From a virus: a DNA stretch of 39,716 bases. A program made the translations under genes and the position numbers. A model generated the notes under the pieces. It did not search any database, was not told the origin of the DNA, and was given only the letters and a program-made list of their open reading frames with translations. The DNA lies in IMG/VR virus record IMGVR_UViG_3300033146_001310, positions 1 through 39,716 of that record. One strand, 5' to 3'. This document shows positions 1 to 39,716 of this stretch, in pieces (positions within the stretch are counted from its first letter, which is position 1; each line of letters starts with the position of its first letter).

Positions 1-1
1 A

Positions 2-631
2 AATGGTTTAATCCTTCGTAAGCCAACCGCTTTGTTAGACTATAAGATCATTGTCTCTCAAGCTAATATTGCTTCAGTTGACCCTGAACCAAAGTTTAAA
101 GAAATGCTCGCCCTTCAACGTGATGCCGCTGCTCAAGCTTCTGTAAAGAAACAAGAGGCAAAACGTGCTGAGTACGATAAGCAAAAGATTATTGCTGAAG
201 GTGAGGCTTCGAAAGCGCAAATCCAAGTTGATCAGGAGAAACTTCAGATCACCAAGCTGATTGCTGCTGAAACTATGCTGAAAGAAGCTAAGATCGACTT
301 GATGCAGGCTAAGATCCAGAAAGAAAAGGAAATTCAGCTCGCACAAAAAGTTAAAATTGCCGCAGACGCTCAAGCATATGCCAAAGCAAAGGTTATTGCT
401 GCTGACGGCGCCTTGACTCAGAAACTGACTGCTTTTAATCAGGCTGTCGAAGATATTTCTAAAGGCTGGGCAAATCGTAAAGTACCACAGCAAGTTATTA
501 TCATGGGTGGAGGTAACGGTGATTCATCAACCGTACAAGGTTCGCCGCAAGAAGTTCAAATCATGATGGGAATGATGATGGCTGAAATGGCTAAACAAAA
601 CCTTAAACTCGATCTGAACGTAAACAAATAA
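2..631 (+). CDS. SPFH/band-7 family protein, C-terminal part (5' end outside window)
   Basis: The frame is open to the left edge, so the gene starts upstream; a TTG at 32 could be read as a start but is not needed. The visible 209 codons are mostly a long Ala/Lys/Glu-rich helix (roughly the first 140 residues) of the kind that follows the SPFH/prohibitin domain, then a Gly-rich turn (MGGGNGD) and a Met-rich tail ending KQNLKLDLNVNK. SPFH proteins form ring-like oligomers at membranes. Several large phages carry one, role unknown. The SPFH core itself is not visible, so the family call rests on the helical region. The final residues are copied into the next gene (see the repeat at 583-1133). 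Confidence 0.65.
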   Translation, partial: NGLILRKPTALLDYKIIVSQANIASVDPEPKFKEMLALQRDAAAQASVKKQEAKRAEYDKQKIIAEGEASKAQIQVDQEKLQITKLIAAETMLKEAKIDLMQAKIQKEKEIQLAQKVKIAADAQAYAKAKVIAADGALTQKLTAFNQAVEDISKGWANRKVPQQVIIMGGGNGDSSTVQGSPQEVQIMMGMMMAEMAKQNLKLDLNVNK

Positions 632-639
632 TATTAACA

Positions 640-667
640 GTTAGGTGGGTGTAACAGCCCACCTAAC
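640..667 (+). other. 10-bp hairpin just upstream of a ribosome site
   Basis: GTTAGGTGGG (640-649) pairs perfectly with CCCACCTAAC (658-667) across an 8-base loop. The stem ends four bases before the GGAG that serves the ATG at 680. No U-run follows, so it is not a classical terminator. It may insulate or modulate translation of the downstream gene. Confidence 0.6.
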
Positions 668-679
668 ATAGGAGTTGTT

Positions 680-931
680 ATGTTTGGAGTTTTTTTAATT
701 GCATTTATTGCTTGGATCGCTATAGTATTATTCCTGTGGGTAGTAATTGGCGCAGATGAACTCGGCGGGATATTTCTTGGTATTGGATTTGTAGGAATGA
801 TATTAATATCTACATTACTAGTAACAGGTGTCAGGCACAAACTAGATGCAAATTGTAAGGTGCCACAACAAGTTATTACATCAGAAATAGCAAAGCAAAA
901 TCTGAAACTTGATTTGAACGTAAACAGGTAA
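680..931 (+). CDS. small membrane protein, chimera with the SPFH protein C-terminus
   Basis: 83 residues. Two hydrophobic segments (about 3-24 and 28-48) are followed by RHKLDAN and then by KVPQQVI and AKQNLKLDLNVN, which repeat the end of the upstream SPFH-type protein. The gene therefore looks like a membrane protein fused, by tandem duplication, to the tail of its neighbour. GGAG at 671-674 supports the ATG. Function is unknown. The retained tail might let it interact with the same partner as the SPFH protein, but that is inference. Confidence 0.6.
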   Translation: MFGVFLIAFIAWIAIVLFLWVVIGADELGGIFLGIGFVGMILISTLLVTGVRHKLDANCKVPQQVITSEIAKQNLKLDLNVNR

Positions 932-939
932 TATTAACA

Positions 940-956
940 GTTAGGTGTCACCTAAC
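940..956 (+). other. 8-bp hairpin before ribosome site (second copy)
   Basis: GTTAGGTG (940-947) and CACCTAAC (949-956) are perfect inverted copies with one central base. They sit just upstream of TTAGGAG and the ATG at 969. This is the duplicated counterpart of the hairpin at 640-667. The loop differs but the pairing is kept, which suggests selection on the structure. Confidence 0.55.
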
Positions 957-968
957 TTAGGAGTTGTT

Positions 969-1394
969 ATGGTTGGAAGTTTGTTAATTGCATTTGCTGC
1001 TTGTATCGCGTTTGGATTATTCCTGTGGGTGGCAATTGACTTCGATGAACTCGGAGGAATATTTATCGTTATCGGAATTGTGGGAATAATATGTACATCA
1101 CTAGCAGGAATTCGTCATAAACTAAATGCAAATCGTGACATTCGTAACAAACTGAATGCTAACAGTAACACTGTTGATGAACAGTTGGAACACAAATATT
1201 ACGAAATGATTTACACAAAATTCGTTAAGAAATTTAACTTAACCGATAAACAGTTTGCTCGAGATCCAAAAATTAAACAAACCGTTTTAGAACTAGAGCC
1301 AACACAAGAAGAACAACTCGTAGAGCAAATTAAAGAACAAACAGGTATTAACATTCAATTTGCTAAAAAATTAACTTTTGAAAATAATTGGTAA
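969..1394 (+). CDS. membrane protein, paralogue of the preceding gene, with soluble C-terminal domain
   Basis: 141 residues from the ATG at 969, chosen because TAGGAG lies 7-8 bases upstream; an in-frame GTG at 945 would fall inside the hairpin. Residues 1-45 repeat the two hydrophobic segments of the preceding protein (FLWVAID.DELGGIF). RHKLNAN and RNKLNAN form a short internal repeat. A charged, probably helical tail of about 85 residues follows, with no counterpart in the first copy. The protein is not recognised; an inner-membrane location is likely. It is the last gene before the promoter at 1403. Confidence 0.6.
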   Translation: MVGSLLIAFAACIAFGLFLWVAIDFDELGGIFIVIGIVGIICTSLAGIRHKLNANRDIRNKLNANSNTVDEQLEHKYYEMIYTKFVKKFNLTDKQFARDPKIKQTVLELEPTQEEQLVEQIKEQTGINIQFAKKLTFENNW

Positions 1395-1402
1395 CTTTTT
1401 GG

Positions 1403-1431
1403 TTGACTTTTGAACACGTTGATAGTATAAA
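1403..1431 (+). promoter_or_regulatory. sigma70-type promoter
   Basis: TTGACT (1403-1408), a 17-base spacer and TATAAA (1426-1431) match the host housekeeping consensus closely and precede the gene at 1527 by about 95 bases. The 5' untranslated region shows no other clear element except the AAAGGAG at 1514-1520. Confidence 0.75.
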
Positions 1432-1438
1432 GTGTTCA
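1411..1438 (+). promoter_or_regulatory. inverted repeat across the -10 box, possible operator
   Basis: TGAACAC (1411-1417) and GTGTTCA (1432-1438) are perfect 7-base inverted arms flanking the -10 element of the promoter at 1403. The placement suits a dimeric repressor or activator site. The sequence is unrelated to the operator-like pairs at 5967 and 11015. Confidence 0.4.
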
Positions 1439-1526
1439 TAAAATATGGAATTAATTACTAAAAAAACCTTTACTTATCCTTCGCTTTTTGATAGAATGAC
1501 TTATCAATTAAACAAAGGAGTTCAAC

Positions 1527-1751
1527 ATGAGATTTCAAGACATTATGCATCAATTTCAGGAATCAGAAGTCAACCAACATCATAACACTTGTATTGTCTG
1601 CGCCCTGGAAATGGACGACATTATAACTTTTCAAAATGTCCGCGATGCTGTTGCTTGGCACTACGAGGAAGGAACCTCCGATTTCGAACTTATGGTTCGT
1701 TGGGTGGAATCTCAGGTCATGATTACTATTTTGGACGTTAAAACCCTTTAA
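1527..1751 (+). CDS. hypothetical protein
   Basis: 74 residues, first gene after the promoter at 1403, with AAAGGAG seven bases before the ATG. Acidic and soluble, with a CIVCAL segment near residue 23. No family is recognised. It starts a run of short accessory genes of the type usually expressed early in T4-like phages; that timing is inferred from the sigma70-type promoter only. Confidence 0.6.
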   Translation: MRFQDIMHQFQESEVNQHHNTCIVCALEMDDIITFQNVRDAVAWHYEEGTSDFELMVRWVESQVMITILDVKTL

Positions 1752-1764
1752 AATGGAGTCAATC

Positions 1765-2079
1765 ATGCAAGAAAAATTCGAGAAAAAAGCTATCGCGTTG
1801 GGCCGAAAAGAATATGCTCAAGAATATTATAATGGTCATATGGGTGGAAGATGGGTAGGAGAAGCTCTAAGAATTCTGGTTGATCTTTGGATTGATGTTC
1901 AAGAACTTGAAAATAATAACGAAAATTACCAAGCAACGTGGTTGTGGATTGAAGCTGCTCGTGAAAAAGGTAAGAAATTGGCTAAGAAAGATATTCAAGC
2001 CGAAAATCGAGCTAATAATCGCCGGATTGCTAAAATGGATGCCGAACGAAAACTAGAAACGGAAGGATTTGGACAATGA
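1765..2079 (+). CDS. hypothetical protein, charged and helical
   Basis: 104 residues. An ATG at 1753 is also in frame, but TGGAG at 1754-1758 is a good ribosome site for the ATG at 1765, so that start is preferred. The protein has a basic, probably helical C-terminus (KKLAKKDIQAENRANNRR). No family is recognised. Its stop overlaps the start of the next small frame (ATGA). Confidence 0.6.
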   Translation: MQEKFEKKAIALGRKEYAQEYYNGHMGGRWVGEALRILVDLWIDVQELENNNENYQATWLWIEAAREKGKKLAKKDIQAENRANNRRIAKMDAERKLETEGFGQ

Positions 2080-2153
2080 TTCGAGATGGATTAGGAATTT
2101 TGGCTATGGCGATTCTTTGTTATGTTGCGTGTATCGGGTTTTTTACTTTTTGA
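2076..2153 (+). CDS. possible 25-residue single-span membrane peptide
   Basis: A short frame begins at the ATGA overlap with the preceding stop and encodes a peptide that is hydrophobic from about residue 7 to the end, consistent with one membrane span. AAGGA lies upstream within the preceding gene. Coupled position and composition suggest a real small gene, but it is too short to be certain. Confidence 0.4.
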   Translation: MIRDGLGILAMAILCYVACIGFFTF

Positions 2154-2162
2154 AAGGGAATT

Positions 2163-2354
2163 ATGAAAAGCATTGGAATTGAGAAGATAATTGTTCACGC
2201 CGTGTGTGGATCTAGTATAGATCAATGCATTAATGAAGCTATCACTTTAGCATTTGAACGATACGAGACAGTTGAGCTTATACATAACGACACCGTCTTT
2301 GAGATCTCACCTGTTAAGATTAAAAGTGCCATCATTAATGATTATGGAGTTTGA
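2163..2354 (+). CDS. hypothetical protein
   Basis: 63 residues, ATG preceded by AAAGGGA. It has an alternating hydrophobic/polar pattern compatible with a small alpha-beta fold (KIIVHAV ... ETVELIHNDTVFEI). No family is recognised. It is followed after three bases by another short gene. Confidence 0.55.
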   Translation: MKSIGIEKIIVHAVCGSSIDQCINEAITLAFERYETVELIHNDTVFEISPVKIKSAIINDYGV

Positions 2355-2357
2355 AAG

Positions 2358-2525
2358 ATGAGTATGCGAGAACATAGAATCGAAAAAATTCTCTATGAAT
2401 TGAAACAAGAGAAGTATGTTTCAGCACATAGAATTCGAGAGAAAATTCTATTACATTTTGATCTGGCTGATCTAGCAGAAATTTTCTTAATTATCAAGAG
2501 TCGGATAGTTATTAATCTGGAGTAA
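2358..2525 (+). CDS. hypothetical protein, 55 residues
   Basis: ATG at 2358 lies three bases after the preceding stop and uses GGAG inside that gene's end. The peptide is helical, with basic and hydrophobic residues alternating (HRIEKILYELKQEK, IREKILLHF). The next gene starts two bases after its stop. Coding is likely because it fills an otherwise empty gap in a close-packed operon. Confidence 0.5.
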   Translation: MSMREHRIEKILYELKQEKYVSAHRIREKILLHFDLADLAEIFLIIKSRIVINLE

Positions 2526-2527
2526 AC

Positions 2528-2968
2528 ATGAATCTTACTATTATTCGAGGGTTACCAGGGTCTGGGAAATCTACTTTCGCATTCGGAATTCAGACACATA
2601 ATACAGCTATAGTTGAGGCTGACATGTTTCACTTGATTAATGATAAATATGTCTATAAACCTGAAATGGCTGGATATGCTCATGAATGGTGCCAGTCTCA
2701 GGTCGCATGGAACTTGAACCAGGGTAACAATGTTCTCGTGGCAAATACTTTTATCACTAAACGCACAATAGTTCCTTATTTTGAACTCGCTCAAGAATTT
2801 AATGCCGGGTTTCATATAATCACTAGGACTGGTGATTTTGGAAACATTCATAATGTTCCTGCTGAGGTGATTCAGCGCATGGCTGGAGCGTTTGAAACTT
2901 TCGATATAGAAGATTTCATTGAGTACTATGAAGAATATCATTCGTTCCCTTGGGCGAAGGGATTATAG
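2528..2968 (+). CDS. P-loop kinase of the polynucleotide-kinase-like (AAA_33/N4BP2-like) type
   Basis: 146 residues. Residues 8-16 are GLPGSGKST, a canonical Walker A motif, followed by VEADMF (29-34), the Asp-containing segment typical of T4 Pnk-like 5'-hydroxyl kinases and N4BP2-like ATPases. The length fits a lone kinase domain; there is no phosphatase domain. Such enzymes phosphorylate nucleic-acid ends or small substrates. The true substrate cannot be told from the sequence. LEW-type ribosome site TGGAG stands seven bases before the ATG. Confidence 0.75.
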   Translation: MNLTIIRGLPGSGKSTFAFGIQTHNTAIVEADMFHLINDKYVYKPEMAGYAHEWCQSQVAWNLNQGNNVLVANTFITKRTIVPYFELAQEFNAGFHIITRTGDFGNIHNVPAEVIQRMAGAFETFDIEDFIEYYEEYHSFPWAKGL

Positions 2969-2969
2969 T

Positions 2970-3311
2970 ATGAATCTATTTTTTATGCTTTCGGGTATTA
3001 TCTTCTGGATTTTTTTCTTTACCGCCTGTTTTGTGTGGATGCTCATGGTGTGTGATGATCTTATTAAGTCCAAACTAAAGAGCAAAGCAGATTTAGCAGA
3101 AGGTGCTGCTTATAGCGACATCGGCCGAGCAATTTTTTCTAATGCATACTGGCTTGGCGGTGATGAATATAAAGATATTCACCCGTACGTGTTGATGAAA
3201 TATCTTGGTGAAGAAATTCGTGATCATGGCTACTTCACTTGGACCATACAGAAAAGAGCAGAAGTAGTATCTAGATCTTCTCTATATAATAGAAGTAATC
3301 ATAAGGAGTAA
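2970..3311 (+). CDS. membrane-anchored hypothetical protein
   Basis: 113 residues from the ATG at 2970, one base after the preceding stop, with AAGGGA upstream. In-frame upstream starts would overlap the kinase gene by 50 bases. One strong N-terminal membrane span (about residues 3-30) precedes a soluble domain that resembles in layout the next protein (both contain a gDE[YF].DI segment). The two adjacent genes may be distant paralogues. Confidence 0.55.
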   Translation: MNLFFMLSGIIFWIFFFTACFVWMLMVCDDLIKSKLKSKADLAEGAAYSDIGRAIFSNAYWLGGDEYKDIHPYVLMKYLGEEIRDHGYFTWTIQKRAEVVSRSSLYNRSNHKE

Positions 3312-3313
3312 AA

Positions 3314-3829
3314 ATGTCTACACTTTTTCTAATTTTATTTGGTTTTGTGATGCTGGTTTTCGGAATTATTCTTTGCCCATTCATTCTCTTTATTCGTGCG
3401 CGTAGAGATAAACATTGGGACGATTCTAATATGACTAATATTTTCAGATTAGTTGCTCATATTGCGACACATCCCGGCGACTTCGGTGAAATGTATTATG
3501 CTGATGGCCGCAAACCTTTCTGGTACATTGCCGGAGATGAATTCGCTGACATTGTGCAAACAAGACCAGACCTGCCGAAAAATGACGTGATTTCAGAAGT
3601 TGAGCAAACAATTAATCTGGAGAGTGGGATTAAGAAAGATCGAGAGATTCTCTCAAATGATTTTGAAGACGCTAGTGATTACTTCAGAAAAATGAGTTGG
3701 GGTGATCACGTAAAAGCTGAAGATTTGTTGCATGCTATTAGTCGCGAAATTAATAAAGATAGAATTGATTTTAGAAAAATCTATACTCAACTAACAAGAC
3801 CTTTCAGCCAAAGCTCAGGCGAACGATAA
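3314..3829 (+). CDS. membrane-anchored hypothetical protein
   Basis: 171 residues, ribosome site AAGGAG before the ATG. An N-terminal span (about residues 3-27) is followed by RARRDK and a mostly acidic soluble domain. The segment FWYIAGDEFADIV echoes YWLGGDEYKDIH of the preceding protein. Not recognised. It is the last gene before the promoter at 3832. Confidence 0.55.
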   Translation: MSTLFLILFGFVMLVFGIILCPFILFIRARRDKHWDDSNMTNIFRLVAHIATHPGDFGEMYYADGRKPFWYIAGDEFADIVQTRPDLPKNDVISEVEQTINLESGIKKDREILSNDFEDASDYFRKMSWGDHVKAEDLLHAISREINKDRIDFRKIYTQLTRPFSQSSGER

Positions 3830-3831
3830 AT

Positions 3832-3860
3832 TTGACAGTAAGATAATGTTGTGATATAAT
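3832..3860 (+). promoter_or_regulatory. perfect-consensus sigma70 promoter
   Basis: TTGACA (3832-3837), 17 bases, TATAAT (3855-3860): both hexamers match the consensus exactly, with optimal spacing. It starts two bases after the stop of the preceding gene. With a start site near 3867, the TTGGAG ribosome site at about 3865-3870 would lie at the very 5' end of the mRNA. Confidence 0.85.
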
Positions 3861-3866
3861 TATCTT
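3840..3866 (+). promoter_or_regulatory. inverted repeat across the -10 box, possible operator
   Basis: AAGATAAT (3840-3847) and ATTATCTT (3859-3866) are perfect 8-base arms, 11 bases apart, spanning the spacer, the -10 and the predicted start of the promoter at 3832. Low complexity makes chance occurrence more likely than for the 11015 palindrome. Confidence 0.35.
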
Positions 3867-3877
3867 GGAGTAAATTA

Positions 3878-4021
3878 ATGAATGCTGATGATTTTAGATT
3901 CTTTTTGATTTTTATTATACTTTATGTTTTGTTCGGTGGAGATCCAGATTTGGTGGACTCGATCGGGATCTATCTACGTGGAGCTTCGGCTCCCCAACAA
4001 GTTATGGAGCTAACGAAATGA
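3878..4021 (+). CDS. small membrane protein, 47 residues
   Basis: First frame after the promoter at 3832; the ATG follows TTGGAG by seven bases. Residues 6-20 are strongly hydrophobic (FRFFLIFIILYVLF). Within the gene, GGAGC-TTCG-GCTCC (3980-3993) forms a hairpin with the very stable UUCG tetraloop. The stop overlaps the next start (ATGA). Promoter, ribosome site and coupling make this a credible gene of unknown function. Confidence 0.5.
   Translation: MNADDFRFFLIFIILYVLFGGDPDLVDSIGIYLRGASAPQQVMELTK
3980..3993 (+). other. UUCG-tetraloop hairpin inside a small gene
   Basis: GGAGC, loop TTCG, GCTCC with a C-G closing pair: the C(UUCG)G motif known from T4 mRNAs. No U-run follows. It could act as an mRNA stability element or pause site. 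Confidence 0.45.
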
Positions 4022-4098
4022 AAAATTTAACTTTTTGCATTTATCTTTTTATGGTTAATGCTCAGTTTATTCCTGCTATTTTGGATATGCTGTTTTGA
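4018..4098 (+). CDS. possible 26-residue hydrophobic peptide
   Basis: ATG at 4018 overlaps the preceding stop (ATGA). The peptide is hydrophobic throughout (FCIYLFMV ... FIPAILDMLF), with GGAGC upstream at about 4006-4010. It may be a translationally coupled membrane peptide. It has no recognisable family and is too short for certainty. Confidence 0.35.
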   Translation: MKNLTFCIYLFMVNAQFIPAILDMLF

Positions 4099-4166
4099 TC
4101 ACTAAACCATCTACAACATGTCGGCGAGATGAATCACCAACATCACCAACACTAGGAAATGAAAAC

Positions 4167-4511
4167 ATGAATGAAGCACTAGAACATGATCTAGAGACAC
4201 CAGAAGGTCGTTTCAATGAATTATTAGATAAATTAATTGGGGAAGGCTGGCCTCGGCGACGTGCTAAGCGATATTTAATGGCTCTTGCTAAGAGAGAGAC
4301 TTCGAAATTAATTCGTGAGGGACGTAGACGCCAAGCAAAACTTCGCGCAGAAGGAAAAATGTTAGACACGTCTGAAATTTCTGCTCAGTTAGACGCTGAA
4401 CTTGACGCTGAACTAGCTCAAGCTGGCCTAAGCAGAGATGATCTTGAGGATGCTCAGCAAACTCATGGAAATGTTTTGAAAGACTATGTACCACCAACTA
4501 ACGAATTTTAG
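4167..4511 (+). CDS. hypothetical protein, charged, helical
   Basis: 114 residues from the ATG at 4167, chosen because AGGAA sits eight bases upstream. The frame extends back to a TTG at 4095, but that stretch is Thr/Pro-rich and lacks a ribosome site. The first half is basic (WPRRRAKRYLMALAKRE, REGRRRQAKLRAEG) and the second half acidic (LDAELDAELAQAG). It may bind nucleic acid. Not recognised. Confidence 0.55.
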   Translation: MNEALEHDLETPEGRFNELLDKLIGEGWPRRRAKRYLMALAKRETSKLIREGRRRQAKLRAEGKMLDTSEISAQLDAELDAELAQAGLSRDDLEDAQQTHGNVLKDYVPPTNEF

Positions 4512-4522
4512 CAGAGGTCATT

Positions 4523-5470
4523 ATGAATTTCGAGCAATTTAGAATCTTGGAAATGAAGGTTGGTTCTCATCTCTACGGAACGAGCACTCCAGACTCTGAC
4601 GTTGATTTTTCTGGCGTTTTTGTTGCACCGAGAGAATTTTATCTTGGATTAGATAAAGTTGAAGAAGTAGATCTCTCTATTGTCTCGAAAAAAGAAAATG
4701 GTCGCAACAATAAAGACGCTGTAGATCGCAAACTTTACGAATTGCGTAAATTTATGAGTCTTGCTATGATGAATAATCCTAATATCATCGAGCAGTTATT
4801 CGTTGAAAGAGAACAATTAGTCTACAGTGACTTATTAGGAACCAAACTGCTTCTACATCGGCACATCTTTCCTTATAAAGGATGCTACGATAAATTCATC
4901 GGGTACGCTATTTCTCAGAAAAAGAAAATGATTATCAAGCGAGATAACATGTTTGATATCTTACAGGGAATTGAGTTCTTCGAGAAAGTCGATGATAAGC
5001 AGCACACGTATGTTGTTGAACTATCTTGGGAGTTTCTTAAGTTGAATAAACGCATTAGAGACACTGGACAGCATTACAACATCGGTGACATGAGTATCCA
5101 GAAAAACGACACTGTAAAACAAGCACTTCGTAAATTAGTAGATCGTTCTTCAAGATTCAGCAGTCGATTCGAAGATTTTATTTCTAAAACTGGTTATGAC
5201 ACTAAGTTTGCTAGTCATTTAATCAGACTTTTGATCGAGGGAAGAGATCTTTTAACACATGGAAAATTAGTTTTCCCTCTGAAAGATCGAGAACTAATCT
5301 TAGATATTAAATCGGGTAAATATAGCATTGAAGAAGTTTTAGAAATGGCACAGGATTTTGAAGATAGTATGAGGGGAGCCAAAGAAAAAAGTGAACTCCC
5401 TAGTAAACCAAACAAGAAAAAGATCGAAAAACTCTTAATTGAGATTATCGAAGAAAGTTGGAATCAATGA
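4523..5470 (+). CDS. predicted nucleotidyltransferase (DNA polymerase beta superfamily, COG3541-like)
   Basis: 315 residues. GSHLYGTSTPDSDVDFSGVF, starting at residue 14, is the nucleotidyltransferase signature: G-S, then the D-x-D pair (Asp26 and Asp28) that binds metal. A helical domain follows and the C-terminus is basic. The family transfers a nucleotide onto an RNA, protein or small molecule, and it is common in large phages without a known target. A pseudo-tRNA or ADP-ribose-type target cannot be inferred. The next gene overlaps its stop (ATGA). Confidence 0.8.
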   Translation: MNFEQFRILEMKVGSHLYGTSTPDSDVDFSGVFVAPREFYLGLDKVEEVDLSIVSKKENGRNNKDAVDRKLYELRKFMSLAMMNNPNIIEQLFVEREQLVYSDLLGTKLLLHRHIFPYKGCYDKFIGYAISQKKKMIIKRDNMFDILQGIEFFEKVDDKQHTYVVELSWEFLKLNKRIRDTGQHYNIGDMSIQKNDTVKQALRKLVDRSSRFSSRFEDFISKTGYDTKFASHLIRLLIEGRDLLTHGKLVFPLKDRELILDIKSGKYSIEEVLEMAQDFEDSMRGAKEKSELPSKPNKKKIEKLLIEIIEESWNQ

Positions 5471-5688
5471 AAGCACACTTAGTTTATAAATGTACAAGAT
5501 GTGGCGAGATTATCGTCATGACCGACACACTACTCGACGTCGATGAAATCGCGTGCGTGGAGAACATCAAAACGCATGTCTGTGATGTTGGAGTTTTTAT
5601 TAGCCCTGAGAAGCCTCCGAGTTACAAAGTAGTAGACCAAGTTGGTATCATTAAACTAGTCGGTTATAATGAGGTAGCAGATGCTTGA
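5467..5688 (+). CDS. small putative zinc-binding protein
   Basis: 73 residues. The ATG at 5467 overlaps the preceding stop; an in-frame TTG at 5458 is less likely. CTRC (residues 9-12) with later Cys30, His37 and Cys39 could form one zinc site, so a small zinc-ribbon-like fold is possible. No family is assigned. Overlaps the next gene by eight bases, indicating an operon with the nucleotidyltransferase. Confidence 0.5.
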   Translation: MKAHLVYKCTRCGEIIVMTDTLLDVDEIACVENIKTHVCDVGVFISPEKPPSYKVVDQVGIIKLVGYNEVADA

Positions 5689-5941
5689 AAATTTATTAGA
5701 AAGTTTAAGAATATGGCATATCATGGTTGGCGTGTTCGGTTTAATATTCTTGACCGTTATATGCACAGCCACAGTGTTTATTTTAACGCCAAAATATATG
5801 ACATATGTTGAAAGCGAAAGAATGAGGAGAGCTGTACTTTGGTCTGAGACACACGAAAAAATGGCTTACCAAATTGGACCGGTGCTTAAAACTTATCCAG
5901 ACTTCACGAAGTACATGGAAGTCAAAAATAACCAGAAATAA
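5681..5941 (+). CDS. single-span membrane protein
   Basis: 86 residues. A clear hydrophobic segment at about residues 13-37 precedes a charged tail facing one side of the membrane. GAGGT upstream serves the ATG at 5681. Not recognised. Last gene before the promoter at 5953. Confidence 0.55.
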   Translation: MLENLLESLRIWHIMVGVFGLIFLTVICTATVFILTPKYMTYVESERMRRAVLWSETHEKMAYQIGPVLKTYPDFTKYMEVKNNQK

Positions 5942-5952
5942 TAGCTTTTTTG

Positions 5953-5981
5953 TTTACATTTCTCACTGGATTTGATATAAT
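5953..5981 (+). promoter_or_regulatory. sigma70-type promoter upstream of the zinc-finger/OB gene
   Basis: TTTACA (5953-5958), 17 bases, TATAAT (5976-5981). The transcript would start near 5988 and carry AAAGGAG at 5998-6004 for the ATG at 6010. The -35 variant TTTACA is the same as in the DNA polymerase promoter at 11003. Confidence 0.8.
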
Positions 5982-5997
5982 GTATTAAATCAATCCA
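5967..5997 (+). promoter_or_regulatory. operator-like half-site pair TGGAT...ATCCA
   Basis: TGGAT (5967-5971) lies four bases before the -10 TATAAT, and ATCCA (5993-5997) lies 11 bases after it. The arms extend to TGGATTTGAT and ATCAATCCA with one unpaired base. The promoter at 11003 has the same half-sites at exactly the same distances, so the two promoters probably share a DNA-binding regulator. Confidence 0.6.
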
Positions 5998-6009
5998 AAG
6001 GAGTGTGTT

Positions 6010-7242
6010 ATGGAGAAAATTCTTGTCCCTCGTCAAAATATTTTTGCTCTCGAAGCTAAATTCAAAAAAGCTGCTAAAAAAGCTGCTAAGCTTGGGATGC
6101 CGATACCGCTGCTTCACATTTTTAAGGACGAGCAAGAAATCCATGAACTGGAAATAGAAACATTCGAGAAGGTCGAAAAACGTCGAGTTGTTTTTATTCC
6201 TGTAGTTTTCTTTGGCGAGATTCCAATTATCAAAGGTTGGAATCTCGCTGCTGCTGTTGAACATTCGAGGGTTCAAGAAAATGAAATCAACTACAATACC
6301 GTCCGATCTGTCCCTGGTTATGATGATCTTGTTGATCTTCGTACTGCTCCCCCCACTTGTGATCATTGTGGGCATAATCGTTTTCGGAAAAACACTTATC
6401 TCTTACATAATTCAGAAACTAATGAATTTTGCCGAGTTGGTTCTTCATGTGTTAAAGATTTTCTGGGAGATGTAGATCCTACCTACATCGTTAATTCTGC
6501 TAAACATCTTAAATTTCTTCAAACATTTCTTGACGAATTTGAGAGAATCCCTGGGGGATCTTACATCGAAGAATTCGATATTAAAGAAGTTTTAACTATA
6601 ACAAACGCTGTTATCCGAAAAACTGGTTGGTTAAGTAGAGGAAAAGTAATGGACACAGGTGGTTTTGCCACTGCTGACTACGTTTCCGAAATTTTAAACA
6701 CTTATCCTGCCAATTTTACTCACGAAATGAAAGATATCTTAAATTCTATCGATGATAACGATAAAAAAATGGCTGACGACTCAATTCTTTGGCTGAAATC
6801 TTTCGATCTTAACGATGCTTCTTTGAGCGATTACATTTATAACTGTTCATTGTGTGTTAAACGGGAATTAATAACCACTAAAGACCTCGGCATCGCTTGT
6901 TCTATCGTTGCTTCTTACAGAAATAAATTAGCAAAAGAGGCAACTCAAACAGCGGAACAGAAAGTTCAAAAAGATTCTACTTTCGTTGGGGAAATTAAAG
7001 AACGACTTCGCAACATGAAGGTCACATTCTTAAAAGAATGGACATTTGATAGTTCTTGGGGAGTTTGCACCATTCTTAAATTTATCAACGAAGATGGAAA
7101 CATTATTATCTGGAAAACTGGTTACGTTGAGCAATTCGAAGCTGGTGCTAAAATGATTATCACAGGCACCGTGAAAAAACATGAAAATTATCGGGACGTG
7201 AAACAAACTGTTCTTACTCGCTGTAAATTAGAGGAAGCTTAA
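6010..7242 (+). CDS. zinc-finger protein with C-terminal OB-like domain, function unknown
   Basis: 410 residues. The N-terminus is Lys/Ala-rich. A Cys cluster (Cys117-x2-Cys120, Cys141, Cys147, with His122) looks like a treble-clef or ribbon zinc site. The last ~90 residues contain ITGTVKKHENYRDVKQTVLTRC, a strand pattern typical of the end of an OB fold in phage DNA-metabolism proteins. Together these suggest a nucleic-acid-binding protein. Its own promoter shares an operator-like site with that of DNA polymerase, so it probably belongs to the replication programme. No enzymatic motif was seen. Confidence 0.6.
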   Translation: MEKILVPRQNIFALEAKFKKAAKKAAKLGMPIPLLHIFKDEQEIHELEIETFEKVEKRRVVFIPVVFFGEIPIIKGWNLAAAVEHSRVQENEINYNTVRSVPGYDDLVDLRTAPPTCDHCGHNRFRKNTYLLHNSETNEFCRVGSSCVKDFLGDVDPTYIVNSAKHLKFLQTFLDEFERIPGGSYIEEFDIKEVLTITNAVIRKTGWLSRGKVMDTGGFATADYVSEILNTYPANFTHEMKDILNSIDDNDKKMADDSILWLKSFDLNDASLSDYIYNCSLCVKRELITTKDLGIACSIVASYRNKLAKEATQTAEQKVQKDSTFVGEIKERLRNMKVTFLKEWTFDSSWGVCTILKFINEDGNIIIWKTGYVEQFEAGAKMIITGTVKKHENYRDVKQTVLTRCKLEEA

Positions 7243-7243
7243 A

Positions 7244-7558
7244 ATGGCACTAATTACAAGAAGAATGACTGGAGAAATATTCGACGATATTAATAATGAA
7301 CGCGAAAGGCAGAATCAAAAGTGGGGCCCACAAGATCATGACCATTATAAGTGGTTAACGATTATCGGCGAGGAATATGGAGAAGCGTCTACTGAAGCTT
7401 TGGAAATTGATTTTTTGGAAAGACGAGCGAACGAAGACAATTTGCCATCTATTAATCTTTTAATTAAAGACCGAAAAATGAAATTAAGAACGGAGTTAAT
7501 TCAGGTTGCGGCATGCGTGGTAGCTTTTATCGAGCAACTTGATAGGGAAGAAAGTTGA
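7244..7558 (+). CDS. MazG-like nucleotide pyrophosphohydrolase
   Basis: 104 residues. ERERQNQKWG near the N-terminus, IIGEEYGEASTEAL (about 46-59) with the EExxE-type metal ligands, and the later ELIQVAACVVAFIEQL helix are the hallmarks of phage MazG-like all-alpha NTP pyrophosphohydrolases. These hydrolyse (d)NTPs to monophosphates. It follows the zinc-finger/OB gene by one base, and the next promoter begins inside its last codons. A role in adjusting dNTP or alarmone pools fits its place before the replication genes. Confidence 0.8.
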   Translation: MALITRRMTGEIFDDINNERERQNQKWGPQDHDHYKWLTIIGEEYGEASTEALEIDFLERRANEDNLPSINLLIKDRKMKLRTELIQVAACVVAFIEQLDREES

Positions 7559-7582
7559 CAACTGGCTAAAGTATGTTATAAT
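7555..7582 (+). promoter_or_regulatory. 45: sigma70-type promoter for the sliding clamp operon
   Basis: TTGACA (7555-7560), a 16-base spacer and TATAAT (7577-7582) overlap the stop of the MazG-like gene and precede the clamp gene by 36 bases. The operon 45-44-62-dut-1 can be read from here. No strong inverted repeat is seen at this promoter. Confidence 0.8.
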
Positions 7583-7617
7583 AATCTAAATCAATTAATT
7601 AACCAAGGAGAAATGAA

Positions 7618-8295
7618 GTGAATTTTACAGACACAGAATTATCAATTTTAAGGAATTTTTCAAAGATCAATCAGTCTCAGATTATCACACCGACCGGCTT
7701 TGGTGCTCGTGAAGCATCTAATTCTATCATCGGCACATTTAATTTTGAGAATGCTTATGATTTTGAACCATTCGGTATTTATGAAGTACCAATGTTTCTT
7801 CAGGCGATGGATACCTTCGATAAACCAGATATTGAAGTCCTCGCTGATCGTGTTGTCATTAAAGAAGGTTCGTCGAAGGTGCAGTTTTTTACCACCCCAC
7901 TCGATTTGCTAAAGAATTCTGACATTCCGCCAATTGCGCCAAAATTCGATAAGTTAGATTGTGAATTGGATTTTGACCTCTCAGCAGATAAATTAGCAAC
8001 CATCTTTAAGACTGCATCAGTCTTTAAAGCAAAATATTTGTTCATAGAATCTGATGACGAAGTGGTTCGTTTGACGGTTTCTTCAGACTCTCCCGGAACA
8101 TCTGCTAACTCGTTCGAGATTGCTGTTCGGGATTCTATTCGTGTAAATAATCTTAACGGCCAAATTCTTAAATTCCCGTTGGCGGAACTTCGTATTATTC
8201 CGGGTGATTATAGCATTAAAGCTTCTGTTAAGAAAATTTCACGATGGTCTTGTTTTAATGACGTAGATTATTACGTCGGCTGTATGATCGATTAA
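7618..8295 (+). CDS. 45: DNA polymerase sliding clamp, T4 gp45-like
   Basis: 225 residues (T4 gp45 has 228). The identification rests on length, position directly before gp44 and gp62 homologues, and the internally repeated alpha-beta pattern of processivity clamps. The trimeric ring tethers the polymerase to DNA, and in T4 it also activates late transcription. The start is GTG, seven bases after AAGGAG. An ATG at 7613 is out of frame and meets a stop after two codons (ATG AAG TGA), overlapping the true start. Near-identical spacing to the late-promoter system suggests the same dual role here. Confidence 0.85.
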   Translation: MNFTDTELSILRNFSKINQSQIITPTGFGAREASNSIIGTFNFENAYDFEPFGIYEVPMFLQAMDTFDKPDIEVLADRVVIKEGSSKVQFFTTPLDLLKNSDIPPIAPKFDKLDCELDFDLSADKLATIFKTASVFKAKYLFIESDDEVVRLTVSSDSPGTSANSFEIAVRDSIRVNNLNGQILKFPLAELRIIPGDYSIKASVKKISRWSCFNDVDYYVGCMID

Positions 8296-8307
8296 ATGTA
8301 CATCTTG

Positions 8308-8327
8308 GGGGCTCTAAATAGAGCCCC
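8308..8327 (+). other. 8-bp intercistronic hairpin between clamp and clamp-loader genes
   Basis: GGGGCTCT (8308-8315) and AGAGCCCC (8320-8327) pair perfectly over an AAAT loop. A U-run is absent, so partial termination, mRNA processing or 3'-end protection that keeps clamp mRNA in excess over clamp loader is more likely than full termination. Confidence 0.6.
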
Positions 8328-8351
8328 TAAACCTTATCTGGAGAAAAATTA

Positions 8352-9323
8352 ATGTCTATAAAAGATTCTTTATGGGTAGAACGTTATCGTCCACAAACTA
8401 TCGCCGAAATCATCGCTCCAACCTCAACCCAAACTCTATTAAAAAATATTGTCGCTGATGGTCAATTACCGAACATCATGTTTTATGGCACTGCCGGCCT
8501 CGGGAAAACGTCTACTGCTCATGCATTAGTTAATGACATTGGTGCTGAGAAGCTTTATATTAACGGATCGTTAGAAACATCTGTTGATGTAATTCGTGAT
8601 AGGGTCATTCAATTTGCTATGACTCATTCAGCAGCCTCATTTCTTTCTGAAGATGAGACCAACATTCCAAAAATTGTCATAATTGACGAGTGTGAACGAC
8701 TTTCACCAAACGCTCAAGACTCGTTGAAAGTGGTTCTTGAAGAAGCTTCTTCGAATTGTAGATTCATCTTTTGTTCTAACAACTTACAGAAGATTATTTC
8801 ACCTCTTCAATCCCGATGTAAATTAATCTCGTTTAACTATGGCACAGATCAGTCAAAAGATATTATGCTTCAGTACTTTAAACGAATCATAGAAATACTA
8901 ACGAAAGAAGGATTCACTGTAGGAAAAGCTGAAAAAGGAATTTTGGCTGAATTCGTTCAGCAATTTTTCCCAGATTTCAGAAAAATGCTTAATGAACTAC
9001 AGGGTTATCTGATCGAACATTCTGAGATTAAAATGGACCTTCTTAGAGTCGGTGATTCTTCTATGACACTGGATTTGATTGAGTTGATTAAAGCAAAGCA
9101 ATTCAAGAAAATGTCAGAAGTGTGCACGGAAATTGACCCTTCGTCTTTCTTCACAACTTTTTATGCTGAAATCAAAAAGTTCGTGGTGGCAGAATCTTTA
9201 CCTGACATCGTGTTTATTTTACGTGATGGAATGCATACTCATGCCCTCGCCATTGACCAAGAAATTAATCTTATCGCAGTCTGCACAGAATTAATGCAAG
9301 CACTCAACGGGAAGTGGAAATAG
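8352..9323 (+). CDS. 44: clamp loader ATPase large subunit, T4 gp44-like
   Basis: 323 residues (T4 gp44 has 319). AAA+ protein: the N-terminal WVERYRPQTIAEI is the RFC box, Walker A is GTAGLGKTS (46-54), Walker B is IVIIDEC (108-114), sensor 1 is CSNN (141-144) and the SRC arginine-finger motif is at 154-156. A C-terminal collar domain follows. With gp62 it forms the ATP-driven pentamer that opens and loads the gp45 ring. The ribosome site is CTGGAG before the ATG. The stop is one base before the gp62 gene. Confidence 0.95.
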   Translation: MSIKDSLWVERYRPQTIAEIIAPTSTQTLLKNIVADGQLPNIMFYGTAGLGKTSTAHALVNDIGAEKLYINGSLETSVDVIRDRVIQFAMTHSAASFLSEDETNIPKIVIIDECERLSPNAQDSLKVVLEEASSNCRFIFCSNNLQKIISPLQSRCKLISFNYGTDQSKDIMLQYFKRIIEILTKEGFTVGKAEKGILAEFVQQFFPDFRKMLNELQGYLIEHSEIKMDLLRVGDSSMTLDLIELIKAKQFKKMSEVCTEIDPSSFFTTFYAEIKKFVVAESLPDIVFILRDGMHTHALAIDQEINLIAVCTELMQALNGKWK

Positions 9324-9324
9324 A

Positions 9325-9708
9325 ATGGCAAAACTTTTCGATTATTTAAAAAGATTAACGAATAAAGAACTCTTAGAAGAATCGCAAGAGCAATTTGAAA
9401 AAGATTATTCTCCCTACATGGTGAACCGGTTCTTTTCATGCGACAAACGACTTCTAATGGTGGCCAAAGAAATGAATAGAAGTGGCATAACTAAGCAGAT
9501 GCATTTTGATTTCTTGGACACGGTCGTTCCGAAAAAACGTAAATTTCTAAAATATAATCTCAAGAAAGCAAAACTAGATAAGGAGAGGCAATACATTTCA
9601 GAATTTTATCAAGTGAACGCACAAAGAGCAAAAGAATACTATCGACTAATGTCAGAAGATGACATGCAAGAAATTATTAACTTTTTTGAAAAAAGAGGTA
9701 AGAAATGA
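9325..9708 (+). CDS. 62: clamp loader small subunit, short T4 gp62-like protein
   Basis: 127 residues against 187 in T4. Similarity to T4 gp62 is visible by eye: KDYSPYMVNR against T4 DYSKFMVEN, HFDFLDTVVPKKRKF against HFNYLMAAVPRGKRY, and EFYQVNAQRAKEYY against KRYQVNTNDAINY (T4 strings from memory). The protein lacks an equivalent of the C-terminal part. It occupies the expected place after gene 44 and overlaps dut by four bases. It should be the non-ATPase subunit of the loader pentamer. Confidence 0.8.
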   Translation: MAKLFDYLKRLTNKELLEESQEQFEKDYSPYMVNRFFSCDKRLLMVAKEMNRSGITKQMHFDFLDTVVPKKRKFLKYNLKKAKLDKERQYISEFYQVNAQRAKEYYRLMSEDDMQEIINFFEKRGKK

Positions 9709-10259
9709 GTAAAGAAGAAAATGTTAATGTCTTAACCAACGCTTATGATTGTAGATCCGAAGTGAGTAAAATTACTGCTTCTCAAATCAAAGTCTATAAT
9801 TTTCTCAGAATGGCGATCGTCAGAGACGTGAAATCTCCAGTTCGTGGAACGAATCATTCTGCCGGTCTTGACTTTTTTATTCCTAACGACTGGAATGATG
9901 GTGAGCAGTTTCTCGTGGGTGCTGGGCAGCAAGTCTTAATTCCTTCTGGTGTACATATTGATTTACTAGGCTCTGGGCTAGAGGACTACGCACTGATCTT
10001 TAATAACAAATCAGGCGTTGCTACTAAGAAGCATATGTTGGTTGGTGCTCAAGTCGTGGATGCTGATTATCAGGGTGAGGTTCATATCAACGTGCACAAT
10101 GTTGGAGAAGATCCAATTTATTTACGTGCCGGAGATAAACTTATCCAAGGATTGATTTTACCGGTTGTTTATGCTGTGCCAGAATTTCATGATATCGCCG
10201 ATCTTTATCGACATGAAACAGAGCGAGGAGCTGGTGGCTTCGGATCAACTGGAGCTTAA
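9705..10259 (+). CDS. dut: dUTPase (dUTP diphosphatase, trimeric type)
   Basis: 184 residues. All five motifs of trimeric dUTPases are present in order: AGLDFFIP (53-60), NNKSG (100-104, where most family members have GRSG), VVDADYQGEV (117-126, with the catalytic Asp and the uracil-site Tyr), GDKLIQGLI (143-151) and RGAGGFGSTG (174-183). It converts dUTP to dUMP and pyrophosphate, preventing uracil incorporation and feeding dTMP synthesis. The first ~40 residues are an extra N-terminal segment. The gene is coupled to gene 62 by an ATGA overlap. Confidence 0.95.
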   Translation: MSKEENVNVLTNAYDCRSEVSKITASQIKVYNFLRMAIVRDVKSPVRGTNHSAGLDFFIPNDWNDGEQFLVGAGQQVLIPSGVHIDLLGSGLEDYALIFNNKSGVATKKHMLVGAQVVDADYQGEVHINVHNVGEDPIYLRAGDKLIQGLILPVVYAVPEFHDIADLYRHETERGAGGFGSTGA

Positions 10260-10260
10260 T

Positions 10261-10998
10261 ATGGCAGAAATACACGCGTTTATTGGCCAGATCGGTGCAG
10301 GAAAAACATTCTTCGCACTAAAAGAAGTTAAAAAACATAAAAGTATCGGGCGGTCTGTCTTAATGATTTCATGGGCCGACCCGATCAAACAATTTCTCTC
10401 AACATCGTTTGGTTTAAATAAGACTGGACTTGTTCGTGAGGACTTCGATAATTTCTACAAAGATATTAGCTCAACTAAGATCGTGAATATTTTCTCAGAT
10501 GCGTTAATGAAATATGCGGTAGAAGCTGTAATTCCAATCACAGAATCTACTCGTGGTCTGCTGGTTAAACGTATAAAAGAGCATATGGATGAGCTTAAAC
10601 AAATTTTTTCTAATTTAAATGAGCATCCAGAAAAATATTCAAGTGGATACCGAAGATTGATTCAGCTTACAGGAACAGAATTCGGTCGTGCTATCGATAA
10701 GAATATCTGGGTCGAGGTGGTTCTTTCAAGAATAGATCTGGCTTTCAGGAATAATATCGCGCAAGTGGTAATTATCGATGACATTCGTTTTGAAAATGAA
10801 TATGATTCATCTTTCGATTTTGCTCTACATAACAACCACCGAATTTACGTGTACGGGGTGAAATCTGACATAAAAACACGCGCTGAACGAACTGGAATGA
10901 CAGTTGAGCAGCTTGAAGAATTTAATCACCACGCTTCAGAATTCCACGTACCTAAATTAATTAAGCAAATCCCTCCGAACCAAATTATCCAAAATTAA
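10261..10998 (+). CDS. 1: deoxynucleoside monophosphate kinase, T4 gp1-like
   Basis: 245 residues from the ATG at 10261 (T4 gp1 has 241). In-frame starts at 10165 and 10213 would overlap dut, and TGGAG lies just before 10261. The P-loop is GQIGAGKT (9-16). RRLIQLTGTEFGRAIDKNIWVE and VVIIDDIRFENEYD match the NMP-kinase core of gp1-type enzymes, and HHASEFHVPKLI is the usual C-terminal substrate segment. It phosphorylates dNMPs to dNDPs. Placed after dut, it completes a nucleotide-supply pair within the replication operon. Confidence 0.85.
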   Translation: MAEIHAFIGQIGAGKTFFALKEVKKHKSIGRSVLMISWADPIKQFLSTSFGLNKTGLVREDFDNFYKDISSTKIVNIFSDALMKYAVEAVIPITESTRGLLVKRIKEHMDELKQIFSNLNEHPEKYSSGYRRLIQLTGTEFGRAIDKNIWVEVVLSRIDLAFRNNIAQVVIIDDIRFENEYDSSFDFALHNNHRIYVYGVKSDIKTRAERTGMTVEQLEEFNHHASEFHVPKLIKQIPPNQIIQN

Positions 10999-11002
10999 AA
11001 TG

Positions 11003-11031
11003 TTTACATTCTGGGATGGATGTTATATAAT
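11003..11031 (+). promoter_or_regulatory. 43: sigma70-type promoter of the DNA polymerase gene
   Basis: TTTACA (11003-11008), 17 bases, TATAAT (11026-11031), directly after the stop of gene 1. The transcript should start near 11038, so its leader is about 25 bases and holds AAAAGGA for the ATG at 11063. Confidence 0.85.
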
Positions 11032-11049
11032 AGCTATATAACATCCATC
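11015..11049 (+). promoter_or_regulatory. perfect 15-bp inverted repeat over the polymerase promoter, probable operator
   Basis: GATGGATGTTATATA (11015-11029) and TATATAACATCCATC (11035-11049) are exact inverted copies separated by five bases. The palindrome covers the -10 box and start site and ends just before the ribosome site. It includes TGGAT and ATCCA at the same distances from the -10 as at 5967-5997. As DNA it could bind a dimeric repressor. In read-through RNA it could form a hairpin next to the ribosome site, as in T4 gene 43 autoregulation. Confidence 0.75.
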
Positions 11050-11062
11050 GAAAAGGATAACT

Positions 11063-13654
11063 ATGTCAAAATCTCTACTCTCAATCGAAATGACGAACAA
11101 AGACACGATCTATCATCGCTTTATCGAAGACGGTGAGCGGAAAGAAGAATATGTGCATTTTGAGCCGTTCTGTGGTGTTGATGCTCCGGGATCAACCTCA
11201 ACAATAAATTCTCTTTTCAATAAGCCACTAGAACTTCGGAAATTCGATAGCATCTCAGAATATCGAAGTTGGAAAAAGGATAATGAAACTTATATTGATG
11301 TCCATGGCGATGTTCGTATAGAATACATGTTCTTGAGCTCTACGTATAAAACCAAAATCCCAGTTCAGTGGGATCTTATGCGTGTCGATAACTTCGATAT
11401 CGAGGTTAGATGTCCAGAAGGTTTTCCTTTAGCAGAAAATGCTGAGTGGCCAATCACGACCATCACAGTTCAAGATTTAATCAAGAAAACTTATACCGTC
11501 TTCGGTTATAAGAATTACGTGAACCACCGACCAGACGAAGTAAACTATATTCACTGCGATGATGAAAAAGATCTTCTGAAACAGTACATCGCTTTTTGGA
11601 AAGAGCGTAGACCAGATATCGTCACTGGTTGGAACATTGTTAATTTCGATATTCCTTACATCATTAATCGCACAAAAAGAATTCTTAGTAAAGAATGGGC
11701 CAACAAATATAGCCCAGTCGGTAAAATCAAAGCACGTACTTATCGTGATGATTTTGATAATGAAGTGAACACCTATGACATTATGGGCACAGTCATTTAT
11801 GATTATATGCAACTTTACGGTAAGTTTCAGTTAGAACCTAGAGATGGTAAATCCTTGGAAGTTATCGCTCAAGCTGAACTCGGAAAGGGTAAACTAGATT
11901 ATAAAGCTGGGGATGACCGAAATCTAGTAGATCTTTACGATAATGATTTCCAAAACTACGTTAACTATAACATCCGCGATACTGAATTAGTTGGATTGAT
12001 CGACGACAAACGACAATACATTAGACTAGCGGTCAACATGACATATATGGCTAAATGTTTATTCTCTGACGTGTTTGGTACTGTTGGAATTTGGGATGCT
12101 TACCTCTACAATGTTCTTTTAGCCAAGAAAGTACTTTGTCCACCTAAGAAAACCAATATGAAATCTAAGTTCCCTGGTGGCTGGGTTGAACCTCCAACTC
12201 GTGGACTTCATGGTTGGAACATGGTTTTCGATATCGCTTCTTCTTATCCAAATTCTATGATCAGTTATAATATTTCCCCAGAATGCATAATTGAATTTAA
12301 CAGCCTGCCAAAAGAATTACAATCTTTAGCGAACTCAATTAGACCTTCTTATGATCCGATTGAGAACTCATGGACTATCGCGAAAGAAATTTACGATGTT
12401 AATTGGATCGAGGAAAACGCTAAAGATCTTTTGAAGAAATACAAAGTATGCATGACTGGTTGGGGTGAATTTTTCAGAATTGACAAACGTGGATTTATTC
12501 CTGAGATTGTTAGTGAGATTTTCACTGATCGGAAGTCAATTAAAACGGAAATGAAGCATACTGATTTTGCTTCTCAAGCGTTCGCGGCAATGAACGCTGA
12601 ACAGGGTGCTCTGAAAGTTTTGATGAACTCACTTTACGGAGCAATGTCAAATATCTGGTTTAGATATTTTGATATTCGTATGGCTGGTTCTATCACTTGT
12701 GCTGGTCAAACTTCAGTCAAGGGTGCAGCAAAATATGTTCAGGACGAAATCAAGGGCATGAATAATCTCTATACCGACACTGACTCAATTTTCTTGGATA
12801 TGACTCCGTTTATTAAGGCACGTTTCAAAGGTAAAGAAAATAACTTCGTCGCTGAACATGATTTCTGTATGAAACTTGGTTCACAAGTCGTTGAACCTAA
12901 GTTGACTGAATTCTTTGAAAGATTGACTGATGGACTAAATACTTTCACGAATACTTTGGTGATGGAATCTGAGGCGCTTGCTGATACTTGGTTAATCGTT
13001 GAGAAAAAGAAATATTCCATGCGCATCGTTAATGATGAAGGTGAAGAATTATTCAACCGTGCTGATGGTAATCTGGGCAAGTGGAATTATGACCGAACTA
13101 AGTTCAAAGATGGTCAAGTTAAATTAAAAACTAAGGGCTTATCGCTGATCCAGTCTGTTACTCCAGCCTTCGCCCGGCAGAAATTGAAACGATCTATGGA
13201 GTTGATCTTTGAAACAAAAGATCAGCAGACAGTAAAAGATCAATTCGCAGAATGGAAGTCAGAATTTATGTCACTTCCCTTTGAAGAGGTGGCGATGCCG
13301 AGAGGAGTTTCTACATTTAATAAATACTTAAAGGACGGTGCTACGGGAGCTCAAGCTCATGTAAGATCAGCCATAGTTTATAATGATATTATAAAAAGTA
13401 GAGGTCTAGATAAGCAATATCGCTCGGTTCACCAAGGCGATAAGATTCGGTTTGTTTATTTAAAGACTCCTAATATATACGGTTCGAACGTGATTTCATG
13501 TTTAGATCATTTTCCAAAAGAGTTGATAAAAGAAACCCCGATCGACTGGGATCTACAATGGGAAAAATGTTTTACTTCACAATTAGAAAAAATATTCTTA
13601 ACAATTGGGTGGAATATTTCAGACGATGTTGTCTCACTTGAAGATTTCTTTTAA
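11063..13654 (+). CDS. 43: family B DNA polymerase, T4 gp43-like
   Basis: 863 residues (T4 gp43 has 898), one uninterrupted gene. 3'-5' exonuclease motifs: FDIEV (111-115, Asp112 and Glu114), NFDIPYI (194-200) and YNIRDTELV (302-310). Polymerase motifs: DIASSYPNSM (390-399), KVLMNSLYGA (518-527) and YTDTDS (570-575), with the two catalytic Asp. A KKKYSM template-binding motif follows. The C-terminus SLEDFF fits a clamp-binding peptide. It is the replicative polymerase and works with the gp45/44/62 proteins encoded upstream. Transcription has its own palindrome-covered promoter. Confidence 0.98.
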   Translation: MSKSLLSIEMTNKDTIYHRFIEDGERKEEYVHFEPFCGVDAPGSTSTINSLFNKPLELRKFDSISEYRSWKKDNETYIDVHGDVRIEYMFLSSTYKTKIPVQWDLMRVDNFDIEVRCPEGFPLAENAEWPITTITVQDLIKKTYTVFGYKNYVNHRPDEVNYIHCDDEKDLLKQYIAFWKERRPDIVTGWNIVNFDIPYIINRTKRILSKEWANKYSPVGKIKARTYRDDFDNEVNTYDIMGTVIYDYMQLYGKFQLEPRDGKSLEVIAQAELGKGKLDYKAGDDRNLVDLYDNDFQNYVNYNIRDTELVGLIDDKRQYIRLAVNMTYMAKCLFSDVFGTVGIWDAYLYNVLLAKKVLCPPKKTNMKSKFPGGWVEPPTRGLHGWNMVFDIASSYPNSMISYNISPECIIEFNSLPKELQSLANSIRPSYDPIENSWTIAKEIYDVNWIEENAKDLLKKYKVCMTGWGEFFRIDKRGFIPEIVSEIFTDRKSIKTEMKHTDFASQAFAAMNAEQGALKVLMNSLYGAMSNIWFRYFDIRMAGSITCAGQTSVKGAAKYVQDEIKGMNNLYTDTDSIFLDMTPFIKARFKGKENNFVAEHDFCMKLGSQVVEPKLTEFFERLTDGLNTFTNTLVMESEALADTWLIVEKKKYSMRIVNDEGEELFNRADGNLGKWNYDRTKFKDGQVKLKTKGLSLIQSVTPAFARQKLKRSMELIFETKDQQTVKDQFAEWKSEFMSLPFEEVAMPRGVSTFNKYLKDGATGAQAHVRSAIVYNDIIKSRGLDKQYRSVHQGDKIRFVYLKTPNIYGSNVISCLDHFPKELIKETPIDWDLQWEKCFTSQLEKIFLTIGWNISDDVVSLEDFF

Positions 13655-13662
13655 GAGGATTT

Positions 13663-14043
13663 ATGCTTTTTTTATTTGTTTTAATTTTATTTTCTAGTTG
13701 TAGTTTTTCTTTGTATTTGTTTTTATCTGGATTCGTTTTAAATCCTTTAGTTTATGTTTTACTTGGTTGGGGCACTGTTGTTGCTGCTCATTATATTACG
13801 TTTCTTTTTGATGCTATTAAGCTTAATATATTAAATAGAAATTTTCAAGCATTCCTCGTGAATGGTGATGGAGAATTCTGGGACGGTGAAAGTTTCACGT
13901 CTGGAAAAAATGGTACTGAACCAGAATTCACCTACAATGAACTACAAGTTAATAAAATGGTGAAACACGTTATTCATGTCACTGGCAATAATGATCTCTA
14001 TCTTAGAATCATGCCACAGATTGAATTTGAAGAATTAGAATAG
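13663..14043 (+). CDS. two-span membrane protein
   Basis: 126 residues. Hydrophobic segments at about residues 1-25 and 27-52, then a soluble acidic domain. T-rich codons dominate the 5' part. AGAGGA precedes the ATG and the gene follows polymerase by eight bases, so it probably shares its transcript. No family is recognised. In T4 the neighbour of gene 43 is regA, and no RegA-like sequence is seen here. Confidence 0.55.
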   Translation: MLFLFVLILFSSCSFSLYLFLSGFVLNPLVYVLLGWGTVVAAHYITFLFDAIKLNILNRNFQAFLVNGDGEFWDGESFTSGKNGTEPEFTYNELQVNKMVKHVIHVTGNNDLYLRIMPQIEFEELE

Positions 14044-14052
14044 GAGAAAAAC

Positions 14053-14418
14053 ATGGTCAAAAAAACAAAAGACTTTTTCGCAATGCTACCGTCTTGGATC
14101 AAATATGCTACTACTATTATTTCCTTGATCGTCACACTGGGTGGGGGCTTATATGCTATGGACGATCGTTATGTGTCTGATAAGGAAGCAGCGCAATCGC
14201 TCCAAAATTTCGACATGAAAATGAAGCAAGAGCTTAATAAAATTGAGCTTCAGATGATGTCTAACCAATTAGAAAACATCACGACAGAATATTATAAACA
14301 CAAGCAAATGATCCGGGCTTATCCTAGTGATCAAGAATTAAAAGAAGAATTTGAAGTTTTGAAAGAACGTCGTACCGAAATCAAAAAAGAGATCAAGGCA
14401 AAAATGCAGTTAAATTAA
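14053..14418 (+). CDS. membrane-anchored coiled-coil protein
   Basis: 121 residues. A single span at about residues 14-34 (ATTIISLIVTLGGGLYAM) is followed by a long charged helix rich in Glu, Lys and Gln (residues 43-121), likely a coiled coil. The topology resembles phage i-spanins or small membrane tethers, but no partner o-spanin or endolysin gene lies next to it, so a lysis role is not claimed. GGAG upstream supports the ATG. Confidence 0.55.
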   Translation: MVKKTKDFFAMLPSWIKYATTIISLIVTLGGGLYAMDDRYVSDKEAAQSLQNFDMKMKQELNKIELQMMSNQLENITTEYYKHKQMIRAYPSDQELKEEFEVLKERRTEIKKEIKAKMQLN

Positions 14419-14427
14419 GAGGAAGAT

Positions 14428-14679
14428 ATGTACTTTATAGAGTTAACGTTTTATTTTTATGATAAAGCTGTGCCCGAGAAATCTCGATGCACAGGTAAAA
14501 AGTTCTGGCAGAAAATAACAGATATTTCTAGGTTCACTGCTTATAGACACTTAACTGAGTTGACTGGCGATGAATCTAGAGACTCTTCTACGAAAATCAT
14601 GCTTAATACCGGTGAGATCGTAGAAGTGTGTGAGACTGTTGAGGAGATAGTCGCGAAAATCAAAAAGTCAAAGATATAA
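14428..14679 (+). CDS. hypothetical protein
   Basis: 83 residues, preceded by AGAGGAAG. Aromatic-rich N-terminus (YFIELTFYFYD) and a C-terminal acidic/basic helix. Not recognised. Its stop overlaps the late-promoter box at 14675, marking the end of the polymerase-linked group. Confidence 0.5.
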   Translation: MYFIELTFYFYDKAVPEKSRCTGKKFWQKITDISRFTAYRHLTELTGDESRDSSTKIMLNTGEIVEVCETVEEIVAKIKKSKI

Positions 14680-14682
14680 ATA
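14675..14682 (+). promoter_or_regulatory. T4-type late promoter TATAAATA
   Basis: Exact TATAAATA box. Taking the box as -13 to -6, the start site is near 14688, 32 bases before the ATG at 14720, with TTAGGAG in between. It opens the cluster of putative internal head proteins. Confidence 0.75.
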
Positions 14683-14719
14683 AATTAAAAGATTAGTTTA
14701 TTATTTAGGAGATAGAATT

Positions 14720-15538
14720 ATGCCAGATGATTTAATACAAGGATTTGCCCTGAAAACCGGTAAACCAGCTGATGAAATTCAGCAAATGTGGGACGAGTCG
14801 AAAGCAGAACTTGTTAAGATCGGCAGTGATAAAGATGATGAAAAATTCAGAGCGCAACTCATCATCATCATGAAGAAAAAACTAAATCTCGTAGATTCTG
14901 AGACTCAAGATGAAAATCTTTACACAGTATTTAAAAATAAATCTTTATTCGAAGATGAAGAAGATGGTGATGAAGAATACGAAGACGATGATGAGGACTA
15001 CCAATCATTAGATTTCTTCAAAGAGGTTTTGGAATCCCTTATGGAGAGCGATGAGGAAAGCACACAATGTAATCCTATTATTGAGATTCTTTATGAAGTC
15101 GCCGACGACATGAATGAAGAGATTAGAGAAGAAATTATCGAAGGTATCTTTGACTTTTTCGACGTAGAAGACGCTGATGAACTTGACGACGAATTAGAAG
15201 AATCTGAAGAGGTTGAAGAGGGATTCTTTGAAGAAGGTGAATTAGACTATTTCTTGAACGAAAAAATCTCTGATCGCAAGAAAAAGAGAATGCGGTTCTT
15301 GAAGCAGAAACGTAGACGCCAGCTTGGAAAACGTGGGACTTCTTTAGCATTTAAACGAACACACCGTTTCGATAATAAGAAGAGAAAATTCGTTAAGCGA
15401 AATAAAGCTCAATCTACGAGCGATATTAGAAAGAAAGCTAAACGTTTTAATAAGATTAAGCGTCGTGGTGGAACAAAAGCTAAAGCGAAACGTACGAAAC
15501 GTCGTTTAAAGAACGTAAGAAATCCTTACGGCAAATAA
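14720..15538 (+). CDS. bipartite acidic/basic protein, possible head core or DNA-condensing protein precursor
   Basis: 272 residues. The N-terminus (FALKTGKPADEIQQMWDESKAEL) is a small helical module. Residues about 65-180 are extremely acidic, with runs of Asp and Glu. From LNEKISDRKKKR (about residue 176 onward) the protein switches abruptly to very Lys/Arg-rich sequence for roughly 95 residues. The junction contains L-N-E, matching the L/I-x-E consensus cleaved by T4 gp21 prohead protease. An acidic scaffold-like half and a basic DNA-binding half separated by cleavage would suit a head-internal protein; this is inference. First gene after the late promoter. Confidence 0.55.
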   Translation: MPDDLIQGFALKTGKPADEIQQMWDESKAELVKIGSDKDDEKFRAQLIIIMKKKLNLVDSETQDENLYTVFKNKSLFEDEEDGDEEYEDDDEDYQSLDFFKEVLESLMESDEESTQCNPIIEILYEVADDMNEEIREEIIEGIFDFFDVEDADELDDELEESEEVEEGFFEEGELDYFLNEKISDRKKKRMRFLKQKRRRQLGKRGTSLAFKRTHRFDNKKRKFVKRNKAQSTSDIRKKAKRFNKIKRRGGTKAKAKRTKRRLKNVRNPYGK

Positions 15539-15539
15539 T

Positions 15540-15725
15540 ATGAAATCTTTTAAGTTCTTATACGAGGCGGCGTATGCTGGGAATATTGGCTTTGAAGAGA
15601 TGGTTAAATTTTACAGTAAAGCAAACAAAAAGCAGGAAAAAGAAATGGATGCTGCTGTGAAAAATAATGATTTTGAAGCTTTTAAGTCTTTAATCCAGTC
15701 AGTTATTGGAGTGAAATTAAAGTGA
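15540..15725 (+). CDS. small protein with capsid-targeting-like N-terminus
   Basis: 61 residues. It begins MKSFKFLYEA, a variant (one residue shorter between F and L) of the M-x-x-F-x-x-x-L-x-E-[AS] motif seen in five other genes of this cluster; T4 internal head proteins begin similarly and are cut after the Glu. The rest is a short, charged helical protein. It starts one base after the preceding stop and its own stop overlaps the next GTG start. Function is unknown; packaging into the head is inferred. Confidence 0.55.
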   Translation: MKSFKFLYEAAYAGNIGFEEMVKFYSKANKKQEKEMDAAVKNNDFEAFKSLIQSVIGVKLK

Positions 15726-15943
15726 ATAATTTTAAAGATATATTGGATGAAGCAATTCTTGATTCTGATGTTGCCCGTAAATTACAAGGTAGACTTTCAA
15801 AATCCGCAACTGCCCTACGATTAAGTAGAATTGCGATTGGTTCAGTTATGCGGAACATTGATGACTACAAAAAAGGAAAAATGGATGCTGAGGATTTTAG
15901 TAAAATTATTTCAGCATATATCGCAAAGGCTGAGAAAAAATGA
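15722..15943 (+). CDS. small protein with capsid-targeting-like N-terminus
   Basis: 73 residues, GTG start in a GTGA overlap with the previous stop. N-terminus MNNFKDILDEA fits M-x-x-F-x-x-x-L-x-E-A exactly, and a gp21-type protease would cut after Glu10. The remainder is helical and basic (ARKLQGRLSKSATALRLSRIA). Not recognised. Coupled at both ends to neighbours that carry the same N-terminal motif. Confidence 0.6.
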   Translation: MNNFKDILDEAILDSDVARKLQGRLSKSATALRLSRIAIGSVMRNIDDYKKGKMDAEDFSKIISAYIAKAEKK

Positions 15944-16503
15944 TTTCATTCGTAGAATATTTAGCCGAAGCTATCGCAGTAGATAAGGTAAATACTGTTC
16001 CGGGGAAAAAAGAGGTTGTTGTACTTCAAGGGAGGTTTCAGCCACCCACAGCTGGTCACTTAAAAGCTATTAAAGCAGCTTATAAGAAATATAAAAAGCC
16101 GGTGGCGATTGTTCTAATCAAGGGTGGGAAATCAGACGTTAAGTTTGATTCATCTATCCAGAAGAAATTATTCAAAGCTATGCTAAAAGACGTGCCTCAT
16201 TCATTCATTGAACTAAATAATGGTTTCGTTGGAGAATGGATTCATTTCTTAAGAAATAAAAAGATAGAACCTATCGCTTTATTTTGCGGATCTGATCGTG
16301 TGAAGTCATATGAAGCTCAAATAAATAGATATAAAGAAACACTGAATCTTAATATAAAAGTCGAAGAGATCGCAAGAACTGGTGAAGATATTTCTGCGTC
16401 GAAAGTTCGTCAAGCTCTAAAAGATGATGACTTGGAGACATTCAAGAAAAATATGCATAAAACCACATGGGATTTTTTCGACGAACTTAAAAAGAAAATA
16501 TGA
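15940..16503 (+). CDS. NMN/cytidylyl-type nucleotidyltransferase with capsid-targeting-like N-terminus
   Basis: 187 residues. Residues 1-11 (MISFVEYLAEA) match the cluster's head-targeting motif. After a ~15-residue linker comes a nucleotidyltransferase Rossmann domain: VVVLQGRFQPPTAGH (27-41), with GRFQPPTAGH carrying the (T/H)xGH signature, and later GEDISASKVRQAL, the ISx(T/S)xxR signature. These enzymes (NadM, NadR, PPAT and CTP transferases) join NMN or a phospho-compound to AMP or CMP. An archaeal-type NMN adenylyltransferase is the closest guess. The substrate is not proven. ATGA overlaps on both sides. Confidence 0.75.
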   Translation: MISFVEYLAEAIAVDKVNTVPGKKEVVVLQGRFQPPTAGHLKAIKAAYKKYKKPVAIVLIKGGKSDVKFDSSIQKKLFKAMLKDVPHSFIELNNGFVGEWIHFLRNKKIEPIALFCGSDRVKSYEAQINRYKETLNLNIKVEEIARTGEDISASKVRQALKDDDLETFKKNMHKTTWDFFDELKKKI

Positions 16504-16781
16504 ATGATTTAAAACGAAGACTTGTTCCACATTATCGCCGAGCATTTATTACTACAGAAACTGTTAATAATGATATAAAGCTTATAAAAAAGCTTAATAT
16601 GCTTTTCGGTAAATTGGAAAAAACTCAGCGCGATGTTTATGTTTTAGAAATTATAAACACGATTAAGATACTAAATAATGTTTTACGAGTAGAAATGATT
16701 TTGCTAGTGATATATGAGTGCGTTGAAGCGAAATATCATGACACATTAGATCTTGTACTTCAGAAAGTAATTTCGACATGA
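16500..16781 (+). CDS. hypothetical helical protein
   Basis: 93 residues, all helix by composition (LIKKLNMLFGKLEKTQRDVYVLEIINTIKIL). ATGA overlap with the transferase gene and with the following gene. It lacks the head-targeting N-terminus. Possibly a small virion component in view of its place in a late operon, but not recognised. Confidence 0.5.
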   Translation: MNDLKRRLVPHYRRAFITTETVNNDIKLIKKLNMLFGKLEKTQRDVYVLEIINTIKILNNVLRVEMILLVIYECVEAKYHDTLDLVLQKVIST

Positions 16782-17278
16782 TGATTACAGAAAAATTAGC
16801 TGACACAGTCATGGTTTATTTAATCATCAAAAAGCTATCGACACCATTTGAAGAGTGGCCTGCTTTCGAAATGGGTTTAATAGACGATAATGGTAAAAAA
16901 TTAAAAGAGCCTAAAAGTTTCAAAGAGCGAGACGCGTGGACCGTCTTCGATCGATTCATAGCAAACCTTAAGCGCATCATGCAAAGATTTGTTGGGAAGT
17001 CTAGATTCGCTGCTGTAGCCACGTCAGCTTTTCTTCTGAAAGATTCTCATAACATCTTAATCACGAAACAATTACTTAACGAAAATATCGAAATTACAGC
17101 AATAGAACAATTAGCTGTGCATAACGCGGTGAATTTGGCTGGTATTGATGCTTATAAAGAGCCTTTTAATGAAACGCATTTCCGTTTCATGATTGATAAA
17201 TATATTAAAGAAATTGAGAAACTCGATAGCGATGGGTATCTTGATTTTTTAAAGATGGGAGAATTTGAAAATGAGTGA
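16778..17278 (+). CDS. conserved structural-type protein of T4-like phages, function unknown
   Basis: 166 residues. The opening LADTVMVYLIIKKLSTPFEEWPAFEMGLIDDNGKKL and the segment FDRFIANLKRIM...GKSRFAAVATSAFLLKD have the pattern of a protein that recurs in the structural regions of marine T4-like phages (from memory; no search done). Soluble and mostly helical. It overlaps both neighbours, which argues for co-expression with the putative head proteins. Confidence 0.5.
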   Translation: MMITEKLADTVMVYLIIKKLSTPFEEWPAFEMGLIDDNGKKLKEPKSFKERDAWTVFDRFIANLKRIMQRFVGKSRFAAVATSAFLLKDSHNILITKQLLNENIEITAIEQLAVHNAVNLAGIDAYKEPFNETHFRFMIDKYIKEIEKLDSDGYLDFLKMGEFENE

Positions 17279-17522
17279 TACTGGAGATATGGCACCAGGG
17301 TTTAGCAAGATTACGCCAGATTCTGAATTTAACGGCAGACCATGTTTCGACATTGATTGCCAAGATGAGTATAACTCATTCTCAAAAGGCGTAAAATCTT
17401 TTCATCGGTGGAGTAAGCACACGAAATCTGAAAACATCCGCCAATGGTCGAATCAAAATAAAGGTAAATCTTTCTATGTAACCAATAATGGCGGTTACAC
17501 TCTGGTTAAAAGGGGTAAATAA
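17271..17522 (+). CDS. small protein, paralogue of the gene at 18016
   Basis: 83 residues from the ATG at 17271 (GGGAG ten bases upstream; a TTG at 17265 is also in frame). The region FDIDCQDEYNSFSKGVKSF...W..H....ENIRQW aligns with the protein at 18016 (FEIETPEGYTQFRKGLD...W..H), ending in both with YV-x-GGY/GEF-VK. Two copies of one family alternate with proteins that carry the head-targeting motif. Function unknown. Overlaps the previous gene by eight bases and the next by one. Confidence 0.55.
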   Translation: MSDTGDMAPGFSKITPDSEFNGRPCFDIDCQDEYNSFSKGVKSFHRWSKHTKSENIRQWSNQNKGKSFYVTNNGGYTLVKRGK

Positions 17523-17731
17523 TGCAAAAATTCATGGGTATGCTTAAAGAAAGCAAAAAGCCAAGAAAACTGCAGTGGGGAGAGTTGGACGTTAATACTA
17601 TTAGATCAGCTATCACCATGCTAAAAGATAAAAAATTGGTGAGTGGTGTTGCTGTTAAAGATAGTGAAGCTCGGAAGTTTCTTTATATCGTAGATGATAA
17701 AGGGGAATTGCTGGGGATCGATAAGAGGTGA
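17522..17731 (+). CDS. small protein with capsid-targeting-like N-terminus
   Basis: 69 residues, TAATG overlap with the previous stop. N-terminus MQKFMGMLKES fits M-x-x-F-x-x-x-L-x-E-[AS]. The basic stretch KKPRKLQWG follows the predicted cleavage after Glu10, then a compact alpha-beta domain ending VDDKGELLGIDKR. Not recognised. Confidence 0.6.
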   Translation: MQKFMGMLKESKKPRKLQWGELDVNTIRSAITMLKDKKLVSGVAVKDSEARKFLYIVDDKGELLGIDKR

Positions 17732-17734
17732 TTT

Positions 17735-18004
17735 ATGAAATCGTTTAGAGAACTTCTAATGGAATCAAAAATTCCAGACCTAAAAAAATATTTTAATAAA
17801 AAAATAGACGGAGCTTGGCCCGAAATGAACAAACCAAAAATGGGTTTTATGGACGTTGATGAATGGCTTCTTGACAATGATTTCTCATCATCGAAATCGA
17901 AAGAAAAGGCGGGGGTCTGGTATGACGATTATCGTTCTACCAAAATGGATCTCCAGGTGGCACATAAGAAAAACGAAATAATTTTCATTAAAAGACTAAC
18001 TTAA
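17735..18004 (+). CDS. small protein with capsid-targeting-like N-terminus
   Basis: 89 residues. N-terminus MKSFRELLMES fits the motif exactly, with cleavage predicted after Glu10. The mature part contains aromatic- and Asp-rich segments (FMDVDEWLLDND, VWYDDYR) and ends with a hydrophobic strand pair. GAGGTGATTT precedes the ATG. Not recognised. A phage effector acting after injection is one possibility, but nothing in the sequence proves it. Confidence 0.6.
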   Translation: MKSFRELLMESKIPDLKKYFNKKIDGAWPEMNKPKMGFMDVDEWLLDNDFSSSKSKEKAGVWYDDYRSTKMDLQVAHKKNEIIFIKRLT

Positions 18005-18015
18005 AGGAAAAAATC

Positions 18016-18237
18016 ATGGCAAAAGTAACTACAGATGATTCTTCAGGCGTATCGATCGCAACATTTGAGATTGAGACTCCAGAAGGCTACACACAATTTA
18101 GAAAAGGCTTGGATCGAGGTGAAACTCATTGGTCTCAGCACCCAGAAACAAATGAGCTTCTTAAATATCGTTCTGAAAACAACCAAAATTCTCGAATTTA
18201 CGTGAAATACGGCGAATTCTCAAGACAGGTGAAATAA
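18016..18237 (+). CDS. small protein, paralogue of the gene at 17271
   Basis: 73 residues, AAGGAAA upstream. Shares FEI...Y..F.KG.....HW..H with the protein at 17271, at roughly 30 percent identity by eye. It is followed two bases later by another head-targeting-motif protein, repeating the arrangement of its paralogue. No known family. Confidence 0.55.
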   Translation: MAKVTTDDSSGVSIATFEIETPEGYTQFRKGLDRGETHWSQHPETNELLKYRSENNQNSRIYVKYGEFSRQVK

Positions 18238-18238
18238 T

Positions 18239-18436
18239 ATGTCTAACTTTAAAAAAATGCTAGAGGAATCTGTTAAGAAAATTAACAGTGGGAAAGTTTT
18301 AAAAACAGTAGTTGATGGTCAAAAACTTTCTATTGCGGTCGGTCAACAAAAAGATGTCATTAGCATTTCTTTGGGGAAAGAATATGTTGTGCTTACCGAC
18401 AAAGACGCAAAAGATTTCATGGATTTATTAAAATAA
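18239..18436 (+). CDS. small protein with capsid-targeting-like N-terminus
   Basis: 65 residues. N-terminus MSNFKKMLEES fits M-x-x-F-x-x-x-L-x-E-S. The mature part is a small alternating beta/alpha domain (KTVVDGQKLSIAVG, VISISLGKEYVVLTDKDA). Last member of the cluster before the baseplate-type genes. Not recognised. Confidence 0.6.
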   Translation: MSNFKKMLEESVKKINSGKVLKTVVDGQKLSIAVGQQKDVISISLGKEYVVLTDKDAKDFMDLLK

Positions 18437-18447
18437 AGGTTTTTTAG

Positions 18448-19182
18448 ATGCCAGATATTACTCCAACATTAGCTTTGCGAGAATTAGTGTTTTATGAAGA
18501 GAAACCATTTTACATAGTTTCTCATAAAATAATGTACACTCCTACTGGCAATAAAGTAGTCTATCAAATAGCACAAGATTTACCTAATGAGTTTGGTATA
18601 GGAAGAGGGACTTTTCCAAACGAACTTTCTATTTTTGATAGAGAAAAACTCATGTCGCAAGCTGAATGGGACTTTTTCCAATTATCTAAATTCGAGATCG
18701 GAGCTAATAATCGGGAATACACTCTCACTGGATTACCAATTATCACGTTGCTCGGCGAGGAAGATATCCAATACGTCTTTGATGGTAATTTAACTTATCC
18801 TTGGGACGGTGAATCATTTCCGCCTTATGATCCAGCAAACTCGTTCGCTTTAAACACTATCTGGGATGATCCCGGAGCGACAGTTAGAGACACTTCTGAC
18901 GAAGGTCATGCTGGAGTGAATGGTTCTACAGTTCATGTGGGAAATATTTTATGGGATGGTGCTATCTACAGCATAGATAATCCAGATTTTAATCTTTACG
19001 TCTATATTTCATACACAGATTCAAACGGAGTTACTTCTGTTATTCCGAATATTAATATGTCATTAATTGGGGAATATCATCTAACATATAAAGTTATTGA
19101 TCACCAAGGAATTTCTTCATATGCTACTTCAAGAACTGTCACAATTAACGATTTACCTGTTCGCCCATTAAGCGAGTGTTAA
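18448..19182 (+). CDS. structural protein with Ig-like (DUF5011-type) domain
   Basis: 244 residues. The first ~110 residues are unassigned. From LNTIWDDPGATVRDTSDEG (about residue 131) to the end, strands and GEYHLTYKVIDHQGISSYATSRTVTIND match the bacterial surface Ig-like fold of DUF5011, widespread in phage tails and decorations, where such domains bind cell-surface or capsid partners weakly. It precedes the PAAR gene, so a baseplate or spike-adjacent location is plausible. Ribosome site AAAGG, moderate. Confidence 0.65.
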   Translation: MPDITPTLALRELVFYEEKPFYIVSHKIMYTPTGNKVVYQIAQDLPNEFGIGRGTFPNELSIFDREKLMSQAEWDFFQLSKFEIGANNREYTLTGLPIITLLGEEDIQYVFDGNLTYPWDGESFPPYDPANSFALNTIWDDPGATVRDTSDEGHAGVNGSTVHVGNILWDGAIYSIDNPDFNLYVYISYTDSNGVTSVIPNINMSLIGEYHLTYKVIDHQGISSYATSRTVTINDLPVRPLSEC

Positions 19183-19185
19183 ATT

Positions 19186-19500
19186 ATGCCTGCTGTAACT
19201 CGTAACGGGGATATTTCTGTTGGAATCTGTTCTGTTGGCGCTGCTTGTTGCCCACACGTCTGGGTTTCAGTTCATTTCAGTGGAAGTCAAAATGTTTTAA
19301 CTAATAATCTAGGCACGATGCGTCTATCTGATTTAGGTGCGTGCACATGCCCACATTGTCCAATTTCTTTTGCTGCTTCGGCAAGTCCAAACGTATTAGT
19401 CAATGGAAGAGGCGTGCATAGACTCGGGGATCTTCACGTAGTTCCTTGCGGAGTCGGTACAGTCGTAACAGCAAGTCCAAACGTTATAGCTAACGGATAA
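19186..19500 (+). CDS. 5.4: PAAR-domain spike tip protein, T4 gp5.4-like
   Basis: 104 residues (T4 gp5.4 has 97). Cys/His pairs (ACCPHVW, CTCPHC) and the repeats SASPNVLVNGRGVHRLGDLHV and TASPNVIANG are typical PAAR sequence. PAAR proteins form a metal-bound cone that sharpens the gp5 central spike used to pierce the outer membrane. The Pro-Asn-Val repeats and metal-binding His and Cys are intact. It starts three bases after the preceding stop. Confidence 0.85.
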   Translation: MPAVTRNGDISVGICSVGAACCPHVWVSVHFSGSQNVLTNNLGTMRLSDLGACTCPHCPISFAASASPNVLVNGRGVHRLGDLHVVPCGVGTVVTASPNVIANG

Positions 19501-19523
19501 CTAAAAAAGGAAGGTAAAAAAGA

Positions 19524-20636
19524 ATGTCTGTTTTCGTTTATCAAATTAATAATTCGAGATTGTTCATCGGTGGAGTTGTTGATTACACTGCTCAATGGAA
19601 AGAAATCAGAATCTGCATAGAGAATATCAAAACTCACATGCTTAATATCGAAGAAAAGTGGGAAGTTTTCACAACGATGACTCCGCTCTTAGTAGCTGGT
19701 TCTATGGCGCTGATGGGAAGTTACAGTAAAGATGATAAGGTTCCTGATGAAACAATAACTAGACCAAACCCAAGCGTGACGCCCGGAAAAGTTTTTACAC
19801 TTAATAGAAAAGCTCAGAGTTTAGGAATTGATCTGAACCCAGAGAAATTCTACGTTCCAGTGACTGTTGGAAACGATAAAATCTACAGCGAAGAGATGAA
19901 TGCTTCTATTGATAACTGGGTGGCGATTGCTGACCTTTATCTGAAAATTACTGACTGTCTTTATAAGATAGGCACGTGTAGAGGTTTTAATTCTACGTTT
20001 CTTGGAATGGGTGATCAGAACACGACTCTTAGAACTCCGGGACAAGTTACTTTAAATTATCCAGTCTCAAACGCGATTCTCGTAGAAAATAATGATCATC
20101 CCGCTCTTAATAGAAAAAGAATGTGGGACAGACTAGAGGATGAATATTTCTACTGGAACAATCGCCCTGTTCTTGAAATGATAACAGATGACCCTGTTCT
20201 TTACAGAGTCGATGCTGAACGCATTTTAGATGGGAATGTCACAGAGGCTGATGTTACTCAGAATTATGAAGGTAATGATTCTTCTGATCCAAGAATGGCT
20301 AAAAGATACACATTCTCTTTAGAAAACTCAGAAGACACTCTTCTCGGTTTAAATTTTGCTAAGGCCAGTCATCTGGGAGAAGAATTTAAATTATTTAATG
20401 GAGCGACCACAGCTGAACATGAGTGGATTTATCCGGAAGAATCTGTGAATCATAATAAGGTTACTTTAACAATTCAGCCACCTCCAGGTTTTGTGGCATG
20501 GTCTCCAGATCCTGAATGGGAGCCTCCAGCAGAAGATCCTAATGCAGAAGAAATTAATCCAAACGCTGGACTTCTTAGTGAGGATTATTCATTAACAAAT
20601 ATTCTAGTAGTGGCAGTAAAGCTCCACACGATATAG
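19524..20636 (+). CDS. large hypothetical protein, probably virion-associated
   Basis: 370 residues, AAGGAAGG before the ATG. The N-terminal ~60 residues are mixed alpha-beta, followed by a predicted hydrophobic segment (about 52-66), a long soluble region and a Pro/Glu-rich stretch (SPDPEWEPPAEDPNAEE) near the C-terminus. No family is recognised. Position after the PAAR tip suggests a tail or baseplate role, which is inference only. Confidence 0.55.
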   Translation: MSVFVYQINNSRLFIGGVVDYTAQWKEIRICIENIKTHMLNIEEKWEVFTTMTPLLVAGSMALMGSYSKDDKVPDETITRPNPSVTPGKVFTLNRKAQSLGIDLNPEKFYVPVTVGNDKIYSEEMNASIDNWVAIADLYLKITDCLYKIGTCRGFNSTFLGMGDQNTTLRTPGQVTLNYPVSNAILVENNDHPALNRKRMWDRLEDEYFYWNNRPVLEMITDDPVLYRVDAERILDGNVTEADVTQNYEGNDSSDPRMAKRYTFSLENSEDTLLGLNFAKASHLGEEFKLFNGATTAEHEWIYPEESVNHNKVTLTIQPPPGFVAWSPDPEWEPPAEDPNAEEINPNAGLLSEDYSLTNILVVAVKLHTI

Positions 20637-20645
20637 AGGTAAGAT

Positions 20646-20909
20646 ATGAAATTTGCATCTTTACTATGTGAGTTCAGAGAAGAAAAAAATGAGGAAGGTC
20701 ATTTAGTAATTCAAAGATATGTTTCTTTAGGTAGAGTCAGTTTCTGGATAACATTTTTTATGATGACTAGTTTTTGGTTTGGGGGCGGGGTTGTTCCAAC
20801 CTCTCTCTATAACACATTTTTTTTAATGGTAGCTTATAACTTCTTCAAGAAATCTTTTAGATTATTAGATGGCAATACGCTTTTGAATTTTTTAAAGAAA
20901 AACAATTGA
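20646..20909 (+). CDS. membrane protein, two spans
   Basis: 87 residues. A charged N-terminus is followed by hydrophobic segments at about residues 32-50 and 55-72. AGAGGTAAG precedes the ATG. Its stop overlaps the -35 hexamer of the next promoter. Not recognised. Confidence 0.5.
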   Translation: MKFASLLCEFREEKNEEGHLVIQRYVSLGRVSFWITFFMMTSFWFGGGVVPTSLYNTFFLMVAYNFFKKSFRLLDGNTLLNFLKKNN

Positions 20910-20934
20910 CATTTTGCTAATAATTTGATATAAT
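20906..20934 (+). promoter_or_regulatory. sigma70-type promoter for the nuclease gene
   Basis: TTGACA (20906-20911), 17 bases, TATAAT (20929-20934). A weak AACGAAAGAAGAA ribosome site precedes the ATG at 20969. A host-type promoter here separates the nuclease, probably early or middle, from the surrounding late structural genes. Confidence 0.8.
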
Positions 20935-20968
20935 TAAGAATAAACCCCCAACGAAAGAAGAACTCAGA

Positions 20969-21688
20969 ATGAAGTACTCTCCTTATTCTTTTAGCAAGAT
21001 CGAATGTTTTCAAAGCTGCCCGTATAAATTTAATCTAAAATATATCCAGAAAATCAAGATTGCACCACCAGATCCACGTCATTTTGAGAAGGGTAATTTC
21101 TATCATTGGATGCTAGAAAAATATCCTTGTGATCCAAGTGATTTCAAATGGAAATATGCTGATGAACATAAACAAAAGCTTTTCATCTCAAATATAGACG
21201 ATTTCATTAAAGAACCAAAAGTTCAGTCGCTGCTAAAGAAAAAACTCGGGACCGAGGTTGAGTTCAAATACGATAATGAACTCGATCCTACTGACGGGAG
21301 TAAATGGAAAAGCGGTCTTTATGGTTACATTGATTATGTTGGTATGCTTGATAAAGAAACATACTTAATCGCTGACTGGAAAAGTAAAGACCATGGTGAA
21401 CGTTTCCCCACAAAAGAATCTCAGCTGGAAATGTATGCTACTTGGATTTTTGATGTTAGGCCGAAAGTTAATAAAGTTTTTTGCTTTTTCTATTACGTAG
21501 AAGATAAAACTTTTAATATGTTTGAGTACACAAGAGAAGAAAATCATCTAACACTCAAAACTAATATTATAAATAAAATAAAGAATATTGAATGCACTAA
21601 AGAATTCTCAAAAAATGTGGCTAAAACATGTGATCGATGTGATTATTTTAAGATTTGTAAGCCATTCAATGTAAAGGTGAAGAAATGA
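20969..21688 (+). CDS. PD-(D/E)XK nuclease of the RecB/Cas4 type with predicted Fe-S cluster
   Basis: 239 residues. N-terminal SFSKIECFQSCPYKF, a G-x-x-x-H pair (Gly42/His46), catalytic Asp122 and D-W-K (Asp136-x-Lys138), and the Q-x-x-x-Y motif (152-156) are the RecB-family nuclease core. Cys17 with Cys221-x2-Cys224-x5-Cys230 reproduces the one-plus-three cysteine pattern that binds a 4Fe-4S cluster in Cas4, AddB and Dna2. It likely resects or trims DNA ends during recombination-dependent replication or packaging. Overlaps the next gene (ATGA). Confidence 0.85.
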   Translation: MKYSPYSFSKIECFQSCPYKFNLKYIQKIKIAPPDPRHFEKGNFYHWMLEKYPCDPSDFKWKYADEHKQKLFISNIDDFIKEPKVQSLLKKKLGTEVEFKYDNELDPTDGSKWKSGLYGYIDYVGMLDKETYLIADWKSKDHGERFPTKESQLEMYATWIFDVRPKVNKVFCFFYYVEDKTFNMFEYTREENHLTLKTNIINKIKNIECTKEFSKNVAKTCDRCDYFKICKPFNVKVKK

Positions 21689-22101
21689 AATACCAAGTTC
21701 ATTATCCAAAAATAGGCAAAGTCACTATCAAAGTGAAAAATAAAATTATGAAGTACATTCATAATGAAATCGTTGAAGAACAGGCGTTTTTCGCACGGTA
21801 CCCTCACATTTTTAAACCAAGACCAGATCTTGAATTGAAGGTTGAACCGACGAAAGTTGAGACTGTAATTGAAGCTGCTCAGGTAGCATATGCTCCACTC
21901 GACTTACCAGATTTACCTTCAGAGCCTGAGGTTGAAGAGGTTGAAGAGGAGCCAGAAGAAATCAAACCGGTTTTGGTGGTTGAAAAAATCTCTAAAGGTT
22001 GGTATGTCGTTAAAGATCAAAATGGAAAACAGGTTTTTCCAGAAGAAGGAAAGAAAACTCGGAAAAAGAAAGCTGAATCATACATAGAGGAGAATGAATA
22101 A
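21685..22101 (+). CDS. hypothetical protein with Glu/Pro linker and C-terminal module shared with next gene
   Basis: 138 residues. A basic N-terminal domain (KIGKVTIKVKNKIMKYIHNE), an acidic Pro/Glu linker (about 72-95) and a C-terminal module EKISKGWYVVKDQNGK...RKKKAESYIEE. The module reappears in the next protein as EKVETSRGWYDVINSSGE...RKDEADSFI. Function unknown. Lies directly before the neck genes, so a head or neck accessory is possible. ATGA overlap with the nuclease. Confidence 0.55.
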   Translation: MKYQVHYPKIGKVTIKVKNKIMKYIHNEIVEEQAFFARYPHIFKPRPDLELKVEPTKVETVIEAAQVAYAPLDLPDLPSEPEVEEVEEEPEEIKPVLVVEKISKGWYVVKDQNGKQVFPEEGKKTRKKKAESYIEENE

Positions 22102-22102
22102 A

Positions 22103-22609
22103 ATGGCACAATTTAGAGTGAAAATAGTTCGGAACGTGAAGTTTCTTTATAAAGGTAAATTCTATGTCTATGGAGATGAATTTGACTTTGAGGGTGAACC
22201 TTCAACCGTCGCATCTCTACAGGTGATTAAACCAATTTCCGGTCCTACACCAGCAAAAGCTGTTGAAGCGAAAAAGGTAGAAGAAGTTAAACCAGAACCA
22301 ACTCCAAAAGTCGATGAAGATAATTCAGTCATTTTAACGAATGATGGAACTGAAATTATTGACACTTTTGAGATGGGTTCTATGGTTTCTCCAGCAGCAA
22401 TCAAAGCAGCTATTGCTAAGGTTGAAGCTACTCCAGTTAAAGTTATTAAAGAAGAAATTGTTGAGCAAAAAGTTGAAGAAGTGCAATTTGAAAAGGTCGA
22501 AACTAGTCGAGGCTGGTACGACGTGATCAACAGCAGCGGTGAGGTTATTTCTTCAAAGAAACTTCGTAAAGACGAAGCAGATAGTTTCATTACCACATTA
22601 AAAGGTTAA
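22103..22609 (+). CDS. hypothetical protein, C-terminal module paralogous to the previous gene
   Basis: 168 residues from the ATG at 22103, with AGGAG ten bases upstream; an ATG at 22094 is also in frame but sits almost on that site. N-terminal small beta domain (FRVKIVRNVKFLYKGKFYVYGDEFDFEGE), a long Lys/Glu/Val/Pro linker, then the RGWYDVINSSGE module. The domain order, beta head, charged linker and WY module, matches its neighbour, indicating an old tandem duplication. Confidence 0.55.
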   Translation: MAQFRVKIVRNVKFLYKGKFYVYGDEFDFEGEPSTVASLQVIKPISGPTPAKAVEAKKVEEVKPEPTPKVDEDNSVILTNDGTEIIDTFEMGSMVSPAAIKAAIAKVEATPVKVIKEEIVEQKVEEVQFEKVETSRGWYDVINSSGEVISSKKLRKDEADSFITTLKG

Positions 22610-22613
22610 GTAA

Positions 22614-23405
22614 ATGATTGGTGAAAGTCCCGTAATTAACACCAGACAGGGTCTTAAAGAATATATTCTTCGAAATCTTGGTTCTCCAGTAGTAAATGTT
22701 GAACTTCATAATACGCAATTAGAAGATATTATTAATACTACTGTTGGTGAATTTGTTCCATACTCTGATGACGGCATCGATAAGAAATATCGTGTTCTTG
22801 AATTAGAGTGTGGTAAAACTGTCTACACGTTGAATTATAATACTTATGCAGTTTTGGGACTCTACCAGTCTAATTATCTTGACTATTCTCCAGCACCTTC
22901 TGATTTATTCAGCATAAACCAATATATGGCGAATGATATGATGATTGGTGGGTTGGGAAAAATGGATATTCTTTCTCTTGAGCTGGTTCAACAACAGATT
23001 TCAACTCTTGGAATCGTTTTTGGTAATCGGATCGAATTCGATTATAACTCAGTAACAAAAGAACTCTATCTTCATGTCGATCCAGGCCAGCAAGTAGGCT
23101 TGGCTGAGAAGGTTACAGCAGATGGAAAAATCTACGTTTATATGGAATACTATAAATGTATAAATTATGATCCAAGTATCGGCATAAGTAATCTTTATGA
23201 CGTTAAATGGATCCAGCAGTACGCAACAGCACTAGCAAGATATCAATGGGGCATTAACCTCATGAAATATGAAGGCACTGTGCTGCCAAACGGAATGACT
23301 ATAAACGCACAGGGCACATTAGATTTAGGAAAAGAAGAAATGGAAAATCTAATGACTCAATTAAGAGAAGAATGGTCTGAACCTTGCGACTTTTTCGTAG
23401 GATAA
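22614..23405 (+). CDS. 13: neck protein, T4 gp13-like
   Basis: 263 residues (T4 gp13 has 309). The opening NTRQGLKEYILRNLGSPVVNVEL and the segment YDVKWIQQYATALARYQWGINLMKYEGTVLPNG are characteristic of gp13 of T4-like phages. gp13 and gp14 form the neck that closes the filled head and joins it to the tail. First gene of the 13-14-15-16-17-18-19 block, in T4 order. AAGG upstream of the ATG. Confidence 0.85.
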   Translation: MIGESPVINTRQGLKEYILRNLGSPVVNVELHNTQLEDIINTTVGEFVPYSDDGIDKKYRVLELECGKTVYTLNYNTYAVLGLYQSNYLDYSPAPSDLFSINQYMANDMMIGGLGKMDILSLELVQQQISTLGIVFGNRIEFDYNSVTKELYLHVDPGQQVGLAEKVTADGKIYVYMEYYKCINYDPSIGISNLYDVKWIQQYATALARYQWGINLMKYEGTVLPNGMTINAQGTLDLGKEEMENLMTQLREEWSEPCDFFVG

Positions 23406-23408
23406 AAT

Positions 23409-24095
23409 ATGGGAAACTATCGCAGACCAAATTTTGGGGCTGAAGCACACCCATTCACTTTCAATAAGCAGCTTCCAACTGCTGATCTAGAGCTTTTTAA
23501 AGACCTCTTCGAAGAAGGGGTCCAACTCACCGGCGACCCTATAATTTATATTCGTAAAGATTATAATGAAATAGAACACGCATTCGGTGAGCATCTCATT
23601 GAAACTCTAAAAGAAAGCTATAATCTATATGCTTATATAGAGCAGACCGAGGGTTGGGAAGGTGAAGAGCTTTTCTCTAAGTTCGGTCTTAGAAGCCAAG
23701 AAGAAATGGTTTGTCATATTCCGAAAAACTCATTTTTTGATCTAGGATTCCAACCAAAAATCGGAGACCTGATTTTTCATGTTACCTCTAAGAAATTATG
23801 GGAAGTAGAACATCCAAGAGATGATGAAGCTTATACTTTTCACCCGCTAGGTGCTCATGTGGCTTTTATTTTCGACTGTAAAGCATACCGCTTTGATCAT
23901 GTTGAAGCTTCTAAAGAATTCGCGCAATCAGAAAACGAACATATCCAAACAATTCACGAAGTTTTATTTGGCGAAGGCGCTGTACACGAGGATCCACATC
24001 AAGTAGATATTGAAGAGAAGAATGAGTCTCTTGACGCTGAGATTGTCCGACAAGACATTATTGATAACTCTGAAGACGACCCACTAGGATTTTAA
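23409..24095 (+). CDS. 14: neck protein, T4 gp14-like
   Basis: 228 residues (T4 gp14 has 256). DLFEEGVQLTGDPIIYIRKDY, YIEQTEGWEGEELFSKFGL and PKIGDLIFHVTSKKLWEVEHP match the conserved layout of gp14. The acidic C-terminus ends DDPLGF. Located three bases after gp13 and before gp15, as in T4. It should form the lower neck ring that contacts the tail terminator gp15. Confidence 0.85.
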   Translation: MGNYRRPNFGAEAHPFTFNKQLPTADLELFKDLFEEGVQLTGDPIIYIRKDYNEIEHAFGEHLIETLKESYNLYAYIEQTEGWEGEELFSKFGLRSQEEMVCHIPKNSFFDLGFQPKIGDLIFHVTSKKLWEVEHPRDDEAYTFHPLGAHVAFIFDCKAYRFDHVEASKEFAQSENEHIQTIHEVLFGEGAVHEDPHQVDIEEKNESLDAEIVRQDIIDNSEDDPLGF

Positions 24096-24098
24096 TTA

Positions 24099-25211
24099 AT
24101 GCAGTATTACGGGCATAATAATATAATCAGAAAATCAACTATCGCTTTTATGAATCTATTCAATAAGATTTATATTGAGAAGTATAGAAGTGACGGGAAT
24201 TCTAGACTCTTTAAAGTTCCTATCCAATTTGCTAACAGAGAGAAGTGGCTCCAGCAAATGGAAGATAGAATCAATTTAGCTGGTAACACTGATGGATTTC
24301 TAAATAAGTCTCGTTTTGAGATCGACATGATCTTCCCGAGAATTTCAACTAATATCATGGCTCTGAATTATGACACCACTCGAAAGATTGGGAAGATGCA
24401 GAGGTTAGTTTCTTGTGAACCATGTTCTTTAAATGAATTAAACCAACAGTTTCAGTATGCTCCAGCACCTTGGGATATTGAATTCGAGTTAGCTATTATC
24501 TCTAAGAATATGGACGATGGTCTACAGATTCTAGAACAGATAATTCCATTTTTCCAACCATCACTAAGTCTAGATATTAAGTACATAGATGGATACAAAG
24601 CAGATTCTGTTTCAATTATTCTTGACTCTGTTGTCCCTACACACGACGAAGAGCTTGGCCACGAATCTTCAAGAGAGTTTGTTTGGATTTTAAGCTTTAG
24701 AATGAAGGTTAATTTTCATCACCCTAAGAAATTAAGAGGGAGAATTCAAGATGTCATTATGAACGTACATCCAAATGGCCCGAATTCTGAGGTTGACGAG
24801 TTAACACAATATCAATTAAATGCTACTAAATTAGAAAACATGTCGAACATGTCGAACACTTTCATTCTGTTATTTGAACGCGATGCTATAGAAATTAGAA
24901 AAGTCAATTGGGACGACTATAAAACGGAAAGTAGCACAGTAGAATTTAGAGATGAGACTTACCAAATTACCCTAATTAAGTCTGAGGGAACTTTCGAGTA
25001 CCCAGAGCAAACAGAAGATGAACTGTACATGACTGATATGGCTGGAACAACTACATACTCGGTAGACATCAACTATAATATCATAAGTATAAAAACCACC
25101 ACAGCCGGGGCCGCGGTCGGTGCTCCGCAACTCATAACATTCTTAGAAAAAACAACGAATAAAGAATTTATGTTAGCAATCTCGGACAATGGAGATATCG
25201 AGGTCGCTTAA
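24099..25211 (+). CDS. 15: tail sheath stabiliser/terminator, T4 gp15-like, long form
   Basis: 370 residues against 272 in T4. The first ~230 residues match gp15: YYGHNNIIRKSTIAFMNLFNKIYIEK, FKVPIQFANREKWLQ, LEQIIPFFQPSLSLDIKYID and ESSREFVWILSFRMKVNFHHPK. About 130 further residues after the gp15 core (from LENMSNMSNTFILLFER) form an extra C-terminal domain not present in T4. gp15 caps the tail tube and sheath and docks to gp13/gp14. Three bases from gp14. Confidence 0.85.
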   Translation: MQYYGHNNIIRKSTIAFMNLFNKIYIEKYRSDGNSRLFKVPIQFANREKWLQQMEDRINLAGNTDGFLNKSRFEIDMIFPRISTNIMALNYDTTRKIGKMQRLVSCEPCSLNELNQQFQYAPAPWDIEFELAIISKNMDDGLQILEQIIPFFQPSLSLDIKYIDGYKADSVSIILDSVVPTHDEELGHESSREFVWILSFRMKVNFHHPKKLRGRIQDVIMNVHPNGPNSEVDELTQYQLNATKLENMSNMSNTFILLFERDAIEIRKVNWDDYKTESSTVEFRDETYQITLIKSEGTFEYPEQTEDELYMTDMAGTTTYSVDINYNIISIKTTTAGAAVGAPQLITFLEKTTNKEFMLAISDNGDIEVA

Positions 25212-25222
25212 GGAATAAAATA

Positions 25223-25798
25223 ATGTCCGTAAAAAGTAATCGATTAGAAACATTACAAAAAAAGTTCGATATGGCAGAAGAGACTGTTGAGCAGATGACG
25301 ACTCAAATAGAAGTCATTAGTGAAGAGGATGATCTTTCCCAGCTCACCACGACTGAAATTAAACAGCCTGGAGAACATTTACCAGAATCAGTGTTTGAAG
25401 AAGTTTTCACGCTTGATTTGCTCAAACAAGATTTCATGTCTATGAGAAGTTCTATTCTAAGCTTAATCAGCAGAGGGAAGACCATTCTCGATGACACTGG
25501 TCGACTAGACATCGCTGACATGAAAGCATCTCAATTAGAAGCATTAGCTGCGCTGCAGAAATCTACTGGAGAGAATATTAAATTATTAATGGGCATTTAT
25601 AAAGACATAGTAGCAGTTGAGAAAGATAAGTACGTGATTTTGCGTGGTTTAAATCAAGAAAATTTAGGCATGCAAACACAGGGAAATATTCAGGTTGGTC
25701 AAGTAGCACAAGTAACGCAGAACGTGATAATCGCGGGCGGCACACATGACATCTTAGCGTTGATGGAGAAAGCAAAAGAAGAAACTAATGGCACATAA
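25223..25798 (+). CDS. 16: small terminase subunit, T4 gp16-like
   Basis: 191 residues (T4 gp16 has 164). Acidic N-terminus, a central helical pair (VFTLDLLKQDFMSMRSSILSL ... QLEALAALQKSTGENIKLLMGIYKDI) and a Gln/Asn-rich tail (MQTQGNIQVGQVAQVTQNVIIAGG) follow the gp16 plan: oligomerising coiled coil, then the NIQN-type segment. It recognises DNA and regulates the large subunit. The large-subunit gene starts inside its last four codons. Confidence 0.85.
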   Translation: MSVKSNRLETLQKKFDMAEETVEQMTTQIEVISEEDDLSQLTTTEIKQPGEHLPESVFEEVFTLDLLKQDFMSMRSSILSLISRGKTILDDTGRLDIADMKASQLEALAALQKSTGENIKLLMGIYKDIVAVEKDKYVILRGLNQENLGMQTQGNIQVGQVAQVTQNVIIAGGTHDILALMEKAKEETNGT

Positions 25799-27473
25799 AA
25801 TTGAGTGGGATTTAGAAGATATTACCTTAGATGTTAATGGTAATGATTACATATATTATGAAAATAATAAAAACTTAAAAAAGGCTGGGGTCGAACTTCC
25901 CTACACCGAAGAGCACATAACTGAGTTCATCAAATGCAAAAACGATATTTTCTACTTTGCTGAAAAATATTACCATATCAGGGACCTTGATTTAGGGATC
26001 ATTAAAATCAAACTTAGAAATTATCAGAAAGAAATGCTCGCTTCTTTCGTTGATAATCGAAACACAATTTGTAACGCTACTAGACAGTGTGGTAAATCCA
26101 CTGCATTCGAGATTTTCGTTTGCCACTATGTACTGTTTCAAGAACAAAAATCGGTTGCTGTACTAGCCAACAAAGCTCTTTCTGCTACAAACATTCTTAG
26201 AAAAGTTAAGGTTGCTTACGAACTACTTCCAAAATGGCTCCAGTCTGGAGTAAAAATTTGGAATAATAGCATGATAGAATTAGAAAATGGTTGCTCTGTT
26301 TTGGCCGCTGCTACTTCTTCTAGTGCTGTCCGAAGTTTTTCTATCAACTGTCTAATCATTGACGAGATGGCGTTTATCCCGAATAATATCTGGACCGATT
26401 TCTTCTCATCCGTTTATCCAACAGTATCTTCTTCGAAAACATCGAAAACCATTCTTGTTTCTACGCCGAACGGGATGAATCATTTCTATCGATATTGGAA
26501 TGCTTCAACTACTGATGATCCAAAACTAAGAAATACGTTTAATCCGATAAAAGTTCATTGGTCAGAAGTTCCAGGTAGAGATGAACAGTGGTATAAAGAT
26601 ACTCTCTCGAACATGACTCAAGAAGAATTCAATCGTGAGTTCGAGGGCGAATTCTTAGGATCCGCGTTAACATTGCTATCTGTTAAAGCTCTTCGCGAAA
26701 AATTAAACATTAAAGCTGAAATTAAAAACACTGCTTTGCATGACGCATTAAATCAATTCGCTATTAATCTAAGAGTCTTTAAGAAAGTTAAGAAAGATCA
26801 TCGCTATATAATGTCTGTTGATAGTGCGAAGGTTAGAGAAAATACCAACGGCGATGCAGTCGCGATACAAGTCATAGATATCACCAGATTTCCATTCAAA
26901 CAAGTAGCTGTTTTTCAGGCTGACCATAATATGCATTATCTTCAGATCCCAGAGGTTGCTTATCGAATTGGTACTCACTATAATCACTCTTTTGCTTTCG
27001 TGGAAAATAACGAGATAGGGCAACAGATAGTAGATTCTCTAGCTTTTGAATTTGAATACGAAAATGTGTTCTTTGAGAAAATTGATTTGGCTGGATATAG
27101 AACTACTAAGAAAACAAAAAGATTGGGTTGTTCAAATCTTAAAGCGTGGATCGAAAAAGGGAAGTTGGAAATTTATGATCCTTACACTATTGAAGAATTA
27201 AGCACGTTTATCAAAAAGAAAAATGGCACATTCTCTGCTGAAGAAGGTTATAGCGATGACTTAGTTATGGCTCTTATGGGATGTCTGTTTTTCACCACCC
27301 GCCCCGAGTTCGATGCTTTCACAGATTTAAAGCAATTAGCAGAGACTTTATTCAATGAAGGAAGACAAATCGAAATAGAAGAATTCGTTGAGGAAGATCT
27401 GCCTGCATTTGGTGTTGTGGATACCGATGACACCGATTTCCAAGAAGAACAAGACACAAGCTGGCTTTTTTAA
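25788..27473 (+). CDS. 17: large terminase subunit, T4 gp17-like
   Basis: 561 residues (T4 gp17 has 610). ATPase half: RNYQ (77-80), Walker A ATRQCGKST (97-105), Walker B CLIIDEMAF (188-196) and coupling motif STPNG (225-229). RNase H-like nuclease half: Asp345 in MSVDSAK, Glu406 in FVENNE and Asp490/491 in GYSDDLVMAL, the three acidic positions of the headful nuclease. It pumps DNA into the prohead at the portal and cuts it. Overlaps gene 16 by 11 bases; no intein or intron. Confidence 0.97.
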   Translation: MAHKIEWDLEDITLDVNGNDYIYYENNKNLKKAGVELPYTEEHITEFIKCKNDIFYFAEKYYHIRDLDLGIIKIKLRNYQKEMLASFVDNRNTICNATRQCGKSTAFEIFVCHYVLFQEQKSVAVLANKALSATNILRKVKVAYELLPKWLQSGVKIWNNSMIELENGCSVLAAATSSSAVRSFSINCLIIDEMAFIPNNIWTDFFSSVYPTVSSSKTSKTILVSTPNGMNHFYRYWNASTTDDPKLRNTFNPIKVHWSEVPGRDEQWYKDTLSNMTQEEFNREFEGEFLGSALTLLSVKALREKLNIKAEIKNTALHDALNQFAINLRVFKKVKKDHRYIMSVDSAKVRENTNGDAVAIQVIDITRFPFKQVAVFQADHNMHYLQIPEVAYRIGTHYNHSFAFVENNEIGQQIVDSLAFEFEYENVFFEKIDLAGYRTTKKTKRLGCSNLKAWIEKGKLEIYDPYTIEELSTFIKKKNGTFSAEEGYSDDLVMALMGCLFFTTRPEFDAFTDLKQLAETLFNEGRQIEIEEFVEEDLPAFGVVDTDDTDFQEEQDTSWLF

Positions 27474-27480
27474 TAATTTT

Positions 27481-27488
27481 TATAAATA
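27481..27488 (+). promoter_or_regulatory. T4-type late promoter TATAAATA
   Basis: Exact box seven bases after the gp17 stop. The predicted start near 27494 leaves a long leader of about 105 bases before the sheath ATG at 27599, which has TAGGAG. The leader contains only short weak inverted repeats. It gives the abundant sheath and tube proteins their own transcript. Confidence 0.75.
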
Positions 27489-27598
27489 TATTAAACAAGG
27501 TTTAACTTTTGTAAAAATTCATAATCGTCTGGTACTATACTTCTTATTTTATAGATGTGTGTGGCCAGATATAACTAAACTGTCTAGGAGATAAAAGT

Positions 27599-29677
27599 AT
27601 GGCTTTTTCACTATCCCCATCAGTTGACGTTCGCGAATTTGATCTAAGTATGTCAGTTCCAAATCTTCCTTCTGCGAAGACTGGAATGGTAATCAGATCG
27701 AATGTAGGTGAGGCGTTAGCTATTCAATCAATCACAAGTGAAAGAGATCTTATTAATGCTTTTGGAAAACCTAATGCGTATAACTATCAAGACTGGTTTA
27801 ACGCATGGAATTTCCTTCAGTACGCAAGTTCTCTCTATGTTGTTCGTGGTATGGACAAAGATGTTGAAAACGCAGGCATGGAACTGGTTACAGAAAATGG
27901 TTTCGTAAATGTAGAACAACTCAGTCAAAATAAAATGTACAATCCAGACCAAGCTCAACTAACACTCGAACAAGAAATTATTCCAGAAGGACTACAATTT
28001 TGGAATAAGGACGTTTCCCCTAACCAGAATTACGCTGTTGCTGTTTGTATGAGTCCTGCTAATTGGGATCTACCATTTTCAGCTGATGGTCTAAATTCTT
28101 TAGTTTCTGTAGCATCTTTTGATTCTACAGCCGACGTTGGTACAGGTTCAAGCGCGATCCAATCTGATTATAACACTTTAATCGTTGGTGATGCATTTGA
28201 ATTCCAAGGCGCAACTTACACAGTATCCGACGTAACTGGTGCTGTTGTAACTGTTACTCCTGAAATCACAGAAAACGGTGATGGTTCTACTGCTTATGTT
28301 GGTATTGTTACTGGAACTACAGCACTCACGCCAGCTGTTGAAGCTTACCGGAATGCTAAATTCTCATCTGATCTTGTGAACGCTGATGGTTCATTTGTTT
28401 CTTTCTCATCTTTCTTTGAGTATAAACCAGATTTCGCTAAAGGCGAGTTTGTTGTTGTAGTTTTTGATCTTGATGACGACGGTCTTTTCGATAACATCGA
28501 AGAATTCACTGTTGGTAAAACTGAAACAGCACGGGACGTTGAGGGTAGAAACATTTTCATTGAAGAAGTTTTCTTCAAGAGTTCTAAGCTTCTATTCGCA
28601 CGTTGGAATCAAGAATACGCTGCTAACATTGACACAGCATTTTCTCCATTCGTAGAATTAAGTGGAACTGCTGTCGACGTTGAAGCTGTTGAGCCTGAGT
28701 GGCTTTATCCTCGTAAAAAGGAATTTGCTGCTGACGGTACTACATTCATTAAATGGATTTTCGATCCATTGGGATATGCTACTGCTGATATCATGAACGG
28801 ATTTGAACTATTTGAAGATCCAGAAGCTTTTGATATTAACCTGCTTATTTCTCATCAAATCGATATTAACCGTGCATCAACAATCTGCTCTACTCGCAAA
28901 GATTGTTTAGCAATCGTTGCTCCATATGATTATCCTTCTTTAGTTGGAAAATCTGCTTCTGATGCTACTGAATGGATGACTGACAACTTCGGTTCTCAAA
29001 AATATCCTATGCCTTCAACATATTACACATTCAATTCATATTCTGCCGTTTATGGCAACATGAAATATCAATATGATAAATTCAATGATGTAAATCGTTG
29101 GTTGTGTATCGCCGGTGATATCGCTGGTTTGGCTGCTCAAACTGATGCCAATCGCGATCCATGGTGGGCATTTGCTGGTCTTGAGCGTGGTAAAATTCGC
29201 AACGCGATCAAACCTGCTTTTAATCCTAACAAGCAAAATCGCGATGATCTTTACATTAATAGTATCAATCCAATCATGTCTGTGCCTGGCGAAGGCGTAA
29301 TGGTTGTTTGGGGTCAGAAAACTGCGACAGCTAGACCGTCAGCGTTTGACCGTGTTAATGTACGTCGTTTACTTATCACTATTGAGAAAGCTATCTCAAC
29401 TGTTTGTAAGTACGTGATTTTTGAATTTAATGATGAATTCACACGCGCTCGTTTACGCGGGATGATTGAACCATTCCTTCGTGATGTTAAGGGTCGTCGT
29501 GGAATTTATGATTTCATGGTGGTTGTTGATGGTTCCAACAACACAGCAGAAGTTATCGATAATAACGCTCTTGTAGTCGACATTTATATTAAACCTACCA
29601 AGGTTGCTGAATTTATCCAGCTTAATGTTAATGTTACAAGAACTGATGCTAACTTCGAAGAATTAATCGCACGATAA
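27599..29677 (+). CDS. 18: contractile tail sheath protein, T4 gp18-like
   Basis: 692 residues (T4 gp18 has 659). The N-terminal SPSVDVREFDLSMSVPNLPSAKTGMVI and the C-terminal segment FDRVNVRRLLITIEKAIS ... EPFLRDVKGRRGIYDFMVVVD are the sheath-family signatures. The middle carries a Gly/Val/Thr-rich surface domain. Contracting sheath subunits drive the tube through the cell envelope. A dedicated late promoter and clean ribosome site agree with high expression. Confidence 0.97.
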   Translation: MAFSLSPSVDVREFDLSMSVPNLPSAKTGMVIRSNVGEALAIQSITSERDLINAFGKPNAYNYQDWFNAWNFLQYASSLYVVRGMDKDVENAGMELVTENGFVNVEQLSQNKMYNPDQAQLTLEQEIIPEGLQFWNKDVSPNQNYAVAVCMSPANWDLPFSADGLNSLVSVASFDSTADVGTGSSAIQSDYNTLIVGDAFEFQGATYTVSDVTGAVVTVTPEITENGDGSTAYVGIVTGTTALTPAVEAYRNAKFSSDLVNADGSFVSFSSFFEYKPDFAKGEFVVVVFDLDDDGLFDNIEEFTVGKTETARDVEGRNIFIEEVFFKSSKLLFARWNQEYAANIDTAFSPFVELSGTAVDVEAVEPEWLYPRKKEFAADGTTFIKWIFDPLGYATADIMNGFELFEDPEAFDINLLISHQIDINRASTICSTRKDCLAIVAPYDYPSLVGKSASDATEWMTDNFGSQKYPMPSTYYTFNSYSAVYGNMKYQYDKFNDVNRWLCIAGDIAGLAAQTDANRDPWWAFAGLERGKIRNAIKPAFNPNKQNRDDLYINSINPIMSVPGEGVMVVWGQKTATARPSAFDRVNVRRLLITIEKAISTVCKYVIFEFNDEFTRARLRGMIEPFLRDVKGRRGIYDFMVVVDGSNNTAEVIDNNALVVDIYIKPTKVAEFIQLNVNVTRTDANFEELIAR

Positions 29678-29689
29678 GGAGAGTAAAAA

Positions 29690-30199
29690 ATGCCAATCAC
29701 ATTATCAGATTTTAAAAGTAACGTGAAAGATGTTGCTCGTCCTAATCGTTTCATGTTTAAGTTCAATAGTTTACGTGCAGGTGGTGATCCTGTTAAAATG
29801 ACGTATCTCTGTAAGTCTTCACAGATTCCAGGGAAAAACATCGGGGAAGTAATTTTAAACTGGCAAGGAATGCAGAATAAAATTGCTGGTGATCCGACTT
29901 TTGATGATCTAACTCTAACTTTTTTGAATGACTATGACCAATCTGGCCGTGACACATTTGAGAAGTGGATGAAGAAAATTGACGATCAGACTACTAACGT
30001 AAGAACTGAACAGGACGAATATAAAGAGGATTGTACTCTTGAGCATCTTGGGCGTGGTGGAGAAGTTATCGCTAGTTTCAAGATGATTGGAGTCTGGCCG
30101 AAAACTATTGATCCTGTTGATCTTGACCAAGAAACAATGGACACACCATCCGAGTTTAACGTAACATTAAGCATGGATTATTGGGAACGCGATAGCTAA
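29690..30199 (+). CDS. 19: tail tube protein, T4 gp19-like
   Basis: 169 residues (T4 gp19 has 163). DVARPNRFMFKFNSL, CKSSQIPGKNIGEVILNWQGMQNKIAGDPTFDDLTLTFLNDYD and the C-terminal SEFNVTLSMDYW are characteristic of the T4 tail tube family. Hexamers stack to form the tube inside the sheath. AAGGAGAG stands before the ATG. A strong terminator follows, isolating the sheath-tube unit from downstream genes. Confidence 0.97.
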   Translation: MPITLSDFKSNVKDVARPNRFMFKFNSLRAGGDPVKMTYLCKSSQIPGKNIGEVILNWQGMQNKIAGDPTFDDLTLTFLNDYDQSGRDTFEKWMKKIDDQTTNVRTEQDEYKEDCTLEHLGRGGEVIASFKMIGVWPKTIDPVDLDQETMDTPSEFNVTLSMDYWERDS

Positions 30200-30226
30200 A
30201 AATCGTTTCTAAAATATATTCACAAC

Positions 30227-30255
30227 AAAAGGGAGATCTTCGGGTCTCCCTTTTT
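30227..30255 (+). terminator. strong intrinsic terminator after the tail tube gene
   Basis: A 12-bp stem, AAAAGGGAGATC / GGTCTCCCTTTT (one G-U pair), closes a TTCG tetraloop at 30239-30242. It is preceded by A's and followed by a T-run (30251-30255). This is the clearest Rho-independent terminator of the window. It ends the 18-19 transcript just before a new late promoter. Confidence 0.9.
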
Positions 30256-30263
30256 GTGTTTCT

Positions 30264-30271
30264 TATAAATA
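30264..30271 (+). promoter_or_regulatory. T4-type late promoter TATAAATA
   Basis: Exact box between the terminator and the gene at 30293. The predicted start (about 30277) coincides with AAGGAG, so the leader would be only about 16 bases. It makes the accessory cassette 30293-33320 a late-expressed unit. Confidence 0.65.
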
Positions 30272-30292
30272 TTATTAAGGAGATGAGTGTTT

Positions 30293-31339
30293 ATGTTTAA
30301 GAAGATTATTATTTTAGTATTTTTGATATGTTTCTCATCTCAGGCGCTGTCGATTTCCAAATCAGCGACTTATTCTAAGTCGCTGAAAAAATCTTTAGTG
30401 TTGATTTCTAATAAGTGCTATGATTATATGAAATACACTAATTTCGATAATTCTTTACACGAAGCAATATCCTCTGTTAAAAATAAGAATTTTAAAATCA
30501 GGAAATTCTACTTAAATTGTCATAACGAGTGTTCTCAAGAAGAATTAATCGGTAGATTTAAAATCATCTGGAAGAAAGTGCTTGAAATTGATCCAGACTA
30601 TTTAGTCATTTCAGATAATATTCTTTGGAACAATTTCACTAACGAGATTCAGGAGTTTAGTGAACGACCAAACAAATTAACAGGAGTTTTTAATCTAATA
30701 AGTAATGAAAACATCTTCAATGATTTCCAAAACTTAGCCCCAAATATTTTATTTTCAACACATGTAATAAATATTACCCCAGTTGTTAATTACTTCGCGA
30801 AGAACGGGGGAGATTTTTCAGATTATTATATTTTAAGAGACGCATGTCCATATAATTTAGATATCGCTGTAAGCATTCGAAAGCAACTCAAGCGAATGAA
30901 TCAACAAACTAAAGTCAATGTGATAGAAGTTTATTCCGGTCGACACCTGAAAAACATAGTAACAGAATTACAGATAGAAAAGCAAGGTGTGATAATTCCA
31001 ATTATGGATAGCTTAATGGGAAATAACGGAAAACATATTAATATAAATAATATTTTAAGTATTATAAAATCTCATAATAGAAAACATGTCGAGGTCTCTT
31101 TAACATATGATGCCTCAAAATTTTTAGGTATTTCTTATGCTCATAATGCGAATATTTCCACTAGAAGAATTAAGTTAGAGAATAATTTAATATTTTTCTT
31201 AGAAGATTTCGTTGGGGACGAAAAGAAATATTTAAATGAGAAATCATTATTAATTGTTAATAGACAAGAGGTCGGCAGAGTTTTTAATGGCACTAAGCTT
31301 TTACGCGTCACGAACCACATAGTAGATATTTTTAGGTGA
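30293..31339 (+). CDS. secreted protein with periplasmic-binding-like (ABC_sub_bind-type) pattern
   Basis: 348 residues from the ATG at 30293; a GTG at 30287 is also in frame. A basic-then-hydrophobic signal peptide (FKKIIILVFLICFSSQALS) precedes an alpha-beta protein with the two-lobe rhythm of periplasmic binding proteins. Near the end, LLIVNRQEVGRVF...LLRVTNHIVD resembles the terminal motif of PF04392-type substrate-binding proteins, and DPDYLVISDN resembles a first-lobe strand. The fold call is by pattern only. A phage-encoded exported protein of this kind is unusual. It heads a cassette with two membrane proteins. Confidence 0.5.
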   Translation: MFKKIIILVFLICFSSQALSISKSATYSKSLKKSLVLISNKCYDYMKYTNFDNSLHEAISSVKNKNFKIRKFYLNCHNECSQEELIGRFKIIWKKVLEIDPDYLVISDNILWNNFTNEIQEFSERPNKLTGVFNLISNENIFNDFQNLAPNILFSTHVINITPVVNYFAKNGGDFSDYYILRDACPYNLDIAVSIRKQLKRMNQQTKVNVIEVYSGRHLKNIVTELQIEKQGVIIPIMDSLMGNNGKHININNILSIIKSHNRKHVEVSLTYDASKFLGISYAHNANISTRRIKLENNLIFFLEDFVGDEKKYLNEKSLLIVNRQEVGRVFNGTKLLRVTNHIVDIFR

Positions 31340-31343
31340 AAAA

Positions 31344-31715
31344 ATGTTAACAACGATTTATAATTTTTTAAATATTTTCTATGAAAAATTCGCTAATCAT
31401 ATAGATTATGTGATTTCAGACGAGGGGAAAATAGTTAAGGTGATAAAGAACAGAGGTTTAGGTTCTTCTGCTTTTATCTATTTCTTCATTAGTCTTGTGA
31501 TTCTAATTACATTATTTTCTGGTCCGCTTATTCTTATAAACGAATATGATTCTTATTATACTGATAAGATTTTTCTGGACAAGTATGAAGTACAGCAAAT
31601 ATGTTACGAAAATAGTAGTTGGATAGAATGTTTTAGTTTTTCGGATGATAAACTACTAAAACTTTATTTAGATTCTAATAATCCAATAAAAACACTTTAT
31701 ATCAAAGAGGACTAA
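31344..31715 (+). CDS. single-span membrane protein
   Basis: 123 residues. The N-terminal ~38 residues are cytoplasmic-type, followed by a span at about 40-66 (FIYFFISLVILITLFSGPLILI) and an acidic, Tyr-rich C-terminal domain with two Cys (QICYENSSWIECF) that would lie in the periplasm and could be disulfide-bonded. Starts four bases after the secreted protein's stop. Not recognised. A physical partner of its neighbours is a reasonable guess. Confidence 0.5.
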   Translation: MLTTIYNFLNIFYEKFANHIDYVISDEGKIVKVIKNRGLGSSAFIYFFISLVILITLFSGPLILINEYDSYYTDKIFLDKYEVQQICYENSSWIECFSFSDDKLLKLYLDSNNPIKTLYIKED

Positions 31716-31722
31716 GCTCTAT

Positions 31723-32385
31723 ATGTTCAATTTTCTTTTAAATATTTCTACCTCTACATATTTCGTGTTTGGGGCCTCACTTGTTCTAACTATCTTCATA
31801 GTGTTAATTGTTTTGCCGCTAATTAACCGCATGAAAAAAATGGATGATGTGCTTTACGAAAAAATGAATCTCGTGCCAAATAAAGAAGATTATAAAATCT
31901 TGCTTGAAGAGGTTCGAGATCACCATGACGCACAAGCTAATTTTAATAACGAGTATTCTGAAATAAAAGATCTCATTAATGAATTAAACACAGAGTTAGA
32001 AAAAATAAATGTAAAAGATTTTAGTAATATTCTTTTAGACACATGCGATTCAAAAATTGGGGGGTTAATGGACGACGTATCTGTGTTAGACGAAAGAATT
32101 ACTGACTTCGCTAATTATATGCATGAAAACGAGAAACAAACTTCTGTACAGATCAAAAACTTAGTTGCTGCACGTATTGACGCTGTGATTTTTCTAATAA
32201 AATTCATAGAAAAATTAAAAGAGTCGAATGTTATAGAATATATAGACACTGATCCACTAGAAAATATACAAAGAAAACTCCAAAAAGGTTTGGATAGTAT
32301 TTCTGGTGGTGGGAACTATACCGTCTTTAATTCCAACAGTAAATCTGGTAGAGTTAATAGATTTACAAATGATTTTAAATACTAA
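31723..32385 (+). CDS. membrane-anchored coiled-coil protein
   Basis: 220 residues. An N-terminal span at about residues 10-34 (TYFVFGASLVLTIFIVLIVLPLI) is followed by long charged helices with heptad-like spacing (about 36-175), then a Ser/Asn/Gly-rich end. The layout resembles RmuC-like or receptor-like signalling helices more than a channel. No family is assigned. Third gene of the cassette, seven bases downstream of the previous stop. Confidence 0.5.
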   Translation: MFNFLLNISTSTYFVFGASLVLTIFIVLIVLPLINRMKKMDDVLYEKMNLVPNKEDYKILLEEVRDHHDAQANFNNEYSEIKDLINELNTELEKINVKDFSNILLDTCDSKIGGLMDDVSVLDERITDFANYMHENEKQTSVQIKNLVAARIDAVIFLIKFIEKLKESNVIEYIDTDPLENIQRKLQKGLDSISGGGNYTVFNSNSKSGRVNRFTNDFKY

Positions 32386-32396
32386 AGGTACTAAAA

Positions 32397-33320
32397 ATGA
32401 AAACTTTTCCGATTGATTTAATGACTTTAACCAATCATATACACACACAATATGATAAGATTTTACACAACAACTCATTTAGAAATAGAATGTGCGTATG
32501 TAGAAGAAAAATATTCGAGCAATTCACTTTCACAGTTGAGAAATTGATAATTAAAATTGGTTCTAGAACATTAAAATACACTGAAGATTTTAACTTCGAA
32601 TTGAGCACAAATATTTTAGAACTAAAAGATTGGTTCAATAAGGAGGTTTATGAATATCTCTTTAATGATCACGAAGTATCTAACAAAATGGTGCTAACAT
32701 TCAAAAAAATGCAAGAATACCAAGACATTAAATTCTTCGACATACTGGAAACGAAATATGAGAATATTTTAATTTCTCTACGAAATCATGAAATAGAGAA
32801 CGTTAACTCTGAGCTGAATAATCTCTTCGAAGAAATTAGAGCGTGGTATGAATTATTTCTTTATATGATTCTTTCGACACAGTTTAACTGTCAGTCTTTA
32901 AAAGATTCATTCTTGGAGGATAATAATATTCGCCCCGACTTTGGATGTGGAATGAATGATCCAACAAAATGGTGCATTCATCACAATGATTGCGAAAAAT
33001 GCGACGTCCATGAAACTGTGCTTGAGCATGGCGAGTCAATCAATATCATAATGGTAAATGATTTTATCGATGACATGACTTGGCTAGAAAAATTAACAGA
33101 TATAGTAAAAAATTATCATCACAACCCAGATGACATAACACTTTACTTAGATTATAGAATGTATGATCAGCTAATTCAGTGTAAATTATCTCATCATCAT
33201 TACGATAAAATTTTAGAAGCTCAAAGCTGCTTCAAAAATATTAAAATAAAAAATCATGAAGGAATAAATTTTAATGGTTATTTTGAAAAACTAAAGACCA
33301 TGCTTACTGCGAACATGTAA
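32397..33320 (+). CDS. hypothetical protein with Cys/His cluster
   Basis: 307 residues, no signal peptide or span. A mostly helical N-terminal two-thirds precedes a cluster CGMNDPTKWCIHHNDCEKC (from about residue 183) that could bind zinc or iron, then an alpha-beta region (INIIMVNDFIDDM, DDITLYLDYRMYDQL). Weak ribosome site (AAGGTAC). Not recognised. Fourth member of the non-core cassette and probably its cytoplasmic or virion component. Confidence 0.5.
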   Translation: MKTFPIDLMTLTNHIHTQYDKILHNNSFRNRMCVCRRKIFEQFTFTVEKLIIKIGSRTLKYTEDFNFELSTNILELKDWFNKEVYEYLFNDHEVSNKMVLTFKKMQEYQDIKFFDILETKYENILISLRNHEIENVNSELNNLFEEIRAWYELFLYMILSTQFNCQSLKDSFLEDNNIRPDFGCGMNDPTKWCIHHNDCEKCDVHETVLEHGESINIIMVNDFIDDMTWLEKLTDIVKNYHHNPDDITLYLDYRMYDQLIQCKLSHHHYDKILEAQSCFKNIKIKNHEGINFNGYFEKLKTMLTANM

Positions 33321-33332
33321 ATAAGGAACAAA

Positions 33333-33818
33333 ATGAGTGAACTAGAATGCAATAATACGGATTTTTTAAAATCTGCGCAATTTAAATTAGTCTTAGAACT
33401 TCAAGAAAAGACGGTTGAATTCTTCGTGCAAGAATGTAATCTTCCTGGCTGGCAAATTGGAGAAATGCAGATCTCGCACATGTCACAAATTCAGCAACGC
33501 CCTGGTGATAATATAACTTGGAATCAGTTAACAGCTACTATACTGTGCGATGAAGAGCTAAAAGCGTTTATTGAATGTCACAAATACTGTTTTAGAATTA
33601 AAAATCCCGACACTGGAGAACTTGGTGGACCGGACGAAACTTTTGATGCTAAATTAGTAATTCTAACTAATAAAAATAATTATCAGCATGTAGTAACTTT
33701 CTATGATGCATGGATACAGAATGTTGGTGACATGCCTTTCACAAATATATCTACTGAAGACGAACCAATCACATTCACGATTGATCTTCAGTATGATTAT
33801 TACACGATAGGAAAATAA
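33333..33818 (+). CDS. tail-tube-fold protein (gp19 paralogue or tail completion protein)
   Basis: 161 residues, similar in size to gp19. QECNLPGWQIGEMQISHMSQI, RPGDNITWNQLTATILCDEELKAFIECHKYC and the C-terminal TFTIDLQYDYY follow the same strand pattern as the T4 tube family (compare CKSSQIPG... and FNVTLSMDYW in gp19). It could be the tube initiator at the baseplate, as T4 gp54 and gp48 are, or a tail terminator. The exact role is not determined. Confidence 0.65.
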   Translation: MSELECNNTDFLKSAQFKLVLELQEKTVEFFVQECNLPGWQIGEMQISHMSQIQQRPGDNITWNQLTATILCDEELKAFIECHKYCFRIKNPDTGELGGPDETFDAKLVILTNKNNYQHVVTFYDAWIQNVGDMPFTNISTEDEPITFTIDLQYDYYTIGK

Positions 33819-33841
33819 AACAACTAAAGAGAATAAAATAA

Positions 33842-34321
33842 ATGAGCTATTATCAAATACAAGATTTTAGAAAATATTTAACACACCCAGAAAAATATAC
33901 TAACGTTTCTGGACAACCATGCACGCTAAGGAGCGGTTGGGAAATTAGATTTGCTACTTGGCTTGATACTAATTCTGGAGTACTAAAGTGGTCATCTGAG
34001 GAGATTGTTATAAAATATGATTTCATGAATCCAAAAACTGGTAAGTTAAATAAGCATAGATATTTCACAGACTTTTGGATGCAGATAAGAGATAAACAAG
34101 GAGACATAAAAGAGTACATCATCGAAATAAAACCGTTTAAAGAAACAATGCCTCCCCAAAAACCCAAGCGAGAAACTAAAGCTTATAAAAATAGAATAGT
34201 AACTTATCTCAAGAACCAAGCAAAATGGAATGCAGCTCGTGAATTTTGCGCTAATCAGAAAAGACTTGGTAAAGAAATAGAATTTGTGGTTCTAACTGAA
34301 AAAGATTTGCCAATTACTTAA
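33842..34321 (+). CDS. 4: head completion protein, T4 gp4-like, with TnsA-type nuclease residues
   Basis: 159 residues. RSGWEIRFATWLDTNSGVLKWSSEEIVIKYDF, HRYFTDFWMQIRD and EYIIEIKPFKETMPPQKP follow the gp4/TnsA N-terminal nuclease pattern, with Glu34, Asp77 and Glu95-x-Lys97 as likely active-site residues. C-terminal AKWNAAREFCANQKRLGKEIEFVVLTEKDL is also typical of the family. In T4, gp4 acts late in head completion, joining filled heads to tails, biochemical role unsettled. The weak ribosome site is AAGAGAATAAAATA. Confidence 0.8.
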   Translation: MSYYQIQDFRKYLTHPEKYTNVSGQPCTLRSGWEIRFATWLDTNSGVLKWSSEEIVIKYDFMNPKTGKLNKHRYFTDFWMQIRDKQGDIKEYIIEIKPFKETMPPQKPKRETKAYKNRIVTYLKNQAKWNAAREFCANQKRLGKEIEFVVLTEKDLPIT

Positions 34322-34322
34322 T

Positions 34323-34330
34323 TATAAATA
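34323..34330 (+). promoter_or_regulatory. T4-type late promoter TATAAATA
   Basis: Exact box one base after the gp4-like stop. The predicted start near 34336 gives a 23-base leader for the gene at 34359, with TTAAGG as ribosome site. It drives the conserved small gene and the portal. Confidence 0.75.
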
Positions 34331-34358
34331 CACATAATAAATTATTAAGGTTATCTAA

Positions 34359-34808
34359 ATGGCAGGTAAATTCAAAGAGAACGCAATATATTTTTTCAGA
34401 TACAAAGATCCAGCTACTAAAGCTAGGATGGAAGTATGGGACTCTGCTCCCTTAATAATTCCATTAGACATTACTAGAAAATCTCTGTTAGCTGTGAATC
34501 TACATTGGATCCCAAGTAGTCACCGCCAAGAATTTGTTAATTTCTTAATGGAATATTTCAAGCAAGGAAGACTCGGAAACAAAAGAATAAAACGCACACG
34601 ACTTTATTACAATTTCGTGAAATCAGGTAAAATTAGATGGGCTATGGTCGCTATAAGACGCTATCACATCTCTAGAATCACTGGAATGAAAGAAATAAAA
34701 CCGGAACTTTGGCCTAAGATGCTGAAAACTAGATCAATAGGACCAAAATTCAAATACACTAACTGGAAAAAGAATCTTACTCGTTCTTTTAGAAAACCAG
34801 TGAAATAA
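34359..34808 (+). CDS. conserved protein of the T4 superfamily head-tail region, function unknown
   Basis: 149 residues. YFFRYKDPATKARMEVWDSAPLIIPLD, LLAVNLHWIPSSHRQEFVNFL and FVKSGKIRWAMVAIRRYHIS resemble a protein often found near the portal gene in marine T4-like phages, where the pattern is FxYxPKTK...YWDxFPLxIPL...GLNLHYLPP (from memory). The C-terminus is strongly basic. It may be a DNA- or head-associated structural protein. No activity can be assigned. Confidence 0.55.
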   Translation: MAGKFKENAIYFFRYKDPATKARMEVWDSAPLIIPLDITRKSLLAVNLHWIPSSHRQEFVNFLMEYFKQGRLGNKRIKRTRLYYNFVKSGKIRWAMVAIRRYHISRITGMKEIKPELWPKMLKTRSIGPKFKYTNWKKNLTRSFRKPVK

Positions 34809-34819
34809 GGATTTAACAC

Positions 34820-36652
34820 ATGTCAAAATTTTTAAATGGTTTAGCAGAAGAATTAAATCGCCCGATTTATGGAAAAAAAGAGGCAAGTTTAAACAATAAA
34901 AATAGTTTATCTACTTCTTCTAATGAGGGTGATGTCGAGGCGGATTATATTTCATATGATCCTTTTGCTTCTTACACTAATTCTTCTCTTTCAGAACATA
35001 CGAGTTTTTCTAATCGTAAAGAAATCATCAGTAAATGGCGCAAAGCTATTTGGAATCCTGAGGTTGACGAAGCCGTCACAGAGATTCTTACTGAGGCGAT
35101 CGTTTTTGACGAGCAAGAAGATGTTCTTTCTATAAACATCGACGACGTAGATCTACCTAAGAAAATTAAAAACAAAATTATCGAATCTTTTGAAAATATC
35201 CTTTATATGCTCGATTTCAACCGCATGGGAGAAGATCTTTTCAAAAAATGGTACGTTGATGGTCAATTAAATCTTGAAGTAGTGTATGATAATAAAAAAA
35301 TTCAAGACGGCATCCAAAAATTGATCGTACTTTCCCCATTCGATATCTGGAAGATCAGAAACGAAAAAACTCATGAAATTAAGTACATCATTAAAGACGA
35401 AAAACCCGATAACAATTTTGCTACTAACATAAAGAAAGCTGAACGGATTTTTGAGCTTGAACAGATAACTCAGATTGTTTCTGGTTCTTGGTCCTCTGAT
35501 GGAAAAACGCCCATGTCGTTGCTTCAGAAGGCGATTAAACCAATTAATCAGTTGAACCTTTTGGAAGATGCTGTGGTCATCTGGCATATCACTAGGTCCC
35601 CAGAAAAGCGTGTTTTCTATATAGATACAGGTAACCTTCCGAAATCAAAAGCAGAGGAATATATTAAGCGTCTTATTGCTAAGTATCGTCAGAAAAAAGT
35701 CTATAACGCTGAAAACGGTACCTTGGATAATCGTTCTAAATCTATCTCAATTCTTGAAGATTTTTGGTTACCACGAAATGCAGCTGGTCGGGGAACAGAG
35801 ATTGATACTCTATCTGCTCAGTCTTCTGGCATGGAAGAAATGACTCATGTTGAATATTTCGTAGATAAAATTTACAAAGCTTTAACTATTCCACGTTCAA
35901 GAAGAAGTCAAGAGTCAACGATTCAGATTAATAACTCTATTGATGTTGAAAAAGATGAACTGAAATTCTTTAAGTTTATTCTTAAATTGCGTCGTAGATT
36001 TAATAACTTATTCATCGACCTACTAAAGAAAGATTTATTAGCTAAAAAGGTTATAAAACTAGAGCACTGGGAAACGATCCAAGAAAAAATTAAATTTAAT
36101 TACGCGAATAACAATCCTTACTCAGACATCAAGAAAATGCAACTGATGGAAATGAGAATGGGAATTGCTTCTAATGCTCTGGAAATGGTCGAAAATGATT
36201 TTCTTTCCAAGCAGTGGGTTAAAGAAGAAATTTTAAATCAAACCCAAGAAGAGATCGACGAGATTAAAAAGCAGCGAGATGAAGAAAAGAAAGACGGCGA
36301 TGATGTTGGTGGGACTAGTGATGATGATGAGAATGGAATGGGATTTGGCCAAGAGCCAGTAGCCCCAGCAAATCGTGGGGAAGTTCCAACCCAACCGCCC
36401 GTCCAACCACAAGCACAGCAAGGTATTGAGAAAGAAAATCAGCCGGTTTATTTAGCGGCTGATATTCAAGAACAACTATCTCAATTAATCAAGAAAGAAA
36501 TTACTTCTGCTATTGATGAATATAAGAAGAATGAAAATGAAAGAAAGAAAATTGATTTCATCAATACACTAAAAGAAGGCGATATCATAAGTAATGGAAA
36601 AGAAAAATTAATTCTTTTTAACGGCAAACTTATTCCATACGAAGAAGATTAA
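34820..36652 (+). CDS. 20: portal protein, T4 gp20-like, with C-terminal extension
   Basis: 610 residues against 524 in T4. ISYDPFASYTN, RKAIWNPEVDEAVTEILTEAIVFDE, WYVDGQLNLEVVYD, GTEIDTLSAQSSGMEEMTHVEYF and KALTIPRSRR are portal signatures. The dodecamer forms the DNA entry channel and docks terminase gp17 and the neck. From about residue 497 there is an extra region: an Asp/Gly/Gln/Pro-rich linker, then a helical segment and a small beta end (GDIISNGKEKLILFNGKLIP). Weak ribosome site (AAGGATT). Confidence 0.95.
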   Translation: MSKFLNGLAEELNRPIYGKKEASLNNKNSLSTSSNEGDVEADYISYDPFASYTNSSLSEHTSFSNRKEIISKWRKAIWNPEVDEAVTEILTEAIVFDEQEDVLSINIDDVDLPKKIKNKIIESFENILYMLDFNRMGEDLFKKWYVDGQLNLEVVYDNKKIQDGIQKLIVLSPFDIWKIRNEKTHEIKYIIKDEKPDNNFATNIKKAERIFELEQITQIVSGSWSSDGKTPMSLLQKAIKPINQLNLLEDAVVIWHITRSPEKRVFYIDTGNLPKSKAEEYIKRLIAKYRQKKVYNAENGTLDNRSKSISILEDFWLPRNAAGRGTEIDTLSAQSSGMEEMTHVEYFVDKIYKALTIPRSRRSQESTIQINNSIDVEKDELKFFKFILKLRRRFNNLFIDLLKKDLLAKKVIKLEHWETIQEKIKFNYANNNPYSDIKKMQLMEMRMGIASNALEMVENDFLSKQWVKEEILNQTQEEIDEIKKQRDEEKKDGDDVGGTSDDDENGMGFGQEPVAPANRGEVPTQPPVQPQAQQGIEKENQPVYLAADIQEQLSQLIKKEITSAIDEYKKNENERKKIDFINTLKEGDIISNGKEKLILFNGKLIPYEED

Positions 36653-36653
36653 A

Positions 36654-37532
36654 ATGAGTAAATCTTTCAAACAACTCATGAGAGAAACTGAGTTTAAAGA
36701 CATTAAACTCGAAGAATTTAACTTAATTAATTCTGATGCGCCGAAAAATGTTGATCTTAATAATGTTGAAGACTTCAGTGTTATAATCAGAAAAGAAGAA
36801 TCATTACCTCAAATTAATATTGTGGAGGGAGAGAAGGGTGCCGATGGCGCTGTAGGACCTGCTGGTCCAAAAGGCGAAGAAGGAAAAATCGGACCTGCTG
36901 GTATCCCAGGTCCTCCGGGAGTAAGAGGACCAAAGGGCGAAAAAGGCGAAAAAGGGGACACTGGCGAACGTGGGGAAAAAGGTGAGGTTGGTGTAACGGG
37001 TGAAAAAGGCGAGCAAGGTCCTATTGGAGCTACCGGATTTGCTGGACCACAAGGTAAGCATGGAGTACGGGGATTACAGGGACCAGAAGGACCAGAAGGT
37101 AAAATTGGTCCTCAAGGAGAGGTTGGACCCGATGGACTTAGAGGTTTAACTGGTCCTCAAGGTGAAACTGGTGCAGTTGGTCCTCAAGGTGAAAAAGGTG
37201 CAGTTGGTCCTCAAGGTGAAAAAGGTGAAATTGGTTTACCAGGGATCCCCGGAGAAACCGGTAGACGAGGACCAGTCGGTCTTCAAGGTTTTCCTGGGGA
37301 ACCGGGGAAAGTTGGTAAGCGTGGGACAAAAGGATTAAAAGGCGATACAGGACCAAAAGGCGATACTGGTAAGGTCGGAGCTTCTGGTGCTCCTGGGCCT
37401 GTTGGTGCCGTTGGACCTGCTGGTAAAGATGGTAAAGATGGAACGTATCCTGAGCATCAAGTTCAGACGAATGGCGTTCGATGGAAAAACCCTGATGGAA
37501 ATTGGGGCGAATGGATGGCGGGAGTGGCATAG
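36654..37532 (+). CDS. collagen-like protein with ~68 uninterrupted Gly-X-Y repeats
   Basis: 292 residues. Residues 59 to about 263 are a continuous run of about 68 Gly-X-Y triplets rich in GEK, GPQ and GPA, which should form a triple helix. The C-terminal cap (VRWKNPDGNWGEWMAGVA) is typical of phage fiber ends. The N-terminus SKSFKQLMRETEF fits the head-targeting motif of cluster 15540-18436 shifted by one residue (Phe5, Met9, Glu11). Starts one base after the portal stop, so it may be a head decoration or fiber. Confidence 0.8.
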   Translation: MSKSFKQLMRETEFKDIKLEEFNLINSDAPKNVDLNNVEDFSVIIRKEESLPQINIVEGEKGADGAVGPAGPKGEEGKIGPAGIPGPPGVRGPKGEKGEKGDTGERGEKGEVGVTGEKGEQGPIGATGFAGPQGKHGVRGLQGPEGPEGKIGPQGEVGPDGLRGLTGPQGETGAVGPQGEKGAVGPQGEKGEIGLPGIPGETGRRGPVGLQGFPGEPGKVGKRGTKGLKGDTGPKGDTGKVGASGAPGPVGAVGPAGKDGKDGTYPEHQVQTNGVRWKNPDGNWGEWMAGVA

Positions 37533-37840
37533 GACAAGCTGAAGCTGCCGGCATTGCTCAACACCTGATTGATAAAGCTTTAGAAGGTTTTGATCCTGGA
37601 ACTCCAGGTGGTGGTATCATTGTTGAAGAAGAACAAGAAGTTATCCAGAATGGCACGACCGTTATTAATACACCCTCAGATTTGAAAATCGGCTCACAAG
37701 AAATATACTTAAATGGAATAAGATTATCGGCTGGGAATAATAGAGATTACTCAATCGACGAAACAAACATAAGTTTCCTGAATGGCTGGGAATTATTTAA
37801 CCAAGATATTATAAATATCTTATACAGTAAAAATATTTAA
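37511..37840 (+). CDS. small fiber-end protein overlapping the collagen-like gene
   Basis: 109 residues from the ATG at 37511, in the -1 frame relative to the collagen-like gene and overlapping it by 22 bases. A Gly-rich N-terminus (DPGTPGGGIIVEEE) leads to a C-terminal beta domain EIYLNGIRLSAGNNRDYSIDETNISFLNG...QDIINILYSKN, which recurs at the end of the next protein (MVFVNGVLMEEGAGNDYTISGGTITF). This NG...DY domain often ends tail fibers. It may be a separate subunit or, by frameshifting, an extension of the collagen-like protein. Confidence 0.6.
   Translation: MDGGSGIGQAEAAGIAQHLIDKALEGFDPGTPGGGIIVEEEQEVIQNGTTVINTPSDLKIGSQEIYLNGIRLSAGNNRDYSIDETNISFLNGWELFNQDIINILYSKNI
37810..37817 (+). 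promoter_or_regulatory. T4-type late promoter TATAAATA
   Basis: Exact box within the last codons of the preceding gene. The predicted start near 37823 gives a 35-base leader with ATAGGAGAAAA before the fiber ATG at 37858. Confidence 0.7.
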
Positions 37841-37857
37841 TATAGGAGAAAATTATT

Positions 37858-39402
37858 ATGGCTAGAACATTAGTTCGTGGCTCAACTCAAATCATGGAAC
37901 TTTCTGTTACAAACTCAGAAATTGCTATGCCAGATGCTGCTAATCCAGTTGGCATTGAGTTAGTCAAAATTGAAAAACATGATTCGATTGTACTATCAGA
38001 CGGGACTCCGGTTGCTGGTAATATCGATATGGGTGGACATAAGATCACCAACGTTGCTCCAGGCACTGACCCTTCGGACGTTGTTGTTAAATCTCAGCTT
38101 GATTCAATCGCTGCTGGTTTAGATCCAAAAGAATCTGTCCGAGTTGCTACTACGGCTGATATCACGCTTTCTGGTCTTCAGACTATCGACGGTGTTTCAC
38201 TTCAAGTTGGTGATCGCGTCTTGGTTAAAGATCAAAATGATGATACAGAGAATGGTATCTATGTCGCAAGCGCAACTGGGTGGGCTCGTTCTGATGATGC
38301 TGATGGTGATATCACTGGTGAAGTTTCTGGTGGTATGTTTACATTCGTTGAAGCTGGTTCTGGAAATGCTGGTTCTGGATGGGTCGTTGTTGCTGATGGC
38401 ACATTAGATCCAGACACAGATCCAATTACATTCACTCAGTTTGCTGGGGGTGGTGCTTTAACTGGTGGATTAGGTATCCAAGTTAATGGCACTGAGATTG
38501 TTGCTGATACTGATAATTCCACTATTATTAATACTGGTGGATCAGGTTCACAAATCGCTATTAAACCTTTAGCAGTCGTTTCTGGTCTTTTAGCGGGTGA
38601 TTCGGTTATTACATCAAAAGTTTTAGACGGTAATATTACAGCAATTAAAATTAACGCTGATATTGCTGGTGCTGCTTTAACTAAAAATGCAACTTCAAAT
38701 GCATTAGACGTTAACGTTGATGGTACTACAATTTCAATCGTTGGTAATAAATTACAAGCAAATGCTGATGAATTATCTGCTGCTCTTGCTGGAGATGGTC
38801 TTATTCGTAATGCTGGTTCTGGCGAACTTGACGTTAATGTTGATGGAACCACAATCGAAATTACTGGCGACACTTTAAGAGTTGTTGCTGGTGGGATTGG
38901 TACTTCACACTTAGCAGACGATTCTGTTACTCGTGAAAAAGTTAATGCCGACGTAGCTGGTATTGGTTTAGTTCAAGCTGCTGGTGGAGAATTAGATGTA
39001 AACGTTGATGGTTCTACTATCGAAATTGATTCTGATATCGTCAGAGTTAAAGCTGCTGGTATTACTGAAACTGAGATTGCTTCCACTGCCCTTGGCGCTG
39101 GTCTACTTGGTGGTTCTGGTACTGTTATCAGCGTTGATGATACTGCGTTCTTATCTGCTGCTAAATACGTGGTTCGTGAACAACAAAATGCTACTACTAA
39201 CAATCAAACCTCTATTGCTTTGGATTTCACTCCAGTTACTGGAACAGAAATGGTTTTTGTTAACGGTGTTTTAATGGAAGAAGGTGCTGGAAACGATTAT
39301 ACTATTTCTGGTGGAACTATCACTTTCACTTTCGGTCTTCAATATCACGCAACAAACACGAATAAGCGTGACAAGGTTTCAGTTACTTATTTTAAGCAAT
39401 AA
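37858..39402 (+). CDS. tail fiber protein with repeated beta modules
   Basis: 514 residues. GNIDMGGHKITNVAPGTDPSD, GLDPKESVRVATTADITLSGLQTIDG and RVLVKDQNDDTENGIYVA are the standard shaft modules of T4-like and cyanophage tail fibers. Three repeats follow, each centred on (L/A)DVNVDGTTI.I..D.L.V (about residues 279, 323 and 380). The C-terminal NG...DYTI domain ends the protein. A fiber role in host recognition or as part of the baseplate rim is likely. No chaperone gene is seen next to it. Confidence 0.85.
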   Translation: MARTLVRGSTQIMELSVTNSEIAMPDAANPVGIELVKIEKHDSIVLSDGTPVAGNIDMGGHKITNVAPGTDPSDVVVKSQLDSIAAGLDPKESVRVATTADITLSGLQTIDGVSLQVGDRVLVKDQNDDTENGIYVASATGWARSDDADGDITGEVSGGMFTFVEAGSGNAGSGWVVVADGTLDPDTDPITFTQFAGGGALTGGLGIQVNGTEIVADTDNSTIINTGGSGSQIAIKPLAVVSGLLAGDSVITSKVLDGNITAIKINADIAGAALTKNATSNALDVNVDGTTISIVGNKLQANADELSAALAGDGLIRNAGSGELDVNVDGTTIEITGDTLRVVAGGIGTSHLADDSVTREKVNADVAGIGLVQAAGGELDVNVDGSTIEIDSDIVRVKAAGITETEIASTALGAGLLGGSGTVISVDDTAFLSAAKYVVREQQNATTNNQTSIALDFTPVTGTEMVFVNGVLMEEGAGNDYTISGGTITFTFGLQYHATNTNKRDKVSVTYFKQ

Positions 39403-39413
39403 GGCTTAATTAG

Positions 39414-39716
39414 ATGGCAAGAACAAGCTTAGGAACAAGAGAAGTTAGAGACGGGACAGTAGCCCGCAGTGATGTTGATACAACCACTGCGGGCGAATCC
39501 CTTATCACTAAAATAGTCGCTGGGTCGGACGTTAGTCTTACTTGGACTGGAACAGATCCTGGGACTGGCGATGTTACTGTCAATTTCACTGGGGGAGCTT
39601 CGACTGCTATTCCTCTTGATGTATACGAACTAGCAGATTGGTATGGCGGGCAGCAAATTACCGCTACACCAATTACCTTAGATTTTGATGGACCTCGATA
39701 TCCTAATGCCAAATAT
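39414..39716 (+). CDS. fiber or appendage protein, N-terminal part (3' end outside window)
   Basis: The ATG at 39414 opens a frame that stays open to the right edge (101 codons). It starts MARTSLGTREVRDGTVARSDVD, similar in style to the MARTLVRGSTQIMEL start of the preceding fiber gene, then a beta-rich Thr/Gly region (VSLTWTGTDPGTGDVTVNFTGG). It is probably another tail fiber or short-fiber gene. The ribosome site is weak (AAGGCTTAATTAG). Confidence 0.65.
   Translation, partial: MARTSLGTREVRDGTVARSDVDTTTAGESLITKIVAGSDVSLTWTGTDPGTGDVTVNFTGGASTAIPLDVYELADWYGGQQITATPITLDFDGPRYPNAKY
39462..39494 (+). other. long hairpin inside the 5' part of a fiber gene
   Basis: GCCCGCAGTG (39462-39471) and CACTGCGGGC (39485-39494) are perfect inverted copies. 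Inside them GTTG and CAAC (39474-39477 and 39481-39484) extend the stem past a two-base bulge with an ATA loop. About 50 bases after the ATG, it could pause translation or act as a recombination site. It lies wholly within coding sequence. Confidence 0.55.

Follow-up and report, generated by a model that had tools for sequence, protein, structure and literature searches.

The window, by which is meant the whole stretch of DNA that was analysed, is a 39.7 kb virus record (IMG/VR IMGVR_UViG_3300033146_001310, 39,716 nt) and a fragment of a T4-like phage. By its portal protein the closest named phage is Melnitz, with 38% identity at best. Four genes, here called A to D, are found in the order sheath, gp19 tube, terminator, late promoter TATAAATA, A, B, C, D, gp3-like gene, gp4, gp2 and portal gp20. 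The features of the locus are:

27599-29677: sheath
29690-30199: gp19 tail tube
30227..30254, + strand: intrinsic terminator after gp19, a 12-pair stem with a T-run
30264..30271, + strand: T4-type late promoter TATAAATA, 29 nt upstream of the gene A ATG
30293..31339, + strand: gene A, 348 aa, predicted exported type-I periplasmic-binding-fold protein (hydrophobic N-terminus, fold model, Foldseek, VIA)
30293-30352, + strand: predicted signal peptide of A, cut site placed by rule
31344..31715, + strand: gene B, 123 aa, one span (predicted, residues 47-65), N-terminus inside, Cys-bearing outer domain
31723..32385, + strand: gene C, 220 aa, N-terminal span (predicted, residues 16-34) and a mostly helical inner region (alignment)
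32397..33320, + strand: gene D, 307 aa, soluble Cys/His protein, a helical bundle with a small alpha/beta part
33333..33818, + strand: gp3-like tail completion gene (PHROG 45; tblastn to tail completion / head-proximal tip proteins)
33842-34321: gp4
34323..34330, + strand: next late promoter TATAAATA, before gp2
34359-34808: gp2
34820-36652: portal gp20

The four reading frames are present where the initial annotation had put them. It had placed them between the tail tube and portal genes; the cassette does follow gp19, but gp3-, gp4- and gp2-like genes separate D from the portal. The ATG at 30293 is the most likely start of A (SD at 30277-30282), with the GTG at 30287 as an alternative start. 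The gp3-like product is the second tube-fold protein at the locus. The idea that a missing T4 neck gene is hidden in D was rejected: matches to the Ad2 adaptor, Hc2 head closure, sheath stabiliser and terminase proteins are found elsewhere in the window, and gp3 comes after D. Directly 3' of the portal lies a gene of 292 aa (36654-37532) with a GC content of 0.48 (0.60 at codon positions 1+2); most of the window has about 0.37.

A terminator and a late promoter had been described ahead of A, and both were found, the terminator being a strong one. The promoter motif NATAAATA is located 24-42 nt upstream of the A ATG in all eight copies of the cassette, and a terminator precedes A in each of the seven copies that have a full spacer. 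Shuffling showed that a NATAAATA-type motif occurs by chance in one spacer with a frequency of 3-13%, and it is therefore the recurrence of the motif across copies that counts. The conserved late signals support the description of the cassette as a late expression unit. The TATAAATA before gp2 is conserved in the relatives L001, L002, L003, L006, L007 and L012, and a NATAAATA belonging to the gp3-like gene itself is absent in the conserved set. Since the next conserved TATAAATA is found only before gp2, A-D are probably transcribed together with gp3 and gp4. The gp3-like gene is a neighbour that is read with the cassette and lies outside the mobile block.

The stretch had been noted as more AT-rich than its flanks. 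The difference is real, with a GC content of 0.28-0.30 in A-D and about 0.35-0.40 in the flanks, but it is limited to codon positions 1+2, GC3 being 0.23-0.32 in A-D and 0.21-0.36 in the flanks. The same pattern, with GC3 like that of the flanks and low GC at positions 1+2, is found in L001 and L006. AT-richness is thus a property of the protein make-up and not of foreign DNA, and a recent foreign insertion, as judged by AT content, was rejected on the basis of equal GC3 in three genomes.

For the four proteins, signal peptides and topology were assigned with simple rules rather than with a trained predictor. The N-terminus of A is hydrophobic and has, by rule of thumb, an A-L-S-type cut site. 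An AlphaFold model of A (pLDDT 72, pTM 0.70) has a predicted two-lobe alpha/beta type-I periplasmic-binding fold. Compared with solved structures, the model gives a best Foldseek E of 1.2e-7 with a probability of 1.00; the best structural matches are the TrpX-type proteins 3lft, 3lkv and 6hni, at 8% identity (for 3lft, VIA Z 17.6 over 272 residues, rmsd 4.6), and LuxP 1jx6 has a VIA Z of 16.5. The fold is nearest to that of amino-acid and nucleoside binders. With both the signal and the type-I fold predicted, the description of A as a signal-peptide protein with a binding-protein pattern holds. At the sequence level, A reaches the cut-off of no family in Pfam or NCBIfam, the ABC_sub_bind type included, and neither A nor D gave a credible match in a sequence search of solved structures. 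Four of the 16 conserved polar residues of A are near strand C-ends, taken as the pocket loops, versus 25% expected, as counted from secondary structure only and not from coordinates. By this count no enrichment at the pocket is seen, so that small-molecule sensing draws its support from the fold. The single PADLOC match is to PDC-M03A, with 18 bits, in one of seven A proteins.

The topology rules assign a single span to B, a single span to C and none to D, as had been proposed. B consists of a short inside part, a span and an outer domain. Its Cys 87 and Cys 96 are invariant in seven copies, and the pair is also found in L017, a far relative, and in L026, an unrelated phage; the span and the invariant pair agree with the proposed one-span protein with a Cys-containing outer domain. 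The helical region of C is placed inside by charge in most copies, though not in all, and its matches are only weak ones of coiled-coil type. D is 55-68% identical across copies and contains the motifs CxC and CxH...CxxH, the second of which is missing in L017; the motifs and the lack of a predicted span are those of a soluble Cys/His protein, as it had been called. The model of D (pLDDT 80.5, pTM 0.83) has no match among solved structures above Z 7.9, a level usual for helical bundles. Its best matches among viral models are uncharacterised proteins, e.g. A0A8S5UH10 of Myoviridae sp. ctshb19 (probability 0.99 but E 0.037), and are a lead only.

Pfam, PHROGs, NCBIfam and PADLOC yielded no useful match for A-D and none to a defence system or lysis family. 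No kinase, response or other signalling domain was detected in B, C or D with Pfam and NCBIfam, and there are no permease or ATPase genes among A-D or their neighbours. A tblastn search of 50,697 phage records with A, D and the L017 and L026 versions of D returned no homologue in named phages, and D was not found in bacterial and archaeal species genomes.

The window's relatives come from metagenomes, most of them from a single one, and are fragmentary. In seven further IMG/VR contigs, which have about 70% portal identity or related flanks, A-B-C-D occur at this place and in this order wherever the contig includes the stretch (the cassette is at the locus in L001, L002, L003, L006, L007 and L009/L012; L004 starts inside C). 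Identity to the window in these relatives is 28-36% for A, 28-39% for B, 28-35% for C and 55-65% for D, and 66-75% for gp3, 63-73% for gp4 and 64-74% for gp2. The far relatives L017 and L018, whose portal identity is 48-49%, carry the cassette between gp19 and gp3, with starts and stops overlapping. Their counterpart of A has 343-348 aa and is related to A (hhalign 95%, E 5e-8), that of B is a 91-aa one-span protein with the B-type Cys pair, and that of D is 25% identical (E 5e-28); the counterpart of C, a 215-aa one-span helical protein, is matched by position and type only. In L020 (portal 53%) A-D are undetectable between the same genes, and in Melnitz the portal follows directly after gp19, without the cassette. 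The presence of A-D in the distant L017 and L018, together with their absence from L020 and Melnitz, indicates that the module is old but accessory.

The place of the cassette in L020 is occupied by two other membrane-protein genes (1640-2850; one of 123 aa with a C-terminal span, the other of 279 aa with many spans), and the gp19-gp3 spot may therefore be a general site for envelope genes. The same contig has a GIY-YIG homing endonuclease-like gene between gp4 and gp2 (3862-4731). In L003, one TAA stop lies within the portal gene (4500-6314). L017 has a stretch of about 500 bases (8540-9040), between gp3 and gp4, that is free of ORFs, has a base make-up unlike its surroundings and looks like a structured RNA or an intron, but that gives no match in Rfam.

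An off-locus copy of the block is found in L026 (contig G001, 24.4 kb), which is called an unrelated phage on the basis of its 24 kb. Here, the genes on either side of A-D encode 117 and 144 aa, and the block has a terminator of its own and GATAAATA before A. Besides A-D, L026 and the window have in common one nucleotidyltransferase, which is 25% identical; the same gene is 59-60% identical between the window and its own relatives. A of L026 is 48-49% identical to A of the window, compared to 28-36% for the window's own relatives. The respective values are 46% and 28-35% for C, and 67-68% and 55-65% for D, while B shows no clear difference (38-40% and 28-39%). The cassette tree groups the window with L026 (support 100/99) and the backbone tree, built from gp3, gp4 and gp2, groups it with L003 (support 100/100). 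In the AU test, the window-L003 grouping is rejected for the cassette with p 9e-80, and the L003-L006-L007 grouping of the cassette tree is rejected for the backbone with p 8e-5. The closeness of A, C and D of L026 to the window and the AU-tested conflict between the two trees show that A-D were exchanged as a block, in one direction or the other, between unrelated phages and against their own structural neighbours.

A-D are an old, mobile, late envelope module and not obligatory virion hardware. They are non-core genes, as the initial annotation had it, since neither L020 nor Melnitz has them between the corresponding genes and they are off-locus in the unrelated L026; they are thus not virion parts conserved in all relatives, and A has its predicted signal and fold. 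That the cassette is 'inserted' is correct insofar as the phylogeny and L026 show mobility, but all near relatives that include the stretch carry it at the locus and composition provides no evidence of insertion.

Many genes of L026 (12-12489) start with a common motif, MRxxEfITE / MRIxEILTE, which may mark a set of injected proteins and which we take to resemble the capsid-targeting leaders of T4 internal proteins. L026 also contains a permuted two-piece tmRNA gene (18060-18408; Rfam beta_tmRNA and tmRNA_permuted; ARAGORN tag ANYGFALSA), and Melnitz has a two-piece tmRNA as well (PMC9004378).

All four genes are under purifying selection, with dN/dS of 0.02-0.25 in two close pairs, values that are rough as synonymous sites are near saturation. 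These values, and the occurrence of the four ORFs in the same order in eight contigs, show that A-D are more than a chance arrangement. The fastest-evolving proteins are the outer ones, A and B, and the constraint on D is similar to that on the structural genes. Such a pattern suits a module whose outer face varies and whose inner part stays constant, and falls short of proving a relay; fast-changing outer proteins are also common among non-sensory envelope proteins.

The explanation put forward here, tentatively and with less than even confidence in it as a whole, is that A-D are an accessory, exchanged envelope module of T4-like phages in which A-B-C-D form a relay from the periplasm to the cytoplasm that controls late infection. 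A would be exported and would recognise something periplasmic, be it a small molecule, a host factor or a component of an incoming phage. It would then dock on the Cys-stabilised outer domain of B. Inside the cell the result would be passed on or put into effect by C, which has one span and an inner part that is helical, and by D, which is soluble and conserved. As output, late-infection control, i.e. lysis timing or the success of a second phage, would be most likely; lysis timing or the blocking of rival viruses is a reasonable guess for the role of the cassette. Preservation of the order A-B-C-D even in L017, at 17-26% identity, argues that the four genes act together. The mobile block comprises exactly the four genes, the terminator and the late promoter, and fast change in the outer A and B beside a constant D is what a sensing face that varies and an output that does not would produce. 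The conflict between the trees and the binding-protein fold of A also speak for the explanation, and the predicted compartments parallel those of T4 RI, T and RIII (PMC11413866). Against the explanation, sequence searches tie A-D to no family known for signalling, lysis or exclusion, and the conserved polar residues of A are not enriched in the pocket region. The mobility, the conservation of the late signals, the purifying selection and the predicted fold of A are results of the tools used; the compartments are predictions, and the relay and its output are inferred. LuxP-LuxQ is similar in having a type-I binding fold beside a membrane partner, and differs in that B, C and D of the cassette have no kinase or response domain, the docking is presumed and the cassette is phage-borne.

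The T4 proteins RI, T and RIII are, respectively, an exported periplasmic protein, a one-span protein with an inside N-terminus and an outer domain, and a soluble inner protein (PMC11413866). A narrow lysis control of this type, with B holin-like or regulating a holin, A a periplasmic regulator and C and D inner regulators, is unlikely. The phage belongs to the same broad group, the promoter is late, and the cassette has the same three compartments (by prediction only): B has the topology of the holin T, with a short inside part, one span and an outer domain, A sits where RI does and D where RIII does (PMC11413866). However, searches of Pfam and PHROGs match none of A-D to RI, T or RIII, and B to no holin; A is a large binding-fold protein of about 350 aa, unlike the small RI; there is a fourth gene, C; all four genes share a single late unit; and no Phage_lysozyme family gene was found in the records, although these are fragments. 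Superinfection exclusion, in which A or B would act in the periplasm against a second phage, blocking its DNA entry or its tail lysozyme, with support from C and D inside, is likewise improbable. The predicted envelope location, shared with the small T4 proteins Imm and Sp, and the fast change of the outer proteins are consistent with it, and the passage of the cassette between unrelated phages from the same samples suits an anti-competitor weapon. T4 sp (spackle) and exclusion genes like it are early genes (PMC7677548), whereas the cassette has late signals; nor is there a match to an exclusion or PADLOC family beyond the one weak match in a single member.

Manipulation of host uptake by the cassette is weakly supported, as the unit has no permease or ATPase and the polar residues of A are not concentrated at pocket loops. 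That A serves a host transporter as its substrate-binding protein is quite improbable: its fold is closest to amino-acid and nucleoside binders, and its best structural matches are TrpX-type ABC substrate-binding proteins, but A has no sequence match to bacterial binding-protein families, and B, C and D, which have no transporter role in sight, always travel with it. Among T4-like phages, cyanophages also carry a periplasmic binding protein, PstS; it is, however, a host-derived phosphate binder with no linked B-D genes, and its fold is type-II, unlike the type-I fold of A. The precedent that it offers is that PstS is thought to serve the host transporter as a substrate-binding protein (PMC2984593, PMC3429862). 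It is very improbable that A-D are virion or assembly components of the gp19-gp3-gp4-gp2-gp20 block. Such a role would agree with retention of the locus over large divergence (L017, portal 49%), with the promoter-free D-gp3 junction and the overlapping start and stop codons in L017, and with a D nearly as conserved as gp2 and gp4. It is contradicted by the predicted signal peptide and spans, the off-locus copy in an unrelated phage without those neighbours, the presence of the block without A-D in L020 and Melnitz, and the conflict of the cassette tree with the neighbouring structural genes.

Virulent phages are known to sense superinfection, T4 lysis inhibition being an example, and host signals are read by some phages. 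Literature and family searches revealed no phage system in which a binding-fold protein has dedicated membrane and cytoplasmic partners. A-D may constitute a horizontally exchanged trans-envelope sensor built on a binding-fold receptor, with which T4-like phages would read the periplasm late and adjust lysis or exclude rivals; this proposal, for which there is no sequence-recognisable precedent, is doubtful at present. The cassette is a self-contained, transferable block of four genes with its own late promoter, and as a unit it is directly clonable and testable. If it is true that the cassette controls lysis or exclusion, such control would move between unrelated phages as a module.
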